Positions 1-64,000 of a stretch of DNA of 64,000 bases are shown here, in pieces; positions within the stretch are counted from its first letter, which is position 1, and every line of letters begins with the position of its first letter. The stretch covers positions 310,001-374,000 of the forward strand of contig NC_018025.1 of NCBI RefSeq assembly GCF_000266945.1, read 5' to 3'. The stretch is from Desulfomonile tiedjei DSM 6799. GTDB lineage: Bacteria; Desulfobacterota; Desulfomonilia; Desulfomonilales; Desulfomonilaceae. The notes under the pieces were generated by a model, which had not been told where the DNA came from, did not search any database, and saw only the letters and a program-made list of their open reading frames with translations. A program made the translations under genes and the position numbers.

Positions 1-2
1 TT

Positions 3-269
3 ATTCACATAGCATCGAATTCTGAACGGGGCAGGGTTGTGGTTACCGTTTCCGATACCGGGCCGGGCATTCCGCAGTCCATTCGAGACAAGATATTCGA
101 GCCTTTCTTCACAACCAAGAAGATCGGTGAGGGAACCGGTCTCGGTTTATCCATCAGTTACGGCATAATTCGAGAACACAAAGGTACCATAGAAGTAGAA
201 CCTCATTACAAAAAGGGGGCTTCTTTCCGGATGACGTTTCCTGTTCCTGACATCGGAGTTACCTCATGA
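3..269 (+). CDS. sensor histidine kinase, C-terminal end (5' truncated by window)
   Basis: The reading frame is open from the first bases of the window and ends in TGA at 267-269. What remains is the ATP-binding end of a histidine kinase: the G1 box 'DTGPGIP', an F-box 'IFEPFFTTK', and the G2 box 'GTGLGLS'. The catalytic domain would bind ATP and phosphorylate a conserved His that lies upstream of the window. The stop overlaps the ATG of the next gene (ATGA), so the two kinases are translationally coupled. The sensor part is not visible, so the signal is unknown. Confidence 0.9.
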   Translation: MHIASNSERGRVVVTVSDTGPGIPQSIRDKIFEPFFTTKKIGEGTGLGLSISYGIIREHKGTIEVEPHYKKGASFRMTFPVPDIGVTS

Positions 270-1771
270 CAAAGATCCTGGTTGCAGATGACGAGGAGAG
301 CATACGCAATCTTATGCGGATGACCCTGGAGCTTGATGGGTATCAGGTCTTGATGGCCCGGGACGGTTCGGAAGCCGTGGAAGTTTTCCAGAAAGAGGCG
401 CCTGAACTGGTGTTACTGGATGTAAAAATGCCGGGCCTGAACGGCATAGAAGTACTGAGCCGTATCCGTGCCAAGGACCCGGACTGTGAGGTAATCATGA
501 TTACCGGTCACGGCGATATGGATATGGCTGTGGAATGTCTGCGCAAAGAAGCATCCAATTTCTTGACGAAGCCCATCAGCGAGGAGTTGTTATCCTTGTC
601 TCTGAAACGTTCGTTGGAGCGCCTGTCTCTGAAAAAGAAGCTCAAACGATATACTCGCAATCTCGAAACCCTGGTCCGTGAGGCGAATGTGGAACTGGAG
701 CGCGCGTATCAGTTCAGGGAAAATATCATTGAGAATTCGCCCGATGCAATTGTATGCATACGCAAGGGAGGAGAAATCACCATATTCAATTCCGCTGCGG
801 AAAAGCTTCTCGGTTACAAAAAATCCGAAGTCATAGGCAAAATGCATATCACCCAGGTGTATCTGCCTAGCGAAGCAAAAAAGATCATGAAAGATTTGCG
901 ATCCAATGAATTCGGTGGACCGGGAATCCTTCAAAAAAGAGAAATGACCCTTCTGGACAAAGAAGGAAATCATATTCCCGTGTACATTTCCGCTTCCATA
1001 CTCTATGAGCAGGGCAGAGAAGCAGGTTCCATGGGCGTGTTTACCGATCTCAGAGAGAAGAAGAGACTGGAAAAACAGCTCCTGCGATCGGAAAAGCTTT
1101 CTTCTCTGGGCCAATTGGCCGCGGGTATCGCTCACGAGATAAACCAGCCGCTGACCGGTGTGCTCACCTTTTCCCATTTGTTGCTTCAGAAGGTGCAAGA
1201 TGATGAAGAGAGCCGGAAAGACCTGGAAGTCATCGTGCGGGAGACCACCCGGATACGAGGGATTGTGCAAGGCATTCTGGATTTCGCGCGCGAAAGCCCC
1301 GTACAAAAGACCCAACAACACGTAGAGGATATCGTGGATAGTACACTGGAAATTCTTGTAGGCCAACACAAGTTCTTCGGCATAGAGTTGGTGAAGGAAT
1401 ATGATGCCGAGAGTCCGGAAGTAGTATTCGATGCAAATCTCATGGAACAAGTGTTCATGAACATTATACTCAATGCCTTGGATTCGATGGCAGGATCCGG
1501 CACACTCACAGTGCGGACTCGTCGTACAACAGAAGCTGTTGAAGTGGATTTCACCGACACGGGAAAAGGAATGCCCGAAGACATTGTTGAGAAAATTTTC
1601 GATCCATTCTTCACCACAAAAGATTCCAGCGAAGGGATGGGAATGGGTCTAGGGTTGGCCATAAGCTACGGAATCGTAAAAAACCACAACGGAGATATTG
1701 TGGTAAACACCAGACAAGGTAAAGGAACTACCTTCACGGTTCGCCTTCCTTTACCAGGTAAAACGAATTGA
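266..1771 (+). CDS. response regulator receiver - PAS - histidine kinase
   Basis: A 501-residue cytoplasmic protein with no signal peptide or membrane segment. Residues 1-120 are a receiver domain with the acidic pair 'ADDEE' and phospho-acceptor Asp in 'LVLLDVKMPG'. A coiled coil (about 115-150) leads to a PAS domain (about 150-265, 'ENSPDAIVCI'). The HisKA H-box is 'GIAHEINQPL' (about residue 290), and the ATPase domain has 'DTGKGMP' and 'GMGLGLAIS'. The order receiver-PAS-kinase suggests that it accepts phosphate from the kinase overlapping at its 5' end and relays it through its own kinase core. Start: the ATG overlaps the upstream stop. A tRNA gene follows 36 bp after the stop. Confidence 0.92.
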   Translation: MTKILVADDEESIRNLMRMTLELDGYQVLMARDGSEAVEVFQKEAPELVLLDVKMPGLNGIEVLSRIRAKDPDCEVIMITGHGDMDMAVECLRKEASNFLTKPISEELLSLSLKRSLERLSLKKKLKRYTRNLETLVREANVELERAYQFRENIIENSPDAIVCIRKGGEITIFNSAAEKLLGYKKSEVIGKMHITQVYLPSEAKKIMKDLRSNEFGGPGILQKREMTLLDKEGNHIPVYISASILYEQGREAGSMGVFTDLREKKRLEKQLLRSEKLSSLGQLAAGIAHEINQPLTGVLTFSHLLLQKVQDDEESRKDLEVIVRETTRIRGIVQGILDFARESPVQKTQQHVEDIVDSTLEILVGQHKFFGIELVKEYDAESPEVVFDANLMEQVFMNIILNALDSMAGSGTLTVRTRRTTEAVEVDFTDTGKGMPEDIVEKIFDPFFTTKDSSEGMGMGLGLAISYGIVKNHNGDIVVNTRQGKGTTFTVRLPLPGKTN

Positions 1772-1807
1772 CACACGTTTTGGTATGGATTACAGTGAAA
1801 AAACTGT

Positions 1808-1884
1808 GCGCCCGTAGCTCAGTAGGATAGAGCGCAACACTCCGGATGTTGAGGTCGAACGTTCGAATCGTTTCGGGCGCACCA
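1808..1884 (+). tRNA. tRNA-Arg (anticodon CCG)
   Basis: A full cloverleaf can be drawn. The acceptor stem GCGCCCG pairs with CGGGCGC, followed by A and an encoded CCA. The D-arm is GCTC/GAGC. The anticodon stem CAACA/TGTTG encloses loop CTCCGGA, which gives anticodon CCG (Arg, codon CGG). The T-arm is GAACG/CGTTT around TTCGAAT. The gene is intact, and degenerate copies of its 3' half occur in the same orientation at 7771-7820 and 11491-11542, suggesting that its 3' end served as an integration target. Confidence 0.95.
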
Positions 1885-2321
1885 GAGAGCTCATCACATT
1901 TCTCCAAATCCCCCACAATGACATTGAGAATAGTGAGGACCTGAGATTCTAGTCTTCGGCTGTATCAACCTGCGCGGGTGTAATACGGACCTGCGTTCAT
2001 GCGAAATTGAAACGGTCCTGGTTGGGGCAGACAGGAGTGTCCACATGGACTTGGCCGCAGAAGTATTGGCAATTGCTATAAAAATCACCCTCTGAAACCA
2101 CCCCAAAAGCGCTCAGTATTATTTCATGGAGGGAATCAGGAAGTTCTTCTATTAAGTAGCACAATATGATAAAAGGTAGCACCATAACCTGGGGAACATA
2201 TGGTGCAAGAACGGTCACGAACCCGAGCAACGCTCTCTTTACCAAAGCCGCCTTCCTTTAGACGGTCTGTCATACATCTTGAGCGATTGCCAATTGGGAT
2301 TACGGACAGTGAGGACAAAAA
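1885..2321. other. intergenic region after the tRNA, no gene seen
   Basis: About 440 bp between tRNA-Arg and the AraC-type regulator. No open frame here has a plausible ribosome site or recognisable product. It must hold the regulator's promoter. 'GTGAGGA' at 2309-2315 is the regulator's likely ribosome site. If the tRNA is an attachment site, this is the left edge of the inserted segment. Confidence 0.5.
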
Positions 2322-3320
2322 TTGACCATGAAAAGAGAAGATCCCGCGGCAATGCTTGAAAACGGCCTCGCTGCACGCCATCTCACGATGTCTGCGAAGA
2401 ATGGAGTATCAGGTACGCTCGCCAGCGAGGTATACACTTTTAGGCCTGGTCTGTACCTGGTCGTAAGCGAAACGCTCTCCGAATCCCCTTTGAAAGCCAC
2501 TTTTGACATTGACGACGGTCCTGTTCAATTCGGCTTTACGTGTCACGGCAAAAACAGATGCTTGTATAACAATGGAGAATTCAGGAGTCAGATCCACTCC
2601 ATGGCAGCGGGCTCCAACGGGATATTCCATCTGCCTAAAACCACAGGTATCATCGAGCGTCCTCAAGGTGAGTACGTGTGCGTGGCATCGATTGTTGCGG
2701 CCCCGGATTTCCTCCATTCTTATTTCAGGGATGTCCTGGATCGGATGCCCAAACGCTTCAGACACATTCTTGAGGGAAGCCATCACGGTCAGTTTGCATG
2801 GTTTGGTTCCAACAGTCCCGCAAAGGTAGGAGCCTTTTCCGAAATCCTGCATTGTCCTTACCCGGAGGAGTATCGGGCTCTATTTCGAGAAAGTCGAGCT
2901 CTCGAATTTCTGGCGATTCAGATAAGAGATTTTGTTGATAGTGAGCGAGGAAAAGCTCTCTCGCCAACTCCTTTGCGATCCGATGACGTCGAACGCATAC
3001 GAGCGGCTCGAGATCGTCTCATAGCTGATCTCGAACATCCACCGAGTCTGCAGGAACTAGCCGCCGCAGTGGGAATCAATGACAGAAAACTTAAGACTGG
3101 ATTTCGACAAGTGTTCGGCACGTCAGTGTTCGGTTATTATCGGGAATACCGCATGCAAGCGGCACACGAAATTCTTCAGACCGGTAACGGCAATATCACC
3201 GAGGCCGCCATGGCGGTCGGGTATCAGAGCCTGAGCCACTTCAGTCAGGCTTTTCGCAAACGTTTCGGACTCCGACCCAAGGATTTTCTCGCGAAGCAAA
3301 GCAGACGACTGAGGTGGTAA
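2322..3320 (+). CDS. AraC-family transcriptional regulator, PchR-like
   Basis: A DNA-binding regulator of about 330 residues. The C-terminal third (about 235-330) is an AraC-type double helix-turn-helix: 'LAAAVGINDRKLKTGFRQVFG' in part, then 'AAMAVGYQSLSHFSQAFRKRFG'. The stretch around 'GINDRKLKTGF' followed by 'FGYYREYRM' resembles PchR-type activators, which switch on siderophore or metal-chelate uptake genes when the chelate binds their N-terminal half. The N-terminal region (1-230) would be the ligand domain. Start: TTG at 2322 has a GAGG seven bases upstream; ATG at 2328 is the alternative. It precedes, on the same strand, a methyltransferase, a chelate-binding protein and a porin, which fits local control of an uptake cassette. 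The PchR likeness is by eye. Confidence 0.85.
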   Translation: MTMKREDPAAMLENGLAARHLTMSAKNGVSGTLASEVYTFRPGLYLVVSETLSESPLKATFDIDDGPVQFGFTCHGKNRCLYNNGEFRSQIHSMAAGSNGIFHLPKTTGIIERPQGEYVCVASIVAAPDFLHSYFRDVLDRMPKRFRHILEGSHHGQFAWFGSNSPAKVGAFSEILHCPYPEEYRALFRESRALEFLAIQIRDFVDSERGKALSPTPLRSDDVERIRAARDRLIADLEHPPSLQELAAAVGINDRKLKTGFRQVFGTSVFGYYREYRMQAAHEILQTGNGNITEAAMAVGYQSLSHFSQAFRKRFGLRPKDFLAKQSRRLRW

Positions 3321-3481
3321 AGAGTTTGGAAAAAATTGTCCCGCTATCGACAGTTTTGGACCCGCCGGGGTTAGCAGGGATATGCATACTCGTGCATATT
3401 CGGACCATCACTCTTTCTCTCTGAATGTACAAAACGGACACACAGGCTTTTTCTTTCCTGTGCTGCATGAGTAGGTGACGA

Positions 3482-4561
3482 ATGGAACGAAGCATTCCTT
3501 GCGCAATGCCTCTCGAAGATGTTTACCCGTTGTATAACTTCATGAGCAAGTGCTCCAGAACCTTCAAACAGTTTTGCATCTTATCCGCTGCTCTAGATTT
3601 GAAGCTTTTCGACCTGATCGATGAGCGGCAAACTCCCGAGCGTCTATCCGAGATCATCGGTGCGGATCGGTCGATGATCGAAGACATGTGCGAGATCCTT
3701 TCACACCTTGGGTTCTTGGAAAAGGTGACACAAGGATATCGAAACACTCCTATAAGCCGGTCGTTTCTTCGGGGGGCCTCCCTCTGGAATCAGGGAGAAG
3801 TAATCAAGAATCTCCAGGCTGGATTCGGGCTATGGGAGCGTCTTACGCAGATATGTCGAGACGGCCCTGTCAACATGAACGATGACGAGCTTTTCGCAAA
3901 AAACAACTTCATCGACTCTCTGCAAGCCGAAATTTTAACAGGAGAACTGCAGAAAACCGTGTCGATCATCTCGGATCTACCCGAATTCACATCCGCGGAA
4001 AAGCTTCTCGATCTCGGAGGCGGACACGGTCTGTATGCCATCGCTTTTAGTACCCTCAATCCGGGTCTCAGAGCATTCATATTTGACCTTCCCGGACTCG
4101 AACAGTCTGCCAGAGCTATGATGCAGCGTTTCCATGCGACGAACGTGCAGTTTGTGCCGGGCAATATGTACAAAGACGATTACGGGAAAGAATACGACGT
4201 GGTCTTTTTCTCATATAGTCCGGGAGGAAGAAGCCCGTATATTCTACAGAAAATACACGGTTGCCTCAAAACCGGCGGACTCTTCGTAACCAAACATGCA
4301 TTCTACGCGAATGAGGAAGGATCCAAAAGCAGATTGCTCGATCTGGAATGGAAGCTGACCGCTATGAAAGGGATTCAAAAGGATAAGAGGATCTATAGCT
4401 TTGTCGGCGATTTGAGCCTTGAGGGATACAAGGCGCTTCTGGAACAGAAATTCACAATCCTCAAGATTGCTGAAGCACCGGAGTTTGGGAGACCGGAATT
4501 GAGCAAATTCGGAGACACTCTCGATTCTATCATTATCGTGGCAAAAAAGAAGCATTCCTGA
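3482..4561 (+). CDS. SAM-dependent O-methyltransferase (winged-helix dimerisation type)
   Basis: A 359-residue protein with the layout of Methyltransf_2 enzymes. The N-terminal helical/winged-helix dimerisation region (about 10-110) has the typical pattern 'ALDLKLFDLI...RLSEIIGAD...LSHLGFLEK'. The Rossmann domain has SAM motif I 'LLDLGGGHGLYAIAF' at about residue 175 and an acidic loop 'FDLPG'. Relatives methylate hydroxyl groups of small molecules such as hydroxyindoles, polyketides or spheroidenone. The substrate cannot be read from sequence. A ribosome site AGGTGA lies just before the ATG. Its place between a PchR-like regulator and a chelate-binding protein makes a role in modifying a small metal-binding or signalling molecule possible, but that is inference. 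Confidence 0.8.
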   Translation: MERSIPCAMPLEDVYPLYNFMSKCSRTFKQFCILSAALDLKLFDLIDERQTPERLSEIIGADRSMIEDMCEILSHLGFLEKVTQGYRNTPISRSFLRGASLWNQGEVIKNLQAGFGLWERLTQICRDGPVNMNDDELFAKNNFIDSLQAEILTGELQKTVSIISDLPEFTSAEKLLDLGGGHGLYAIAFSTLNPGLRAFIFDLPGLEQSARAMMQRFHATNVQFVPGNMYKDDYGKEYDVVFFSYSPGGRSPYILQKIHGCLKTGGLFVTKHAFYANEEGSKSRLLDLEWKLTAMKGIQKDKRIYSFVGDLSLEGYKALLEQKFTILKIAEAPEFGRPELSKFGDTLDSIIIVAKKKHS

Positions 4562-4704
4562 ATAGCATTATTTCACTCCCCTTATCTTAATGGAAGGGCT
4601 GAAAGCTGTTGCTGTCTGTCTATGAGGAAAATCTTAGGGTTCAAAGAGAGTGAAGTCCTTGTGTTTTGTCGAGGCAGGGGACCTGAACCGCAGAGGAGAA
4701 TCAA

Positions 4705-5805
4705 ATGAAGAGATGCGACCGTATTGGACCCATTCTCGCGATTATGATGTTCGCACTGTTCGCAACGAACCTTTGCCCCGCAGGGGACACGATAAAGGTG
4801 ATCGACACTGCTAATAGACCGGTCGAAGTCAAACTGGACCCGCAACGAATAGTCTGCCTGGCACCAGGAACCCTCAGACTTGTCTGCCTACTGAAAGCAA
4901 CCGACAAACTGGTGGGTATCGAGGATTTCGAGAAAACAGTTCCTATGACTCGACCGTACATCATGGTCAATGCCGAATTGACCAAGCTGCCCATTATCGG
5001 TTCCGGCGGCCCGGACAGCATTAACCGCGTACCGGATCTGGAGGCGCTTCTGAAAGTTCGTCCGGACATCATTTTCATATCGTACATGGAGCCGTCAAAT
5101 GCTGACGATCTCCAGAAAAAATTGAGTATTCCCGTGGTCGTCCTTACCCATGGACGATTTGCATCCTTTGATGAAAGGATCTTCGATTCCTTGCGTATCT
5201 TGGGAAAGATACTGAAGAAAGAACAGCGAGCAGAAGAAGTTATCGCGTTCATCAATCAGGCAAGAGAGGATCTGCACAAACGCTCAGATGGAGTGAGCCC
5301 TGACAAGAAGCCGTCAGTCTATGCGGGAGCCATAGGGTACAAAGCGGTACAGGGCATAGAAAGCACGGATACCACCTACACTCCTCTCGAATGGGTGCAA
5401 GCAAGAAACTCTGCAAAATCGGTGTCCGATAAGGGCCACCTGTTCATAGATAGAGAGAAGCTGCTGACCTTGAATCCCGACGTGATCTTCATCGACGGCG
5501 GAGGATTGAACGTGATCAGACAAGACTTTAGGAGGCGCCCCGAATTCTATAAGAGTTTGAAGGCACTCCAGAATAAAGAAGCGTATGTGCTCTTTCCGTT
5601 CAACTACTACGTCACAAACGTTTGTATTGCCATCGCCGACTCCTATGCGGTGGGCAAAATCCTGTATCCGGAGAGATTCTCCGATATCGACATTTCACAT
5701 AAGGCGGATGAGATCTTCACTTTTTTGTACGGCAAGCCTGTCTACGAGAAGATGGTGAAGACTTATGGGACACTGGGACAGAAAGTGGATCTCGACCTCC
5801 AATGA
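4705..5805 (+). CDS. ABC-type Fe3+-siderophore/cobalamin substrate-binding protein
   Basis: A 366-residue exported protein. Residues 1 to about 27 form a signal peptide ('LAIMMFALFATNLCPAG'). The rest matches periplasmic-binding-protein family 2 (BtuF/FepB/FhuD type): an N-terminal lobe with 'RIVCLAPGTLRLVCLL', 'LEALLKVRPDIIFISYM', a long linking helix, and a C-terminal lobe with 'LTLNPDVIFIDGG'. It should bind a metal chelate, heme or corrinoid in the periplasm. Ribosome site GAGGAG six bases before the ATG. No permease or ATPase gene lies nearby, so it must serve a transporter encoded elsewhere or act alone. A porin gene follows 85 bp downstream. Confidence 0.82.
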   Translation: MKRCDRIGPILAIMMFALFATNLCPAGDTIKVIDTANRPVEVKLDPQRIVCLAPGTLRLVCLLKATDKLVGIEDFEKTVPMTRPYIMVNAELTKLPIIGSGGPDSINRVPDLEALLKVRPDIIFISYMEPSNADDLQKKLSIPVVVLTHGRFASFDERIFDSLRILGKILKKEQRAEEVIAFINQAREDLHKRSDGVSPDKKPSVYAGAIGYKAVQGIESTDTTYTPLEWVQARNSAKSVSDKGHLFIDREKLLTLNPDVIFIDGGGLNVIRQDFRRRPEFYKSLKALQNKEAYVLFPFNYYVTNVCIAIADSYAVGKILYPERFSDIDISHKADEIFTFLYGKPVYEKMVKTYGTLGQKVDLDLQ

Positions 5806-5890
5806 GGGGCCCGGGAGAGCCTTGAGCGATAATGTCAATTCTCTTTACCTGCCGTGAGGCATTTTAGTTCGATAAAAGTGGGAGGAGCGT

Positions 5891-7753
5891 ATGAAAAGGG
5901 CGTCGATTGTCCTTTCGGTGAGTCTGCTTCTGGCAGCCATTGCCATCCCTGCTTGCGGCTGGGAGTTCTCCTTGACGGGGGAAATGGAAGTTCGTTACCG
6001 CTATTTTGCCCGTACAGGCGGTGCGGACCTGTTCGGTGTGGCAAACCCTTCAGCACACGGCTATAATGATGGCGCCATTGGCTTGGCGGGCTATTATGGT
6101 GGGGCAAACCAGGTGTACGCCCAGGGTTTTTCGGCCAAAGGTGCCGATGCAGCCGTAAACGATTATCGAATCTGGTTGTATCCCGAATTCAGAATTAATA
6201 ACGCCATTCGACTAAGGGGCGAGTACTGGGTTACAGGAGGAAATGTTCGAGGTTCTTATGACGGTCCCGGCTATGGACCCTATGGCGGGATCGCGGGGGG
6301 ACCCTATCCAACAAATCCGTGGTATGTAAATAGAGGCCAGCAAGGATGGTATCAAAATCCGGCTCCTACAGGATTAAAAAACGGAATGGGAACCGGTCTT
6401 TGGGAGAAGTTCTGGTTGACTGCCCAAACCCCCTGGGGACTTATCGTTTTGGGCAGGAGAGGCCTGGAGTTCGGGCTCGGTTGGAGCATGGCGCACGAAA
6501 GCGATTCAGATGCTGAAATGGTCGGTCTGATCGTGCCCTACGGCTCCCTCAAGTTTCTGCTCTTTCAGCAGTTGTACGACAATAACTGGATAAACCCCAA
6601 CGGGTCCCAAGTTCTGGCACCGTCGGCTTCCATAACGGGCGGCATGTTTCCAGCAGCGCTGGCAGCCCCGACCGATCAGAACGGTACGCGTGATATGAAT
6701 GGCGCCTGGGCTATAACCTATAGGTCGGGCGATCTCGATACAGGCACGTGTGCCCGATATGTGTTCTACCGAAATGTTCACTGCTATTCGATAGCGAATC
6801 CAGGTGTAGCTCCTGTTCCTGCAGGTCCGAACCGGGCTGACGATGCGTCCAATTCGATTGTGCCTTTTCTCTTCAGCGGAACCGGTCTCTCGGGAGCACC
6901 GACGTATTCCGATGTGAATATTTGGCAGCAGATCTATTACACCAGATATTTTAACGGCCGCTTCTTCTTTAATGGTGAGTATGTAATGAATGTTGCTGAG
7001 GTGGCCCGCAAAGGCGGACGTCCAATTTCTGGTTGGCAGGATGCCTGGATGATAGAACTTGGCGCCATATGCGGTCCTGCAAAGCTCTCATTGGCAAATT
7101 TCTACAAGAGCGGCCATGACCGTCGAGGCGGATATTTGAATACGACCGCCCCCTTGGGAAGGACAGCCACCGGCATATTTGTCATGGACCGTTACAATGA
7201 GTTCATGGTATTCGGTGGTTCCAACGAAGCAATTAAACCGTACAATTTTCTCATGGGAATCTACGGCGGAGGGAACAATGGGTATGATGCTCGCGGACTC
7301 GCGTGGTACACTGACTTCCTGGCTTACGCGACTCGGCTCGATTATGCTGTAGCCGCAAATTTGAATGTTTTCGGAACGTTTATTTACGCAACTCGAGCCA
7401 GCAATACATCTACTGCCATCGGTCAAAATAGGGGAGGAGTCTCCAACGCCATGTACCGTGTCCATCCCGGTTTCAATTCTGCTGGAACAGTGCAAACTGC
7501 CGCCGTGCCGAACGTGCCGGACAATTATCTCGGGTGGGAAGCAAATCTGGGAGCAGATTGGAAGCTTCTGGAAGGGTTAAATTTGCACTGCTTGTTCGCC
7601 TTTTGGCAGCCGGGAGACTGGTTCAAATGGGCATACGTGGACTACAGCGATGCGACTACGACAGTAGTCGGCGGGACCGCATATCCCGTGAACCCGCATC
7701 GAGGCATCGATCCGTTGGTCGGCTTCCAGACCAGTGTGGTGGTCGGTTTCTGA
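5891..7753 (+). CDS. outer-membrane porin-like beta-barrel protein
   Basis: A 620-residue exported protein with a clear signal peptide (1-23, ending near 'AIPACGW'). The mature part alternates short amphipathic strands rich in Tyr, Trp, Gly and Asn, such as 'GEMEVRYRYF', 'FRINNAIRLRGEYWV' and 'PWGLIVLGRRGLEFGLGW', and ends in the terminal Phe ('TSVVVGF') expected for BAM-inserted barrels. It resembles the large porins common in sulfate-reducing Desulfobacterota. Ribosome site GGAGGAG precedes the ATG. It follows the chelate-binding protein on the same strand, so it may be the matching outer-membrane entry route. Specificity is unknown. Confidence 0.78.
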   Translation: MKRASIVLSVSLLLAAIAIPACGWEFSLTGEMEVRYRYFARTGGADLFGVANPSAHGYNDGAIGLAGYYGGANQVYAQGFSAKGADAAVNDYRIWLYPEFRINNAIRLRGEYWVTGGNVRGSYDGPGYGPYGGIAGGPYPTNPWYVNRGQQGWYQNPAPTGLKNGMGTGLWEKFWLTAQTPWGLIVLGRRGLEFGLGWSMAHESDSDAEMVGLIVPYGSLKFLLFQQLYDNNWINPNGSQVLAPSASITGGMFPAALAAPTDQNGTRDMNGAWAITYRSGDLDTGTCARYVFYRNVHCYSIANPGVAPVPAGPNRADDASNSIVPFLFSGTGLSGAPTYSDVNIWQQIYYTRYFNGRFFFNGEYVMNVAEVARKGGRPISGWQDAWMIELGAICGPAKLSLANFYKSGHDRRGGYLNTTAPLGRTATGIFVMDRYNEFMVFGGSNEAIKPYNFLMGIYGGGNNGYDARGLAWYTDFLAYATRLDYAVAANLNVFGTFIYATRASNTSTAIGQNRGGVSNAMYRVHPGFNSAGTVQTAAVPNVPDNYLGWEANLGADWKLLEGLNLHCLFAFWQPGDWFKWAYVDYSDATTTVVGGTAYPVNPHRGIDPLVGFQTSVVVGF

Positions 7754-7770
7754 TATTGAACGAGAGATAA

Positions 7771-7820
7771 ACTTCGGATGTTGCCCGAGTCCGTACGTTC
7801 GAATCGTCTCGGGCGCACCA
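7771..7820 (+). pseudogene. partial tRNA-Arg copy (3' half)
   Basis: Starting just after the porin stop, the sequence matches the intact tRNA-Arg at 1808-1884 from the anticodon loop to CCA: 'TTCGGATGTTG', then 'ACGTTCGAATCGT', then 'TCGGGCGCACCA'. The loop would read TCG (also Arg). The variable region is longer and the T-stem has a mismatch. There is no 5' half, so it cannot be a working tRNA. It is a direct repeat of the tRNA 3' end, as left at the far side of an island integrated at a tRNA. Confidence 0.8.
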
Positions 7821-7895
7821 GCAATCATTGAGGATTCAGGATACGTCTTGAGTCCTTTTTTATTGGCGGATGACTCATATCGATTCGTTTTTTTT

Positions 7896-8012
7896 CTCAA
7901 AATCTGAGAGGCTGGAGGCATCCTTCGCTCCGGACGACGCAAAGCCGTCTATTCACTCCGCTCAGGACGCCCCAGCCTTCGCTATCTTAAGTGCATAACT
8001 GCGAAAGGTATC
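7896..8012 (+). repeat. R1 interspersed repeat, copy a
   Basis: A copy of a 120-140 bp repeat found six times in the window. It runs from 'CTCAAAATCTGAGAGGCTGG' through 'TCCTTCGCTCCGGACGACGC', 'AAAGCCGTC' and 'CCCCAGCCTTCGCTATCTTA' to 'GTGCATAACTGCGAAAGGTAT'. The arms GGCTGG/CCAGCC and inner parts GACG/CGTC can fold into a branched hairpin. No coding potential is seen. This copy lies after the porin and the tRNA fragment. Confidence 0.85.
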
Positions 8013-8130
8013 AGAGATAACCCCTGACGGGGCGGGATTTTTTTCCGGACGTGGTGCATTCATCCTTATCCCGGCGCCGAGCAAAACCCAATTCAGTTCA
8101 TTGTGACTCCACATTTCATCTCTGCAAGAG

Positions 8131-8415
8131 TCATTCACACTCCAGGTCGCGATTCATCTTGGATCGCAACGACGTCCATTTGAGACTTTCGGCAAAATTC
8201 TTCCATTTATCCGGCCCAAAAGCTGCCACACTTCCAGCGGAGTCCCAGATTATCACAACGGTCCCGTTTAACCCGGTAGAAGCCGCAGCAGCCCGAAGTT
8301 TGGCCAATTCTTGTTCCCTGTGCTCCTGGGCACGCTTCCCGAACGATCGGTCCACTGGTACAAGGATAACGTTTTCCCCCTCGTGGGTAAGCTGCGCCAC
8401 TCTATATTTGGCCAT
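8131..8415 (-). CDS. small conserved-looking hypothetical protein
   Basis: A 94-residue soluble protein beginning 'MAKYRVAQLTHEGENVILVPVD' in part, with 'GLNGTVVIIWDSAG' and 'FAESLKWTSLRSKMNRDLECE' near the end. It has no signal peptide, membrane segment or motif with known function. A strong ribosome site (GGAGGG) sits seven bases before the ATG, supporting real translation. It is the last gene of the minus-strand selenoprotein cluster, 71 bp after the DsrE-like gene. Its stop is UGA, but only four codons follow before another stop and no family pattern continues, so this UGA is taken as a true stop. Function unknown. Confidence 0.7.
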   Translation of the reverse strand: MAKYRVAQLTHEGENVILVPVDRSFGKRAQEHREQELAKLRAAAASTGLNGTVVIIWDSAGSVAAFGPDKWKNFAESLKWTSLRSKMNRDLECE

Positions 8416-8486
8416 TATGCCCTCCGTTTAGGTCTATTACAAGCTGGTACACCCCGTCTTTGAACGTGTTGGATATTACGCGACTT

Positions 8487-8843
8487 TCAAAAGGTGAAAA
8501 CTTTTGACTCAGCCGCCAAGCCGATCATTGTCTTGGCAGTATCCAGTTTCGCCGTCTCAATGAGATCTTTCTCGTCAATCTGACGAGTCTTGGCACAGGG
8601 GACTCAGACGTAAAACGGCACTTTTCCTTGCACCAGGAAATCCATGTAGGTGTTCATCTCATCGCCGGTCGGAGCTACTACGTTTTCTGCCATCCCTTTT
8701 TTGGCGAAAACCACTCCATCGTCTACAAGAAAGATGCTGACCTCATGACCCTCTTGCCTCGCTATATGAGCCAATTGCATACAGCGTGTCGCCCGAGTAG
8801 GGTCCTCTAGTCCTCGACTAAGAACGAAAAGGAATTTTGCCAC
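8487..8843 (-). CDS. DsrE-like selenoprotein, UxxC (in-frame UGA read as Sec)
   Basis: Read with UGA 8604-8606 as selenocysteine, this is a 118-residue DsrE/DsrF/TusD-type protein. The N-terminal half 'KFLFVLSRGLEDPTRATRCM' in part and 'GHEVSIFLVDDGVVFAKKG' are typical of the fold. After 'GKVPFYV' the frame meets UGA and continues 'VPCAKTRQIDEKDLIETAKL', ending 'KVFTF' with TGA at 8487-8489. Sec80 and Cys83 give a UxxC redox pair where related proteins have a Cys. Start: GTG at 8843 with AGGAGGT seven bases upstream (GTG at 8852 would overlap that site). If UGA were a stop, the product would lose its last third and its redox pair. Such proteins handle sulfur as persulfide or act as small redox carriers. 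Second unit of the cluster, downstream of the ArsM/AhpD frame. Confidence 0.82.
8571..8587 (-). promoter_or_regulatory. candidate SECIS element of the DsrE-like gene
   Basis: In the mRNA, CUCGUC pairs perfectly with GACGAG around the loop AGAUU. The loop starts 22 nt after the UGA at 8604-8606 and has G as its second base. Spacing, loop size and the G at loop position 2 agree with the bacterial SECIS pattern recognised by SelB. Found by eye, not by a covariance model. Confidence 0.7.
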
Positions 8844-8999
8844 TGATATCACCTCCTGAATAAGCTCGCTTCGTTAAGTAAGTGCCCTTTTCCACAACGT
8901 CCTCGTGTTCGATCGAACATCAGAAGTTCGTCTATTAGAGATCTGCTGAGAATGAGGCCGTCACCTCACATCCGCTCATCCAGAGCGGGCTGCACCAGC

Positions 9000-9329
9000 T
9001 CAGGGTGCGCAAGCGCTCGCGTCAGTCGTGGAACCATCAGCGGAATCGATACCTGCACTGCTTTTCGCTTCGGTCGACGAGCCTGAGCACGTGTCATGAA
9101 GAATCTGAATCTTGGTCGCTCCTACCGTCATCGCTACTGCGGCTGTCTCTTGAAGTTCCTCATCCGTTGCGCCGAGTTGCCTTGCGACTGCAAGGCAGTA
9201 GCGGGTTCACGGATCGCATCCCGCGGATAATGATGCCCCCAGTGCGATCAGGTGCTTGGTCTTGCGATCTAATGCGCCCTCACTATATGCAGCTTCGAAG
9301 AATTCTTGATACTTGTCGAGCGTTGCCAT
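9000..9329 (-). CDS. AhpD-like (carboxymuconolactone decarboxylase fold) selenoprotein, CxxU
   Basis: Read with UGA 9207-9209 as Sec, this is a 109-residue AhpD-type protein: 'FFEAAYSEGALDRKTKHLIAL' in part, 'SAGCDP', Sec, 'TRYCLAVARQLGATDEELQE', then 'AAVAMTVGATKIQ'. Cys38-Asp-Pro-Sec41 sits where relatives carry the CxxC redox pair. The tail is Ser/Thr-rich and ends with Cys-Ala-Pro; TGA at 9000-9002 ends it. ATG 9327-9329 has a near-ideal AGGAGGT eight bases upstream, so it can start on its own. However, the upstream methyltransferase frame runs into it without any stop, so a fused product is also made in principle. AhpD proteins reduce peroxidatic partners or act as disulfide reductases. 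Confidence 0.8.
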
Positions 9330-10109
9330 TGAGTCCGACCTCCTCTCAGAGATTGGCGTTTCAGGTTTCAGAGTCTTAAACAGGACTCCCCTTGTAATCG
9401 GGGAGCTATTGAACCCGGTCTCCGAGACTATCTCAGAGGAGACAAAACCAACTTGTTTCAGTATCTCCAGGAAATCCTTTCCTGATATAGCTCCGCCCAT
9501 TCATCCCGACCAATTATCGATCCGCGCTTTTACATCCTCGGATAGAGGCCCCGTGAGCACCTGATCAGCCACGACAAGATGCCCACCGGGCTTCAGCACT
9601 CTAAGTACCTCTTTAAGAGCCTTTGGTTTATCCGGAATGAGGTTAAAGGCCCCACTGGAGATAACGACGTCAAAGTCTGCGTCACGGAAAGGCAAGTCCT
9701 CTGCGGAGCACTCCTGAAAGGATACGTTTTTGAGATCGGTTCTGCTTAAGTTCTCCCATGCCCTCCCCAGCATTTCAGAGCTCAAATCTATGCCGACGAC
9801 CCTTCCTGTCGGTCCTGTCATTATGGCTGCCACCAATGCGTCTGTACCTCCGCCGCAGCCAATATCCAGAACGCTCTCTCCCGGAGTTATTGCTCCTGTT
9901 GAAAAAGGGTTTCCTACGCCGCAGAACGAGTCCAAGACGGCCTCGGGCAAGGATCCGAGAATGTCCGGGTCATATTTCAGAGCAGCAAGTCCTTCACGAC
10001 CTGTAGGGTAACTGAAAAGGCCGTCGGGATTGACGGCAACTTTGGAATATTTTTCGCGAACACCCTCTTCGATCTTCTTTCTATCCTCGGCAGTGAAGCC
10101 ATATTTCAT
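9000..10109 (-). CDS. ArsM-like SAM methyltransferase selenoprotein, in frame with AhpD-like domain
   Basis: Residues 1-250 are an arsenite-methyltransferase-type domain: 'FCGVGNP', SAM motif 'VLDIGCGGGTDALVAA', acidic 'VVGIDLSSEML', 'CSAEDLPF' and 'LRVLKPGGHLVVAD'. After 'ARIDNWSG' comes UGA (9501-9503, codon 203), then 'MGGAISGKDFLEILKQVGF' and 'ITRGVLFKTLKP'. In ArsM/AS3MT the matching position (Trp-Gly-x-Cys-x-Gly-Gly-Ala) is the catalytic arsenic-binding Cys, so Sec203 would replace it. The frame has no stop before the AhpD-like part. With both UGAs decoded, the product is 369 residues with Sec203 and Sec301. If UGA is a stop, the enzyme ends at 9501. Likely role: methylation of As(III) or a similar metalloid. 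Divergent from the LysR gene. Confidence 0.8.
9178..9197 (-). promoter_or_regulatory. candidate SECIS element of the AhpD-like gene
   Basis: In the mRNA, UGCCUUGC pairs over eight perfect base pairs with GCAAGGCA around the loop AGUC. The loop begins 17 nt after the UGA at 9207-9209 and its second base is G. The stem coincides with codons for 'YCLAVARQ', so it is inside the coding region, as bacterial SECIS elements are. Confidence 0.72.
9468..9484 (-). promoter_or_regulatory. candidate SECIS element of the ArsM-like gene
   Basis: In the mRNA, CAGGAA pairs perfectly with UUCCUG around the loop AGGAU, and a flanking U-G pair extends the stem. The loop starts 22 nt after UGA 9501-9503, the same spacing as in the DsrE-like gene, and again has G at its second position. 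Codons here specify 'SGKDFLE', normal for the family, so the hairpin is superimposed on coding sequence. Confidence 0.7.
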
Positions 10110-10134
10110 GTTTTTAGTATCCTTTAGGAAAGTT

Positions 10135-10320
10135 GTAGCGGTTATCGAAAGTCTTGACCGAATCCAATGCCTGTAATGGTAAGAATCAGTAGCGCCGGCG
10201 TCTCTGCCGGTGAGAACTGGTTGATTTGTTTTGTGAATTGTCCACCGGCACGGAGGCCGGTGCTACTGATAGCTGGGAGCTGCTCTTCACAATCCATGAT
10301 TGCTTTCGAGAATCGGCATA
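10135..10320. repeat. R2 GC-rich palindromic repeat, left member of inverted pair
   Basis: Reverse-complement copy of 19361-19546, with most positions agreeing over about 186 bp. Its core holds 'GTAGCGCCGGCGTCTCTGCCGG' in part and 'CCGGCACGGAGGCCGGTGCTAC', each able to form a hairpin. It lies between the seleno-methyltransferase start and the LysR gene, so it may affect transcription there. REP-like, no coding potential. Confidence 0.85.
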
Positions 10321-10585
10321 TATCTTCGTAAGCTCAAAGTCTCTCTGGCAATCCCCTCTCTAACGTAGCGTTCTTTCAAAATATCCGGAGTGTTCTCTGA
10401 ATTAGTGTTCGGCACATAATCGGCAGTAAGCAGCGCTTAACGATATTCCAGATCACATCACAAGGAAAAGTCACAAATCACTGATGCGGTCGCCTAGTAA
10501 AATGATAAAGCTTTGTATTGATGTGTCAAACGAATTATAATCATAGTAAGCATGATAAAATCTCATCAACTCGGAGGATGGCTTT

Positions 10586-11488
10586 TTGAATCTTTCTCAA
10601 CTGGAAACTTTCGTAACTGTGGCTCGAACTGAAAGTTTCACCAAAGCCGCTTTGTTGATCTGTCGAACTCAATCGGCAGTGTCCAGACAAATGCAGGATC
10701 TGGAAAAGTCTCTCGGGGTGCCACTCTTCGAGAGAATCGGTCGAAAAGTGTCTTTGACCGCGGCTGGCAGAATTCTTCTCGAACAAGCCCCTCGTCTTCT
10801 TCAGCAGGCCCAAGACCTTACGGAACGACTTCGAGACTTTAACCAGGGTGTCGGAGGGGAACTTCGCGTAGGGGGTACTATTTCTGCGGCCAGTACTTTC
10901 CTTCCACGGATATTGGCCAAGTATAAACGCTCCTATCCTTCGGTAAGTCTGAGCCTCCAACCGGGGCACACGCAAATGTTGATTCAGAAACTGCGGAGCA
11001 ATGATCTGGACGTTGCTGTTCTCGGATGCGAGTCGATGGAATCAGATATGAAGACAAGCTCCCTGATCTCCGATGCGATAGTGCTCGTGGCAGCGTCTGA
11101 CCATCCGTTGGCAGCCAAGAGGTCTGTCACACCGAATGAACTGAATGGAATGGAATTCATGTTCCGCGAATCCGGTTCAGATTCCCGTAACTTAACAAAG
11201 CAGTGGTTGGTGGACAACAAAGTGGACGTGAAAACCCTGATGGATCTATGGTGACCGGATATCATAAAGCGCCTGGTAGGCGCTGGATTGGCCTTGGCCG
11301 CATTATCCGAAGCATCCGTTGCAGAGGACCTGAGGCAGAAATCGCTATCCATTATACGCGTTCATGGTTGGCCTTTAGCAAGGACAATGGCGGTGGTGCA
11401 CCACATTCAAAAATACGTGGCTCGTCCACTTCAGGGTTTCTTGGATGAGGTAGGTTTTCAGAGCCACTCTGTGTTAACGCCGGTTTAG
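10586..11488 (+). CDS. LysR-family regulator with in-frame UGA (candidate selenoprotein)
   Basis: A 300-codon frame of normal LysR length, interrupted once by UGA at 11252-11254 (codon 223). Residues 1-60 are the winged HTH ('TESFTKAALLICRTQSAVSR' in part, 'LEKSLGVPLFERIGR'). Residues 90-300 are the effector domain ('GELRVGGTISAASTFLPRIL', 'VAVLGCES'). Around the UGA the text reads 'KTLMDLW', Sec, 'PDIIKRLVGAGLALAALSE', matching the usual 'MELGSxEAIKRAVxAGLGIALLS', where a Ser/Thr/Asn at the helix start contacts ligand. The frame then runs undamaged to TAG at 11486. A perfect SECIS-like hairpin follows the UGA. Start: TTG 10586 with GGAGG upstream. Divergent from the seleno-methyltransferase operon, so probably its redox- or metalloid-responsive regulator. 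Alternative: a simple nonsense mutation. Confidence 0.75.
11268..11284 (+). promoter_or_regulatory. candidate SECIS element of the LysR-family gene
   Basis: AGCGCC pairs perfectly with GGCGCU around the loop UGGUA. The loop begins 19 nt after UGA 11252-11254 and has G as its second and third bases, including a GGU as in classical bacterial SECIS loops. A perfect six-pair stem in the right window is unlikely by chance in a decayed gene. Confidence 0.6.
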
Positions 11489-11490
11489 GA

Positions 11491-11542
11491 AATACACGCC
11501 GGATGTTGGGGGCGTACGATCGAATCGTATCGGGCACCACCA
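11491..11542 (+). pseudogene. second partial tRNA-Arg copy (3' half)
   Basis: Directly after the LysR stop: 'CACGCCGGATGTTG', then a T-arm GTACG-ATCGAAT-CGTAT, then 'CGGGCACCACCA'. It matches the intact tRNA-Arg at 1808-1884 from the anticodon loop onward, in the same orientation, with several changes and no 5' half. With 7771-7820 it marks the right edge of a second segment. Confidence 0.72.
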
Positions 11543-11567
11543 ACTCTCCCAAGCGCTCCAGCAGTTC

Positions 11568-12082
11568 TCAGCTCAAGCCCCCAAAAAGATATGACTGCCT
11601 TATGTGATTGAAATTGATTACATCCAGGCCGAGACTTGAAATCAACCCCGCGAGCTTGAAATCTTCCGTCACTACGAGACACTCGCTTTTCGCCATCAGC
11701 AAAATCACCGCGTCAGTCAACCCGCACTTGTTGAAATAAGGATGAGCACAGGCTGTTACGCTGGTGAATATTCCTCAGTGAGAATTGCAATCTGTTCACC
11801 TAATTGCTTCCGAAAGTCTGAGTTCGAGGCTCCTGGAAGTTGACCGGCCAGATTGCTCACTTCGGTCATAATATTCGGGGTAGTGATTCTTTGCTTGAAG
11901 AAAGTTAGTAACTTCTTGATCAGATCAAAGTCTTTGGTCGTGAATTGCTTGACTCTCTTGAAACGACCAATTTGCGCTATGTCGAATTCACCTATAAAAT
12001 AAAGGAGAAGCAAATTTGTGTCGATGAGAACCCGTTTATTAGCATACTTTGAGATGAGATCATCAACGTAACGAGGAGTCAT
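11568..12082 (-). pseudogene. PIN-domain protein gene, frameshifted
   Basis: The first 108 codons encode the start of a PIN nuclease-like domain: 'KRVLIDTNLLLLYFIG' has the first acidic residue (Asp), 'NIMTEVSNLAG' the second. The frame stops at 11756-11758. In another frame the domain continues exactly where expected: 'FNKCGLTDAVILLMA', 'CLVVTEDFKLAGLI', 'LDVINF', to a stop at 11568-11570. The conserved late acidic residues lie in that second part. A single-base change near 11754 (or a sequencing error) splits the gene. PIN proteins are usually RNases of toxin-antitoxin pairs; the 4-bp overlap with the upstream small gene suggests such a unit. Confidence 0.75.
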
Positions 12083-12327
12083 TGCAGAGTCCGAATTTTC
12101 ATGGCAACAACATCACCACTGTCGGCTCTTACTTTGAACGATTTATAAATCCTGCTTGTTCCCAACCGATCTGCATCCCACCCAAGAGTGACGTACCAAA
12201 ACTGCTCGTCATCCGATAATTCCACTTCTTCCACCAAAAGGCCCGGCACCAGAGAAGCCCAGCCTTTGCCGTAAAGTGTCGCTGCGTAATTCACGGCATT
12301 GTCGACCGCTGTCTTTACATCGATCAT
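12079..12327 (-). CDS. small protein preceding PIN gene (possible antitoxin)
   Basis: An 82-residue soluble protein, 'MIDVKTAVDNAVNYAATLYG' in part, with 'VEEVELSDDEQFWYVTLGWD' and 'YKSFKVRADSGDVVAMKIRTL'. The pattern of a helix followed by 'W.VT.G....' and 'K.F.V....G.V..M' resembles small PepSY-like or propeptide-like folds. The start ATG at 12327 has GGAGG five bases upstream; an in-frame start 30 bases earlier lacks this. The stop overlaps the PIN start (ATGA). It could be the antitoxin or accessory partner, but no DNA-binding motif is visible. Confidence 0.65.
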   Translation of the reverse strand: MIDVKTAVDNAVNYAATLYGKGWASLVPGLLVEEVELSDDEQFWYVTLGWDADRLGTSRIYKSFKVRADSGDVVAMKIRTLQ

Positions 12328-12745
12328 AAAAACCTCCAGGAGGCTAAATTGTACCAATATCAGACTTCCGGATAATAAGTCAGCGGACGACCAAAATCAA
12401 TGTAGAGATATATCCCTCGTTTGGACATCAAATCTCAGAGAGTTGGACTTAAGAGCGGCAGTCCATTTGGTCATGTTGGGAACAAAGCCTTGCGAAATTT
12501 TTTCGATCCAAGCGCAGCAATTCACAATGGCCCTATAAATCGGTAACCAGCACTACTTTATCGCTTTACCCTCATCGTGAACAAAAAATAATCAATATAG
12601 TGCCTTATTTCATTGACTTGCTGACGCTTTTCGCGTACAAGCATAATAACTATAGTCAGAACAAACGTAATGTTGTTTCGTAGAACGTAGTATTTCTGCT
12701 CGGCTGCCAGCTCATTGTAGTATGTAGTTGAATGAGGAGAATAGT
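12328..12745. other. intergenic region, divergent promoters expected, no gene seen
   Basis: About 420 bp between the minus-strand small gene and the plus-strand barrel-like gene. AT-rich toward 12570-12700. No open frame with ribosome site or recognised product, no repeat copy. It should hold two divergent promoters. Confidence 0.5.
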
Positions 12746-13702
12746 ATGGATTTTAGGACTCGTTCAAAGCAGTTTGTCTGTTTGATGGCCATCCTGTTCG
12801 TTTGTGCTTTTTCCGCTTCTGCACATGCTCAAGGCTTGTTTGGTGCGGGTCTCCCCGGGCTTCCCTCCTTTGGATTTCCCGGAGGGATCGGAGGGTGCGG
12901 TGAGAGAGCATGCCCTGCAGGTGGATTGGTCGGGTACATAGGATGGATGGAGAATCGAGAAGGCACCGAGATTAGTGGGGATACGACGGAGACTACGATC
13001 TTCGCAGCTTTTTCCGCCAAGCACAAGTACCCTGAACGCGGTCTTTGGTTAGGCCTCATCGGGTCGGGCTGCCTGTCAGAACAAGTTTCTCTCCTGGCCT
13101 CAGGCTGGTATCTGGTTCCTTCCAGACAGAATGAAGTTGAGATTTATGATTGGGGCTCTTCCAGACGCAATTGGGACACGGACCTTCAATGGTGGTACGT
13201 GGACGGTCTTTTCGCATTCGGTAAACAGTTATCTCTCCTTGCCGGTTTACGGTTCGACCGTTACTCAAACAAATTCAAGAATCCGTCAAATGCCATTGCG
13301 GTGGTATCAAATCCCAATGACACTGCCGACGTGAACTCCGACGGCTGGATACCGCTTGTCGGCACACAATATGTCTATGCCGATACCACTACAAATCTTA
13401 CGGTGCGAGCTGTAGGGTTCCCTGTGCTTCTGGGTAACTTCAAGTACAGAGAAGCGGTTGGAGGAGCAAACGCACTGGAGGGCAGCGGGAATTGGAGGGG
13501 TGGCTACTTCCTGGAGATATTCGGCGAATATTCAAAGAGACTGGGTCCAGGCACAATTGGCGTATTTGGCCGCTGGAATGGTACCGAAGGGAAAACTCAT
13601 GTCGATATCCAGGCATTACCACTTGCAGGCAGCAGCGACTTTGACATCAGTTTTCGGAGGATAACGTGGACAGTGGGTGGGAGTGTAGGTTTGAGTTTTT
13701 AA
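12746..13702 (+). CDS. exported beta-barrel-like protein, paralogue 1
   Basis: A 318-residue exported protein: signal peptide 1-29 ('LMAILFVCAFSASAHAQG'), a Gly/Pro/Phe-rich start with two close Cys ('GGCGERACPAGG'), then strand-like stretches: 'LVGYIGWMENREG', 'YPERGLWLGLIGSG', 'WYVDGLFAFGKQLSLLAGLRFD', 'IGVFGRWNGTEGK', and a terminal Phe ('GGSVGLSF'), as in small outer-membrane barrels. ATG 12746 has GGAG at good spacing; an upstream TTG in frame would start inside that site. It is paralogous along its whole length to the next gene. Family not recognised; probably outer-membrane, function unknown. Confidence 0.72.
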   Translation: MDFRTRSKQFVCLMAILFVCAFSASAHAQGLFGAGLPGLPSFGFPGGIGGCGERACPAGGLVGYIGWMENREGTEISGDTTETTIFAAFSAKHKYPERGLWLGLIGSGCLSEQVSLLASGWYLVPSRQNEVEIYDWGSSRRNWDTDLQWWYVDGLFAFGKQLSLLAGLRFDRYSNKFKNPSNAIAVVSNPNDTADVNSDGWIPLVGTQYVYADTTTNLTVRAVGFPVLLGNFKYREAVGGANALEGSGNWRGGYFLEIFGEYSKRLGPGTIGVFGRWNGTEGKTHVDIQALPLAGSSDFDISFRRITWTVGGSVGLSF

Positions 13703-13777
13703 TCCGGACTTGCTGAAGCTTCCCCTTACTTTGATTGCGGATGAGGCAATCTGCCGCGTTTCAAACAATGGCTATGA

Positions 13778-13804
13778 CCTCCAAGACTATTGGAGGCCTT
13801 TTTT
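13778..13804 (+). terminator. rho-independent terminator
   Basis: CCTCCAA pairs with TTGGAGG around loop GACTA, followed by CC and a run of six T. It lies 76 bp after paralogue 1, so each barrel gene probably has its own transcript. Confidence 0.8.
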
Positions 13805-14046
13805 CGCCGCATACTCGCCTTAGGCTCTCCCGGGCAACGACCAAAAGGCGCATTTCTCCTTTTGTGTCAATTTTTAGTTTCAAGTCACACGGTAACCACT
13901 CAATCCTCCATGATTTTTCTGTTAATAATCATTGACGATTTAAGTTAGTTCTGATATAATCTGCATAGTGCATTGAAAGCTATCACGTTTATCCGGAAAC
14001 ACTCTTTGGGGTGGCCTCCGCCTTGTGATTGCTCTGGAGGGGAACT

Positions 14047-15015
14047 ATGGATTCTTTATTCGGTCGGTCACGGTTTTTCGTGTGGGTTTTACCCATAGTG
14101 TTTTGCATGCTGTCTGCCTCAATCGTTTTCGGTCAAACATTCGGGCCGCCGCTATTCGGTATGCAGCCGTTTTCAGCAAACCGGGGCTGCCCGCCTCCTT
14201 CGTGCGGTGACGTAAAAGAGCCTTCACTTGCTGGGAACTTTTACGTTGGTTGGATGGAGGATCGGCGGGAGACTTCCGTTTACCTTGACGGGACCGGTGG
14301 AACCCTTCTCGGTGCAAGAAACGCCGAACATCTCTATCCCGAACGAGGATTATGGCTGGGTGTCTCCGGATCGTTTGGGCTCAATGAACGCGTATCGGTC
14401 CTGGGGTCGGGATGGTATCTTTTTCCTTCAGATAATACCGGATCCGAAACCTACAACGAAGGGGGAGCACGTAGGGCCTGGAAAAATCAGAGGCAATGGT
14501 GGTTTGTTGACGGATTTCTGGCCTACAGCCCACAAACTACTTTTTCCCTTCTGGCAGGCGGGCGTTTCGATTACTACACCACAAAATTCAAAGATGCATC
14601 AGAACCTGCCGGTGTGGCCAGCTCCCCGGATGACACTGCGGACGTTATTTCCCAGGGATGGATTCCTCTGGTGGGCGGACAATATGCATATACCGGGCCG
14701 GGAAACAATCTGGTTATAAGAGCCGTAGGATTTCCCTTGCTCCTGGGAAATGTCAAGTACAATGAGACGTTCAATGGAGCTACTCATTTAGAAGGGCGAG
14801 GCAATTGGTCGAGAGGCTATTTCTTTGAACTGTTCAGTCAATATGCTTTCAGTGCGGGACCGGGTTTTGTTGGAGTGTTCGGTCGATGGAACGCTACCCA
14901 GGGGAAAGCTCAGGCGGAAATCGATGCACAACCTGCTGCGGGCAGCCAAGACTGGGAAGTTGTGCTCACAAGATCCTCATGGACTCTGGGAGGCACTGTA
15001 GGCGTATCTTTCTGA
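14047..15015 (+). CDS. exported beta-barrel-like protein, paralogue 2
   Basis: A 322-residue exported protein, signal peptide to about residue 30 ('VWVLPIVFCMLSASIVFGQ'). It shares with the preceding gene the two-Cys start ('GCPPPSCGD'), 'FYVGWMEDRRE', 'YPERGLWLGVSGSFG', 'QRQWWFVDGF', 'DDTADVISQGWIPLVGGQYAY', 'IRAVGFPLLLGNVKYNE', 'VGVFGRWNATQGKAQ' and the C-terminal 'WTLGGTVGVSF'. ATG 14047 is preceded by GGAGGGG; an upstream TTG is less likely. A tandem duplication that has diverged clearly. Probably an outer-membrane barrel of unknown function. Confidence 0.72.
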   Translation: MDSLFGRSRFFVWVLPIVFCMLSASIVFGQTFGPPLFGMQPFSANRGCPPPSCGDVKEPSLAGNFYVGWMEDRRETSVYLDGTGGTLLGARNAEHLYPERGLWLGVSGSFGLNERVSVLGSGWYLFPSDNTGSETYNEGGARRAWKNQRQWWFVDGFLAYSPQTTFSLLAGGRFDYYTTKFKDASEPAGVASSPDDTADVISQGWIPLVGGQYAYTGPGNNLVIRAVGFPLLLGNVKYNETFNGATHLEGRGNWSRGYFFELFSQYAFSAGPGFVGVFGRWNATQGKAQAEIDAQPAAGSQDWEVVLTRSSWTLGGTVGVSF

Positions 15016-15017
15016 GG

Positions 15018-15056
15018 CCGCTGCTTAAGGTGAATGGTAAAAGCAGCGGTTCGTTT
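15018..15056 (+). terminator. rho-independent terminator
   Basis: CCGCTGCTT at 15018-15026 pairs with AAGCAGCGG at 15041-15049, followed by a T-rich stretch. It sits directly after the stop of paralogue 2. Confidence 0.7.
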
Positions 15057-15097
15057 TCTCCACCGAGAAAACGCGATAATGACATGAGGTTTCCAAA

Positions 15098-15137
15098 ATG
15101 CGGCTCGACAAACGGTCGGGAGCCGCATATTTTTTTT
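15098..15137 (+). terminator. strong second terminator
   Basis: ATGCGGCTC at 15098-15106 pairs with GAGCCGCAT at 15120-15128, followed by a run of eight T. It insulates the following radical SAM gene from the barrel genes and shows that the radical SAM gene cannot start as early as its longest open frame (15136). Confidence 0.82.
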
Positions 15138-15246
15138 GTATAATCCCCCAATCGGACAATCTACACCATTCCGCATCTGTTATTGTGAGTCTATCTCATT
15201 GGTGCTATTGTCATTTCCCGACTCAATTTTTCCAGGATGGTGGTAC

Positions 15247-17628
15247 GTGTCTTTTCTCTTTATAAACGTGAACCATGACGTTGGATACGAATCTTCGGAG
15301 AGTATACCTATTTCGCTCGGCTATATTCTCGCAGCCCTCAAGAGCCGAGGTTACGACGGCATCATATTGGACGATCTTAGAGACAGGCCTCTAAGCCTGA
15401 ACGTCCTGGAAAAATGGATACGACGCCTGGACCCGTCGGTAATAGGGTTTACTTCCTATCAATCAACCATAGAGAGAATCCGGTTCTTCTGTCGATACAT
15501 CAAATCCAGACACAGGAGAATCCAGATCGTTCTAGGCGGTCCTCAGGCAGTGCTCATGCCCTCGGAGGCGCTCCGGGAATTGGAGGACGTGGATGTGCTC
15601 TCCCGTATGGAAGGGGAAACCGTCCTTCTGGAAATGGCGGGAGCACTTACTGCAGGTCGTCCTATGGAGTCCGTTTCAGGAATAACCTGCCGATGTTCCG
15701 GAAAAATAATCGATACGGTCAGCGATCTTGAAATTCCTGAGAATCTCGATGAGTATCCGTCTCCGTACTTGACTAATATTCTGAATCTGGAAGGTAAGAC
15801 GACCGCTATTCTCTTATCTTCGAGAGGTTGCACGCATGTATGTTGGTTCTGCATTACTCCGGGTATCTGCAAAGGAAAAGTACGGTACCATTCTATCGAT
15901 CGCGTTTTGGAGGAAATGCGTGTCCTTGCCAGTCGCGGAATCGAGCGATTCTGGTTCGCTGATCCCAATTTCACGGAGGATCGGAATAGAACAGAAGAAT
16001 TGCTCCGACGCAAAATGGAATCAGGCATTACTACTCCCTTCTGGTGCCAGACAAGAGCGGACCTCATAGATGCAGGACTTATGAAAAAGCTTGCTGCTGC
16101 CGGAGCCGATACCATTGCATTCGGTCTCGAATCCGGTAGTCCCGGCGTATTGGAGAAAACGAAAAAAGGCATTTTGCTGGAACAACTCAGAGAAAATGTT
16201 GCGGCCGCTCAGAGCCTAGGAATGGAAGCAGAACTGTTCTCTATCTTTGGTTTGCCGGGAGAAACGGTGGACGACGCAAGACAGACCATGGAATTCGTAC
16301 GTTCTTTGGGAATCCCCATTCAGTCCAATTCCGGTTCGCAACAAATGCAACTTTACTTCGGGTCCGTTTATCAGAAGAATCCTGCCAAATTCGGGATATT
16401 TCCGCTAAACGGCCATAGACCCGCGTACCTATCTGTGGGGGATCGATTCACAACAGATTACATGAATGCATCTGAAATGCGAAAAGTACGAAATCTTTGG
16501 GTCCTGGCCAACGAACAGATGGAAATGGATGTCTATTACAAGCAGCGGACATTCGAAATACTGGATTTCCTGCTATCTAATAAGGATGACCTGAAGGATG
16601 AACCGACGCTCCATGCGTACGGTGCTCTCACTGCATCTGTCATCGAGGAATTCGATTTGCTGCAGGATTTCCTCGACGGGTATTCCAGACTGCAGACCGA
16701 TGGTTCTCAAGAGGTAGACCAATTGGTCTCGGCCTTGAGTTTCTTTCAGGAGACGGATGAGCCTGCGGGCCCTGAAGACCGGGTCATATTCGATTCCAGA
16801 AGCTGGATTGACGGAGTACCTTTTACGGGAATTTCGGGCAAGTTCTGGGATGTGCTCCTGGGACGAGGTCTGCTGCTGCCGGAATTTGAATTGGGTTTTC
16901 TCGGTGCTCGACAGGGTGATGATAGGGAATTCTCATTCGTCTTTCCGGATGATTACGGACAGGAAGAATTGCGCGGCAAGAAAGTGGACGTTCAAGCGAA
17001 GATACACAAGATTTTCAAATCGAGACACGTTTCGAATTTGGCTGAGTTCCGGCGCCTCCGCATAGAGAATCACTACAAATTCCAAGACTTGGATCTTCTG
17101 AGGGATCAAAACGAAATCCTGTATTATTTGGCATTGAGAGATTCGGATACGGAAGCGTTGCTCAGAGCGCCGAGTCACTTTCTCGCATACTTGCACAAAC
17201 TCGCGAAACTCGGGAAACGTCAGCAGGTTGCGAATCTTGCAGCCCTGGTGAAAGGAAAACCCACTGCCCTCAATGCATTGGCGGATACGCTGATAACCGT
17301 CGGGAAATACGATTGGGCTCTGGAATACTACAAACAGCTCGAAGAAGAGCTTCCTTCTTCGATGCTGAAACAGGTGCGCTGCCTGTTGCAGCTCGGACAG
17401 CCTGAAGAAGCGTTGCGCATCATGGATCATATTCCGGAATCTTCTGATCTGGCGTTCCAGGAAACTCTGCTTCAGTGTCTGAAAAGTGCAAAACCCGAAT
17501 CCAATCGTATTCCATCTCTGGAGCATCACGTCCTCAATCTGAAGGTAAACGCGGCTCTGGGGCGAGAAACAGCTTCGCGCAGATCCCAATCCGGGCTTCC
17601 GCCACTTGTACATGGGGAGACTGAATAA
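15247..17628 (+). CDS. B12-binding-domain radical SAM protein with TPR-like C terminus
   Basis: A protein of about 793 residues. The N-terminal 150 residues look like a cobalamin-binding Rossmann domain ('YILAALKSRGYDGIILDDL', 'DPSVIGFTSYQSTIERI', 'IVLGGPQAV'), though the His of DxHxxG is not obvious. The radical SAM core follows, with cluster motif Cys-x3-Cys-x2-Cys ('GCTHVCWFC', near 195) and 'FGLESGS'. The last 200 residues are helical, TPR-like ('LADTLITVGKYDWALEYYKQ' in part). A 4Fe-4S cluster would generate the deoxyadenosyl radical. Start: GTG 15247 with an AGGATGG upstream is the best choice, because the longest frame begins inside a terminator. The aminotransferase gene lies 44 bp downstream, so the two probably act together. 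Substrate unknown. Confidence 0.82.
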   Translation: MSFLFINVNHDVGYESSESIPISLGYILAALKSRGYDGIILDDLRDRPLSLNVLEKWIRRLDPSVIGFTSYQSTIERIRFFCRYIKSRHRRIQIVLGGPQAVLMPSEALRELEDVDVLSRMEGETVLLEMAGALTAGRPMESVSGITCRCSGKIIDTVSDLEIPENLDEYPSPYLTNILNLEGKTTAILLSSRGCTHVCWFCITPGICKGKVRYHSIDRVLEEMRVLASRGIERFWFADPNFTEDRNRTEELLRRKMESGITTPFWCQTRADLIDAGLMKKLAAAGADTIAFGLESGSPGVLEKTKKGILLEQLRENVAAAQSLGMEAELFSIFGLPGETVDDARQTMEFVRSLGIPIQSNSGSQQMQLYFGSVYQKNPAKFGIFPLNGHRPAYLSVGDRFTTDYMNASEMRKVRNLWVLANEQMEMDVYYKQRTFEILDFLLSNKDDLKDEPTLHAYGALTASVIEEFDLLQDFLDGYSRLQTDGSQEVDQLVSALSFFQETDEPAGPEDRVIFDSRSWIDGVPFTGISGKFWDVLLGRGLLLPEFELGFLGARQGDDREFSFVFPDDYGQEELRGKKVDVQAKIHKIFKSRHVSNLAEFRRLRIENHYKFQDLDLLRDQNEILYYLALRDSDTEALLRAPSHFLAYLHKLAKLGKRQQVANLAALVKGKPTALNALADTLITVGKYDWALEYYKQLEEELPSSMLKQVRCLLQLGQPEEALRIMDHIPESSDLAFQETLLQCLKSAKPESNRIPSLEHHVLNLKVNAALGRETASRRSQSGLPPLVHGETE

Positions 17629-17672
17629 TTGTTGTGAGGAATTGAGCAACGGGTACTGAGGCCCAAATAGTC

Positions 17673-19061
17673 ATGAAAACCATAGCTCAGGAATTCATAT
17701 CGGACAGTAGGATTCGCGAGGCGAAACAGAGCATGCTTTCGACTCTTGCCGAGTATCAGGCAAGAATCACCGGTATACGACCGCCAAAAGAAGAATTGCG
17801 CGAAACCTACGAAGAGACTTTATCGCAATTCGGAGTAGCACGAGGAGCTCCTTTGTTCTTCCCCTTCCTGGGAAGCGGTATAGGGCACCGTGCGTTCGTG
17901 GAACTTGCTGACGGCAGCGTCAAATACGATTTTATCTCCGGAATCGGCGTTCATCATTTTGGCCACAGCCGTCCGGAATTGGTTGAAGCTGCAATCGATG
18001 CAGCCCTTTCCGATACGATCATGCAGGGTAACCTACAGCAAAACCGGGAAAGTGCAGAAGTGGCAGACATGTTGCTCACTGCCGCCAACAAAAAAGGAGC
18101 TTCCCTTCAGCATTGCTTTCTCACCACCAGCGGGGCAATGGCAAACGAAAACGCTCTCAAGCTCATCCTTCAGAAAAAGTGTCCCAGAGATCGCATTCTC
18201 GCCTTTGAAGGGTGCTTTGCCGGCAGAACCCTTTCGCTTTCGCAAATCACCGATAAACCGGCTTTCAGGGAAGGATTACCTTCCACGCTGCACGTGGATT
18301 ACGTTCCTTTTCTGGACCATACCAGGGAAGAAGAAAGCACGCGGACAGCCTGCGCGCATCTTCTTGGATATCTGGAACGATACCCGGGCAGGTACGCTGC
18401 CATGATTTTCGAGACCGTCCTGGGAGAGGGCGGATTCTATCCCGGATCTGAGATATTCTTTCGGTCTCTCATGAACATCCTCCGGGAAAACGAAGTAGCC
18501 ATACTTCTGGATGAGATCCAAACCTTCGGTCGAACAAACGAGCTTTTCGCCTTTCAGGCATTCAGGCTGGACGAATTCGCCGATGTGGTTACCGTCGGGA
18601 AAGCCACTCAGATTTGTGCGACGTTGTTCCGGTCGGACTTCAATCCCAGGCCGGGACTGCTCAGTCAGACCTTCATAGGTTCAACCTCGGCACTGTTCGC
18701 GAGTCGCGTAATTCTCAGAGAATTGCAGGACGGCGGTTACTTCGGTCCGGACGGGAAGATTGCGCAATTCCATGATCGCTTTGTCGGCCACTTGCAGCGG
18801 ATTCAAACAGAGTATCCGGGAATCCTCCAGGGGCCATTCGGCACCGGAGCAATGGTGGCGTTCACTCCTTATGATGGAAACCCGGAAAAGGTGAAAGAAT
18901 TCGTCCATGCACTCTTCGATGCGGGAGTCATCTCATTCTATGCCGGGCGGACCGGCTCAAGGGTTCGGTTTCTGCTTCCCGTTGCCGCAATAGATTTCCA
19001 GGACATCGATGCTGTCGCGAAAATCGTGGAGACCACGCTTCTCAAGGTCGCGCACCCCTGA
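17673..19061 (+). CDS. class-III PLP-dependent aminotransferase
   Basis: A 462-residue soluble enzyme of the ornithine/acetylornithine/GABA aminotransferase fold. Visible: the substrate-side 'YDFISGIGVHHFGHS', phosphate-binding 'TTSGAMANENALKL', 'FEGCFAGRTLSLS', the cofactor-ring Asp in 'LLDEIQTFGRT' (about 280) and the Schiff-base Lys in 'VTVGKATQ' (about 310). It lacks a clear ArgD-type signature, so the amino donor and acceptor are open. It follows a B12-type radical SAM gene in an apparent two-gene operon, which suggests a pathway to an unusual amino compound rather than housekeeping metabolism. Hairpins follow the stop. Confidence 0.82.
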   Translation: MKTIAQEFISDSRIREAKQSMLSTLAEYQARITGIRPPKEELRETYEETLSQFGVARGAPLFFPFLGSGIGHRAFVELADGSVKYDFISGIGVHHFGHSRPELVEAAIDAALSDTIMQGNLQQNRESAEVADMLLTAANKKGASLQHCFLTTSGAMANENALKLILQKKCPRDRILAFEGCFAGRTLSLSQITDKPAFREGLPSTLHVDYVPFLDHTREEESTRTACAHLLGYLERYPGRYAAMIFETVLGEGGFYPGSEIFFRSLMNILRENEVAILLDEIQTFGRTNELFAFQAFRLDEFADVVTVGKATQICATLFRSDFNPRPGLLSQTFIGSTSALFASRVILRELQDGGYFGPDGKIAQFHDRFVGHLQRIQTEYPGILQGPFGTGAMVAFTPYDGNPEKVKEFVHALFDAGVISFYAGRTGSRVRFLLPVAAIDFQDIDAVAKIVETTLLKVAHP

Positions 19062-19074
19062 TGCGAGCTCGAAT

Positions 19075-19108
19075 CGGGGAGGAACTTCTTGTAAGAAGTT
19101 CCTCCCCG
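19075..19108 (+). terminator. long perfect hairpin after the aminotransferase gene
   Basis: CGGGGAGGAACTTCTT and its exact complement form arms of 16 bases with only two bases between them, so the real loop is about four bases. It begins 14 bp after the stop. There is no T-run, so it may act as an mRNA-stabilising end or a rho-assisted terminator. Confidence 0.55.
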
Positions 19109-19137
19109 AACCCCACTTCAAGAACTTTTGGCACTCT

Positions 19138-19175
19138 CCGGAACCCAATTTCCTGGTCGGAAATTCGGGTTCCGG
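19138..19175. repeat. second long hairpin
   Basis: CCGGAACCCAATTTCC pairs with GGAAATTCGGGTTCCGG around loop TGGTC, with one bulge. It lies 30 bp after the previous hairpin, and neither belongs clearly to R1 or R2. From here to the R2 copy at 19361 nothing coding is seen. Confidence 0.55.
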
Positions 19176-19360
19176 CGAATGATAAAAGCTTCTTGGACGT
19201 GGCTTGGGAAGAGATTCTCTACAAAGAAGGTCTCCCAAAAATCTTCTATCGAATGCAAAATGGCATGAGGCCACCACATTCAAGCGATCGTAATATTCAC
19301 TTTGATCATGAGCACTTTTCTTCCTTATTCCTACCATTGTCCTCGTGGCATGGCCTCTTC

Positions 19361-19546
19361 TATACCGATTCTCGAAAGTAATCACGGATTGTGAAGAGCA
19401 GTTCCCAGCAATTGGTAGCGCCGGCCTCCGTGCCGGCGAACAATTCACCAAACAAATCAATAAGTTCTCGCCGGCAGGGACGCCGGCGCTACTGATTCTT
19501 CTCATTGCAGGCATTGGATTCCGTCAAGACTTTCGATAACCGCTAT
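19361..19546. repeat. R2 GC-rich palindromic repeat, right member of inverted pair
   Basis: Reverse-complement counterpart of 10135-10320. The similarity runs from 'CCGATTCTCGAAAG' to 'GACTTTCGATAACCGCTA'. The core carries 'GCCGGCCTCCGTGCCGGC' and 'GCCGGCAGGGACGCCGGC'. The two copies face each other across 9 kb that includes the LysR, barrel and radical SAM genes. Confidence 0.85.
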
Positions 19547-19660
19547 ACCTGTCTGGCAACCATTTTGACGAACACTGTCCCCATGGTTACTCTCTAATTA
19601 AGTAAAATGAATGTAACGGAATGTGAGACCTACAGGTCTTTTCGGTTCCGTAAAGGAGAT

Positions 19661-20035
19661 ATGATGAATCGCACATACATATACGCAGGGACAGCTATTC
19701 TTCTCATGAGCATGATTTATCCTGTGTCGGCGCAACTCACCGAATTCATTCCCGGGCAGTTGTGCGGATCGAACGATTTCGGCATTCGACTGCTGCAATA
19801 CGGTGATGAAAGCAGCAGTCGAGAGTTGTGTCTACAGGATTGCAGGTCTCGTTACGGTGGAGACTTGTATTCGAATAGCGTAGAGCGGGGCCCAGAACTC
19901 CAGGCTCGCGGTGGTTTTCGGGGCGGCGGTGGATACCAACCCGGATATTACCAATACGCACAATGCGTGAATAGCTGCGAAAATCGATTCTGGAGAGAAT
20001 TCGATCGTCGCATGAGAGATCTCGAGAAAGAATAA
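19661..20035 (+). CDS. small exported Cys-containing protein
   Basis: A 124-residue protein with a signal peptide (1-23, 'ILLMSMIYPVSAQ'). The mature part has five Cys ('QLCGSND', 'RELCLQDCRSRYGG', 'QCVNSCENRFWREF'), a Gly-rich patch ('RGGFRGGGGYQPGYYQY') and an acidic/basic helical tail. The two C-x3-C spacings ('CLQDC', 'CVNSC') suggest disulfides or a CHCH-like helical hairpin in the periplasm. ATG 19661 (or 19664) follows AAAGGAGAT. It converges on argJ with only 7 bp between the stops. Not recognised. Confidence 0.65.
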   Translation: MMNRTYIYAGTAILLMSMIYPVSAQLTEFIPGQLCGSNDFGIRLLQYGDESSSRELCLQDCRSRYGGDLYSNSVERGPELQARGGFRGGGGYQPGYYQYAQCVNSCENRFWREFDRRMRDLEKE

Positions 20036-20042
20036 CTAACGA

Positions 20043-21245
20043 TCAGGAGCGGTAATCCGCGTTAATGGAAACGTATTCTTCCGAGAAGTCGGTAGTCAGT
20101 ACGGTTGTAGAACTGTTGCCCATTTTCAAATCCAGCTCGACCGTGAATTCGGGCTGCTGCATAGCCGCGTGCGCGGCGGTTTCCCAATCCTCTGAAACAA
20201 GAAATCCATTGCGCACGATTGGGATGCCGCCGATAGAAAGGTCGAGATTGTCCGGACGAAATACTACCCCTGCACGACCCGCACTGCAGACAATGCGTCC
20301 CCAGTTCGGGTCCTCTCCGTGAAACGCTGTTTTCACGAGAGGCGATTCGGCAATCTTTCGTGCGACCTTGAGCGCATCAGCTTCATTTTTCGTTCCAAGC
20401 ACGTGAATGTCGACAACCTTGGTCACACCTTCCCCGTCCCGTACTATCTGGCGGGAGAGATCCCTGCAAGCAGTTTTGAGAGCCGAGAAAAAGCTCTCCT
20501 CGTCGGAACTGTTTTGTCCCAGATCGATTGCACCTTGATGACCGCCGCTCAACACCAGCAAGGTGTCATTGGTGCTCGTATCGCCGTCTATAGTTACGCG
20601 ATTGAACGTTTCCGCAGCAGCTTGTACGAGAAATTCCTTTAGCAGCGAAGGCGGGACTTTTACATCCGTGAGAATTACGGCCAACAACGTGGCCATATCC
20701 GGAGCAATCATTCCGGCTCCTTTGGCCATGCCCAGGATACGGAAGGGAGTGGTGGAAGTCTCGCTGTCGAGAATGCCGGTTTTCGGTTTTGTATCCGTGG
20801 TCATAATGGCGTGCGCCACATCCATGTACGAACTCGAGTCCAACCGTTCTACCAGAGGCGGAATTTTCGGTCTCAGTCTTTCCATAGGAAGCGGGTTACC
20901 TATGACACCCGTGGACATGGGAACGATCAATTCAGGACTAATGCCCAGTTTTTTCGCAGTGAGCTCTGTCAACTCGTAAGCGTCCGACTTGCCCTGAGCG
21001 CCTGTGTAAGCGTTCGCGTTGCCGGAATTCATGAGCGCAGCCTGACAGAGTCCTGACTGCAGGCGTTCACGGACAATTTCTACGGGTGCTGCGCAGACCA
21101 GGTTCCTCGTGGTCACCGCGGCAGCCTGTGCGGGAATATCTGATGCAATGAGCGCCAGATCGAGCCGTTCCGTGCCGGCTTTCTTCACCCCGGCAGCAAT
21201 GGCGCTGAATCGAAAACCTTTGATGGGTTGATTATTTCCAGTCAA
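20043..21245 (-). CDS. argJ: bifunctional ornithine acetyltransferase / N-acetylglutamate synthase
   Basis: A 400-residue enzyme of arginine biosynthesis. It moves the acetyl group from N-acetylornithine to glutamate and, in bifunctional forms, also makes N-acetylglutamate from acetyl-CoA. Recognised by 'NSGNANAYTG', 'MSTGVIGNPLPM', the self-cleavage region 'KGAGMIAPDMATLLAVILTD', in which the Thr after Ala (about 185) becomes the N-terminal nucleophile of the beta chain, 'TIDGDTSTNDTLL', 'GEDPNWGRI' and the C-terminal 'EYVSINADYRS'. Length is typical. The HAD gene upstream ends 11 bp before its start, so the two are co-transcribed. Confidence 0.95.
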   Translation of the reverse strand: MTGNNQPIKGFRFSAIAAGVKKAGTERLDLALIASDIPAQAAAVTTRNLVCAAPVEIVRERLQSGLCQAALMNSGNANAYTGAQGKSDAYELTELTAKKLGISPELIVPMSTGVIGNPLPMERLRPKIPPLVERLDSSSYMDVAHAIMTTDTKPKTGILDSETSTTPFRILGMAKGAGMIAPDMATLLAVILTDVKVPPSLLKEFLVQAAAETFNRVTIDGDTSTNDTLLVLSGGHQGAIDLGQNSSDEESFFSALKTACRDLSRQIVRDGEGVTKVVDIHVLGTKNEADALKVARKIAESPLVKTAFHGEDPNWGRIVCSAGRAGVVFRPDNLDLSIGGIPIVRNGFLVSEDWETAAHAAMQQPEFTVELDLKMGNSSTTVLTTDFSEEYVSINADYRS

Positions 21246-21256
21246 TGTTGTTCACC

Positions 21257-21883
21257 TCAAACTCGTTCGTGCACTCCCAATGCATGCAGTTCATCGAGCA
21301 ACTGCATGCGGTCTTTATAAACTATGCCTGTCATTCCCAGGTTGACCGCTCCCAGGACGTTTTCTTCGATATCATCAATGAACACTGAAGTCTTGGGATT
21401 TATCCCGAACAGCTCCAATGCCTTTTGAAAATAGAAAGGAGAGGGTTTCATGGAATTCAGCTCAAACGACAATGCTGCGCCCTTGAAAAACGAAAGCCTG
21501 GGGTACTTTGCAATAATGTAGCGCCAGTGTGCTCTACTGGTGTTCGATGCAAGCCATGCTCCGTAATCGTCACTCAAGGATTCCGCGAGATCGGCCATTC
21601 TGTCATCCAACGTAAAAATCGAGCACCACATGTCCCGAAATTCTTTTTGATCGATAGGTGTATCCAGAATGGCCGTCACTATTTCGTGAAATTTGGCGAA
21701 ATCGATCTTGCCCGTTTCCAGAGCCACCGCGGGCCCGTAAAAGAGCGATTCGAATGCAGTAGGTCTGGTTTCTTTCATATGAATCAACTCATCAGAAAGG
21801 TGCGGAATCAACCTTTCAAATGCATGATCCCAGTTCAATGGTACTAATACATTTCCCAGGTCGAAAATTATATCTCGTATCAT
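21257..21883 (-). CDS. HAD-superfamily hydrolase (YihX-like)
   Basis: A 208-residue soluble phosphatase-like protein. Motif I is 'IIFDLGNVLV' (nucleophile Asp8, with the Gly-Asn variant seen in YihX-type enzymes), motif II is 'WLASNTSRAHW', the Lys motif lies around 'SFELNSMKPSPFYFQKAL', and motif III is 'SVFIDDIEENVLGA'. Family members dephosphorylate sugar phosphates or other small metabolites with Mg2+. It lies 11 bp upstream of argJ on the same strand, but a metabolic link is not evident. Confidence 0.85.
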   Translation of the reverse strand: MIRDIIFDLGNVLVPLNWDHAFERLIPHLSDELIHMKETRPTAFESLFYGPAVALETGKIDFAKFHEIVTAILDTPIDQKEFRDMWCSIFTLDDRMADLAESLSDDYGAWLASNTSRAHWRYIIAKYPRLSFFKGAALSFELNSMKPSPFYFQKALELFGINPKTSVFIDDIEENVLGAVNLGMTGIVYKDRMQLLDELHALGVHERV

Positions 21884-22077
21884 GTCATCAATTCCTTTGA
21901 AAATACCGCTGTCATAACGCCACTGCTAACAGATAATAACATTTTGCTCTGAAATGGACTATAACGTGAAGACACCTCTTCAGCGATACGAGGGAATTGA
22001 TGCCATCAACTCGATGTTGACACTGCCCAAAAGTCGAATGGCTCACAAATACGAGATTGCTGGACCCATCCGGAATA

Positions 22078-23937
22078 TCATATCCTGAGAAACGCTTCCT
22101 TGGGCAATTCCAGAAATCCTGTCCCGCTCTGCATGATCGCCTTTGCTTTTCCTTGCGCCAGAGAGAGCACACTTTGGGAAAAGAATTCCGCTGAAGCTAT
22201 CTTCCCCAGATAAAAAGCCGCCTCGCGATCGGACTCGGCCAGCTCTTTTTGCTTCTCGGGAGTTCCGGCTCCTGCATTGGCATACATAGCCTGGAGCTTT
22301 TCATCTGCGATCTCTGCCTGCCACAAAAGCATGAAGCCTATGGTCAAATCTCCAAACAATTCCAGGTAAGGAGTGGCATACAGCACTGGTACGGCATGTT
22401 CTCCGGACATGGCTTTTTGAGCGAAATACACGGTTGCTTCGATGAGATGGGATTTCGCTTCATCCACACGGGCTGCAATGGGTTTGAGTCTGGGATTCTC
22501 GTTCACTCTGGCAACCAGTTTAGACACTTCTCCTATGAAAGTCTGGAACAGAGCGCCCTGGTTCATCCGGAGCTTACGGCCCACAAGGTCCAGTGCCTGG
22601 ATTCCGTTTGTTCCTTCGTAGATTGAAGTTATCTTCACATCCCGCAGGAATTGCTCGACAGGGTATTCATTGCAGTATCCGTATCCTCCGTGGATCTGCA
22701 CAGCTAATTCAGTGACTCTGAAGCCGATATCAGTGCTCCATGCTTTGCAGATGGGTATGAGCAGGTCCACAATACCCCGGTATTTTGCAGCGTCGTTTCG
22801 ATCCGTACTGCATTCCGCGAGGTCGACGCATTTGGCGACGTAGTAAAGCAGACTCCTCATGCCTTCGGTGACGCTCTTCATCCACATGAGCATGCGGCGA
22901 ACATCCGGGTGCTCTAAAATTGGGACTTTCGGTGAATCGGGATCTCTGATGGCAGAGAAATGAGGTCCCTGCAGCCGTTCGTTTGCATATCGCACGGAAT
23001 GCATGTAAGCAGCGGAGGCAAGTGCTAGGCCCTGTAAGCCCACCAGCAGCCGTGCTTCATTCATCATGTGAAACATGATACTCATTCCGGAGTTTTCCGG
23101 GCCGATCAAATATCCGACACAATTATCTCGTTCCCCAAAATTCAGAGCGCATGTCGCGGAAGCGTGCAAACCTAATTTGCTCTCGACAGCTACCGTGGTC
23201 ACATCGTTATCCACTAATCGGCCGTTCTCGATCCGTTTCTTCGGCACAATGAAGATGCTGATGCCTTTCGTGCCTGCAGCCGCACCTTCCACTCTGGCAA
23301 GCACGAGATGAATGATGTTCTCGGTCAGATCCTGATCGCCTCCGGTGATGAAAATCTTGCTGCCGGTAATGGAATACGTTCCATCCGGATTCAAGCGGGC
23401 TTTTGTTCGTAACGCACCGACATCGCTTCCGGCCTGGGGTTCGGTAAGGCACATGGTTCCGCACCATTCCCCGGAAACCAGCTTCTCCATGTACGTGCTT
23501 TGTTGTTCGGGATTGCCGAATTTTTCAAGAACCCTGGCAGCGCCTATGGTCAGACCGGGATATCCCATGAACCCCAGGTTGGCAGCTATCATGCATTCGG
23601 TTGCTGCGCAGCCGATTACAGCAGGGACTCCTTGACCGCCCGATTCCTGATCGATCGACAGACTCGGCCATCCGCCCTCACAGTAAAGCCGCTGTATCCT
23701 GTGGAATGATTCGGGAACCCGGACCTGCCCGTCTTTCAGGTGCACGCCTATCTTATCGCCGTCCGCATTGGCCGGCCAGAGCTCATTTTCAGCAAGTTTC
23801 CGGGCTGCATCCAATACCATGTCAAAGACTTCAGGTGAAAATTCTCCGAATTTCGCGATTTGACAGAGGTCCTCGACTTTCAACTGTTCATACAGTACGA
23901 ACTGAACGTCACGTTCATCTACCAAAAGATTTGCCAT
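22078..23937 (-). CDS. acyl-CoA dehydrogenase, long form
   Basis: A 619-residue flavoenzyme that oxidises acyl-CoA to enoyl-CoA, passing electrons to ETF. Visible: the N-terminal helical domain, 'MCLTEPQAGSDVGALRTKA' with the FAD contact region, 'SITGSKIFITGGDQDLTENI', 'GYLIGPENSGMSIMFHMMNEAR', and the catalytic-base region 'SIYEGTNGIQALDLVGRKL' (about 440). The extra 130 C-terminal residues fit the longer class with an acetyl-CoA-dehydrogenase-like C-terminal domain, common in beta-oxidation of anaerobic Desulfobacterota. Upstream 'GAGGAGATCG' serves as ribosome site. Single gene; about 630 bp of non-coding DNA lies upstream. Confidence 0.92.
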   Translation of the reverse strand: MANLLVDERDVQFVLYEQLKVEDLCQIAKFGEFSPEVFDMVLDAARKLAENELWPANADGDKIGVHLKDGQVRVPESFHRIQRLYCEGGWPSLSIDQESGGQGVPAVIGCAATECMIAANLGFMGYPGLTIGAARVLEKFGNPEQQSTYMEKLVSGEWCGTMCLTEPQAGSDVGALRTKARLNPDGTYSITGSKIFITGGDQDLTENIIHLVLARVEGAAAGTKGISIFIVPKKRIENGRLVDNDVTTVAVESKLGLHASATCALNFGERDNCVGYLIGPENSGMSIMFHMMNEARLLVGLQGLALASAAYMHSVRYANERLQGPHFSAIRDPDSPKVPILEHPDVRRMLMWMKSVTEGMRSLLYYVAKCVDLAECSTDRNDAAKYRGIVDLLIPICKAWSTDIGFRVTELAVQIHGGYGYCNEYPVEQFLRDVKITSIYEGTNGIQALDLVGRKLRMNQGALFQTFIGEVSKLVARVNENPRLKPIAARVDEAKSHLIEATVYFAQKAMSGEHAVPVLYATPYLELFGDLTIGFMLLWQAEIADEKLQAMYANAGAGTPEKQKELAESDREAAFYLGKIASAEFFSQSVLSLAQGKAKAIMQSGTGFLELPKEAFLRI

Positions 23938-24571
23938 ATCGATCTCCTCTTGTTCGTAGACCGGCCTGCATAAATTCGAGCGCTCACGGTCTCTGTATCG
24001 GTATCTTGGAAGTTGAAACTACCACGCGGTTCTTGATCGGGTTGCGGGAATTTCCTTATGTTTTCTGCGCCCCCGAAGCTATTCAACACCATGTAATGGG
24101 AGAAATCAAAAGAAAACATGAAAGTCAGAGCACGTCTAGGGAGAGCTGTGTGCAGCAGTCCGGGACGCCCGATCCCGTGGTGCTTCTCTTGATCTTTCGC
24201 AGAGAGCGACGTAAGATTCCACAAGAAGAAATGCAATCAACGGTCTTGACAGACATGATCACAATGGAAGTCTATTCTGCGATTCGGTTCCGGACCAGAG
24301 TATCAAGATTTTCAACGAGATAGCATAAGGAACTTTTTACACGTGTAAACATCCGTGTTTCAGGCCTTCCTCGATCCAAAATTTTGATTGCAGGATAATT
24401 CCGTTATAGCCTTTGCGAAACACAGACTTCTCAGTTTCTGAGCGAAAATTTCTGCTGGCAAAGATCGAGGATTCAGGCTAATACACTATGCGGACTCAAA
24501 AGCCAAAGAACACGTCCGGACGAGTACCACCCCGATCATAAGCGACTCCGGACGGTTTCTCGGGATATAGA
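23938..24571. other. long intergenic region with a palindrome
   Basis: About 630 bp between divergently read genes. No credible coding sequence: the open frames present are antisense to the acyl-CoA dehydrogenase start or lack ribosome sites. A perfect 14-bp palindrome TTTACACGTGTAAA at 24336-24349 looks like a binding site for a dimeric regulator, owner unknown. No R1 or R2 copy. Confidence 0.45.
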
Positions 24572-25231
24572 ATGTTTCGTTTGATCCTCGTGATAGGAAC
24601 GTCAGTAGCAATTTTGTGCGGATGCATAGTCCCTGTGCAGGAAGCCCGCAAGAACCCCGGACTGAATTCCGAGACTCCATCCAATGATGCAGCCGATCGA
24701 GTATCCGGAAACGGTCAATTGATCAAGCCTTACATTCCTTCAGAACGGGTCTCGAGTGAATCCCGCACGAAAAGCAGGGTTTCGGAACCTGTGCAGGCGA
24801 TATCAACCTCTTCACCTGTCGTTGCGGAGAGTAACGCAGAGGCTGCTCCCAACCCGGTCGTTGCGGAGAGTGGTGCGGAGGCTCCTCCCAAAATTGAACC
24901 GTCGCCGGTTCCTGAAGCTTCCACTACGAAACGTCAATTTGAAGATCAACAGGTAAGGGCTGCCGCAATTGAACTGGCACGTAGTTACTCGGGCATTCAT
25001 AAGCTCAAGCTGTGCTTCGCGGTCAAAGAAGACGAATGGTGGGCTACTCTGTACGAAAGTACCGGCAATGCATTCGAATTGAAACGATATACCTGGAATC
25101 GAGAGCAGGAGAAGTTTCAGCCCTTCCTTGTGCCAAAACGTATCAACGGCGAGCGCCTGCAGGCCAGCCTGGGGGAACAGGAACCTGACATGGCCTGCGA
25201 AGTGATCGATCCCACTCCCACAGAGCAATAG
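24572..25231 (+). CDS. predicted lipoprotein with Pro/Ala-rich repeats
   Basis: A 219-residue protein with a lipoprotein signal ('VIGTSVAILCGC', lipid-attachment Cys at about 18). The middle (70-115) is low-complexity and holds an imperfect tandem repeat 'PVVAESNAEAAPN' / 'PVVAESGAEAPPK', a flexible spacer of the kind that spans the periplasm. The C-terminal part ('AAIELARSYSGIHKLKLCFA', 'WWATLYESTGNAFELKRYTW') is a small folded domain of unknown family. Probably anchored in a membrane facing the periplasm. An AMIN-domain protein follows 154 bp downstream. Confidence 0.65.
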   Translation: MFRLILVIGTSVAILCGCIVPVQEARKNPGLNSETPSNDAADRVSGNGQLIKPYIPSERVSSESRTKSRVSEPVQAISTSSPVVAESNAEAAPNPVVAESGAEAPPKIEPSPVPEASTTKRQFEDQQVRAAAIELARSYSGIHKLKLCFAVKEDEWWATLYESTGNAFELKRYTWNREQEKFQPFLVPKRINGERLQASLGEQEPDMACEVIDPTPTEQ

Positions 25232-25385
25232 TTTGAACAGTTTACTTTAACTTATCGCGATATGTAGCTTTTACTCTTGTCATTTATGCTCACTATGTGA
25301 TATTCTTGCCTCAGCCCGGTGTCTCTCTCACGAGACTCGTTTCGTGAGTTTTGACCGGTGATTTCTCTCGGATTCCGGAGGGAAT

Positions 25386-26108
25386 ATGGCGTTCGTGAGC
25401 AGGTTCACGGTTTGCGTGAGTATCTTTTCTGTTGTTTTTCCTCTTGTCTTTACTTTGAATGCCTTTGCGTATGGTGAAATAGCCGACATAACCATTACCC
25501 CCGATGGAAAAAGGATCTCCATACGAATCGAAGGACGAATTGGAAAGTATTCCGCGCACACTTTGCAAAATCCTGCGCGGCTCGTGCTCGATTTCGAAGA
25601 CACGGGTTTATCGAAAGAGCCTGCAATTTCCGGGACCATGGCTTCGGGCATAGATATTCGAACGGCAAGAAAAGGGACTTCAGCGAGAGTTGTCATGAAT
25701 CTGGGGAACCGTCCACTTCCGGATCACAGAGTAACTGTGGTGGGCAATCATCTTCTGGTATTTTTGAATAATTGGTCGAATCCTGCAGGAACGGCCCAGC
25801 AAGCAAAAGAGCAACCTCCTAAACAGGAATCACAGGAACCGACGGTTCTGTCCGGTTCCAAAGACCTGCATATCAAGTCTGCCGAAGTCCTAAACGGTCA
25901 GATTGTGCTGAAGGTCGTGCATCGAGCCGATCAGTCCCGCATTTATAAGATAGAATTGGGAGTAGATTTCGATCAACTCGGATTCAATACCGCGAGCATA
26001 CATCCACTCTCATCATTGCAGCGCGATGCTGCTGTTCAAAAGCCCGCACAGAAAAATAGCCAACCAGGAGGGCCTCGCAAATCGGCAACACCTTTAGCGG
26101 GCTATTAA
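25386..26108 (+). CDS. exported AMIN-domain protein
   Basis: A 240-residue protein with a signal peptide (1-29, 'IFSVVFPLVFTLNAFAYG'). Residues 30-130 match the AMIN domain: 'ISIRIEGRIGKYSAHTLQNP', 'RLVLDFEDTG', 'RVVMNLGNRPLPDHRVTVVGN', a beta-sandwich that targets AmiC-type amidases and secretin pilot complexes to peptidoglycan or the secretin. A Gln/Pro-rich linker precedes a second partial beta-rich segment (160-215). There is no catalytic domain, so it is likely a scaffold in cell-envelope or type IV pilus/secretion assembly. GGAGGG precedes the ATG. An R1 repeat lies directly after the stop. Confidence 0.75.
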   Translation: MAFVSRFTVCVSIFSVVFPLVFTLNAFAYGEIADITITPDGKRISIRIEGRIGKYSAHTLQNPARLVLDFEDTGLSKEPAISGTMASGIDIRTARKGTSARVVMNLGNRPLPDHRVTVVGNHLLVFLNNWSNPAGTAQQAKEQPPKQESQEPTVLSGSKDLHIKSAEVLNGQIVLKVVHRADQSRIYKIELGVDFDQLGFNTASIHPLSSLQRDAAVQKPAQKNSQPGGPRKSATPLAGY

Positions 26109-26116
26109 CCAGCGGC

Positions 26117-26256
26117 TTATGCCGATTCACTTTCTTTTCATGATCTGGGAGGCTGGAGGTATCCTTCGCTGCGGACGACGCAAAGCCGTCTAATCACTCC
26201 GCTCAGGACACCCCAGCCTTCGCCATCTTATGTGCATAACTGCGAAAGGGTATTAG
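26117..26256 (+). repeat. R1 interspersed repeat, copy b
   Basis: Full copy, from 'TTATGCCGATTCACTTTC' through 'GGGAGGCTGGAGGTATCC' to 'GCATAACTGCGAAAGGGTAT'. It lies 9 bp after the AMIN gene and shares the outer arms GGCTGG/CCAGCC with the other copies. Confidence 0.85.
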
Positions 26257-26430
26257 ATGTCGAGCACTCGTTTCTGAGCAAATCATTCGTATTCCAAAAA
26301 CACTGAAGATTTCCGCCAGACTCTTGAGATAAAGCGTGAGTGCTTATATTAACATTGCTAATAAAAGTGTAAGTGGCTTTTATGGCAAGTGTATAAAACA
26401 GTGTCCAATTGGGAAAAGCACTTCTCGGCA

Positions 26431-26517
26431 ATTGGTAGGTGCCGTGCCTCCGTGCCGGCACATTTTTCAAAGACAAATCAACCGGTTTCGGGCCGGCAGG
26501 AACGCCGACCCCTACCG
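26431..26517. repeat. R2 repeat copy, shortened
   Basis: 'ATTGGTAGGTGCCG' then 'CCTCCGTGCCGGCA', an AT-rich middle with 'AAAGACAAATCAACC', then 'GGCCGGCAGGAACGCCG' and 'CCCTACC'. This is the same architecture as 19361-19546 without its outer flanks. The rest of 26257-26698 shows nothing coding. Confidence 0.75.
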
Positions 26518-26698
26518 TTTATCTAAGGCACAATGTATTCAAAAGGTCAGAAATTATGTCATCTGCTATAACTATTCAGTTGCAGTAGATGAGGCATTAT
26601 GAAGACGTTAGCAGAATACGAGCATCAAATGGATTACCATGATCGCGCAATCGTTTGGACCTAAGAACTGTTCTGATACAAACCGAAGGAGGCTTACC

Positions 26699-27046
26699 GT
26701 GAGCGATTTCCCTTTAATCAAAAATGTGCCTTTCTCAGAGACTCTCGTACTGACAGACCTGGTTGAATATCAAGAGGGTCGCGTCGTAAGCAGGACGTTT
26801 GTTCAAAATAAGCTTATCAGCTTTACTCTATTTGCATTCGACAAAGGAGAAGGACTCAGCGCCCATACGGCATCAGGCGATGCCTTCGTCCAGATTCTGG
26901 ATGGAGAGGCCCTGATCAACATCGGCGGGAAGGATTTTGTGGTTAAGACAGGAGAAGTGGTGGTAATGCCTGCAAATGTCTCTCATTCGCTGGAAGCGAG
27001 AGAGCGTTTCAAAATGCTTCTTACAGTGGTTAAAGGAGAGGGTTGA
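26699..27046 (+). CDS. cupin-domain protein
   Basis: A 115-residue single-domain cupin. The two signature strands are visible: 'LISFTLFAFDKGEGLSAHTASGDAFVQILDGEALINIGG' in pieces (motif 1, with His and a later acidic residue) and 'GEVVVMPANVSHSLEARERF' (motif 2, with Pro and His). Such small cupins bind a metal and act as sugar, polyketide or redox enzymes or as sensors. Start: GTG 26699 with AGGAGG six bases upstream; the longer frame beginning 60 bases earlier has no ribosome site. It converges on the small gene at 27172. Activity unknown. Confidence 0.75.
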   Translation: MSDFPLIKNVPFSETLVLTDLVEYQEGRVVSRTFVQNKLISFTLFAFDKGEGLSAHTASGDAFVQILDGEALINIGGKDFVVKTGEVVVMPANVSHSLEARERFKMLLTVVKGEG

Positions 27047-27132
27047 TTCGGAGAGACTAAGCGATTCCGCGTCTCGCGGGACAAACGCCTGACAAATGTG
27101 AGCGAAGTACGGAGATCGTATGAGGGTTCATT

Positions 27133-27159
27133 CTTGAGCCGGAGCTGTTCCGGCCCAAG
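27133..27159 (-). terminator. terminator-like hairpin between convergent genes
   Basis: CTTGAGCCGGA pairs with TCCGGCCCAAG around loop GCTGT (one G-T pair). It lies 12 bp past the stop of the minus-strand gene at 27172 and 86 bp past the cupin stop. No clear T-run on either side. Confidence 0.45.
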
Positions 27160-27171
27160 ATATGGCTGGTG

Positions 27172-27468
27172 TCAGGAAGTCTTTTTCTGGGGAATGTTCG
27201 AGGATTCCGCACTATTTTCCACCTGATCCCAGGTGCTGACATTCTGGATACTTCTTGAGAGGCGGTGATACTGCCAAGCCAGATGACAATGAAGGATCAC
27301 GTCTTCAATGGAATCTCGAAGGTCACACATGGTGCCGTGCGTGCCTGCAGTCTCCTCTTTCTCAGCTTCCTGTTTGACGACGCCGTCTATTTTCATGAGG
27401 GATTCAAAGATCTTGCCGAAGCATTTGTGCACGTGAAGTTCGAATTCCTCTTTGTTCGCGAATTTCAT
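27172..27468 (-). CDS. small His/Cys-containing hypothetical protein
   Basis: A 98-residue helical soluble protein beginning 'MKFANKEEFELHVHKCFGKI', with 'VILHCHLAWQYHRLS' in the middle. His and Cys cluster ('HVHKC', 'CHLAWQYH'), so metal binding is conceivable. The C-terminal 25 residues are polar and look disordered. AAGGGGATG precedes the ATG. It could be the last gene of the redox/sensor operon, 100 bp after the universal stress gene. Its stop is UGA followed by a hairpin, but the loop lacks the SECIS G and no domain continues, so it is treated as an ordinary stop. Confidence 0.6.
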   Translation of the reverse strand: MKFANKEEFELHVHKCFGKIFESLMKIDGVVKQEAEKEETAGTHGTMCDLRDSIEDVILHCHLAWQYHRLSRSIQNVSTWDQVENSAESSNIPQKKTS

Positions 27469-27568
27469 TACTCATCCCCTTGGGCTTAAGCCTCATTCAA
27501 TGTAAGACAACCAGTTTATCCGGTTTGACACTCGATAGCAATGGCAGGAAAACGAGACTACATCGGAT

Positions 27569-28099
27569 CTAGGAGCCGATGGGTTTCCATTTCCCTTCCG
27601 GGATGAGAAGTTCAGCGACTCTCTTCTCCGCTTCCCCATTCAAATAATACGAATCCGCCTGATCGGGTCCGATCAAAACGAGAGGTCCTTTGAATTTGGC
27701 GCCGAATTCCTCGATAGTGGTAGTACCTCCGAAAGCCGCGTGTTTCGCGTTGTACCCGATCACGAGAATCTCATAATCCCCTTTCTTAAAGCACTTTCTG
27801 AGTTCCCATTCATCATTGCCCTCGCAGAGCCGGAATCCTACTTCAACATAGTCACCCAACCGATCCTCGAAGCTTTCTCTCAATTCTTTGTCTTTTTTCG
27901 CTATCAGCTCCGGCGTAACCGGTGCGGTTTCCGTTTTTTCGGCATCCACAAAAACCACGTCTCTTCGAAGCATGTACGGTGATTCGAGAAAATGAAAAAT
28001 ATTGAGTTTGCACTTGTAATGGCGCGCCAAATTCAAGGCATAATCAAAGGCCCAGTCTCCCTGGCGTGAGAAAATGGCACACAGACCTATTCCATTCAT
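27569..28099 (-). CDS. universal stress protein family
   Basis: A 176-residue soluble protein, 'GLCAIFSRQGDWAFDYALNL', 'YKCKLNIFHFLESPYM', 'KGDYEILVIGYNAKHAAFGG' and 'FKGPLVLIGPDQ', the alpha/beta fold of UspA. The ATP-loop GxxGx9GS is not evident, so it may be a non-ATP-binding member. Start: ATG 28099 with AGGAGG five bases upstream, rather than the longer frame. It is co-directional with, and 72 bp from, the sensor kinase gene. A universal stress gene near a redox complex and two-component genes recalls the Desulfovibrio tmc region (from memory). Confidence 0.75.
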   Translation of the reverse strand: MNGIGLCAIFSRQGDWAFDYALNLARHYKCKLNIFHFLESPYMLRRDVVFVDAEKTETAPVTPELIAKKDKELRESFEDRLGDYVEVGFRLCEGNDEWELRKCFKKGDYEILVIGYNAKHAAFGGTTTIEEFGAKFKGPLVLIGPDQADSYYLNGEAEKRVAELLIPEGKWKPIGS

Positions 28100-28171
28100 T
28101 TTGCCTCCTGTTTTCCGTCTGACAAAATCAGATAAGTTTATGACGTCAGCCCTTGTCTTCGTTATCATCTG

Positions 28172-29083
28172 TTACAAAACCGCAACGTGTTGTCCGTCGT
28201 CAGGCCTGAGAGGTACCCGAATGAAGAATTCGGTACCTTGTCCCGGTGAAGATTCGACCCATATGGTCCCTCCATGCTCCTCAATGACTTTTCTCGTCAC
28301 TACGAGTCCGAGTCCGGTCCCTCTGGAGCCCTTGGTAGAGAAGAACTTCTTGAAAAGGTTTTGTCGCACTTCTTCAGGCATGCCCGGGCCATTATCCTTG
28401 ACGCTTGCTATGAGATTGTCGTTTTCTACCCGTGCGCTGATTTTGATCCATCGCTCCTCGATTTCGGGATCTTCGCAGCAGGCCACTATCGCGTTGGATA
28501 TGAGATTAGCTATCGCGCTGTGGATACCTTTCGGATCCATGATCCCGAGCGAGAGCTCGGAAGGAAAATCCCGTATCAGAGTAATACCTTTCGCTTCTGC
28601 CTGATCCAAATAGAGATCGTAGATTTCAGACAAAATCTTGGACGGGTCGCATGACTGATACTCGGGTTTTCTCTCCTTGGATGCATACAGGATGTCTTTC
28701 ACCAAATCCGATACTTTGCTCACGTTCTTTTTGACCATTGCCCAGCCGGATGTGATTTTTGACTGATTCTCAGTCCTGAGTCCAGAATCCACGACGTAGA
28801 CTCCGCCTTCCAGGCCAGACAGGATATTTTTTACCGCATGTGACATACCGGCAACTGTTTCTCCCAGTACTGCGAGTTCATTCTGGAGCAGCTTTACTTC
28901 GGTAACGTCCGTGCACATTTCCATGACAGCAGTAATTTCACCTTTTTCGTCGGAAATGGGCGAGGTATGCGTAACCATGTATACTTCTTTGCCTGAATGA
29001 CTCCAGACTTGTTCCGACGAGTGCGCATGCCCGTCCAGGAACGTTTGCTCTACCGGACAATTCTCGCATTTTATGTCCCGCCC
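28172..29083 (-). pseudogene. heme-type sensor histidine kinase, C-terminal half (cut by IS)
   Basis: Codes for the second PAS domain's end and the kinase core of the gene that begins at 31908. It starts in mid-domain ('GRDIKCENCPVEQTFLDG', a CxxC that repeats one in the first PAS), then 'MSHAVKNILSGLEGGVYVV' (H-box), 'ANLISNAIVACC' (N-box), 'DNGPGMP' and 'GTGLGLVV'. Removing 29084-30570 (IS plus one 7-bp duplicate) joins '...CYSVYK' to 'GRDIKC...' in frame to give one 749-residue protein. As it stands this half has no own start except internal Met codons, so a truncated cytoplasmic kinase is possible but the sensor is lost. Confidence 0.85.
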
Positions 29084-29090
29084 CTTGTAC

Positions 29091-30570
29091 CTATAGTTTC
29101 GCCCTTTTTGTATTCTGGACGGTTAGATGGTGAGATAATCCTTGAAAAAATAAGGCGTTCCGCACATACCCGGTTTTGTGTAAAGATTCTGGGAAGGAGG
29201 AACGCCAGTTGAAGAGATCTATACCAGATCCGTTCGGGATTGACGAGATTCATTTCAGAGCGTGTTTCAGCGCACCGAGTTTCCGTATCTTCGTTGCGCT
29301 GGTGGTCGGTTGGGTGCTCACTATGGGCAAGCACACTATCAGCCAGGTGATTCTGACCATGAGACTCCATGAATCCAAGCACTTCGCCAGCATCTACCGA
29401 TTCCTCGGCAAGGGACGATGGGAGACTGACTTTGTCTCCTATTTCGTCTTCAGAATGTTGGTAGAAACGCTGATTGCAGAAGGGATCGAGATCCTTGTGG
29501 TGATTGACGACACCTTGAACAAGCACACTGGCAAGAAGATCTGTGGCGCGGGCTGGCAGCATGATGGTTCACTCCCAAAGCATACTAAGCAAAAGGGGTA
29601 TGGAGTGTGCTTTGTCATCATAGGACTGGCGATTCGCCTTCCCGGCATCAGCGATCGCATGTTTTGTCTGCCATACGCTGCCCGCCTTTGGTGGCCGCCA
29701 AAGGCCAAGTTTAATCCCAAGAGCCTGCCCTACAAGACAAAACCCGAACTTGGATTGGATCTTATAAATCTGACTCATTCATGGCTCCAAGAGGGAGAAA
29801 GACTGAGAATTGTGTTCGACCTGGGATACTGCTGCGATACCATCCTCAAAGCACGACCCAAGAATGTGCACATTACAGGGAGGCTGAGAAAGGATGCAGC
29901 TTTGTTCGCTGTGCTGGAACCTGCTCCATTTACAGTGATGGGCAGACCTCGCAAGAGAGGCGCTCGACTGCCCTCCCTGGAAACGATGTTCCAGGACCCC
30001 AATCTGGGGTGGAATGAGATTAGGGTCTTCTGCTATGGAAAACAAACTAAGCTCCTGATACATCAGTTCACGGCGCTATGGTATCATAGCGCAGGGCAAC
30101 AGCCTCTTTCGATCGTGTTGTGCCATGACCCGGCCGGCCACCATGCCAATATGGTGTTTTTCGATACGGACCCTCAGGCTGCACCACAGCAGATTATCGA
30201 GCGCTACGCTGCACGCTTTAGCATTGAGATGACCAATCGAGAGACCAAGAACCTCCTGGGTGCGGCTGAACCTCAGTGTCGGAAAGAGACCTCGGTAACC
30301 CGTGCCCCTATGTTTGCTTACTGGGCCTACTGCTTTGTAGTGCTTTGGTTCGTTGGGCAATTCGTCACTGCAAAGAACCTCGTTGCCGACCCGGCTCCCT
30401 GGTACTGCCGGAAAAAGTCGTTCACCTTTTCAGACATGCTGGCAGCAGCTCGAAGGAGTCATTTCTCGCTGAGAATTTATTCGAAAGCCAGCCGAATCAA
30501 TAAGTTCGAAAAACTCAACGGCCCGCGCTCCACGCGCGGACTCGACCATGCAAGAATCGCGAAACTATAG
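29091..30570 (+). mobile_element. IS701-like insertion sequence, 1480 bp
   Basis: The ends carry 12-bp perfect inverted repeats, CTATAGTTTCGC at 29091 and its complement ending at 30570. The element is flanked by the direct 7-bp duplication CTTGTAC (29084-29090 and 30571-30577). It contains one transposase gene whose stop codon TAG lies inside the right inverted repeat. Insertion split a sensor kinase gene. The clean ends, intact transposase and exact duplication suggest a recent event. Confidence 0.92.
29209..30570 (+). CDS. IS701/DDE-type transposase
   Basis: A protein of about 453 residues. It has the N-terminal region of IS701-like transposases ('FRACFSAPSFRIFVALVVGW', 'HESKHFASIYRFLGKGRW') and a DDE catalytic domain: first Asp in 'ILVVIDDTLNKHTGKKI', a second in 'RIVFDLGYCCDT', and the Glu region 'YAARFSIEMTNRETKNLLG'. 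Start TTG 29209 has GGAAGGAGG upstream; an in-frame GTG-type start 33 bases earlier is less likely. Apparently complete, so the element may still be mobile. Family assignment is by pattern; IS4-like relatives are the alternative. Confidence 0.85.
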   Translation: MKRSIPDPFGIDEIHFRACFSAPSFRIFVALVVGWVLTMGKHTISQVILTMRLHESKHFASIYRFLGKGRWETDFVSYFVFRMLVETLIAEGIEILVVIDDTLNKHTGKKICGAGWQHDGSLPKHTKQKGYGVCFVIIGLAIRLPGISDRMFCLPYAARLWWPPKAKFNPKSLPYKTKPELGLDLINLTHSWLQEGERLRIVFDLGYCCDTILKARPKNVHITGRLRKDAALFAVLEPAPFTVMGRPRKRGARLPSLETMFQDPNLGWNEIRVFCYGKQTKLLIHQFTALWYHSAGQQPLSIVLCHDPAGHHANMVFFDTDPQAAPQQIIERYAARFSIEMTNRETKNLLGAAEPQCRKETSVTRAPMFAYWAYCFVVLWFVGQFVTAKNLVADPAPWYCRKKSFTFSDMLAAARRSHFSLRIYSKASRINKFEKLNGPRSTRGLDHARIAKL

Positions 30571-31908
30571 CTTGTACACGGAATAACAATGTTTTCCCCA
30601 GCTACTTCCGAATTCTTCGGCAAAGGACTTGTTGAAGAAAGCAATCCTGTACGAGCGGTCAACCACGGTTAGATAACATGGGACATTCTCTATGAGATGC
30701 TGCAGCTCAGACTGCTTCTTTTCCAATTCAAGTTGGAGTTTCGCTATTCGGGTCACGTCCACGGACATTTCCAAAACCTCGGAGACGCTTCCCGTTTCAT
30801 CATATATCGGAGCGGTATTCACAATAACATGAACCGTCTTTGCCCTATTTGCAGTGCACCATGTTTCTTCGCTGCGGTGCGACAGCCCGTCCGAAAAAGT
30901 CCTCTCGACCGGGCAGGAAAGGCACTTCTGTCCTTTTCCTTTTTTCCCGGCAAAACACTGCATTCCCGTCTGATTTCCGAATTCTTCCGTGAATGCTTCA
31001 TTCGCTCGAACAATCCGATAGTCTCGATCTATGACAGTCAGAAAGCAGGGAACCTTTTCAAAGAGTTCCTTGTACATTCTCCTGCTCTGTTCGAGTTCCC
31101 TCGTGCGCTCGTTGATTTGCCTGCTCATAGTATCGAAGGAACGCCACAGGGTTGAAATTGAATCCTTTCCTTTCCGAAGAGGCTGGGGCTCGTACTCCCC
31201 TCGGGCCATTTTGAAAGTCTGTTCTGCAAGGTTCCGGAGCGGTCGGCTCACCAGGAATATGACTCCAACACCTATGATAGTAGAGACAAGAATGAACAAG
31301 AAGAAAGCGAAAACATAGATCTGTCGCGCATGATTGACTATCTGCCGCCTCAATCCTTCCAGAGGCATTTTCACTTCCAGAGCTCCCAATACCGGATGGG
31401 ATTCCGGATGTGCATGGCATGCGGCAGTTGAACAGCTCTTTGTATTTACCAGAGGATTCACGACATTGAGGATCTTTCCGTCGTCGGCAAATTCGTACCT
31501 CACGGAGGAATTGGTTCCCATATTTTTGAGAAGCGGATTGGCTTCGGAATCCCCCTTACTCCCCAGAATGCCGTTTTGCACATGTTTGCTGGTGTAATGC
31601 AGAATCCCTTCTCTATCGTAGATATTGATTTCTTTGAAGCCTTCTTGCTCGCCAATGGCCTGAACGATCTCCCGGATGACCTCCCTGTCCTTGGTCATCA
31701 TGCCATTCCAAATGGCAGCCTTTATCACCTCTGAATCTTTCAGGGCTGCGGCCACCCTTTCTTGCACAAGATTTTGTTCCTGAATGGAAAGACTGTGATA
31801 CGTGAATGCCACAAGTGTGAGAAATACGGTCAAGCCGGCATAAAAACTCAGCTTGAAACGAAGTTTTCCCGAGAAGTCTTTGAAAAATCGTATGGCATCG
31901 TTCAGCAT
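30571..31908 (-). pseudogene. heme-type sensor histidine kinase, N-terminal half (cut by IS)
   Basis: First 446 codons of the split sensor gene. A membrane segment at 18-38 is followed by a periplasmic sensor region with 'VNTKSCSTAACHAHPESH', a Cys-x4-Cys-His site that would bind c-type heme. A second membrane segment ('IYVFAFFLFILVSTIIGVGV'), HAMP, a coiled coil, PAS1 ('CFAGKKGKGQKCLSCPVERTF', with CxxC) and the start of PAS2 follow. The reading runs into the IS and ends after one extra codon. The intact protein would sense redox or a gas through periplasmic heme and phosphorylate the regulator encoded 58 bp upstream. Confidence 0.85.
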
Positions 31909-31966
31909 TTTGTATAGGTTTTATGGTTGTGGGGGGACCAGGATATCCCCCCTCGTATCCGAGCGC

Positions 31967-32356
31967 CTACCCGAGAGCCTTCTTAATCGCGGACAGTAAG
32001 ACGTCCTTATCGACCGGTTTTTCAATATATGCCTCAGGTGGCTTGATAGCTCTTTTTTGTATCCATTCCTTGAAATCCATGCTTGGAACATCGTCTTTCC
32101 CGAATCCGGTCACCATGATGACGGGAATATCTTTTATTTCATCATCCTTTCGCAATTCTCTGTACATCTTGATTCCGGTTTTATTGGGCATAAGCAGATC
32201 GAGCGAAACAAGGTCAGGTTTTTCAGACTTGCACATTTGAAGCGCTTCTTCTCCGTCTGCGGCAGTAAGCGTCGCATATCCGTTATCTTCGAGCAAGGTC
32301 GTCAAGAATGTGACCATATCAGGCTCGTCATCCACCACCAGAATTCTTTTTGGCAT
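31967..32356 (-). CDS. single-domain response regulator (CheY-like)
   Basis: 129 residues, receiver domain only: acidic pair 'VVDDEPD', phospho-acceptor Asp in 'LVSLDLLMPNKTG', Thr in 'VIMVTGFGKDD', and Lys in 'AYIEKPVDKD'. No output domain, so it must act by protein contact, for example on the redox complex, the motility apparatus or another kinase. It lies between the FeS subunit and the sensor kinase in the same operon, so the kinase was its probable partner before the IS insertion. Confidence 0.88.
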   Translation of the reverse strand: MPKRILVVDDEPDMVTFLTTLLEDNGYATLTAADGEEALQMCKSEKPDLVSLDLLMPNKTGIKMYRELRKDDEIKDIPVIMVTGFGKDDVPSMDFKEWIQKRAIKPPEAYIEKPVDKDVLLSAIKKALG

Positions 32357-32424
32357 TTGAACCTCCTCTTCTCAAGAAAATCAGGGCTATTACCTATATA
32401 CTACTTATTTGCTAAAGTTTCCAG

Positions 32425-33804
32425 CTAAAGAATGAGAGCCGGAGATAGCAGTTCAGCGAGATTCATGACCTTGGCTTCTATATGGTAATGATCGACAATT
32501 TCTTTCAACTGGTCCGTGCAATTGTGACAGGACTGGAGTACCACATTTGCCCCTGTCGCGCGAATCTCGTCAGCCTTGATCTTTCCGGCAGCTATTCGAC
32601 GTTTTGAGAACTCCGACATCGCAAGTGCGCCTCCACCTCCTCCACAGCAGAAGCTCCTTTCTCTATTGTGTTCCATTTCGACAAAATCGTCCACCGCAGC
32701 GTTAATAACGATCCGCGGTTCCTCCAGAATACCCCCGGAGCGAGCTATGTTGCACGAATCGTGATATGTGAATCGATGACCTTTCCACACGGATTTATCT
32801 AATCTGATTCTGTTCTCCATGATAAGTTTCGCCATCAGCTCCATCATGCTGGTGATCTTGAATGGGACGCCACCCAACCAATTGGGCAATTCCCACCTGA
32901 GCGCCCGGTATCCGTGCCCGCACTCACCAGAGAGAAGGTACTCGCAACCCAGGCGTTTCACATCTTCAGCTTGCCACATGGAGAAAAGCCGAGCGTCCGC
33001 ATCGTTGCCATTGAAAAGTGCGTAGTTGGTAAGATCCCAATAACGTGAGGAAATAGTGAAATCGACTCCCGCTGCATTCAATACTTTCGCACTGGCCTGA
33101 ATAGTCAGAGGATAGTACTTGGGTTCTCGAGGATTCAGGGTGAGAAAGTACTGAGCACCTTTCTTGTCGATTGGAATAGTATAGTTCTCGCAGCCTTCCT
33201 CATCTTGGAGTTCTTCTTCTATCCATTCGATTGTCTCGATGAACTCGTCTTGAGGAACGGCCATATTGTTGCCGTGATTGTAATGAGTATCAACGGTTTC
33301 CTGGAGATTCGCCGGGCATCTGCCAACCTGCTGCATCATGCTTCGGGCCGCGCGTACCATCATCCCGTAATCGACTCCCATAGGGCAATTATACGTGCAA
33401 CGCCTGCACATGGTGCACCCGCCGAAAAGCTTATCGAACATTTCTTCGGCAAGTTCGCTGGTGAGCGGCTGTGCTCCGACAAAGGATGGGAAAATTCGGC
33501 CCATCCAGTCGTACCTGCTCTTGTACCATTTGCGAAATCTATCCGCTTTATATGCCGGCACAAGGGTTTTGTCCTCGGGAATCGACACACTGTAATGGCA
33601 GGCATCACTGCACATTCCGCAATGAATGCAGCCGGCGAGGGAGGTTGCAACCACTCGATTTAATTTGGATGCAAGCATGGACTCCATTTCCGCCAGCATC
33701 TCGGGCGTGAATTCCTGTTTCAGAGGCCATATTCTCTCTTCCGGCGAACCTAGTTTTTCGGGGATTTCTGAACCGAAATCATTGCTTTCTTCAATCTGTG
33801 ACAT
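32425..33804 (-). CDS. HdrD/DsrK/TmcB-like iron-sulfur subunit
   Basis: A 459-residue cytoplasmic protein. Two ferredoxin-type 4Fe-4S motifs sit near residues 60 and 130 ('CIHCGMCSDACHY', 'CTMCRRCTYNCPMG'). Two CCG-type regions follow: 'GCEYLLSGECGHGYRALRWE' with 'YHDSCNIAR', then 'RSFCCGGGGGALAM' and 'LQSCHNCTDQL'. These bind a non-cubane or special 4Fe-4S cluster that handles disulfides in HdrB/HdrD and related subunits. With the membrane subunit 33 bp upstream it forms a two-subunit menaquinol- or heme-linked redox module like DsrMK or TmcBC of sulfate reducers. No cytochrome c gene is adjacent. Confidence 0.88.
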   Translation of the reverse strand: MSQIEESNDFGSEIPEKLGSPEERIWPLKQEFTPEMLAEMESMLASKLNRVVATSLAGCIHCGMCSDACHYSVSIPEDKTLVPAYKADRFRKWYKSRYDWMGRIFPSFVGAQPLTSELAEEMFDKLFGGCTMCRRCTYNCPMGVDYGMMVRAARSMMQQVGRCPANLQETVDTHYNHGNNMAVPQDEFIETIEWIEEELQDEEGCENYTIPIDKKGAQYFLTLNPREPKYYPLTIQASAKVLNAAGVDFTISSRYWDLTNYALFNGNDADARLFSMWQAEDVKRLGCEYLLSGECGHGYRALRWELPNWLGGVPFKITSMMELMAKLIMENRIRLDKSVWKGHRFTYHDSCNIARSGGILEEPRIVINAAVDDFVEMEHNRERSFCCGGGGGALAMSEFSKRRIAAGKIKADEIRATGANVVLQSCHNCTDQLKEIVDHYHIEAKVMNLAELLSPALIL

Positions 33805-33837
33805 ACTTCCTCCACAGTATAATGGTAGATGTAAGAC

Positions 33838-34530
33838 TTAAACCCACGTAGCTTTAGGATTGTCCTTGTTCAAAATTCCCCGACCGCCGAACACCATGCC
33901 GAAATTGACCCTTCCAAAGGGATACAGGACATAATGGGAGATCTTACTGAATGGGACGTAGATAAGGAAAAATGTGGTCATGAGGAAGAATACCCACATG
34001 GCGAGAGTTTCCGCTTGCCCTTGGGTCCAGAACCAGAGAGCCACAACGCCTACTGCGAAAAAAACGGTCATAAGGCTTATCGCGAAATAATCGTCAGGCG
34101 AGCTGATTATTTTGATCTCAGTCACTGTCAGTCGTCGATAAATGCGCCGCAGCCCGATCAGGCAAGCCAGTCCCATGAACAGCATGATTACGCCCGTAAC
34201 GGTCGGCGTCATGACCGAAGGTGCCAGCGGAATGATGAAAGTGGCTCCGATGGTTAAAGCAACAGCGATATGGAAGATCATGAATTCAGTGTAAAAGTAC
34301 AGGTTTTTCGAAGTGCTCTCCATATCCCAGGGTCTCAACACATTAAATAGAGAGTGAATTGACCCTCTTACCCGGTCGCCCTTTAATTCCGCGCGTTCCG
34401 CGGGGAAGGGCTTTTTCAAAAGCGTCGAAATTTTGATGATGTACATGAGAGCCATGAAACTCAACGCAATATATTGAACCGGCTCCTCGAGAATGTACAA
34501 TGCATGGCTAACCGCGTTTTCCATAGGCAT
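33838..34530 (-). CDS. cytochrome b-like membrane subunit (NarI/DsrM/TmcC type)
   Basis: A 230-residue protein with about five membrane segments ('YIALSFMALMYIIKIST', 'FMIFHIAVALTIGATFIIPLA', 'VTGVIMLFMGLACLIGL', 'FAISLMTVFFAVGVVALWFW', 'WVFFLMTTFFLIYVPFSKISHYV'). His residues in 'FHIAVAL', 'SHALYIL' and 'KISHYVLYP' could ligate heme b, as in the NarI-like subunits. It would exchange electrons between the quinone pool or periplasm and the FeS/CCG subunit next door. AAGGAG precedes the ATG. First gene of the operon that runs down to the stress protein gene. Confidence 0.82.
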   Translation of the reverse strand: MPMENAVSHALYILEEPVQYIALSFMALMYIIKISTLLKKPFPAERAELKGDRVRGSIHSLFNVLRPWDMESTSKNLYFYTEFMIFHIAVALTIGATFIIPLAPSVMTPTVTGVIMLFMGLACLIGLRRIYRRLTVTEIKIISSPDDYFAISLMTVFFAVGVVALWFWTQGQAETLAMWVFFLMTTFFLIYVPFSKISHYVLYPFGRVNFGMVFGGRGILNKDNPKATWV

Positions 34531-35014
34531 CCATCTCCTTATCTCTTTTTCAGCATGGTAAGGATCGTCCTTGAGTCCTCAGTCAGAATACGAAAGATCT
34601 TTAGGGCAACACCGGTGATGCAATGCATATGCCAAGAAGAGATGCTTGATTTCGGACCGTTTGCAAATGGAATTGGCTGAAAGTTGAAGGGGCAATCTCT
34701 ACTGAATCGATGTCAGAATTCTTTACATCTTGTTAAAAGAACAGATAGGCAGGACATCGCGGACGGTACTTTCTTCAAATAGGATTTGACAACACTTGCC
34801 GAAGTGTTTTGGACCCAATCCGGTCGAACATGTATGGACTGAAAACGGGATGAATTCATGGCATGTTATGAGAGAACTCTTAAATGGCTCAAAAATAAGG
34901 TAAATGTCCGGTCTTTGACTTTTCGAGAAGAGAGAATCACTTTTGAAGCGGAATAAGGCATAATGGAGTCCGCTTGCAAGGGGTCCGTTGGAATCTACTG
35001 AACGAGGGACACAT
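34531..35014. other. intergenic region between divergent genes, no gene seen
   Basis: About 480 bp that should hold the promoter of the redox operon (minus) and of the YdcZ-like gene (plus). No CxxCH-rich frame is visible, so no cytochrome c partner is hidden here. No R1 or R2 copy. Confidence 0.5.
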
Positions 35015-35458
35015 ATGGAATTTTGTTACATTCTTCTTGCTATGATTGCAGGAGCATGCGCTCCGGTGCAAGCCGGGATCAATTCGCAGCTCAGGTTATG
35101 GACTGACGATCCGATTGTCGCGGCAACCATATCCTTTGCAGTGGGGACTTTGGGTTTGCTCGGGTATGTTTTCGTGTTGAAAATTCCCTGGCCTCCTTTT
35201 TCTACTGCAGGCAGTCTGCCGTGGTGGCAATGGACCGGTGGGTTTTTGGGAGCTTTTCTCGTTGTAATTACAATCATTCTAGCACCCAGAATGGGCGCGG
35301 CAACCATGATCGGATTTCTGATTGCCGGTCAAATGCTTGTGAGTCTGGTGCTGGATCACTTCGGCCTAATTGGCTATGAGATCCGACCGGCAAGTCTTGT
35401 CAGGATAATCGGTGCTGCCCTTCTCATTGTTGGGGTCGTGCTCATAAGAAAATTTTGA
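35015..35458 (+). CDS. YdcZ/DUF606-like membrane protein (DMT superfamily)
   Basis: A 147-residue protein with five membrane segments: 'YILLAMIAGACAPVQAGINS', 'AATISFAVGTLGLLGYVFVL', 'GGFLGAFLVVITIILAPRMG', 'ATMIGFLIAGQMLVSLVLD' and 'LVRIIGAALLIVGVVLIRKF'. The opening 'AGACAPVQAGINSQL' and the 'GGxLGA' pattern are typical of the DUF606/YdcZ half-size permeases of the drug/metabolite transporter superfamily, which usually act as dimers. ATG 35015 follows GAGGGA. Single gene; substrate unknown. Confidence 0.82.
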   Translation: MEFCYILLAMIAGACAPVQAGINSQLRLWTDDPIVAATISFAVGTLGLLGYVFVLKIPWPPFSTAGSLPWWQWTGGFLGAFLVVITIILAPRMGAATMIGFLIAGQMLVSLVLDHFGLIGYEIRPASLVRIIGAALLIVGVVLIRKF

Positions 35459-35720
35459 AAGAGCCCTGTTGAATAAGATTTACAGCGAGCGTACGCTCAA
35501 TCACATGTTGTCACACGTAATAATGCTCTCCGTATTGTCTCTCCCTAATATTGCCCCCTAAAACTGGAGAAAGCCCTTTTTTGCAGGCGATTTTCTTTGA
35601 GCTTTACGATGAAAGCTGAATGCGGATTCCCTTCTCAAGACTATTTGGGGCGGCATCGCAAAATGGATCGCTGTTTTCGTCCGGTTGGAAAAGCCTTGAC
35701 AAGATTTTTTTGAGGCTCTA

Positions 35721-35736
35721 TAGATAGGCTTGTCTA
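35721..35736. promoter_or_regulatory. operator-like palindrome 1 upstream of DtxR-like gene
   Basis: TAGATAGGCTTGTCTA is an imperfect 16-bp dyad (TAGA-AGGCTT-TCTA). It lies 46 bp before the start of the regulator, in the likely promoter, next to a second dyad. Length and AT-rich arms fit DtxR/MntR-type operators. Confidence 0.5.
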
Positions 35737-35740
35737 ACAA

Positions 35741-35758
35741 AGATAGATAGCTCTATCT
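35741..35758. promoter_or_regulatory. operator-like palindrome 2 upstream of DtxR-like gene
   Basis: AGATAGATAGCTCTATCT has outer arms AGATAG/CTATCT around ATAGCT. It lies 24 bp before the start codon, so bound protein would block transcription or ribosome access. Five bases separate it from dyad 1, which fits paired dimers of a metal-dependent repressor. Confidence 0.5.
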
Positions 35759-35781
35759 CATCCTTGTCATAGGAGGAGCTT

Positions 35782-36237
35782 ATGGAGTCACCGACAGCTC
35801 TTAACGCAGTTCAAGAGGAATACCTTATAGCAGCCCTGCTCTTTGAAAAAAGAAATTTCCGTGTCCCGATTGCGGCACTGGCAAAGCATTTTGGGATACA
35901 TTTCTGCTTCGCACGCGCAGCGGTTAACGGGTTGGTGAAAATCGGCCTTCTGGAGCTATCGCCGCACTCTGGTGCTCGGCTTACGGTAGAGGGTGGAGTG
36001 AGAGCTCGTGACATTGAGCGTCGGCGGACCGCAATTGTCGAGGCATTGTCCGAGACTCTCGACTTGGATATGAAAACCGCCGAAGAAGCCGCTCGCAATA
36101 TGAGAAGGGCTCTCTCCCGTTCCGATGTAAATCGGATCATGTGCTCCCGTCTCCGGCTTCGTCAGTCCACGTTGATGGACAGCGTAGAGCCCAACTCCGA
36201 AAGACGTACTATCGTGTCTTTCCCTTCATCTGTATAG
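35782..36237 (+). CDS. DtxR/MntR-like winged-helix regulator
   Basis: A 151-residue protein. Residues 10-70 form a winged helix ('YLIAALLFEKRNFRVPIAAL', 'FARAAVNGLVKIGLLELSPHSGARLT'), the arrangement found in DtxR-family metalloregulators. Residues 75-125 are helical ('RRRTAIVEALSETLDLDMKTAEEAARNM'), matching the dimerisation/metal-binding domain, though classical metal ligands (Cys/His/Glu sets) are few. GGAGGAGCTT precedes the ATG. It is followed 89 bp later by a FeoA-domain gene and preceded by two dyads, so it probably represses this unit in response to Fe2+ or Mn2+. Confidence 0.7.
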   Translation: MESPTALNAVQEEYLIAALLFEKRNFRVPIAALAKHFGIHFCFARAAVNGLVKIGLLELSPHSGARLTVEGGVRARDIERRRTAIVEALSETLDLDMKTAEEAARNMRRALSRSDVNRIMCSRLRLRQSTLMDSVEPNSERRTIVSFPSSV

Positions 36238-36326
36238 GTTCTTGCCACAGGCGGGAGCGCCTCATGGCCGAAATAACATTTACAGTCAGATGTGGTCACT
36301 TTCGATATTCGTAGTGGAGAAATGGT

Positions 36327-36839
36327 ATGTGGGAGATTTCAATAATTGTCGGCATGGGATTAGCAACAGGCCTGTTTCTTCTGAGAAATCAGTTGCGCAA
36401 ACTTGCTGTAGGCGATACTGAACAGTACTGCTGCAAAGGCGAATATTCGCCAGTGAATTCTTATTGTCAAAATACTAAGCCGCTAATTTCAGGTAACTGT
36501 CGCGGTTTCGAGGCTGACCCCTTGGACAAAAACCCTTCGGCAGCGGAATCAAGGTCAACCAAAAGTCGCGACCCGATAAAAGGACTCTCTGCCCGTTCTC
36601 TCCTCAGCATTGAACCCGGGAGAACGGGAACAGTGTTGGCACTTACCGGCGGACGTGAATTTGAAGCCAAGCTGATCAGCATGGGATTTAATGTAGGCAG
36701 TGAGGTCACAATATTAAAGAACGGAGTCGGCGGGACCGGTCTTCTCGTCGCCACGGGAGACACTCGCTTGGCTATCGGAAAAGGAATCGCTGAACGAATA
36801 GTCGTGGCAGTAGATTCTACGGATGAATCGATAGACTAA
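36327..36839 (+). CDS. membrane-anchored FeoA-domain protein
   Basis: A 170-residue protein. The N terminus has one membrane segment ('IIVGMGLATGLFLLRNQL'), a Cys-containing polar linker (about 30-85, 'YCCKGEYSPVNSYCQ', 'GNCRGFE'), and a C-terminal FeoA/SH3-like domain (90-165): 'LSIEPGRTGTVLALTGGREFEAKLISMGFNVGSEVTIL' in pieces and 'GDTRLAIGKGIAERIVV'. FeoA domains regulate the FeoB ferrous-iron channel. Here the domain is tethered to the membrane and no feoB is nearby, which is unusual. The four Cys of the linker might bind iron. Likely co-transcribed with the DtxR-like gene. Confidence 0.72.
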   Translation: MWEISIIVGMGLATGLFLLRNQLRKLAVGDTEQYCCKGEYSPVNSYCQNTKPLISGNCRGFEADPLDKNPSAAESRSTKSRDPIKGLSARSLLSIEPGRTGTVLALTGGREFEAKLISMGFNVGSEVTILKNGVGGTGLLVATGDTRLAIGKGIAERIVVAVDSTDESID

Positions 36840-36921
36840 TACCATTTCGCAATTGTACACATAACATGGCGAAGGCTGGGGTGTCCTGAGCGGAGTGATT
36901 AACAGCTTTGCGTCGTCAGAG
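36838..36921 (-). repeat. R1 interspersed repeat, copy c (reversed and truncated)
   Basis: The only copy in the opposite direction: 'ATACCATTTCGCAATTG', 'GCGAAGGCTGGGGTGTCCTG', 'AGCGGAGTGATTAACAGC', 'TTTGCGTCGTC'. The half holding CGGAGCGAAGGATACCTCC is missing. It begins at the stop codon of the FeoA-like gene. Confidence 0.8.
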
Positions 36922-36952
36922 GTCTATCAAAGTCGGTTCGTTCTCGATTGGA

Positions 36953-37894
36953 TCAGTTTATAACGTCGAGGCACTTACTATCGGTCGCGACAAGCTGAAC
37001 CTCTATTCGATTCCGTCCGTTCTTCTTGGCCCTGTAAAGTGCTTCATCCGCCGCATGGACGATCGCGTCGAGGCACATCGCTACTTTGCCGTCGACACAC
37101 GTACAACCGAAACTCATGGTCCGTAGAACTTTCTGCGTGTCACGAGCACAGTCATCCAGAATTGCTTTCCTGAGTCGTTCCGCCAGACTGATGAGATCTC
37201 CTTCACAACAATCGGGCAAGACTACCAGAAACTCTTCTCCTCCGTAACGTCCGATCGAATCATGGGATCTCAGGTTTTCTCTCATCGCCCGGCCTATGCT
37301 CCGCAGGACTCGATCGCCTACAAGATGACCATAGGAATCATTGATGCGCTTAAAGTAATCGACATCGGCAAGAATTACCCCCAAGTTTCCGCCCGATCGA
37401 GCAGATCGATCCAATTCCTTGCGGAGAATGTCCAGGATCGCAGAATGGTTCCACAGTCCTGTGAGGGAGTCTTCCTGGGCCCGCTGTTCGGCGGCTTGAC
37501 ACGCAGCCATGAGATCTTCCTGCAATTCCAGGATTCTCGTTGCCGCCCTGAGACGGACGCGAAGCTCTACCGGATCGAACGGCTTGGTAACATAATCGTC
37601 AGCCCCGGAATCGAGTCCCTTGATGATATCGTCCTTCCTGCTCTTGGCAGTGAGCAGAATCAGGTACACGTAAGGACGATCTTTCAGGGCGCGTAATCTG
37701 CGACAAATCTCTATCCCTTGAAGCTTCGGCATTTCCCAGTCAAGCAGTGCAAGCCTCGGAGGTGCGTCCTGCATGAGGAGATCCCAGGCTTGACTTCCAT
37801 CCTCACAGCCTAGGACCTCATGTCCCCATTGCTGTAAGCTCGCCTCTACCAATCGTCTGAAGAACCTGTTGTCTTCAGCCACCAGTACTTTCAT
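36953..37894 (-). CDS. response regulator diguanylate cyclase (REC-GGDEF)
   Basis: 313 residues. Receiver domain 1-120: '[12 protein letters not shown]', acceptor Asp in '[13 protein letters not shown]', Lys in '[11 protein letters not shown]'. A coiled coil (125-145) links to a GGDEF domain (146-300) with active site '[13 protein letters not shown]', metal site '[12 protein letters not shown]' and an inhibitory I-site (Arg-Ser-His-Asp five residues before GGEEF). It would make cyclic di-GMP on phosphorylation. The start overlaps the stop of the hybrid kinase by 4 bp, so that kinase's phosphorelay probably drives it. Confidence 0.93.
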
Positions 37895-40800
37895 TTCCCG
37901 TCTTTCCTCATTGCCTCGGATGGCAGCGCTGCAAAGACTCGACTAAGTTCCTTCTCTACCGAGCGCAGTCCGGGCTCTGTCCGGACCGGGTCCGAGGAGA
38001 TCGCAATCCGCTCGAGTTCAGAAACGGCGTCAAAGGCGTATTTTGCCCCCAGTCCGCCAACCATTCCCTTCAGCGAATGTGCCGTCGACCTAATTTCCTC
38101 AAAATTGTTCGATCCCACTGCAAGCTTGAGATCGATCAAAAGCTTGGGGGCATCTTCCCGAAAGATATCGAGCATTTCTTTCACGAGAGCCTCTTGACCT
38201 CCCACCGCATCGAGGAGAGATTCCAGATCCAGTACGTCCAACAGACCGGATGCGGCTTGTCGAGTGACATCTTCAGCGGTCTTTGCATCGGATGCAATTC
38301 CCTCCAGTGCGCAGAACAATTCTTCACTGCTGATGGGTTTGGCGACATAACCGTCCATACCTGCGTTCAAGCATCGCTCCCTATCACCAGCCATTGCGTG
38401 AGCAGTCATAGCCACTATGGGTATTCGGGGAGCACCGTTTTTCTCAAATGCTCGTATGGCTGCGGTTGCTTCGAACCCGTCCATCAGAGGCATCTGAACG
38501 TCCATGAGGATCACGTCGAAACCTCCTCTGGTGTACGCTTCGACAGCTTCTGCCCCGTTTGGAACTACAGATATGGAGTGCCCCATTCCCGAGAGCATTC
38601 CTGATGCCACTTTTTGGTTGAAAGCATTGTCCTCGGCCAGAAGGATTCGAAGCGGACGTTCGGTTTTACGTACTTTCCGGCGTGCGGTCTCTTCAAGAGA
38701 AGAATCGCTCTTGGCTCCGGAAAGCAGCTCGTGGATCGCTGAATACAGATTGGACTTGTGGATCGGCTTGAGGAGGCATGTCTCTATACCTGCTGCCCTG
38801 CATTTTTCCGCAGAATAGTCCGGGAGAGCGGATGTCAACATTATGATATGGGTTGAAGCAAGTTCGGGGATCGCTTTGATCGCCTCAGATACTTGAAAAC
38901 CGTCCATTTCCGGCATCATGCAGTCGACCAGGACCATTGCGAAGGGGGTACCCATCTTGTAGCGCTCTCGAAGTGTCTTCAAAGCCGTCCGACCATTGTC
39001 CACGGCAGACGGGATCATGCCCCATTGAATCAGTAATTCTACAAGAATTCTACGATTCGTCGCATTATCGTCCACTATGAGTACGCGAGTTCCCTTGAGG
39101 GTCCGAAGATCCTGTGAGACAGGGATCTCGGGCGGTGCAGAATGAATCTCCATGGGAATGCGAAAGTTGAATACGCTGCCTTTTCCGGGTGAGCTCTCCA
39201 CCCAAATATTGCCGCCCATCAATTCTACCAACTGAGAAGAGATAGCGAGCCCCAGGCCGGTTCCTCCATAAGTGCGGGAAGTGGAGCTGTCAGCCTGCTC
39301 GAATGCGCAAAAAACTGTTTTCTGTTTTTGCCGGGGAATCCCGATGCCTGTGTCCGATACCTTGAAATGGAGAAGCACCTGGTGAGCACTCCTGGATTCC
39401 TCTTCCACTTCGACCAAAACCTCTCCTTTGTGAGTGAACTTTATTGCGTTTCCAACCAGGTTGATTATGATCTGGCGTATTCGTTCCGGATCACCAATAA
39501 GATGATCGGGAATACCGGGAGCAATGCGGCATACCAGTTCAAGACCTTTTGCATGAGCTTGAGATGCCAGACTATGCACGGAACCGCATACGCAATCCGT
39601 CAGGCTAAGGCCCACGAAGCTGATCTGTAGTTTTCCGGCTTCTATTTTGGAGAAATCCAATATATCGTTTATTATTGCCAATAATGAATGGCCGGACGTC
39701 TCGATTGTCTGGATGTACTCCCGCTGCACAGGGGTCAATTCAGTATTTTGTGCCAATTCGGCCATGCCGATGATGGCGTTCATCGGTGTTCGTATTTCAT
39801 GGCTCATGTTTGCGAGAAACCTGCTCTTGCTCAAGTCTGCTTGCTCGGCTTGTCGCTTCGCCTCTGCCAATTCGGTCACATCAATGAGGTTGAGGATCAC
39901 TCCTTTGTAATCGTTATTGTCGAAAATGGGCCTGGCACGAATCGAAAGATGCAGAGAGTCGAATTCATGACTTACGTCTGCAGGAGTTTTTCTCGCTCCC
40001 CGTCTGTATTCATCCATAATCCCCTGGATCACCGGGCGGAGCTCGTCCCAGAGAATGCAATCAACTAAACGGCTGCCGACAACACTAGCTCTGTCAGCAT
40101 CTGTCCACCTGAGGAACCAACCATTTGCCTCTGTCACGATATCGTCGGGACCGGCAAAAACCACCCCCTCCTCCATCCCTTCAATCAGTGAACGGAGTTT
40201 TCGAGCTTCGGCCGACGCGCGCTTATGAGCATCCTCCAGTCTCATTTCTGCGAGCTTCTTCTCCGTGCAGTCTTCAAGTAAACCCTGAACTCCCGTTATC
40301 TTTTCATCGCTCGTGCAGAACGGTGCGAGAAAGAGCCTGAGATAAACACTGCTGTCGTCAGGGAACGAGTATTTGAGTTCCGAGATAGTATTCTGTCCCT
40401 CTTTAAGGCATTGGAGAATGCTTTTGGCTGCTTCTCCTTCCCTGAAGAACATGGAAGCCCACGAGTTTCGCCCTGTGTGTGAGTCATCCGCAGACGAAAG
40501 CATACTCTCGAGAGCGGGATTCCTGTCTCGAACGATACCTTGTTCGTCACACAGGAAAATCCCGAGAGGCGCGTTCTCCACAAGGGTCCGATATCGAATT
40601 TCGCTTTGTCGAAGAGCTTCCTGAGCCTGTATCCGTGCAGTGATATCCTGGTAGGTGACTATTAGCTCTTCTCCCTCCAGGGCTACTGCCTGAAAAGTCA
40701 AAATCTTGTCTATTCCTAAGCTGCTTCGGCAAAGAAATTCTGCACTGTGAGTTGCGCCAACAGGAAGACTTCTTGTGGCATCTTGCCATTCCGATACTGC

Positions 40801-41220
40801 TGTTTCCCATGAGTCGGCATCCGGACACGTTTTGAGAAAGAACACACCCTCATGACTGACTTCTTCCAGAGAATATCCGAACATCTCTCCGAATGCCGGA
40901 TTCAGGTGCTGGAACGTTCGATTGCTGTCAAGTATCGCAAGGCCGAACGGAACCCCGTCCACTAAGCGCTTGAAGCGCCACTCACTCTCTCTGAAAGCTT
41001 TCTCGCGTTTTGCAACTTCTGCTATGGCACACAAACCGAGAATCGCAATTATGCAATGAGAAATGAACACTACGGAGACCAGACTACGCGGAGCACTTCG
41101 TACGAACGAAATCTCTCCGAGACCAAAGCAGAACACCACAACTATCCAAGCTGTGAAAAAGAAATAATGCTGCCTATTGAACAGCTTTCCCAAACCCTCA
41201 TCCTTGGATGACGATGACAT
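37891..41220 (-). CDS. hybrid sensor histidine kinase, TM-PAS3-HisKA-HATPase-REC2-Hpt
   Basis: 1109 residues with BarA-like domain order. Two membrane segments (about 20-40 and 47-68) are followed by three PAS domains (about 80-200, 205-330 and 345-455, partly with '[11 protein letters not shown]' ends). The H-box is '[16 protein letters not shown]' (about 475), with ATPase boxes '[10 protein letters not shown]', 'DTGIGIP' and 'GTGLGLAIS'. Receiver 1 has Asp in '[11 protein letters not shown]', receiver 2 in '[11 protein letters not shown]', and the C-terminal Hpt has His in '[12 protein letters not shown]'. A complete internal phosphorelay whose final partner is likely the overlapping REC-GGDEF. 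The short periplasmic loop suggests that the signal is sensed by the PAS domains or in the membrane. Confidence 0.95.
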
Positions 41221-42005
41221 GACAAATCACCTATATTCTTGAAGCGGCCTCACGATAACCAGTTATGTATGGAACTTCGGAAAGGCGTCCGCTCCGGGCA
41301 CGACTTCCGAATCATTGAAGCTGTCCCTTGGGAGTTCAAATTGGCTATGACAAATTTGACCTGAGATTTTTCATTTCTATAACAATTTCAGGGAGCCATG
41401 TCTCTTCGAGTAGGGAAACGAAAGGGTCCCGGGTCAGACGACGCCAATATTCTTCTTTCTACTTTGATTAGTTATGTCTAACGAAACTAGCCATCACTGT
41501 CAAGTAAAAAAGCTGAAGTTACCGGATATCGCCAGGCCACATGGATTTTCAGAACAAAACCTGCCAAACCGATCGGTATGGATCCCGACACATTGGTACT
41601 GTCACGAATTGATGAAAAGGAGTGTCGCAAGAAAAAAGGTTTGCTGCTTTTTGCTCTCATTGGTTCATTGTGTTCGTTCGGTTCTGTTTCCGAAGCGAGG
41701 AGAGATCTTGCGAGAGATAAGCAAGAAGATGTGCATATCCTGTGTTGCTTTCAAGATGTCAATGACTGAAACACGAAAGGAGAGATTCGGTGACGTCGCT
41801 TCGCTTCTCGCAATGACAACCTCGAAAGGTTGTTTCCCAAAATAGTCGAAGGCTTACTTCTCGAAGCATTTTTTTATCGACATATTGCACGATTCGTGGC
41901 AAAAAGCCTCTCACGCACGGATTTGTACTACCACGACTCAGCTCCTTCAGTATCGTTCGGGCAGGTGCCTGAAACAGCAAGAGTTCTTCATTCTGGAATA
42001 CAGGA
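41221..42005. other. long intergenic region with a REP-like fragment
   Basis: About 785 bp. Open frames here lack ribosome sites and similarity. Near 41780-41835, 'GGTGACGTCGCTTCGCTTCTCGCAATGACAACC' is, reversed, the widespread intergenic motif often mistranslated as 'CHCEERSD'. The promoter of the hybrid kinase should lie near 41230-41400. No other structure noticed. Confidence 0.5.
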
Positions 42006-42791
42006 ATGAACATGATAAAGAGCATACTGAAACGTACCCCTTTGTACCAAGCATTGAGATTTGTGCGCAGCAAAAGAGCTGCGAGAACATGGACTCCATT
42101 CGACAAGAGGATGTTGGATTTTTACCGACAATATATCGGTCCAGGAGACCTTTGTTTCGATATTGGCGCGAATATCGGTAACCGAACCAAAATATTTCTT
42201 GCTCTTGAAGCTCGTGTCGTGTCGGTTGAGCCACAACGCGATTGCGCAAGTCTCATCACAGCGGCCTATGGAAACGATCAGAAGCTCATAGTTGTGAACA
42301 AGGCAGTTGGTGCCACACATGGTCGAGCCGAGTTGGTCATTTCCGATGCCAGTCCGCTTGCATCTCTTTCGCGTGAATGGATTCATGCAGTTCAAAATTC
42401 AGGCAGGTTTTCAGACTATTCCTGGAGTCGAACTCAGTGGGTGGATGTCATCACTCTGGATGAACTCATAGCTGAGCATGGAATGCCGCGGTTCATCAAG
42501 ATCGACGTGGAGGGCTATGAATATGAGGTACTCAAAGGTCTGACCCAACCGGTGGACACACTTTCACTGGAATTTACCCCCGAGTTTCTCGAGCAGACTA
42601 TGATGTGCATAAAATATTTGAAATCTCTCGGTTCCATCGAACTAAACTATTCGCTTAAGGAGTCCATGGAACTTTGTCTGGACAAGTGGACTAACGGTGA
42701 CGCGATCGCGGATATTCTGAAAAGATTCCAGGGGGACAACATAATGTACGGAGACCTTTACGTGAGATTTTTGCGTCGGCTGGTTCGGTAA
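42006..42791 (+). CDS. FkbM-family methyltransferase
   Basis: A 261-residue soluble protein. SAM motif I is 'GDLCFDIGANIGNRTKIFLAL' (about 50-65), followed by acidic 'VVSVEPQRD' and the FkbM signature 'FIKIDVEGYEYEVLKGL' (about 165-180). FkbM enzymes O-methylate sugars of surface glycans or polyketides. It stands alone: the next gene converges and no glycan cluster is nearby, so the substrate is unclear. ATG 42006 or 42012 are both possible starts. Confidence 0.85.
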   Translation: MNMIKSILKRTPLYQALRFVRSKRAARTWTPFDKRMLDFYRQYIGPGDLCFDIGANIGNRTKIFLALEARVVSVEPQRDCASLITAAYGNDQKLIVVNKAVGATHGRAELVISDASPLASLSREWIHAVQNSGRFSDYSWSRTQWVDVITLDELIAEHGMPRFIKIDVEGYEYEVLKGLTQPVDTLSLEFTPEFLEQTMMCIKYLKSLGSIELNYSLKESMELCLDKWTNGDAIADILKRFQGDNIMYGDLYVRFLRRLVR

Positions 42792-42821
42792 CTGAATCTC
42801 TCATGCATAAGAATATGCATC

Positions 42822-43880
42822 TTATTCTATGACTATTTCGTCTCCGGGGTTCAAACCCGACAGTATCTCCACCTTTCCATTTTCCATTTTGCGGCCTGTT
42901 TTCACGTGACGAATCTTCACTTTGCCGGACTCGAGCACACGAACAGATTCCAGTTGGCCGACCGTACTGATGGCGGAAAGCGGCACCAGTATTGTCGCGC
43001 TCTCCCGAGTGTTAAAGGAGACAATCCCGTACAGCCCGGGAACAAATCCCTGGGATCCCGTTACCGGAGCCTTAATGGTGATAGTCCGCGTCTTTTCATC
43101 TCTGATGGGGACAACCTCGCGAATGGTTGAAGATTGCCTGACATTGAGAGACGGAACCGCTACCGTGACAGGGGTGCCCACGGTAAGGTATGGAGCGTAC
43201 TGTTCCCCCACTGCAGCTACGAGCTCCAACGTGTCCGGAACGTACACGCTGAACAGATTCCTTCCGGGTGTCGCGAGATCGCCGAGATTGATGGTCCGCT
43301 CGCCGATGATGCCGTCAAAAGGCGCTGTTACGGAAGCGTAAGAAAGCAGAGTGGCTGCTTCATCCAGAGCCGCCTTGGCCCTGAATTCCGCAGCCTTTGC
43401 CGTTTCGAACCGTGCGACAGCATCATCGTAGTCTTTTTTCGCAATGGATTCTTTTGCAAAGAGCGTCTTGTATCTCTCGAAATCGTTACCGGCCTTCACC
43501 AGGTCCGCTTCTGCGCTTTCCAATGCCGCTTCGGCTTGTCGTTTTCGTTCCTGTAATTCCTTGCTTTCCAGCCGAAGCAATTCTTGGCCTTTCGTGACCT
43601 TGTCGCCCGCATCGACGTTCAGTTCGACAACATAGCCGGAAACCTTTGCGGCAATACGCGCCGTTTCCCTGGGCCACACCGTTCCGGGCACAGACACCTG
43701 TCCCGAGCTTTGAACAACTTCAACCTTCTCGGTTTTGAATTTTCCTGCATTGGCTTCAAGACCAATCGTTTTGCCCGCCGGTACTTTGGGATGAAACCCT
43801 CCCTGAATCCACACGAGAGCTATCACGAGTCCGATTGCTGCAACAGATGCACTTAGGATATTCTTTTTATTCATATTCAT
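42822..43880 (-). CDS. RND/MFP efflux periplasmic adaptor
   Basis: A 352-residue exported protein with an N-terminal membrane anchor ('ILSASVAAIGLVIALVWIQGG'). Architecture of the HlyD/AcrA membrane-fusion family: lipoyl half 'ARIAAKVSGYVVELNVDAGDKVTKGQELLRLES' in pieces, a helical hairpin (100-165), the second lipoyl half 'ASVTAPFDGIIGERTINLGD', a beta-barrel, and a membrane-proximal domain 'VPLSAISTVGQ'. It would link an inner-membrane pump to an outer-membrane channel. No pump or TolC gene is next to it; the neighbours are an FkbM gene (convergent) and a rubrerythrin-like gene. Confidence 0.88.
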   Translation of the reverse strand: MNMNKKNILSASVAAIGLVIALVWIQGGFHPKVPAGKTIGLEANAGKFKTEKVEVVQSSGQVSVPGTVWPRETARIAAKVSGYVVELNVDAGDKVTKGQELLRLESKELQERKRQAEAALESAEADLVKAGNDFERYKTLFAKESIAKKDYDDAVARFETAKAAEFRAKAALDEAATLLSYASVTAPFDGIIGERTINLGDLATPGRNLFSVYVPDTLELVAAVGEQYAPYLTVGTPVTVAVPSLNVRQSSTIREVVPIRDEKTRTITIKAPVTGSQGFVPGLYGIVSFNTRESATILVPLSAISTVGQLESVRVLESGKVKIRHVKTGRKMENGKVEILSGLNPGDEIVIE

Positions 43881-43926
43881 GGAATGGTGGCGCTTTAATC
43901 AGACTTCGGCGACACCGAAATCATGA

Positions 43927-44385
43927 CTAATTTTCAGACAGGATGATGTCGTCGTACTCTATCTCGAAGCGGAGTTTGTGCTTAGCCTCTTCCTGAGCCA
44001 AAGATAGAAAGACCGCCTTCAAGTTGGCATCCTCAGTGGCTTCGGACAAATCAGTGTACATCTTGAATGCTTTTTTCTCTTTCTTCATGGCAATGACAAG
44101 AGCCTGTTGATAATCGAGCCGTCCGGTGGGATCTTCAACGTCTACCAGGTAATCGGAGATTTTGAGATCGAGAACTTTGCTTTCCGAAGGCATGAGAAGC
44201 TTGCCTGCTTTTATATCGATAAGCTTTTTCTTGTGACCGGCTTCTTCTTTTGCGAAATCCTGAAAAATTTTGCTCATCCAGGGCCTATCCATCTGATCGC
44301 TTAACTGGATGTAGAAATCGGCAGCCTTTTGTTCCTGCTCTATCGCAAAATCCAGAATTTCGTCCACGGACTTCCATTGCTCCAT
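43927..44385 (-). CDS. rubrerythrin-like ferritin-fold diiron protein
   Basis: A 152-residue four-helix protein with two Glu...ExxH repeats: 'FAIEQEQKAADFYIQLSDQ' with 'FAKEEAGHKKKL', and 'IAMKKEKKAFKMYTDLSE' with 'LAQEEAKHKLRFE'. These are the diiron ligands of the rubrerythrin fold. The C-terminal rubredoxin domain is absent, so electrons must come from another protein. Likely role: peroxide reduction or iron handling in an anaerobe. It may share a transcript with the RND adaptor gene 47 bp downstream. Confidence 0.88.
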   Translation of the reverse strand: MEQWKSVDEILDFAIEQEQKAADFYIQLSDQMDRPWMSKIFQDFAKEEAGHKKKLIDIKAGKLLMPSESKVLDLKISDYLVDVEDPTGRLDYQQALVIAMKKEKKAFKMYTDLSEATEDANLKAVFLSLAQEEAKHKLRFEIEYDDIILSEN

Positions 44386-44604
44386 ATTTCTCGTACCTCC
44401 CGTCGTGAGTGTTCTTTCTCTAGAAGAACCACGTCTACTTTACATTTATCCCATATCCCCGGGAAGAGCGCCACCGAATTTTACGGCCGGCTGTAGAGTG
44501 AGACCTTCTGCGGGAAAACAGGTGAAGATTCTTCCATTCTAGTTGCTTTCCCGCACAGGTCAACACGAGACTCATCCGGATCAAGCATTGCCAGTTTTAT
44601 GCGA

Positions 44605-44757
44605 TTAGAAGCGGCCGAAGAAAGACTGAATCTTTCCAACTGCCTTGTCAAGGGTTCCTCTCAAGACGTAAGAATAGCGGTGGGTCAAACGACCCCATGA
44701 CTGGAGGAAAGCTCCTCTCAATTCTCGAAATTTTCCTTTCGGAAGATTCGTGTTCAT
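44605..44757 (-). CDS. small CsbD-like protein (short gene)
   Basis: A 50-residue protein: 'MNTNLPKGKFRELRGAFLQS', then 'WGRLTHRYSYVLRGTLDKAV' and 'GKIQSFFGRF'. The spacing of 'KGKFRELRG', 'WGRLT', 'LRGTLDKAVGKIQ' fits CsbD-family stress proteins ('GKWKQLKGKVKEKWGKLT...GKREQLVGKLQ'). GAGGAG lies eight bases before the ATG. CsbD proteins are induced under general or phosphate stress in many bacteria; molecular role unclear. Basic and helical. Stands alone in a 670-bp space. Confidence 0.65.
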   Translation of the reverse strand: MNTNLPKGKFRELRGAFLQSWGRLTHRYSYVLRGTLDKAVGKIQSFFGRF

Positions 44758-45057
44758 AACATTAGCTCCTCAGAACAAAAGTATACTTTCATAACGTTAG
44801 ATTCCGGAATAGACTCAGGCGATTCATTTTTTTAAAGTATCGCAGCATGCTACAATTATATTGAATAAAAGAGCTCTGCAGATTATGCTGTGTCTTCAGA
44901 TTCTTTTTGAGAATTTGAGAGAATAGCAGGGAATGCTGCGGTTCTCGGACAGTCCGATAAGCACCGAATCCCTTTTTTTCCGATTACACGTACTCTGTTA
45001 AACAAACTATCACCTGACCCTCGTCTTTTTCCGGGTATCTCAGGAGGTCGGATTTCC

Positions 45058-46656
45058 ATGAACAATCTCAAGCTAAGGACTATGCTTGCTGTTGCCGGAT
45101 TAATTCTGGGCTTGATAGTGTGCATTATAGGGATATTCCTGCAGCCGTTCTTGCAGAATACCGAGGACGATGTATCCATCAATCGAGCCGTCCGAGCGGC
45201 ACAAAAAGAGTTGAGCCGCATGGAAAGCGGGCTTGTCGGCTATATGATATCAGGGCGACAAACGTATATGGATCGGCTGACTGCTGCACGAAAAAACCTG
45301 GAAAACAATTTGACTGAGCTGAAGAAGTCCCTCTCCGGGAATCCCGAACACGAGAAACGCGTACAGGCAATCGGGAATGCACTTGCCCTGTGGCAAAATA
45401 AGGTCGTTGAACCGGCAATAAATCTGAAGCGGAAGAAGGAGATTTCGGAACAAGAAATCCGGTCTGCAATCACCGGCATTGTGGATGACGATTCTCTGGG
45501 GTCTATTCGTTCTCTGTTTCTGGAGCTTGCAGCAATTCAGCAAGAGTCGGGGACTCCATTAGTAGGAAAGACTCTGAAAACTCATTGGAAGACTGTAATC
45601 ATCGCTGTCCTTATGGTTTTGATCCTGACTGTCGGAACGTTTTATCTTATAGGTTACCATATCGCCAAAGGGATGCTGCAAGTAGCGGAAATGGCCGATG
45701 AGGTCCGTAAAGGAGAACTCTTCAAACGGATAGATCTGTATGGTTTTCAGGAAGCCACGATCCTCAGCACAACCTTTAACAAGATGGCTGAAGGGCTCGG
45801 TCAATCCACTCGATTGATCCTGGAAGGAATCAACGTCCTAAAAACCTCTGTGAATCAGATTGCAGCCGCAGCTTCCGAATTATATGCGAGTGCAACGCAA
45901 ACTGCTTCAGCAGTCACCGAGACCACATCTACCGTTTCGGAAATGGAAGGCACCGCAAAAATCGTAAATGAGACGGCGCGGAAGGTTTCGGAACATTCAC
46001 GTAATTCCGACGAGACTGCAGAAGAAGGTACCCATGCTACCAAAGAAACCGTTCAGAAAATGAATCTGATCAAAGACAAAATGGAACTTGTCCGTTCCAC
46101 AGTCATGCATTTGAGCGAAACAACGAGGTACGTGGAAGATATTATTGCAGCAGTAGACGATTTGCACGATCAATCCAATCTCCTGGCAGTGAACGCGTCC
46201 ATGGAAGCTGCACGGGCCGGGGAGCACGGCAGAAGCTTCGGAGTGGTGGCGCATGAGATCAAGTCGCTTTCCGATCAATCCAGGGCGGCAACTGAACAGG
46301 TGTCACGCAGTCTGTACGATATCAGAAAATCCGTTGCAGCCGTTGTGTCCGCAACCGAGGAAGGGGCGAAAGCCGTGCAAAGCGGTGTGGAGCAGAGCCA
46401 AACTGCCGGAGACTCGATAGAAAAGCTTGCAGGGAGCATTCGGGAGTTTTCTCAAGCATCGAATCTTATCTTTGTCTCAACCGAAAAACAGTTTGCAAGA
46501 GTTGCGCGGGTCTCGTCAACCATGAAGGGAGTGGAAGCAGCCATGAATTCCAGTTTGCAGAGCACAACGCAACTGGAAGATGAAGCGAGAAGACTCGAGC
46601 AACTCGCGCTTGCACTTCAGGGATTGGTGCAAGAGGGCCGTGCAAAAGCGTCCTGA
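45058..46656 (+). CDS. methyl-accepting chemotaxis protein with CHASE3-like sensor
   Basis: 532 residues. A membrane segment at 8-28, a helical periplasmic region of about 150 residues resembling CHASE3 ('[21 protein letters not shown]', '[20 protein letters not shown]'), and a second membrane segment (183-203) are followed by HAMP and the signalling domain, whose hairpin tip is '[37 protein letters not shown]' in pieces. It would signal to CheA/CheW. No che genes are in the window. The stimulus is unknown; CHASE3 is thought to bind small ligands. GGAGGTCGG precedes the ATG. Confidence 0.9.
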
Positions 46657-46796
46657 GACGATTTCACAATGAAAGGCGGGGTTTGGTATCCTGCGAAACC
46701 TTCATAAAGCGGTCTTACAGAAATCTGATCAACCGGGAGCATAGAGCGATTGTCAAAAATTCTGACGTTTGTTCCTACGCTCGAATAGAACATACT

Positions 46797-47135
46797 AGTA
46801 GGGACCGGCGTCCCGAGACTGTCTCAAAATTCTCGTATGCACCATCGTGCCACGATTCATCATCCTTGTAGGGGCAGGTCTCGTGCCTGCCCTCCCGCAA
46901 TGACCGGCACGGAGGCCGGTCACTACCGGGCACCCACGAGGGGCGCCCCTACAATCAGGCCGTGAAGACGATGAGAACTTCGTGACACGATCTGGGGTAA
47001 ATTTTGACTTTTGAGACAGTTTCTCCCTGCCGGTCCATTCTATCGATATCATTGATCATATTGAAGATGTGCCGGCACGGAGGCCGACACCCACCAATAC
47101 TCCTATCCTCAATCAGACATTCATTTTGGCAATTC
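46797..47135. repeat. mosaic of R2-type palindromic repeats
   Basis: A chain of GC-rich palindromes: 'TAGGGGCAGGTCTCGTGCCTG', 'GACCGGCACGGAGGCCGGTC', 'GGGCACCCACGAGGGGCGCC', then 'GTGCCGGCACGGAGGCCGAC' in part. Its left part (46840-47025) is a reverse-complement relative of 63300-63480, and its right part (47030-47135) is a direct relative of 63623-63728. Translation products are meaningless. Fills the space between two chemoreceptor genes. Confidence 0.8.
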
Positions 47136-47200
47136 CTATATTTCAGCCTATCCCCTCTCGTCTTCCTCCAAGAAGAGGGGATGTGCCGGTAAGTCGGCAA

Positions 47201-49318
47201 CTATGCTTTCTTTTCCAGAATGTACACTGCGACCAACTGCTCGAGCTGTGCAGCGAGATTGTCGAGATTTTTCGTTGCATCTTGGATCTGGTCCATTCCC
47301 GACGAGTTCTGCTGTGTTGCGGATTCGATGTTAGCCATTGCCTGGGCAACTTGGGTTACGCCGAGGGTCTGCTGGTCACTCGTGGTCTCGATCATGTTTG
47401 CAGCCTGTGCAGCGCGGGCAACGGTTTCCGATAGTGTCTGAATCGCTTCTCCTGCTTTTTCGGATTGCTGCACGCCGGCTTCCACTGCTTTGGTTCCCTG
47501 TTCTGCTGCAAGCACGACTGCATTGATTCTCTGTCTCGTGTCCATGAGAAGGGAGCGAATACGCGTGGTAGCTTCCGCAGATTGTTCGGAGAGGCTCTTA
47601 ATTTCATGAGCCACTACTGCGAAGCCTTTCCCCTGATCACCGGCCCTGGCCGCCTCAATGGAAGCATTGACCGCCAGCAGATTGGATTGATCCGCAAGGT
47701 CATTGACTGTTCCGATAATGTTTTCGATACTTTGACTATGTTCACTCAACATGACTACGGTTTCGCCAATGGTTTCCATTTGCTGCCGGATCAAACCCAT
47801 TCTGTCAACAGTCTCGTCAGTAGCTCGTTTTCCGTCTTGAGAGACTTCAACGGCTCGATACGAGCTTTTTGCAACGTCTTTTGCCGTTTCGCTTGCCAGC
47901 ACCGCAGCTTGTTTCACCTGTGCCACGGTGGTTACCGTCTCCGCCACCGCGGAGGAGGTCATGGAAGCGTTCTGAGCGAGCTGGTAAACAGTGGAAGAGA
48001 TTTCAGCCGCAGAGGTAGAGAGAACATTGATCCCCTGAGATACCTGTCGTATTCGGGACCGCAAGGTCGCTACGAGGTTTCGAAGCTCTACCACAAGCGA
48101 TCCGATTTCGTCAGTTCTCTTGAACTCCGGGATCTCGACCGTTAGATCGCCCGCGCTGAGCTCCCTGAGACGGCCTGCAGTCTCCGTGATAATCTTTATT
48201 ACCGACCTTGCGAGAATGAAGGCGATCAGCGCGACGAGAAGACCGATAACCGGAACAATCACCAACACCCATCTGCCGAGCGTCGTAACTGGTGCAAACG
48301 CCTCGTCCGCGTCGATTTTCACGACAATGCCCCAATCAAAATCTGCTCCTAATGAGGGTTGCTTCTTGAGACCCAGGGGTTCCCATGCTGTAAGCACCTG
48401 TTTTCCACGTGTTCCTTCAGTCTGGCCGATACCCGTGCCGCCCTTCACAGCCTCTCTCGATGCGAGGGTATCGACTTTTTCTTTAAGGATCGAGCCGGGA
48501 TTCCCTCGGGCATTGGAACGCATGATCAAGTCTTCACCGACAATAAACGCGTCCCCTGTTTGGCCGATTTCCGCAGTCAGTGCCATGAGAGAATCAATCT
48601 TCTCCGGGCCGATCCGCAAGGCCAACATCCCCAGAAATCCTTTTCCTTCTTTGATTACCGGAACCCCTATGAAAGCCGCCGGCGCGCCGATCGGCGGGTA
48701 AAAGCTGAAATCAGTAACGGCAGGTTTGAGCGTACGACTTACTTTCTCGTAGAGTTTGCTCAAAGCGCTGCCGCGCAAAAGTTCGCCGTCGAGTTCCTGA
48801 AAAAAATCTTTCTGTCTCTTCACACTGTAACTTACGTGTCCTCGACCTACGCCTGTTATCCCGAGAAGATCATGCTGAGCTTCGGTTGGTTCATAAAGCG
48901 AAATCCAACGCTTGAAGTTGGCATGCATTTTCTCCACGATACTCTCGTACTTTTCGCTCTGGGCCTCCAATTTGACTGCCTTATTCTCCGAATCTCGCAC
49001 AGTTGCGTAAAAGGAGAGTATTTCAAAGGCTTCCCGCGCGGAATCTCCGCCTGCCAGAAAGGTCATTTCCGTTACACTAACGAGGAGATAATCGAGTATA
49101 TTCTTTGAAGCAAGATCTCTGGCAGCACCCAGTTTCTCCAACTGAGCTTCCTGCAACGTTCGGCTGGCGTCCCTGAAAGACAAATATCCGACGAGAGCGG
49201 CTGGTATTAATGACATTAATAAACAGAACACTACCACTTTTCTCATCAAGCTTCTTTTGATACCTGTCAGCACGGATAGTCTCCTTTCCGAAGCAGCTCT
49301 CTCTGGTTCATTACTCAT
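47201..49318 (-). CDS. methyl-accepting chemotaxis protein with Cache sensor
   Basis: 705 residues. A membrane segment (about 28-48) is followed by a large periplasmic sensor (50-345) with dCache features ('[21 protein letters not shown]', '[25 protein letters not shown]', '[20 protein letters not shown]', '[16 protein letters not shown]'), a second membrane segment (350-375), HAMP and the signalling domain with tip '[30 protein letters not shown]' in pieces. Cache domains commonly bind amino acids or carboxylates. The signalling part is similar to the receptor at 45058, but the sensors differ. Convergent with it across the repeat mosaic. Confidence 0.92.
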
Positions 49319-49419
49319 CTGAATGCGGTGCTATCAATGAATCCTTTCGAGATTGCAGAAATTTCACATTTATTCGAGGGGGTCAGCGCATTGCGGTGCA
49401 CAGGACTGCTCTGACAACT

Positions 49420-49559
49420 TATGCCGATTCGCTTTTCTTTTCATAATCTGGGAGGCTGGAGGTATCCTTCGCTCCGGACGACGCAGAGCCGTCTAATCAC
49501 TTCGCTCAGGACACCCCAGCCTTCGCTATCTTCGGTGCATAACTGCGAAATGGTATTAC
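49420..49559 (+). repeat. R1 interspersed repeat, copy d
   Basis: Full copy: 'TATGCCGATTCGCTTTTC', 'TCATAATCTGGGAGGCTGGA', 'TCCTTCGCTCCGGACGACGC', 'CCCCAGCCTTCGCTATC', 'GCATAACTGCGAAATGGTAT'. Located 100 bp upstream of the Cache receptor gene. Confidence 0.85.
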
Positions 49560-50123
49560 ATGGCCTGTTAACGACCTCAGGATCAATGTTCCTGACGATA
49601 AAACAGTCTCCGCAGCTTTCCACGTATCAGTGGCTCCTAATACGGAATTCCCAGTATACCTCAGTTTGGTGAGGTTGCAGCCGTCAGTCAGTTTTCGAGC
49701 TTGTGCAGTTTCGTAGAGAGGCGAAAGTCATGTTCCCGGAATACTGGTACCCTATTACGAACGTATGATTTGAACCAAACTGAGAAACATCGTTCCCCTT
49801 ACAGCACAAATATATTGCGAGAGAAGGACTTATCAGTCATCCGGAAAAATGGAACCTACAGTGAATATGAGCGACACGAGTGTAGTTCGTGATGCCGTTT
49901 GGAATAAAGAGCCTCTCTATAGCGAATCGACAGATGGACAAACTCTGTTTGAACGAATCCAGATTATTATTCCCACCATCCGGCTGTCAAGCTGAAAGAG
50001 TATTCATCGGTATTTTCAAATTTGTAAGTAAACCCGAACGAAATAAGCAAGCCGTGATTTCGAGTTAATGGTTATCAAAATCTCGAGAGAATAGGTGACG
50101 CCCATCTGCCTGTGGACACAACA
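49560..50123. other. intergenic region, no gene seen
   Basis: About 560 bp without credible coding sequence, between R1 copy d and the stop of the PDZ gene. AT-rich, with several short open frames lacking ribosome sites. Nothing else noticed. Confidence 0.45.
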
Positions 50124-50771
50124 CTAAATCACCAGAGTATCTTTGTCGGAAAACACCTGTCGGACCTCTTTTCTACGGAAGAAGATAAGATTGTATGCAA
50201 AGAACAAAAATAACAGGAACCCAAAAAACTTGGAGATGAGAGACTTAAGATCCTGTGCAGGTTGCATGATATTGAAGAAGCACGAGACGCCGCTAAGTGC
50301 AGAGAAGATAAGGATAAGAATGATGACCCACCCTCTTCTGTACCGCAGCCCGAAGTATATTGCCCAATAAACTGTCGCAACAAAGACTCCTGACAATATC
50401 GTCCACGTTTCTGATCTTACAATCAAAACAGGCAGGCCGATAATGCAAACGATTCCGATGAAAAGATACGTCTTCTGAATTTTCTGGAGGACATTCATAA
50501 CATTGGAAGGATCTTCTATTAAGGTGTTTGTGGCAGAAATGCCCAGAGGTCCCTGGGGCAGTATCACCGAGTACTTGGAACCGTTTCTCAAATAGACTAC
50601 ACGACTTCCGATTCCTTTATATGTTATTCCGGTAGTCAGGGCCGTAAGTTTGTCGACCGTAAGGTCTCCAATTCCCCTGTACTGAACGATCACATCACCT
50701 TCCTGCATGCCTGCTTCTCGGGCACTGGACTCAGGACTGAATCCCAGAATCAAGATTCCGCTGACTTTCAT
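50124..50771 (-). CDS. PDZ-domain protein with four membrane segments
   Basis: 215 residues. The first 75 are a PDZ domain ('GILILGFSPESSAREAGMQEGDVIVQYRGI' in pieces, 'GSRVVYLRNGSKYSVILPQG'), without signal peptide, so it faces the cytoplasm or is exported atypically. Four membrane segments follow: 'YLFIGIVCIIGLPVLIVR', 'ILSGVFVATVYWAIYFGL', 'WVIILILIFSALSGVSCFF', 'FFGFLLFLFFAYNLIFF'. It has no protease motif. It may recruit a partner to the membrane. It lies 39 bp downstream of the DUF401-type permease on the same strand, probably co-transcribed. Confidence 0.7.
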   Translation of the reverse strand: MKVSGILILGFSPESSAREAGMQEGDVIVQYRGIGDLTVDKLTALTTGITYKGIGSRVVYLRNGSKYSVILPQGPLGISATNTLIEDPSNVMNVLQKIQKTYLFIGIVCIIGLPVLIVRSETWTILSGVFVATVYWAIYFGLRYRRGWVIILILIFSALSGVSCFFNIMQPAQDLKSLISKFFGFLLFLFFAYNLIFFRRKEVRQVFSDKDTLVI

Positions 50772-50810
50772 CGGTTACCCCTACAGATGAAATAGCCGTC
50801 AGGTGCCTAC

Positions 50811-52109
50811 TCAAATGACAACTTTATATAGGATGAAAATGAGGACGATCCATCCTATGATAAAAAGCACCGGCTTCCATAGAAACGTATAGGAATCCCA
50901 GGCGTTCGTTTGAAAATACTCCTGAGTCACCAGGAAACAGAGGTGAACGGGCGAAAGCATCATACCCACGATTCCGAAGCCGTACGCAAGTATTGCATAT
51001 GGTAGGATGCTCTCTCCAGCGGGAAACAAAGTGGCCACCAGGGGCAAGGAGGATCCAACGAAGCCCAGAGCCAGACCCGTTACAAGTCCGGCAATCAGGG
51101 GCAAAAGTATAATTACTGCAATCTCGGGGATTCTGTATGCCTGAAGCTCAACGCGCATTTTGTCGATTGTGCCCGATTCCGTGAGCACTCCCTTAAATGC
51201 CATGATCGAGAAGACCATCAGGATGATGGAAACAATCCCGGGATTCAGTAAAGCGCCTTTCACATCCTCCCGCTTCATTGCGTTTGCAGCCACGACGTAC
51301 ATAATGCCGGCGGCCAGTGCACCCGCCATACTAAGCTGTTGCGGAAGATGCACAGAAATTTCCCAGTATTTCGTTCCAGCATCGACGCCTGCCTGCAGGA
51401 TGAACATGAGCCCCACCACCGCAGCGATGGGAAAAAAGGCCACGCCGAAATCCAACAAACCTCTCGATGAAAACCGACCTGTACCAAAGCCGTCGACCTG
51501 CAGGGCAGGCAGTATGAACAACACCCCCGCAAGGAGTGCTCCGAAAGTCGCAGGTACTTCAGACACTACGAATTGCCATGTTGAGATGCCGAAGATCGAT
51601 ACGGCAAGAATGAAGCCGGGGTAGAGAGGCCAAAGAAATTCCAGAACGTGTCTGAACCAATAATTCACGATCAACTTGAGTTCAGGTTTTACTCGAGCTT
51701 TTCCCAGAGCTGTCTCCACCATGGGTGCGGAAAACAATGCGCCCCCCGGCATGGGAAGAAGTCCGATTAACGCAGGTAACACCACCAGGGTTACTCCCGG
51801 AGTGGGAGAAATAGCTTTCACCGATGAAACGATACTGTCAAGGCGGCCGCTTCGTCTCAGGAGGTCGCTAAACACGACTATGAGCGATATGGCCAAAGAA
51901 AGAATGAGAACAGGAAGAGATAGAATCTCCTGAGCCATAATACTCAAAACGGCATACAGGGACAGTTTCGTCCAAAGGCCGAGCATAATGCTGATAACTG
52001 GGAGACAAACGTACAAAGGGAACAGACGATTAAGGGCCAGTAGCGCCGCAAACGTCAGAAGAATTTTCAACAAGGCAGGAAGGGAAAACAGAAATGCTAT
52101 ATCAATCAT
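50811..52109 (-). CDS. DUF401-like integral membrane protein (permease-like)
   Basis: 432 residues with about ten hydrophobic segments and no signal peptide: 'LLKILLTFAALLALNRL', 'ILSLPVLILSLAISLIVVF', the conserved loop 'LPALIGLLPMPGGALFSAPM', 'YWFRHVLEFLWPLYPGFILAV', 'LLPLIAGLVTGLALGFVGSSLPL' and 'YAILAYGFGIVGMMLSPVHLCFLVT'. The 'GLLPMPGGALFSAPMV' and 'SPVHLC' patterns are those of DUF401 proteins, related to Na+/H+ or citrate-type exchangers. Transported substrate unknown. Confidence 0.8.
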   Translation of the reverse strand: MIDIAFLFSLPALLKILLTFAALLALNRLFPLYVCLPVISIMLGLWTKLSLYAVLSIMAQEILSLPVLILSLAISLIVVFSDLLRRSGRLDSIVSSVKAISPTPGVTLVVLPALIGLLPMPGGALFSAPMVETALGKARVKPELKLIVNYWFRHVLEFLWPLYPGFILAVSIFGISTWQFVVSEVPATFGALLAGVLFILPALQVDGFGTGRFSSRGLLDFGVAFFPIAAVVGLMFILQAGVDAGTKYWEISVHLPQQLSMAGALAAGIMYVVAANAMKREDVKGALLNPGIVSIILMVFSIMAFKGVLTESGTIDKMRVELQAYRIPEIAVIILLPLIAGLVTGLALGFVGSSLPLVATLFPAGESILPYAILAYGFGIVGMMLSPVHLCFLVTQEYFQTNAWDSYTFLWKPVLFIIGWIVLIFILYKVVI

Positions 52110-52260
52110 GGTCTATGTAATCTCTCAATTTCAACTGCCGATTGGCTCATATACCGTCATCGGTCGATAAGTGGGCCCGCTTCGCTCCATGCACCTCAGG
52201 GATTATGTGAAGCGGGGGCATGATTTTGCGCCAATGCAGGAAGAAAAGCAATGCTCACAC

Positions 52261-52390
52261 CGTTCGCTTTTCTTTTCATAATCTGGGAGGCTGGAGTATC
52301 CTTCGCTCCGGACGACGCAAAGCCGTCTGATCGCTCCGCTCAGGACACTCCAGCCTTCGCTATATTATGTGCATAACTGCGAAATGATAT
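52261..52390 (+). repeat. R1 interspersed repeat, copy e
   Basis: Copy with small changes: 'CTGGGAGGCTGGAGTATCC', 'AGCCGTCTGATCGCTCCGCT', 'ACTCCAGCCTTCGCTATATT'. The change GGAGGTATCC to GGAGTATCC is matched by ACACTCC instead of ACACCCC on the other arm, so pairing is kept. This compensating change supports a selected hairpin. Confidence 0.85.
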
Positions 52391-52596
52391 TCGCCCCATT
52401 TTGCTGCAAAACATTGCCAAAGTGTGGGATCCGGAGGAACCGGGGGCCATGGCAAACGCGTAACATTGGCCATTTGAGGTGTTGCCACAGTATCTCATTA
52501 ATAAAGGGGGGCACAAACCGGAATGAGCATTCCCGTTTATCACAGTGACTTCAAACTAACGAATTGACAAAATTAGTGCCGAATGAGGATTAGGAG

Positions 52597-52686
52597 TATT
52601 GGTGGGTGCCGGCCTCTGTGCCGGCACATCTTCAATAGAATCAATGATATCCGGAAGATGTATCGGCAGAGACGCCGGTCCCACTA
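52597..52686. repeat. R2 repeat copy
   Basis: 'TATTGGTGGGTGCCGGCC' then 'TCTGTGCCGGCACATCTTC', middle 'AATCAATGATATCCGG', then 'TCGGCAGAGACGCCGGTCCC'. Similar, in reverse, to the right part of the mosaic near 47040-47098. The space between 52391 and 52829 otherwise shows nothing. Confidence 0.75.
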
Positions 52687-52782
52687 ACATCTTGTATTGG
52701 AGCGTGGGATAAAAATGCCAGAATTTTTTTGCAACTGCTCTAACAGAGCTCACGGGTTCGTCAGGACGAGGAGAAGGACATA

Positions 52783-52820
52783 CCCCCTAAACGCAATGAC
52801 CCGTGGGAACGTATAGGGGG
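52783..52820 (-). terminator. hairpin after the Cys-rich protein gene
   Basis: CCCCCTAAACG pairs with CGTATAGGGGG (one A-A mismatch) around a 16-base loop. It lies 9 bp beyond the stop of the minus-strand gene at 52830. No T-run, so termination by it alone is uncertain. Confidence 0.45.
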
Positions 52821-52829
52821 GGCATATCC

Positions 52830-53273
52830 TTATTTTCCGCATACGGGAATGGCCTCGACCATGTATGTCTGTGGCAGCATGACAGTTCTACACACAGGTC
52901 TGTAAACCACATTGTACCAGGGCACACACTGGGGCTCATAATAGACATAGGGCACTTTCTGTTGCACGACCTGGCAGAAAGGTTGAGGGCAGCACTTTGT
53001 GCAAGGATCCTGACCGCAGGGCCGGCCTACGGGTGTGCCTTTCAATAAGACGTTCTGTATCCGATAGCCCACTTTCTTCACGGGCACCATACGAGTAGCC
53101 GGCTGAACTTCAGCAACCAATTCCGTTTTCACGCATGGAACCATTTTGGTAATCAATGTACGTTGCGGACACGGTTGTGCCACAGGTCCGCAACCCTGCA
53201 TGGCTTGAACGGGCCCGGAAACGCAAGCCAGAAAGAGGACGGCTGCAACAACCAGAACCATAACCCTTTCCAT
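52830..53273 (-). CDS. small exported Cys-rich protein
   Basis: 147 residues with a signal peptide (1-24, 'LVVAAVLFLACVSGPVQA'). The mature part has about 13 Cys ('GCGPVAQPCPQRT', 'PCGQDPCTKCCPQPFCQVV', 'VYRPVCRTV', 'IPVCGK') and repeated 'VP-V/Y-x-x-x' phrases such as 'VPYVYYEPQCVPWYNVVYRP'. It resembles surface or envelope proteins with short Val-Pro-rich repeats held by disulfides. The name and function are not recognised. A hairpin follows the stop and about 360 bp without genes lies upstream. Confidence 0.65.
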   Translation of the reverse strand: MERVMVLVVAAVLFLACVSGPVQAMQGCGPVAQPCPQRTLITKMVPCVKTELVAEVQPATRMVPVKKVGYRIQNVLLKGTPVGRPCGQDPCTKCCPQPFCQVVQQKVPYVYYEPQCVPWYNVVYRPVCRTVMLPQTYMVEAIPVCGK

Positions 53274-53412
53274 GAGGACCTCACTTTATTTTGATCTTGT
53301 ATGTCCTTGCGGACATTAAACAATTATGATTCTATCATAATAGATAGCAATTCTCAATCGATAAATGCAAAAAAGAACCTATTGCTTGAAATTACTCCCC
53401 TCAAGCTCTGTA

Positions 53413-53457
53413 CAAACGAAAAGCCCGACGACAGGACATCAGAAGCCGTCAGGGCTT
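53413..53457 (-). terminator. probable terminator of the minus-strand gene at 53640
   Basis: Read on the minus strand, AAGCCC-TGACG pairs with CGTC-GGGCTT around a long loop, followed by TTTCGTTTG. It lies 180 bp after the stop at 53640. Nothing else is seen in 53274-53639. Confidence 0.4.
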
Positions 53458-53639
53458 CTCTCAAGGATAAAATCTGGTATGGTGATTTATGGGGCCATGT
53501 CTTAGCATAAAGTCGGTTCAGGATAAAACAAAAAAACGACTCGAAGGCTGAACATTCTGAAGGCGCTTTAGGAGCGGTTCCATTGAGAATCTGTCAGTTC
53601 GTCGGGTAACAGACTCCGTTTTCAGGACGCTCGAGAAGA

Positions 53640-53846
53640 TCATTCTCCCTTCTTGTCTTTCATCAGATCTCCAACGCTTTGTACCAGGAGATAGCAGAAT
53701 CCCACAAAGACCAGAGCGCGAATCAGGGTGATGGTTTCGTACAATCCTTGTGCAAGAGAATCATAGAGATAGTACCCCATGATGACCATGCCTGCGACAC
53801 AGATCATAATTTTCAAGATGGGGTTAAGGAATTTAAGACCGGCCAT
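53640..53846 (-). CDS. small membrane protein
   Basis: 68 residues with two membrane segments ('ILKIMICVAGMVIMGYYLYDS', 'TLIRALVFVGFCYLLVQSV') and a charged tail 'GDLMKDKKGE'. Start ATG 53846 has GGAGG five bases upstream; an in-frame ATG 36 bases earlier has no such site. Family not recognised. Stands alone, transcribed away from the DUF4388 gene cluster. Confidence 0.6.
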   Translation of the reverse strand: MAGLKFLNPILKIMICVAGMVIMGYYLYDSLAQGLYETITLIRALVFVGFCYLLVQSVGDLMKDKKGE

Positions 53847-54157
53847 GCATACCTCCGCAAAGCAGTTCCGAATGGTGTTCATAGAAATAGCATCTTTTGA
53901 TCGATAACCCTAACGCAATGTTTTTCCGCCTATTCTTTGCACGGAATTAGTGGGTGAGAATGTCAAACGTTAGAAACACTTACTCCCAATGAAATGCAAA
54001 AAATTCCCGGAAAATCGCGAGATTTAGTCCGTCATGCTGGAATTTATTGATTTTATTTTACAACGCTGATATAGTCGCGCAAGATATCGGCTTGACAAAT
54101 AAGATGGAATCTAAAGGGAAAAGCACTGTTCATAGTGTTTAGGAGAGTTGGTATGGA
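53847..54157. other. divergent intergenic region before the signalling operon
   Basis: About 310 bp, AT-rich (for example 54040-54110). It should hold the promoter of the 54158-59110 operon. GGAGAG at 54142 is the ribosome site of the first gene. No repeat copy. Confidence 0.45.
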
Positions 54158-54574
54158 ATGAGGTGCAGTTTTCCGGCATCGGTCCCAACAGATGTCGTAA
54201 AGCTGAAATCCGGGTATGGAACCACCCTCCGTAAAAGGGCAAATTCATTGAAAGCGAAAAGCTTCAGCGGAACTATCACGAATACGAGTCTCTATGACAT
54301 TGTGCAGTTGATTTGCATAGGCCGAAATACGTGCAGGATGCACGTGCGCAGCGGTGCCCGGAAAGGTACTGTTTGTTTTCGGGAAGGCGAGATCGTGCAC
54401 GCCGAAATATCCGATATGCATGGGGAAGAGGCTTTTTACGCTATCCTATCGTGGGATCTCGGCGTTTTTTTCTGTGACAACGATCCTTCGAAAAGTGAAA
54501 CGATACATGAAAGTTGGGATTTTCTTCTCATGGAGAGTATGCGGCGACTCGATAGTCTACGTAACGCTTCCTAG
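54158..54574 (+). CDS. DUF4388 (PATAN-type) domain protein
   Basis: 138 residues. A basic N-terminal stretch (1-35) is followed by a DUF4388-like domain: 'FSGTITNTSLYDIVQLICIGRNTCRMHVRSG' in pieces, 'GTVCFREGEIVHAEI', 'GEEAFYAILSWDLGVFF'. These domains occur with response regulators, MglA-type GTPases and roadblock proteins in Desulfobacterota and Myxococcota and are thought to mediate protein contacts in polarity or gliding signalling. First gene of an apparent five-gene operon. A start codon 5 bases upstream is blocked by an immediate stop. Confidence 0.75.
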   Translation: MRCSFPASVPTDVVKLKSGYGTTLRKRANSLKAKSFSGTITNTSLYDIVQLICIGRNTCRMHVRSGARKGTVCFREGEIVHAEISDMHGEEAFYAILSWDLGVFFCDNDPSKSETIHESWDFLLMESMRRLDSLRNAS

Positions 54575-54782
54575 AAAATTTGCTTTAGAAACCCATAGTG
54601 ACATGCCCGAGTCGGCGCGTACTCCTGATTTGGGCTGGCGCCTGCAAAAAATGGAGCCATAACGGACCTTAATGGAAAGACGGATGGCTGAGTTTCACGT
54701 AATGAGCCGAAGTGGCCCACAGGAGCCGAAGCAAGAGCATGGTTTCTCTAGACAGATGCCACTACTGGATTGAGTGAGAAAA

Positions 54783-55199
54783 ATGGCAGACTTGGTATTA
54801 ACGAAACAATCTCTCGACCGTATCGATGAAATTCTCGGTAATCTTCTGGGACGCAGCGGAGCGCATACAGTCCTGTTGATAGACAAAGCAGGTCAGCTAA
54901 TCAGTTTCCAGGGATCCATGGATCAGGAAAAAGTGGCTTCTTTAGCAGCATTGACTGCGGCCAATTACGGGGCTACAACAGCGATAGCTCGCTTGTTCGG
55001 AGAAGAAGAGTTCACGCTCCTTTTTCACAAGGGCAAAGTGGAAAATATCCATTTCTCCAATGTCGGCGACGAATATCTCATGATAACGATCTTTAACAAC
55101 AACACTCACTTGGGTTTGGTGCGATTGGAAGTAAGGAAAGGTCTCGAAGAGATTGAGGCGATGTTTGCCGAAAATCTACGGCAGTGGTTCAACACCTGA
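54783..55199 (+). CDS. roadblock/LC7-domain protein (MglB-like)
   Basis: 138 residues: 'RIDEILGNLLGRSGAHTVLLIDKAGQLISFQG' in pieces, 'LAALTAANYGATTAIARLFGE' and 'ENIHFSNVGDEYLMITIFNN', the Roadblock/LC7 fold. MglB of Myxococcus is such a protein and is the GTPase-activating partner of MglA. The next gene is an MglA-type GTPase, which supports that pairing. Start: ATG 54783, with GTG nine bases earlier as an alternative; the ribosome site is weak (GGATTGAG). Confidence 0.85.
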   Translation: MADLVLTKQSLDRIDEILGNLLGRSGAHTVLLIDKAGQLISFQGSMDQEKVASLAALTAANYGATTAIARLFGEEEFTLLFHKGKVENIHFSNVGDEYLMITIFNNNTHLGLVRLEVRKGLEEIEAMFAENLRQWFNT

Positions 55200-55308
55200 A
55201 AGTTTTGACGGTTCTCGCTGTCGGGAGAGTGCATCAATGGTGAAGGGGTGGAAGTCCCGGTACGACAGCGGTTCTCTTTCCGGTCAACAGTGTCACAGGA
55301 ACGTTTGG

Positions 55309-55944
55309 ATGGCGATTATAAGTTTTCGGTCTGACGAAATTCATTGCAAGATTGTCTACTACGGTCCGGGTCGCGGTGGGAAGACAACGAATCTTATTGC
55401 GATTCACAAAGCATTGGGCGATCAGGTGAGGGGGGAACTCCTCTCCATCGATACTTCGGGGGACAGAACCCTGTTTTTCGACTTCCTTCCCATGGATCTG
55501 GGCAGTATTGGAAAATTTAGAATAAAAATATCCCTTTACACCGTACCAGGCCAGGTGCGATACAATGATACTCGAAAACTGGTGCTCAAAGGAGTCGACG
55601 GTATTGTTTTCGTTGCAGACTCTCTTGAGGCTCGAAAGCACAATAATGTAGAGAGCTTTCAGAATCTTCAGGAAAATTTGAAGGAACTGGGCAAGAATAT
55701 TCAGTCTCTGCCTGTGGTGCTGCAGTACAATAAGCGGGACCTCGCAGGTAGCAAAGTGGCAATCATACCTTTGGAGGAAATGGATAAGGAACTGAATCCT
55801 CAAAATTATTTTCCGTCATTCTCGGCAAGCGCTCTTAAAGGTGATGGAGTACGAGAGACTTTTAAGAAAGTTTGTATGATGACCGTGGTGGATGTCAGTA
55901 CGCGTCTCCTCAAGGACAAAGGCATGAGCCTAACTGGATCGTGA
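55309..55944 (+). CDS. MglA-type small GTPase
   Basis: 211 residues. P-loop 'YYGPGRGGKTTNL', switch region 'DTSGDRTLFFDFLPMDLG', G3-like 'YTVPGQVRYNDTRKLVLKGVDGIVFVADS' in pieces, and G4 'LQYNKRDL'. These are diagnostic for bacterial MglA, a Ras-like switch controlling cell polarity and motility. The variant 'TVPGQ' replaces the usual DxxG, as in MglA. Start: ATG 55309 ('MAIISFRSDEIHCKIVYYGP' in part); the longer open frame begins inside the roadblock gene. Its partner roadblock gene is immediately upstream. Confidence 0.92.
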   Translation: MAIISFRSDEIHCKIVYYGPGRGGKTTNLIAIHKALGDQVRGELLSIDTSGDRTLFFDFLPMDLGSIGKFRIKISLYTVPGQVRYNDTRKLVLKGVDGIVFVADSLEARKHNNVESFQNLQENLKELGKNIQSLPVVLQYNKRDLAGSKVAIIPLEEMDKELNPQNYFPSFSASALKGDGVRETFKKVCMMTVVDVSTRLLKDKGMSLTGS

Positions 55945-55970
55945 GCTTTATTGATCGCGCGGAGAACAAC

Positions 55971-57335
55971 GTGACTGAACAAAAATACAAGTCACCCGAA
56001 GAATTGGGCGAAGCTGTCGGACGCAAAATCGAGGAGCTGTTTGGTGGCCTTTTTTCAGACGAAAAACCGGAAGCGACTGAAAAGGCCGCCTCTCAACAAG
56101 TAGGGTCAGGTGCGGCGCTGGCACAAGCTGTTCCAATGGCCGCTCCAAAACCTACGCAGGCGGTAACCCCGCCCAAACCGGCTCCGGCCCCTCAACCCGA
56201 ACCCAGAATCGCACCCGCTCCCCAGCCCGAGCCTGTACCCAAATCTACACCCGCACCGAAACCGGCTCCAGCCACGGCCCAACCGGCAAGAGCGGCCGCC
56301 CCGGCTACTGCGGCGAATCAAGCGCTTGGAAAAAAGAAGATACTCAATTCTTTTGATGACACTATAGAGCAAATCGAAGTCATTATTCTGAACCTGGAAT
56401 GGGAAGTAAGTCCCGAGTCCGTCAGAGAGCTTTTTCAGAAATTCAAAGGCCTCGAACAAATTTTTTCATCCGATGGTCCGGGCAAGAGTATTCTGGCAAT
56501 GAACATGCGTATTTTGCCGCGGTTCGATCGCCCGGATTCAGTTCCTCACCCATCATTGCTGAGATTTCTTCAAGACAGTGTCACTGCATTGAAGGCGCTT
56601 AACGCTGCGCCTACACGGCCTCCCAATAAAGCCCTTGTTACATCCATAACAAACAGCTATCGTCAGATAATGGCCGCGGTTGCCCAACCGGCCCAACCCA
56701 CAGTCGTGGTCGATCGTTCCAACGAACCCAAGGACAAACGAGTATTGGTCAGCCAGATGGGCAGCGCTATTCGTTCGCTCCAGGAAGTCAGCCAGCGTCT
56801 GTCGCGAATACTTGGTGTTTTACGCCAAGGAGGCGATATGTCGGTGGAAGAAATGACTCGAAGACTGGGAACGCTCGAACACCTCTTATCCGAACGTGTA
56901 GGACATCTTTCGGATCTCAATGGGGAATTATTTTCCGGACCTCTCGAATCCGACCGGCCGTCCAACAGCGGCGTATTGCTGGTGATTTGGGCCGGGATTC
57001 GTATGGGATTGCCTTCTGGATTCCTTACAGCTCTCTATCTACTCACCCGAGAGCAGGCAGAAGCATACATGGATAGGCAGTCTCTTAATTTAGGATCACG
57101 CACGGTTCGGCGTTTGCCTTTGTCCAGGCCGAAGAACGCCCCGCGGGTCCTTCCCAAGTGGTTGATCCATTTTTCTTTCGGCCAAACCGATTTCTATGTG
57201 CTTGCGGACCAATTGGTAGGATATCGTCTGGCGCCTCCTCATATTGATATTGAAAGACAGGGAAAAGTGAGAATCGGGAAAGAATTTTATACCCTAATAA
57301 CGCCTTCGCTGTTGGGTACACCAAGCGGTTCATGA
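55971..57335 (+). CDS. Pro/Ala-rich linker protein of the MglA cassette
   Basis: 454 residues, no membrane segment. N-terminal helix (1-30), then a Pro/Ala/Lys-rich disordered segment (about 55-125, repeats of 'PAPQPEP' and 'PAPKPAP'), a helical middle (130-350, 'IEQIEVIILNLEWEVSPESV', 'MGSAIRSLQEVSQRLSRILG'), and a C-terminal globular part ('RTVRRLPLSRPKNAPRVLPKW', 'LIHFSFGQTDFYVLADQLVGYRL'). Not recognised as a named family. Start GTG 55971 has GGAG six bases upstream. Its stop overlaps the kinase start (ATGA), so the two are coupled. It could be a scaffold between GTPase and kinase. Confidence 0.7.
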   Translation: MTEQKYKSPEELGEAVGRKIEELFGGLFSDEKPEATEKAASQQVGSGAALAQAVPMAAPKPTQAVTPPKPAPAPQPEPRIAPAPQPEPVPKSTPAPKPAPATAQPARAAAPATAANQALGKKKILNSFDDTIEQIEVIILNLEWEVSPESVRELFQKFKGLEQIFSSDGPGKSILAMNMRILPRFDRPDSVPHPSLLRFLQDSVTALKALNAAPTRPPNKALVTSITNSYRQIMAAVAQPAQPTVVVDRSNEPKDKRVLVSQMGSAIRSLQEVSQRLSRILGVLRQGGDMSVEEMTRRLGTLEHLLSERVGHLSDLNGELFSGPLESDRPSNSGVLLVIWAGIRMGLPSGFLTALYLLTREQAEAYMDRQSLNLGSRTVRRLPLSRPKNAPRVLPKWLIHFSFGQTDFYVLADQLVGYRLAPPHIDIERQGKVRIGKEFYTLITPSLLGTPSGS

Positions 57336-59110
57336 CGGAAAAAGAAACTTCAGGTCCGGAATTTTCGAGGAACAGGCAGGTGGCTTTCGAACCTGTTACG
57401 TTCGGCCGTTACCGTCTGATCGATCAGATATCGAAAGGCGGTATGTCGGACATCTTCCTGGCAAAAACAACCAGTGTGGCCGGTTTTCAGAAGCCTCTCG
57501 TCATCAAGAAACTCCTTCCCCATTATGCGAACAGACCTCGGTACGTCAAACGGTTCATCAATGAAGCCAAGACGCTTGCAAGGCTGAATCATTCCAATAT
57601 CGTGCAAGTCACCGACATGGGAGTCATCGATTCGGAGTACTACATAGCCATGGAGTACGTCGAAGGTCGAAATGTGGCTCACATTGTTTCCAAGGCTTCC
57701 CGAAGCGGCCGGAAGCCTTCACTGGATTTCGTGGTGCACATCATTCTCGAAGTAGCCAGAGGCCTGGCATATGCCCACAGGCGAAAAGGTCCTGGAGGCG
57801 AAAATCTGATGCTCGTGCATCAGGACGTGAACGCATTCAATGTCATGGTATCCTACGAGGGTGAGGTAAAGATCATTGATTTCGGCATTGCACAGGCATT
57901 GCTGGATAAAAGCAACAAGAAGGGATTTCCGGTAGCTGGAAAGCTCCTGTACTTTTCCCCCGAGCAAATCCAGAGAAAACCTTTGGATAGGAGAGTGGAT
58001 ATCTACGGAACGGGTGTGCTTTTCTACGAACTCCTTGCAGGGGAACGTTTGATCACCCACCAGGAAACCGTCAGCGAGACCATCAGGACAATTCTCCAGA
58101 TGGATATTGCCAAGAAAGTTGAGAACAACTCCCAGATTATCCCGGAATTGAAGCCGATTCTCATCAGATCCATGGCGCTCGAGCCGGAAAACAGATATCC
58201 CTGGATGGAAGATTTCATTCAGGACGTCCGGCTTGTGGCGAAAGATCTGGGTGTTACAACGAATTTCCCCAATATTGTCTCTTATATGAAAGAGCAGTTC
58301 ACGAGAGAGCTCGTCCTGGACAGACGCAGAATGAAAAAGCTGCTCACTGACGAATCTTCTCGGAAAGCAGCAACAGGAGCTAACTCTCAGAATCCCGAAG
58401 TCAAAAAAAGAGCATTGCCGCTGTTGAACCGTCTCATGAAATTGAGATCCGGGTCATTCCGGGACGTTCCGGGAGTCGATTCAGCGGAAATCGAAGCAGG
58501 CTTGAGAACGATTAAGCTGGACGAGGGAAGGACTGTTTTTCGGCAGGGAGATATCGGATCGGACGTCTATGCGATTGAAGAGGGACGAGTCAAACTCTAT
58601 TTTGAAATAGATAGAATTCGGCAGACCATAGGAGTGCTTGGGCAGGGCGAGTTTTTCGGGTTTTCTTCATTGTGCGAAAATAGCAGATCCATATCCGCCG
58701 TAGCGCTGGACAATTGTTCCCTCATCGCGGTGGATAGTGAGTTGTTTATGAAATTGATGGGCAACGATTCTGCCCGGGAAACTATCATTCACTTTCATAA
58801 GCGTAAGCAATATTTGTTCTCTCTGCTTGAAAATGCGCTCCTGGAGGATAGTCTGTCAAGGCTTATACACGCGTTGTTGTTCTTTTTGCGCAACGGAGAA
58901 CCGGGAGACGGAAACAGAATACAAGTCGCGGAAATCAGTGAATTGTTCCACATCGAACCCACCAATCAAATGTTAAAATATTTGGAAAAATTAAAATCTT
59001 TAGGCATCCTCGACTATGACAAACGTTCTATTCAAGTAAAAGACTCTGAAAAATTGGAGAACGTCTGCAGCATTCTTTCGGGTCGTGGAAAACTCACTCT
59101 TAAGTTATAA
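57332..59110 (+). CDS. Ser/Thr protein kinase with cyclic-nucleotide-binding domain
   Basis: 592 residues. Kinase domain 25-300: Gly-loop 'ISKGGMSDIFLAK', Lys in 'LVIKKLL', catalytic loop 'LVHQDVNAFNVMVS' (His-Gln-Asp instead of His-Arg-Asp, with the Asn kept), 'IIDFGIAQ' and 'YFSPEQ'. The HQD form suggests activity without activation-loop phosphorylation. Residues 385-510 form a CRP-type cyclic-nucleotide-binding domain ('GRTVFRQGDIGSDVYAIEEG', 'GQGEFFGFSSLCENSRSISAV'). The C-terminal 70 residues are winged-helix-like. Probably binds a nucleotide second messenger and phosphorylates cassette partners. Last gene of the operon. Confidence 0.9.
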   Translation: MTEKETSGPEFSRNRQVAFEPVTFGRYRLIDQISKGGMSDIFLAKTTSVAGFQKPLVIKKLLPHYANRPRYVKRFINEAKTLARLNHSNIVQVTDMGVIDSEYYIAMEYVEGRNVAHIVSKASRSGRKPSLDFVVHIILEVARGLAYAHRRKGPGGENLMLVHQDVNAFNVMVSYEGEVKIIDFGIAQALLDKSNKKGFPVAGKLLYFSPEQIQRKPLDRRVDIYGTGVLFYELLAGERLITHQETVSETIRTILQMDIAKKVENNSQIIPELKPILIRSMALEPENRYPWMEDFIQDVRLVAKDLGVTTNFPNIVSYMKEQFTRELVLDRRRMKKLLTDESSRKAATGANSQNPEVKKRALPLLNRLMKLRSGSFRDVPGVDSAEIEAGLRTIKLDEGRTVFRQGDIGSDVYAIEEGRVKLYFEIDRIRQTIGVLGQGEFFGFSSLCENSRSISAVALDNCSLIAVDSELFMKLMGNDSARETIIHFHKRKQYLFSLLENALLEDSLSRLIHALLFFLRNGEPGDGNRIQVAEISELFHIEPTNQMLKYLEKLKSLGILDYDKRSIQVKDSEKLENVCSILSGRGKLTLKL

Positions 59111-59215
59111 TTCGGGTCAGCTCGCAGGAGTGCTCTGGAGAGTGTGCCTTGCATCTCGCCGGAATGCGCATCATCTCAGTTGCTTCTGTCCGGCAACCTC
59201 ACAAGGAGTCCTCAC

Positions 59216-59941
59216 ATGAACATTATCGTAATCAATGCCGCTCCACGCATGGAAGCGGGAAATACTCAGGCGGTTCTCAATCCATTCCTTGTGGGGGCCC
59301 GCCAGGAAGGCGCAAAACTCGATATAGTCCTCTTGGGCAAGAAGAAAATCAACCAATGCTTGGGCTGTTTTACCTGTTATGCGTCCACACCCGGAGAATG
59401 TGTGCATGATGACGACATGCCGGCGATAGTTGCAAAGATTAGCGCCGCCGATATCATGATCCTGGCAACTCCGGTATATCTTGACGGAATGACCTCACTT
59501 GCAAAGTCTTTCGTAGACCGGCTGGTAATATTCCTCGATCCCCATTTCGAGCAAACGGAGAACGGACTCCGGCACCCGCTACGTATGGCTTTTCCGAAAA
59601 AGCTTTTTCTCGTTTCTGTTTGCGGTTATCCCGGGTTATCCAACTTCGATCCGCTGGTTCTGCACACTCAAAGGATTGCCAAGAATTTGCACTCCCAATT
59701 TGCGGGAGCTTTGCTCAGACCTGCGGTATTTTCTATCCTGCTCGGCAAGAAATATCCGGATCGGGTAAAAAACGTTATGGACGCTATACGGATAGCCGGC
59801 GCCGAATTGGTACGGAATGGAGGAGTATCCGAACAAACACTCGCCACCGTCTCAGGGGACATTTGCACGGTTGAAGAGCTTATGAAGACAGCGAACAGCT
59901 ACTGGGACAAGGAACTGGCATCACAACCACGATTGTGGTAA
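59216..59941 (+). CDS. NADPH-dependent FMN reductase-like flavoprotein
   Basis: 241 residues of flavodoxin-like fold: 'IIVINAAPRMEAGNTQAVLN' (FMN phosphate loop), 'INQCLGCFTCYASTPGECVHDDDM' (Cys cluster as in iron-sulfur flavoproteins) and 'ADIMILATPVYLDGMTSLAKSFVDR'. The Cys-x2-Cys-x2-Cys set with a later Cys could hold a 4Fe-4S cluster, as in the Isf family of anaerobes; the spacing should be checked. Start: ATG 59216 with AAGGAG eight bases upstream. The next gene starts 7 bp after its stop. Confidence 0.82.
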   Translation: MNIIVINAAPRMEAGNTQAVLNPFLVGARQEGAKLDIVLLGKKKINQCLGCFTCYASTPGECVHDDDMPAIVAKISAADIMILATPVYLDGMTSLAKSFVDRLVIFLDPHFEQTENGLRHPLRMAFPKKLFLVSVCGYPGLSNFDPLVLHTQRIAKNLHSQFAGALLRPAVFSILLGKKYPDRVKNVMDAIRIAGAELVRNGGVSEQTLATVSGDICTVEELMKTANSYWDKELASQPRLW

Positions 59942-59948
59942 TTGGTTC

Positions 59949-62105
59949 TTGAAAGCTCTAAGTTTAAAACCAAACTACTCGGTTCATGCCAAGCCGGCCC
60001 ACGATATCGTGAAAGTTCGCGTGTTATCCCGCTACATCCTTCTGCTCTTGAAGTATCCATCCCAATGGTTCACATGGGCATGCCTGCTTGTGCTCGTATG
60101 CACCGGTGTGGAGACCTGCCCCGCAGGGGGAGTTTTGCATGTATTTCCTCCGAGCGTACAGGACGAAACCTTCGCGATCGCACGGCAGGCGGTGCTCGTC
60201 TCCCGGACAATAGTCACCGTTACCGATTCTCATATCGAGTATCGGATCGATCAGACTTTTCATAACAACAATGATTTCCCCTTAACGGGTTTGTTTATAC
60301 TCCCCTTAAGTCGAGACGAGCATCCTGAAGATCTTGAGATTCGTGTGGATGGAGCGATCTCGCCCGCAGAAGTCCTGAGTCCGGAAGCGTTTCTCTCCCT
60401 TTTGAAAGAGCTGACGCTCTCCATGAAAGACCCGTCTCTTCTGGGGCTCGCGGGCAGAACCGTGGCTATTGTTCGGCCTATTCACATGGGTATTCGCGGT
60501 CAAAAGACTTTCAGATGCCAATTCAAGGTCCCTGTCACCACTGAGAGCGACGGACTCGATCTGACTGTTCCCCTGGACGGCGAACAATACAGTATCGGCG
60601 TAATCGGTGAACTGGACATTCGCGTGCGGATCAAGTCTTCACGTCCAGTCAGGAGTCTCTTTTCATCAAGCCATGCTATCGCGATTACCCGAGAATCCCC
60701 GTACAGATGCATGGCCGCTACAAAGCTTACGGACAAGGCGGTCAAACAGCCATTCCATCTCATTGCAACTTTTTCCGATGCAGATCCGGAATTCCGGGTG
60801 TTTTCCCATCGTGACAATGGGAAAAAAGGCTTTTTTATGGCGCTGATTCCGCCTCCGATTGCACCATCGAAAGACCGGCAACCCGAGAAAGACGTGGTAT
60901 TTCTGATCGATGCATCGAGAAGCATGAGTCCCGCGGACCTCGCTGCTGCCAAACGGACTGTGATTTCAGGTGTGGAAAGGCTTCGGCCCGGGGATCGGTT
61001 CAACGTGATTGTGGTGGACACCCGCACCAGGATGCTCTTTGAAAAGCTCGTGCCGCTTTCCGAACATAACGCGGCCCGTGCAGTGGGTTTCGTAAATGCT
61101 CTTCAGAGGGGTGGCGCTACGGATCTCTATAATTCCGTGATTGGAGCCCTGGAGCAGTTCAATTCCCGTAAGAGACCCGGTTTTGTGGTATTTGCCGGAA
61201 ACGGCCATGGAACTGTTGGGATCACGAATCCAGAGACAATCCTTGAGCATGTGCAAAAGAGTAACCGTTTTCGTGCTCGAGTCTTTACTCTGGGATTGGG
61301 CATGCACAAGGATATCGCATTCCTTGAAAGAGTCGCGGCCTTCACCAAAGGAGCGTCCTTCAACGATCAGGGAAAAGAGGATTTCGAATCACTGCTTAAT
61401 CGCCTGTTCTCCACCGTGTCTCCCCCGCGGATGTCCGAAATACAATTGGAGTTCCCGGACATATCTCCTGAGGAAGTCGATCCTGACCCCATACCGGATC
61501 TCATCGGAGAAGAAAATATTGTCCTGCTCGGAAGATACTCGACCAAGGGAGACGTACCCTCAAAGATTAAATTGAAAGCCAAAGTTCAAGGCCGCGCCAA
61601 AACCGTTACCAAGACAATCGTTTTTCCGGAAACAAGCGCTCGAAACACCTTTCTTCCGGGCTTGTGGGCTATGAGAAGAATAGGGGGACTCTTGCAGAAA
61701 GAGCGTATGAGAGGTGCGGAATACGAAATCAGAGATGAATTATCCGGTCTGGCAAAAGAGTACGGGTTCCGGCTGCCAGCGCCCGGAGGTCCGGTTCAGA
61801 AAGAGCTGAATGAGCTTCTCTGGCGTTTCAAGACCTCGTACACTCAGACAGACCTGACGGCCGGCGGATGTAAGATAGTCCAGGGCAGAGTCTTTCGGCT
61901 GTCTCCTGAAGGAACCTGGATCGACAGTAATTGTGTCGCTCCAATGAATATGAAAACAGTGCAGTTTCTGAGCGACGCCTATTTCGATCTGATCCGACAA
62001 TCGCCGGACATTGGAACGTTTCTCGCAATTGGACCCGATTGCGTCATTGCGATGGAAAAAGAAGTGCTCCGGATAAGATCCTCAGGCGGTCCAAATACTC
62101 CATAA
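59949..62105 (+). CDS. VIT and von Willebrand A domain protein
   Basis: About 718 residues. An N-terminal membrane segment or late signal peptide ('WFTWACLLVLVCTG', about 41-54), then a VIT domain (75-215, 'SHIEYRIDQTFHNNNDFPLTGLFILPL' in pieces) and a VWA domain (310-490) with MIDAS 'FLIDASRSMS', 'GGATDLYNSVIGAL' and 'FVVFAGNGHGTVG'. The third MIDAS Asp is replaced by Gly-Asn. The arrangement resembles inter-alpha-trypsin-like bacterial surface proteins. The start is uncertain: TTG 59949 is the longest, and a GTG about 60 bases later is possible. It may form a two-gene unit with the flavoprotein. Confidence 0.78.
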   Translation: MKALSLKPNYSVHAKPAHDIVKVRVLSRYILLLLKYPSQWFTWACLLVLVCTGVETCPAGGVLHVFPPSVQDETFAIARQAVLVSRTIVTVTDSHIEYRIDQTFHNNNDFPLTGLFILPLSRDEHPEDLEIRVDGAISPAEVLSPEAFLSLLKELTLSMKDPSLLGLAGRTVAIVRPIHMGIRGQKTFRCQFKVPVTTESDGLDLTVPLDGEQYSIGVIGELDIRVRIKSSRPVRSLFSSSHAIAITRESPYRCMAATKLTDKAVKQPFHLIATFSDADPEFRVFSHRDNGKKGFFMALIPPPIAPSKDRQPEKDVVFLIDASRSMSPADLAAAKRTVISGVERLRPGDRFNVIVVDTRTRMLFEKLVPLSEHNAARAVGFVNALQRGGATDLYNSVIGALEQFNSRKRPGFVVFAGNGHGTVGITNPETILEHVQKSNRFRARVFTLGLGMHKDIAFLERVAAFTKGASFNDQGKEDFESLLNRLFSTVSPPRMSEIQLEFPDISPEEVDPDPIPDLIGEENIVLLGRYSTKGDVPSKIKLKAKVQGRAKTVTKTIVFPETSARNTFLPGLWAMRRIGGLLQKERMRGAEYEIRDELSGLAKEYGFRLPAPGGPVQKELNELLWRFKTSYTQTDLTAGGCKIVQGRVFRLSPEGTWIDSNCVAPMNMKTVQFLSDAYFDLIRQSPDIGTFLAIGPDCVIAMEKEVLRIRSSGGPNTP

Positions 62106-62247
62106 TACCGATTCGCTTTTCTTCTCATAATCCGCGAGAGGCTTGGAGGTATCCTTCGCTCCGGACGACGCAAAGCCGTCTAATCACTCCGCTCCGGACA
62201 CGCTCCAGCCTTCGCTATGTTATGTGCACAACAGCGAAATGGTATAA
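62106..62247 (+). repeat. R1 interspersed repeat, copy f
   Basis: Starts at the stop codon of the VWA gene: 'ACCGATTCGCTTTTCTTC', 'GAGAGGCTTGGAGGTATCC', 'GACACGCTCCAGCCTTCGC', 'GCACAACAGCGAAATGGTAT'. Arms GGCTTGGAG/CTCCAGCC. Confidence 0.85.
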
Positions 62248-62353
62248 CATGAACAGACCTCACCCCAGCCTCCGCGCCAATGAATCAACCGATGTTCCAG
62301 GCAGAAAGACTAATTCATTTCCAGCATTGCCAAATTAGTGTCTGATTAAAGAA

Positions 62354-62410
62354 GAAATTGGTAGCAGCCGGCCTCCGTGCCGGCGCCTCTTTAAAAGAAT
62401 CAGTTGCGTC
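62354..62410. repeat. R2 repeat half-copy
   Basis: 'ATTGGTAGCAGCCGGCC' followed by 'TCCGTGCCGGCGCCTC' and 'AAAGAATCAGTTGCG'; the second palindrome is missing. The rest of 62248-62739 shows no gene. Confidence 0.65.
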
Positions 62411-62739
62411 TAATAGAATAGGGCGGCATCGAACGTGGGATAAGGGTCAGAATTTGAGCAGTTATGACGTTGCTCAAAGGTTTGAAAGTCATCATATACT
62501 GTCCACAGAAAAGGATTCTCAAAATTACTCCCTTCGATGTACATAACTACTCATTTTCCCTCATGGAAATGAGTAGTTACTTTGAAACACACGCGAGTAT
62601 TTATTTGTGATGTTTGGCGAACTGCAAGCATACCGCTTTGCATTCGGGGCAAAGGGTATGAAAGAGTCCTTCTTTTATGAAAAGAGTGCCTTTTCCATTC
62701 CGCTTCCTTCCAGCATGATTCGGCACCGAAAGAAAGGCG

Positions 62740-62946
62740 CTACTCTTCGAGAGCAGCCAAAATGGGGCAATTCGCGCACGGCAGCGTCCTGATTCTCGCC
62801 TCGCTCATGGATTTTTGAGTTCCGGAGCTCTTTTGCATTTTTCTTGAGATCTCAATGCACGTATCGCGAGTCCAGCGACCTTTCAGCGGTTTACATTCTA
62901 TAAGCTCGTGAGCTTCCAACCAAGCTTGGGGGTCGGTAAACGACAT
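62740..62946 (-). CDS. small hypothetical protein with C-terminal CxxC
   Basis: 68 residues: 'MSFTDPQAWLEAHELIECKP', 'LKGRWTRDTCIEISRKMQKS', then 'RTLPCANCPILAALEE'. Four Cys (one each in 'ECKP' and 'DTCIE', two in 'PCANCP') could bind zinc or a cluster. ATG 62946 has GGGAGAG upstream; a longer frame starts 63 bases earlier without support. Flanked by repeats on both sides. Reality of the gene is likely but not certain; function unknown. Confidence 0.55.
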   Translation of the reverse strand: MSFTDPQAWLEAHELIECKPLKGRWTRDTCIEISRKMQKSSGTQKSMSEARIRTLPCANCPILAALEE

Positions 62947-63184
62947 CTGTCTCTCCCGTCTTAGCAACCCCGTACCACACCCGAACAACTCGTAGCCTAC
63001 AAAAAACACATCCCAATAAATGGAAAAAATGGTTCAGTTTTCAGTATAGAGGTTCTGTGTGAGAAGTCAAGAAATTGTGGGTCAAGCGAATAATGTGAGG
63101 TGAATTCAGGTTGAAATGAACAGCATTGCGGCTTTCTATAGTCAGTGCCAAAAATTCTGTCGTTTATCCCGCGTGTGAATTACA

Positions 63185-63728
63185 GGATATTGGTAGGGAC
63201 CGGCGTCTTAGCGTCTTGAAACAGTCTCAAAAGTCGAAATTTATCCCAGACCGTGGCACGAAGTTCTGGTCGTCCTGCTGGGCTGATTGTAGGGGCGGGC
63301 CTCGTGAAACAGTCTCAAAAGTCGAAATTTATCTCAAATCGTGGCACGAAATTCTCATCATCTTCGCGGCCTGATTGTAGGGGCGCCCCTCGTGGGTGCC
63401 CGGTAGTGACCGGCCTCCGTGCCGGTCATTGCAGGAGGGCAGGCACGAGACCTGCCCCTACAGGGATGATGAATCGTGGCACGATTTGTTCTGCATTCAA
63501 GACTTTTGAGACAGCCTCCTCGTGTCCGCCCAAACAAGGGTAGGCACTAGGCCTACCCCTACGAAGATGGCGAATCGTGGCACGATTTGTTGTGCATTCG
63601 AGAATTTTGAGACAGTTTCTCTCTGCCGGTCCATCGTAGCGATATCATTTATTAATATTGAAGATGTGCCGGCACGGAGGCCGCACCTACCAATACACTT
63701 TTTCTGAATCAGACATTAGTTTTGGCGG
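63185..63728. repeat. mosaic of R2-type and tandem repeats
   Basis: A repeat-rich block: direct tandem units of about 80 bp begin at about 63222 and 63307 ('CAGTCTCAAAAGTCGAAATT' ... 'TGATTGTAGGGGCG'). 'GACCGGCCTCCGTGCCGGTC', 'GGGCAGGCACGAGACCTGCC', two copies of 'AATCGTGGCACGATTTGTT' and 'GTGCCGGCACGGAGGCCG' follow. Parts match 46797-47135 in both orientations. No coding potential. Confidence 0.8.
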
Positions 63729-63800
63729 TCAAGCCATTCCATTGGAATCGTGGGGGGACATTCTTTATAACGAAATGTCCCCGAGCTTGTACCAACTCTG

Positions 63801-64000
63801 TTAGTTCAATAAGCCGATTTTCTGAAGAATCTCTCGGACGGCCTTGTAGGATGGAGCTTCCGCATCAATTTCGATAAGCGGTTTTCCCTGCAAATCGAGA
63901 TCTACCAAAACATCATCGTACGGAATCATTCCTTCGGGAGAATACGGGAGCTTATTTATCTCCTTCTTTGTTCCTTCGGGAAGATCCTCGACCGATCCCT
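63801..64000 (-). CDS. MinD/CooC-like P-loop ATPase, C-terminal end (start outside window)
   Basis: The minus-strand frame is open from the window edge to TAA at 63801-63803. The last 65 residues read '...LPYSPEGMIPYDDVLVDLD', then 'LQGKPLIEIDAEAPSYKAVR' and 'EILQKIGLLN'. The phrase 'IPYDxxLVxxDLxGKPLIE' followed by a closing helix resembles the ends of MinD/CooC-type ATPases that load metals into enzymes such as CO dehydrogenase. The nucleotide site is outside the window, so this is a family guess. Confidence 0.6.
   Translation of the reverse strand, partial: GSVEDLPEGTKKEINKLPYSPEGMIPYDDVLVDLDLQGKPLIEIDAEAPSYKAVREILQKIGLLN

Follow-up and report, generated by a model that had tools for sequence, protein, structure and literature searches.

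An ArsM-AhpD selenoprotein fusion gene of Desulfomonile tiedjei with a conserved candidate internal start ahead of its AhpD module

Fusions of an ArsM-type methyltransferase domain with an AhpD domain have been described as the selenoprotein family NF041537. A 2026 review lists this family in its table with the motifs UxxG and CxxU and with three selenocysteine (Sec) residues, and credits it to Haft and Tolstoy 2025 (PMC13188914). The window, by which we mean the whole analyzed stretch of 64,000 nucleotides from D. tiedjei DSM 6799, encodes such a protein. It matches the NCBIfam profile NF041537, named arsenite methyltransferase/AhpD domain selenoprotein, with 634.6 bits against a curated cut-off of 510, residues 1-344 falling on profile positions 1-345. 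Both Sec motifs are present, UxxG as UMGG at residue 203 and CxxU as CDPU at residue 301, and a third UGA is kept together with a covarying hairpin, in agreement with the three Sec of the review table. Since the match lies above the cut-off and the family is tabulated in PMC13188914, the ArsM-AhpD fusion itself is not new. In the passages of the literature on the family that were available to us, no description of a conserved internal start was found, and it is this start that we consider here.

The fusion gene and its relatives

The gene lies on the minus strand. The frame opened by the ATG at 10109 reaches its first TAA or TAG at codon 412, and ahead of that codon it contains TGA at codons 203, 301, 370, 378, and 383. 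According to the preliminary description, the methyltransferase and AhpD genes share one frame with no stop between them. This frame is real, and translation of the junction, GVLFKTLKP-ETPISERRSDS-MATLDKYQEF, confirms the 11-residue linker between the two parts. Along the frame, the order of elements is TGA 9501-9503, AGGAGG, ATG 9327-9329, TGA 9207-9209, and TGA 9000-9002. The same description gave the product as a two-Sec fusion of 369 residues. Sec at the first two UGAs held up, and the size did not: because the third UGA is probably also a Sec codon, the stop would be TGA 8976-8978 and the protein would have 377 residues and three Sec. The main features of the gene are as follows.

8976..10109 (-): ArsM-AhpD fusion selenoprotein, 377 aa, three Sec (codons 203, 301, and 370); from the NF041537 match and translation, with the third Sec and the end from relatives
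8976-8978 (-): TGA, probable stop codon of the fusion gene (codon 378)
8976..9329 (-): AhpD module alone, predicted second product, 117 aa, two Sec; from the AlphaFold2 domain boundary and PF02627

The AlphaFold2 model, built from seven sequences (mean pLDDT 75.2), contains two folded domains. The linker at 253-261 has pLDDT below 50, the AhpD helix begins at residue 260, and the tail at 343-377 again falls below 50. In the PDB, the model is closest to As(III) methyltransferases. In the arsenite methyltransferase 5evj, the residue aligned to Sec203 is a conserved Cys of ArsM, and Sec301, in the AhpD domain (PF02627 of Pfam), lines up with the second Cys of the CxxC of 1vke. The modeled fold and the Cys/Sec position agree with arsenic as the putative substrate of the methyltransferase domain.

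Relatives at E <= 1e-50 were found in 21 of the 395 genomes of the phylum, and six of these genomes, including that of the window, carry the full ArsM-AhpD fusion. Additional searches covered 18, 22, 5, 194, 29, 389, and 5 genomes, many of them recurring, and one contig scan. Together they yielded eight distinct ArsM-AhpD fusions (the window, L035, L011, L036, L012, L013, L014, and L015). The AhpD domain as a query hit 15 places in 14 of the 395 genomes, all 15 of them fused, six as ArsM-AhpD and nine in other fusions; no stand-alone gene of this AhpD type was found in these 395 genomes at E <= 1e-12. A scan of four of the nine other fusions identified each as MduS, a methyltransferase domain-containing selenoprotein (NF045649, 490-643 bits, cut-off 380); all nine are called MduS here from their likeness to these four. 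Neither the plasmid search (no place with at least 80% query cover) nor the viral contig search added relatives.

The resulting set of 17 distinct loci leaves out L009, which reads the same as L035 (both contigs are 27,034 long), and L038, which is identical to L015 wherever the two were compared; L055 and L056 are close to one another, yet both are counted. The window itself also appears as L001, L010, and L043, and L044-L048 duplicate places already in the set. Two Sec-ArsM paralogs, L031 and L037, have no AhpD in the stretch behind and a TAA a few residues into the linker, possibly reflecting loss of AhpD.

Selenocysteine codons and their hairpins

Each of the three UGAs is followed by a hairpin resembling a SECIS element.

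9501..9503 (-): UGA1, Sec203; aligned to Cys in 5evj; UGA in 8/8 distinct ArsM-AhpD loci
9467..9485 (-): SECIS-like hairpin of UGA1; 8-bp stem, GGA loop; lowest synonymous divergence of the ORF
9207..9209 (-): UGA2, Sec301 of the CxxU motif (CDPU); aligned to the second Cys of CxxC in 1vke
9178..9197 (-): SECIS-like hairpin of UGA2; in 16/16 distinct loci with UGA here; compensatory pair
9000..9002 (-): UGA3, probable Sec370 in the disordered C-terminal tail (CAPU); tail UGA in 17/17 distinct loci
8972..8988 (-): SECIS-like hairpin of UGA3, overlapping the stop codon; 21 compensatory cells

The hairpin test was positive in all distinct loci that carry the respective codon (8/8 for UGA1, 16/16 for UGA2, and 17/17 for UGA3). 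A score of at least 11 was reached at 37 of 41 Sec sites, compared to 3.7% of 5343 control codons; the remaining four hairpins, those of UGA2 in L036 and L012 and of UGA3 in L050 and L052, score 8 or 10. The UGA2 hairpin (14 sequences) has a compensatory pair. Covariation was also found in the UGA3 hairpin, where 91.1% of cells are paired over 15 sequences and 21 cells have changed on both sides. None of 500 shuffles reached this level, and versions slid along the alignment are only 38-48% paired. At the gathering threshold, Rfam has a sole match in the whole window, a tRNA, and one tRNA-Arg is its only tRNA.

The lists of open reading frames under translation table 11 split the frame at the UGAs; with these as stops, there would be two ordinary genes, encoding a methyltransferase of 202 aa and, separately, small proteins. 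This reading is hardly credible, as homology runs on past each UGA, Cys is aligned to UGA1 and UGA2, and the hairpins covary. Very improbable, too, is termination at UGA3 to give a two-Sec fusion of 369 residues. In its favor, the NF041537 profile, with 345 positions, stops short of the tail. However, the tail UGA occurs in all 17 distinct loci, its column is invariant in the 7/7 aligned sequences, the hairpin follows closely and either spans the next stop codon or lies past it, and the review entry for the family gives three Sec (PMC13188914). Thus the third TGA, at 9000-9002, is probably a Sec codon as well. The TGA at codon 378 was considered as a further one and rejected: a hairpin of at least 10 points follows it in 1 of 13 loci, the window itself, and the downstream sequence diverges. 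In L015 and L038, CxxU is replaced by CxxC (CEPC), and a SECIS-like hairpin is still visible after it, perhaps as a trace of a recent Sec-to-Cys change.

The junction and its internal start

The preliminary description assigned to MATLDKYQEF a ribosome site of its own, and this site is present.

9339..9344 (-): internal Shine-Dalgarno (SD) sequence AGGAGG, nine bases ahead of the ATG; anti-SD duplex -12.7 kcal/mol
9327..9329 (-): internal ATG (Met261) at the methyltransferase/AhpD junction; ATG or GTG in 17/17 distinct loci

In the window, anti-SD pairing is -12.7 kcal/mol at the internal site vs. -5.4 kcal/mol at the ArsM start. It had been suggested to check whether relatives keep the stopless junction, and all eight distinct ArsM-AhpD loci do, as do the MduS loci (17/17 in total). 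The start codon at the junction is ATG in 16 of the 17 loci and GTG in one (L054), and only 4 of 255 residues at the 15 positions ahead of it are Met. Mean anti-SD pairing amounts to -9.31 kcal/mol at the junction vs. -3.17 at 110 other in-frame ATGs. An SD of -6 kcal/mol or stronger is found in 16/17 distinct loci (7/8 ArsM-AhpD and 9/9 MduS) compared to 13/110 controls, with a Fisher p of 1.3e-11 that overstates independence, since sequences within each family are related. These controls omit ATGs four codons past the junction start; when they are included (135 ATGs over 19 loci), 13% reach -6. The exception is L013, which has Met at the junction without an SD (-0.7). The separate AhpD-like protein envisaged earlier is therefore possible, with the start in 17/17 and the SD in 16/17 distinct loci.

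The synonymous sites provide a second line of evidence. Synonymous divergence was compared pairwise between one reference and three relatives. Its mean is 0.77 per 12-codon window, and the 25 windows with the lowest values are confined to the three hairpin regions and the junction; a value as low as that of the 12 linker codons occurs in 5.2% of windows. This conservation points to a function of the junction at the RNA level. Because every relative found has an open junction with a start, and because synonymous sites at the junction are unusually conserved, the sequences indicate that the arrangement is more than chance.

ArsM-DUF2284 fusions were tried as a third case of an internal start and rejected. 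The SDs of their first Met are weaker (-1.9, -2.7, and -6.6), and strong SDs (-9.3, -9.3, and -10.8) belong to a later Met; since this amounts to a choice among Mets after the fact, these fusions are not counted.

A different explanation of the junction, possible but doubtful in our view, is that the three-Sec fusion is the sole product, with the Met and the SD-like run being a relic of a once-separate AhpD gene or a by-product of the Glu/Arg/Gly-rich linker codons. The amino acids indeed largely account for SD strength: the fraction of synonymous shuffles with an SD as strong ranges from 0.058 to 1.0 across loci (0.159 in the window), and in MduS the SD signal is inseparable from a conserved Glu-Glu, because synonymous shuffles often give an equal SD. 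The lack of an SD in L013 points the same way, and all close AhpD relatives are fused, so that selection would be keeping the fusion. On the other hand, proteins that have diverged by ~50% still share the start and the SD, as do fusions with two dissimilar methyltransferases, within a linker that is otherwise variable, and the synonymous sites of the junction are conserved. On balance, we consider it somewhat probable that the internal start is used and that a two-Sec, AhpD-only product is made alongside the fusion.

The computation supports the family assignment, the three Sec codons with hairpins, the conserved open junction, and the conserved start. The mechanism that we propose on this basis is as follows. 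One gene would encode a three-Sec fusion, in which an arsenite-methyltransferase-type domain has Sec203 in place of the conserved Cys, the redox pair of the AhpD/CMD domain is CxxU, and the third Sec sits in a flexible tail. Ribosomes starting at Met261 would produce, besides the fusion, the AhpD module with its Sec tail alone (117 aa). The most likely role of the AhpD module and the tail would be to reduce the metalloid that the methyltransferase uses, or to hand it over; CxxU, the tail Sec, and the methyltransferase would presumably form a redox relay, with the free AhpD form as an additional, diffusible redox partner.

The purpose of the internal start is probably to supply an extra free AhpD module rather than to escape UGA1. 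Bypass of UGA1 cannot be the general reason for it, because MduS keeps the start without having Sec in its methyltransferase part. The preliminary description held that the amount of AhpD would be uncoupled from Sec supply at the first UGA. UGA1 would indeed be bypassed, and the uncoupling would go no further than that codon, because Sec is still needed at UGA2 and UGA3. More generally, we see about equal chances for and against a scenario in which a mobile translation module was attached in frame downstream of two or more dissimilar methyltransferases and retained its own start each time. This module would comprise the SD, the start, the AhpD domain with CxxU, and the Sec tail together with its hairpin. 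Each such gene would then give a multi-Sec fusion and a free two-Sec redox protein, and the internal ribosome site, not read-through of UGA1, would determine their ratio.

Neighboring genes and comparison with known systems

Two genes next to the fusion also contain in-frame TGA codons.

8487..8852 (-): DsrE-like selenoprotein downstream of the fusion, Sec83 at TGA 8604-8606; PF02635, E 2.5e-18
10586..11488 (+): divergent LysR-type regulator with in-frame TGA 11252-11254 (candidate Sec223); PF00126/PF03466

In the DsrE-like gene, UGA replaces a Cys (FYVUVPCAK); the homolog in L062, from 4195 (+), keeps the UGA at this codon, followed by a hairpin. Downstream of this gene, a 94-aa ORF at 8131-8415 (-) has no Pfam match. 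A tblastn search for the neighbor genes in relatives gave nothing in short flanks and matches in longer ones.

The LysR homolog in L060 (498-1382, minus strand) is 77% identical and has TGA at the same codon 223. The hairpin after this TGA shows a compensatory change between the window and L060, and the part of the protein beyond it is under purifying selection in the same comparison (pN 0.176 vs. pS 0.633). The regulator resembles NF040786, the selenium-metabolism LysR, with a score of 183, below the cut-off of 250. These observations make it a candidate Sec-containing transcription regulator, and it remains a candidate because just two sequences are known to us. In the parts of PMC5322559 at hand, LysR_Se is presented as a regulator and not as a selenoprotein, and the review PMC13188914 has no mention of LysR. 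An AlphaFold2 model from the two sequences (mean pLDDT 31.7) was set aside.

If both products of the fusion gene are made, half of what such selenoprotein genes produce is absent from present annotation, and a costly Sec protein has a second form. The locus would then also offer a simple test system for the way in which bacteria balance a Sec enzyme against its free redox partner. If Sec in the LysR-type protein is confirmed, it would be a regulator carrying Sec that could sense selenium or metalloids directly.

Among the known systems, the ArsM arsenite methyltransferases 5evj and 4fr0 have the same fold, with Cys and not Sec at the position of Sec203; they contain no AhpD domain and are ~28% identical to the fusion of the window. 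The families NF047649 (MTase_UXPK_star) and NF041536 (ArsM_DUF2284_UU) share the Sec-ArsM N-terminal part and have Sec-bearing C-terminal additions, but, unlike the fusion described here, lack the AhpD module. The table of the review assigns two Sec to NF041536 (PMC13188914), fewer than the in-frame UGAs in the ArsM-DUF2284 fusions L016, L017, and L032; each of these has at least three, one in ArsM and the others in PGGU-like repeats. NF041537 (ArsM_AhpD_UU) has the same domain order, both the UxxG and CxxU motifs, and three Sec, and the fusion itself is no different from it. MduS (NF045649) differs in its methyltransferase domain, which carries no Sec, so that it has two Sec in total, whereas it shares with the fusion of the window the AhpD CxxU module, the C-terminal Sec tail, the stopless junction, and the internal start with a strong SD.

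What the first reader, a model, noticed from the sequence alone, without database searches (positions are those of the whole stretch)
9330..10109. ArsM-like methyltransferase with selenocysteine at the catalytic Cys position
The frame reads 'NWSG'-UGA-'MGGAI', aligning with the Trp-Gly-x-Cys-x-Gly-Gly-Ala region that holds the catalytic arsenic-binding Cys of AS3MT/ArsM. Sec there could alter reactivity toward As(III), Sb(III) or Se/Te species. The SECIS-like hairpin CAGGAA-AGGAU-UUCCUG follows.
Basis: partly seen in the sequence, partly recalled or inferred. Interest (0 to 1): 0.85.

Follow-up and report, generated by a model that had tools for sequence, protein, structure and literature searches.

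The report
Triple-selenium methyltransferase and its selenium-containing regulator
The reported gene is a real enzyme built with three selenocysteines, and its family is already catalogued; the surprise is next door, where the divergent LysR-type gene switch also appears to carry a selenocysteine, which I could not find described for any transcription factor.

Summary
In detail: on the minus strand the frame reads NWSG-UGA-MGGAI, and the UGA falls on the catalytic Cys174 column of ArsM. The gene is longer than reported: 377 codons (10109-8976) with three in-frame UGAs (U203, U301, U370), fusing an ArsM-like methyltransferase to an AhpD-like domain. It matches NCBIfam NF041537 (ArsM_AhpD_UU) end to end at 635 bits and is listed in a 2026 selenoprotein catalogue, so this part is already known. 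Only one of ArsM's Cys columns is kept exactly, so arsenite as substrate is not shown.

The unexpected result is the divergent LysR-type regulator (10586-11488 +), which has an in-frame UGA at codon 223. Two orthologues (75-76% identical) carry UGA at the same codon. Codons after it are under purifying selection (dN/dS 0.13-0.16), a downstream hairpin shows a compensatory change, and the residue lies where other LysR proteins have Ser, His, Asn or Thr at the putative effector pocket. Neither the 2022 and 2026 catalogues nor the best-scoring NCBIfam LysR models shown describe a Sec-containing LysR. A DsrE-like gene downstream also carries an in-frame UGA. The genome (probably Desulfomonile tiedjei) has tRNA-Sec and SelB.

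The parts
8976..10109 (-). ArsM-like methyltransferase / AhpD fusion selenoprotein, 377 codons, Sec at 203, 301 and 370, terminal stop TGA 8976-8978
   Evidence: Frame read with TGA=U; NF041537 635 bits over 1-345/345; seven-sequence alignment
9501..9503 (-). UGA for Sec203, the ArsM Cys174 column
9467..9485 (-). SECIS-like hairpin of Sec203, 8 bp, loop GGA
9207..9209 (-). UGA for Sec301 in the AhpD CxxU motif (GCDPU)
   Evidence: Cys at this column in L048
9178..9197 (-). SECIS-like hairpin of Sec301, 8 bp, loop AGTC
9000..9002 (-). UGA for Sec370 in the C-terminal CAPU motif
   Evidence: UGA at the equivalent position in L017, L018, L046, L047, L049; in L046 and L050 the frame closes soon after with a TAA or TAG stop
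8972..8988 (-). SECIS-like hairpin of Sec370 (CCGCTC-TGGAT-GAGCGG), which spans the terminal stop
   Evidence: identical hairpin in L017, longer one in L047
10586..11488 (+). Divergent LysR-type regulator, 300 aa when the in-frame UGA is read as Sec223
   Evidence: complete LysR_substrate domain only with read-through; pLDDT 90.7
11252..11254 (+). UGA for Sec223 of the LysR-type regulator (LMDLW-U-PDIIK)
   Evidence: same codon in two orthologues at 75-76% identity
11268..11284 (+). SECIS-like hairpin of Sec223 (AGCGCCT-GGT-AGGCGCT)
   Evidence: compensatory change in L112
10524..10544 (+). Conserved promoter/operator-like block TGTCAAACGAATTATNATCAT upstream of lysR
   Evidence: conserved in three genomes; single copy in own genome
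8487..8843 (-). DsrE-family protein with in-frame UGA at 8604-8606 (VPFYV-U-VPCAKTR), hairpin 8587-8571
   Evidence: UGA at the same column in L046

Best explanation
The locus is a selenoprotein neighbourhood. The reported gene makes a three-Sec fusion enzyme. An ArsM-type SAM methyltransferase uses Sec203, in place of ArsM Cys174, to bind a soft metal(loid) substrate and present it for methylation, probably with Cys63 as second ligand. The AhpD-like domain (CxxU) and the C-terminal CxxU tail act as a built-in selenol reductant that resolves oxidised intermediates and resets Sec203. The UGAs are decoded by SelB and tRNA-Sec through hairpins 9-15 nt downstream. The divergent LysR-type protein is itself a selenoprotein: Sec223 sits at the start of the helix lining the effector pocket and probably senses a metalloid, an oxyanion or redox state by direct selenol chemistry, regulating this neighbourhood. 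Shown here: frames, UGA conservation, family membership of the fusion, purifying selection and folds. Inferred: substrate, redox relay, effector, and target genes. Separate confidences: fusion is a selenoprotein of NF041537 0.95; LysR is a selenoprotein 0.8; methylation of a soft metal(loid) 0.75, of arsenite in particular 0.4; built-in redox relay 0.5.
For: Fusion: full-length NF041537 match, 635 bits against a cut-off of 510; UGA at the Sec203 column in 21 of 21 relatives, Cys in canonical ArsM; ArsM structures are the top fold matches; hairpin covariation 0.155, no shuffle of 500 as high; L048 has Cys at the Sec301 column; MT and AhpD stay in one frame with linkers of different length in seven loci. 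Machinery: tRNA-Sec and SelB in the genome. LysR: UGA at codon 223 in three genomes; dN/dS after the UGA 0.13-0.16 with dS at least 1.0; compensatory CGC/GGC to CAC/GGT change in the hairpin stem; complete regulatory domain only with read-through; mean pLDDT 88 or more in every ten-residue block from 211 to 290; best regulatory-domain fold matches include the sulfite sensor YeiE, Z 24.9; all three LysR(U) genomes lie among the four of 18 family genomes with NF041537-type genes (P 0.005, ignoring relatedness).
Against: No protein or activity data. ArsM Cys columns other than 174 are not kept, so the substrate may not be arsenite. The LysR UGA column is Ser, His, Asn or Thr, never Cys, in 22 other LysR proteins, so the usual Cys/Sec pairing is absent. 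Single hairpins are matched by 2-8% of synonymous shuffles. In L113 the best-scoring LysR hairpin is a different, shifted one. LysR(U) was found only in three genomes of one family. In G401 the regulator stands 6.4 kb from the fusion gene, divergent from another UGA-containing gene.
Confidence: 0.7

Rival explanations
1. Everything that is real here is the already described selenoprotein ArsM-AhpD; the LysR UGA is a nonsense mutation or gives a functional 222-residue truncated regulator.
For: No Cys-containing LysR homologue at the UGA column; hairpin alone is not decisive; narrow distribution.
Against: Same UGA in three genomes whose synonymous sites are saturated or nearly so, with dN/dS 0.13-0.16 downstream; downstream residues 224-289 keep LysR homology and complete the domain; compensatory stem change.
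Confidence: 0.15
2. The fusion does not methylate arsenite but another soft substrate, such as mercury, antimony, tellurium, selenium or an organometallic methyl-transfer intermediate, with Sec203 and Cys63 as two ligands.
For: ArsM Cys positions other than Cys174 are replaced or shifted while Sec203 and Cys63 are invariant; in G401 the gene lies near MtaA-like methyltransferase and corrinoid protein genes.
Against: Closest sequence and fold matches are arsenite methyltransferases; own-genome neighbours give no substrate hint.
Confidence: 0.45
3. AhpD is a separately translated protein started at ATG 9329 behind its own ribosome-binding site, not part of a fusion.
For: GAGAGGAGGT lies 8 nt before ATG 9329 in the window.
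Against: No stop separates the domains in seven loci, linker length varies but frame is kept, and NF041537 is defined as a fusion. An internal start could still make both products.
Confidence: 0.15

Closest known systems
NCBIfam NF041537 ArsM_AhpD_UU (arsenite methyltransferase/AhpD domain selenoprotein; attributed to Haft and Tolstoy 2025 in PMC13188914)
   Same: Full-length match, same domain order, UxxG and CxxU motifs; the catalogue gives three Sec residues
   Different: Nothing that sets it apart; this is a member
Sec-containing arsenite methyltransferase (NF008823; listed in PMC13188914 with reference to Fomenko et al. 2007)
   Same: Sec at the same catalytic Cys column; L081 is such a case
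   Different: No AhpD domain; keeps the other ArsM Cys residues; window scores 194 bits against a cut-off of 263
NF041536 ArsM/DUF2284 and NF047649 methyltransferase/UXPK-star selenoproteins
   Same: Same UGA-bearing methyltransferase domain (368 and 317 bits)
   Different: Other C-terminal partners; below their cut-offs here
LysR_Se / HrsM, selenium metabolism-associated LysR regulator (NF040786)
   Same: LysR-type regulator tied to selenium use; best NCBIfam match of the divergent regulator, 183 bits, level with YeiE
   Different: Below the 250-bit cut-off; described as a regulator of Se genes, not listed as a selenoprotein
YeiE, sulfite-sensing LysR-type regulator (PDB 7erp, 7erq)
   Same: Best regulatory-domain fold match, Z 24.9, rmsd 1.8 over 200 residues
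   Different: No Sec; in the related full-length chain 8sbf the residue aligned to Sec223 is His (LTLGHNEAI)

Membership tests
NF041537 ArsM_AhpD_UU | Full-length profile match above the curated cut-off | tested here: met
   635.1 bits against 510, profile 1-345/345
NF041537 ArsM_AhpD_UU | Two in-frame UGAs at UxxG and CxxU motifs | tested here: met
   U203 MGG and GCDPU301
NF041537 ArsM_AhpD_UU | Third Sec, as given in the catalogue (taken here to be the one near the C-terminus) | tested here: met
   U370 in CAPU; UGA in relatives L017, L018, L046, L047, L049
ArsM / arsenite methyltransferase | Cys at the position of CmArsM Cys174 | tested here: met
   Sec replaces it; alignment with 5evj and 5eg5
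ArsM / arsenite methyltransferase | Cys at the position of CmArsM Cys72 | tested here: not met
   Val65 in 21 of 21 relatives; Cys63 two residues earlier instead
ArsM / arsenite methyltransferase | N-terminal Cys pair of canonical ArsM | tested here: not met
   Columns 109 and 110 are gaps in all Sec-clade members
ArsM / arsenite methyltransferase | As(III) methylation activity | not testable with these tools
   Needs an enzyme assay
Bacterial selenoprotein | Sec machinery in the genome | tested here: met
   tRNA-Sec UCA 69.5 bits, SelB 404.5 bits; SelA and SelD were not searched
Bacterial selenoprotein | Hairpin shortly after the UGA | tested here: met
   All three UGAs; covariation for the first
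Bacterial selenoprotein | Selenium in the protein | not testable with these tools
   Needs 75Se labelling or mass spectrometry
LysR-type transcriptional regulator (divergent gene) | HTH_1 plus complete LysR_substrate domain | tested here: met
   PF00126 1-60/60; PF03466 2-204/209 with read-through, 2-132 without
NF040786 LysR_Sec_metab (divergent gene) | Score above curated cut-off | tested here: not met
   183 bits against 250

The most novel reading that the evidence does not exclude
The LysR-type regulator at 10586-11488 is a selenoprotein, the first Sec-containing DNA-binding transcription factor I could find any trace of, in which Sec replaces a Ser, His, Asn or Thr of the effector pocket rather than a Cys and serves as the chemical sensor for a selenoprotein gene neighbourhood. 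Cys/Sec-pair searches would miss it because no Cys homologue was seen.
Probability: 0.75. Interest if true: 0.78.

Novelty: new variant of a known kind. Interest (0 to 1): 0.6.

Why it matters
The methyltransferase itself adds one member to a catalogued family. If the regulator is a selenoprotein, Sec is used in gene regulation and not only in catalysis: a LysR protein could read out metalloid, oxyanion or redox state through a selenol in its effector pocket, and its own full-length synthesis would depend on selenium supply. It also shows that Sec can enter a family without a Cys ancestor at the site, a class that standard selenoprotein searches skip. D. tiedjei is a cultured species, so if the genome assignment is right, both claims can be tested directly.

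Tried and rejected
Plus-strand reading of 9330-10109: no gene. Chance hairpin as sole evidence: rejected as too weak after the synonymous-codon control; conservation and covariation are used instead. Separate AhpD gene: disfavoured. DsrE gene as a conserved partner of the fusion: seen near the fusion only in L046 among the loci tested, so no general link is claimed. Operator as a regulon marker: the conserved block occurs once in the genome at up to 3 mismatches, so no other targets were found. Wider search for LysR(U): none beyond the three genomes in 395 genomes of the phylum or 42 of the class. Papers: the primary source for NF041537 (PMC12013261) is not held, so its text could not be checked for the regulator; no held paper uses phrases such as selenocysteine-containing transcription or Sec-containing regulator.

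Full report
Observation. The 9330 end is not a gene end. Read with TGA as Sec, the frame continues through an AhpD-like domain, GCDPU, and a tail ending ACAPU-AGAARSG-stop: 377 codons with Sec at 203, 301 and 370. Homologues show the terminal stop is at RSG* and that the third UGA is read: the UGA recurs in L017, L018, L046, L047 and L049, and in L046 and L050 the frame closes soon after it with TAA or TAG.

Where it is. The window lies at bases 310001-374000 of a 6.53-Mb, two-contig genome. The genome has a tRNA-Sec with UCA anticodon and SelB.

Is the UGA on the catalytic Cys? Yes. In the alignment to solved ArsM proteins it pairs with the Cys of GECLAGAL (5evj) and GECLGGAL (5eg5, C. merolae ArsM Cys174). 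In 25 distinct canonical ArsM genes from the phylum the codon is TGT or TGC, and in one canonical ArsM (L081) it is TGA; in all 21 close relatives including the window it is TGA (the L020 and L069 loci are the same gene and are counted once).

Is it an arsenite methyltransferase? The top fold matches are ArsM and AS3MT, but the Sec clade keeps only the Cys174 column. Cys72 is Val in all 21, with an invariant Cys two residues before, and the N-terminal Cys pair is missing. It works like an ArsM at the level of fold and one catalytic ligand; its substrate is not shown.

Hairpin. On 21 sequences the stem pairs in 98.8% of cells, with five cells changed on both sides and a covariation score of 0.155 reached by none of 500 shuffles; sliding the partner by one base drops pairing to 61-75%. 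The relatives are not independent, so this is supporting rather than final.

Known family. NF041537 matches at 635 bits over its whole length. A 2026 catalogue lists this family with UxxG and CxxU motifs and three Sec residues, attributing it to Haft and Tolstoy 2025, and lists Sec-containing arsenite methyltransferase with reference to Fomenko et al. 2007 (PMC13188914). The given finding is thus a member of a known family.

The divergent regulator. The gene upstream on the plus strand (10586-11488) is a LysR-type regulator. Under the standard code it stops at codon 223 with a truncated regulatory domain; reading the UGA through gives LMDLW-U-PDIIKRLVGAGLALAALS..., a full 300-residue LysR protein. 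In the same family, G401 and G403 have orthologues at 76% and 75% identity, each with one TGA, at exactly codon 223. The 62 codons after the UGA evolve with dN/dS 0.13-0.16 while dS is 1.0-1.4, so they are translated. A 7-bp hairpin starts 13 nt after the UGA in the window and in L112; the stem change CGC to CAC is matched by GGC to GGT on the other arm. In L113 the inner part of this stem is kept but another pairing scores better.

Where Sec223 sits. In 22 other LysR proteins the column is Ser (15), His (3), Asn (3) or Thr (1), never Cys. In the model (pLDDT 90.7) residue 223 lies between strand 216-221 and helix 224-232. That this spot contributes to the effector pocket in LysR proteins is established knowledge from memory. 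The best regulatory-domain match is YeiE, a sulfite sensor, at Z 24.9; sulfite or selenite-like oxyanions and metalloids are therefore reasonable effector candidates, but this is inference.

Link between regulator and enzyme. LysR(U) is in 3 of 18 family genomes and ArsM-AhpD type genes in 4, with all three LysR(U) genomes inside the four. In G403 the regulator is divergent from the fusion gene, as in the window. In G401 it is divergent from a TsoX-domain/thioredoxin-reductase gene with an in-frame UGA (GDPNUKPC), and the fusion is 6.4 kb away after MtaA-like and corrinoid protein genes. A block TGTCAAACGAATTATNATCAT upstream of lysR is conserved in all three.

Novelty of the regulator. The 2026 catalogue has no LysR protein or transcription factor; its one regulatory entry is a putative FmdB-family protein. 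The 2022 catalogue mentions LysR_Se only as a regulator of selenium genes, and its source paper likewise. The best 25 of 55 NCBIfam hits include no Sec-containing LysR model. The primary paper on selenoprotein neighbourhoods could not be read, so prior notice of this regulator cannot be excluded.

Scoring. The reported gene alone would be 'already known' with an interest near 0.3. The grade 'new variant of a known kind' and the higher interest rest on the neighbouring regulator.

Verdict. The given finding is correct in its key claim and belongs to a known family. The neighbourhood adds a candidate new selenoprotein type, a Sec-containing LysR regulator, supported by conservation but not by protein data.

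Noticed in passing
10586-11488 (+): Divergent LysR-type regulator with an in-frame UGA conserved in three genomes; treated in the main report as a candidate new selenoprotein.
   Followed up: yes
8487-8843 (-): DsrE-family gene with in-frame UGA (VPFYVUVPCAKTR) and hairpin; UGA at the same column in L046. DsrE-like UxxC selenoproteins are already catalogued.
   Followed up: partly
Own genome C1:3562734-3564838 (L002, L010): A second SelB-like gene (291 bits, over the cut-off) directly behind a 92-nt tRNA that scores as tRNA-Sec (51.9 bits) but has a GCA (Cys) anticodon; possible Sec insertion at Cys codons, as reported for some other bacteria.
   Followed up: partly
L122:6651-7898 (+): TsoX-domain plus thioredoxin reductase fusion with in-frame UGA (GDPNUKPC), divergent from the LysR(U) gene in G401.
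   Followed up: partly
8131-8415 (-): 94-residue protein downstream of the DsrE gene with no Pfam or NCBIfam match.
   Followed up: no
L081: A canonical ArsM gene in G072 with UGA at the catalytic Cys codon (YTGUVSGA) and a hairpin after it.
   Followed up: no
12728-13702 and 14029-15015 (+): Two adjacent, similar genes for apparently exported proteins (324 and 328 aa), looking like a tandem duplication.
   Followed up: no
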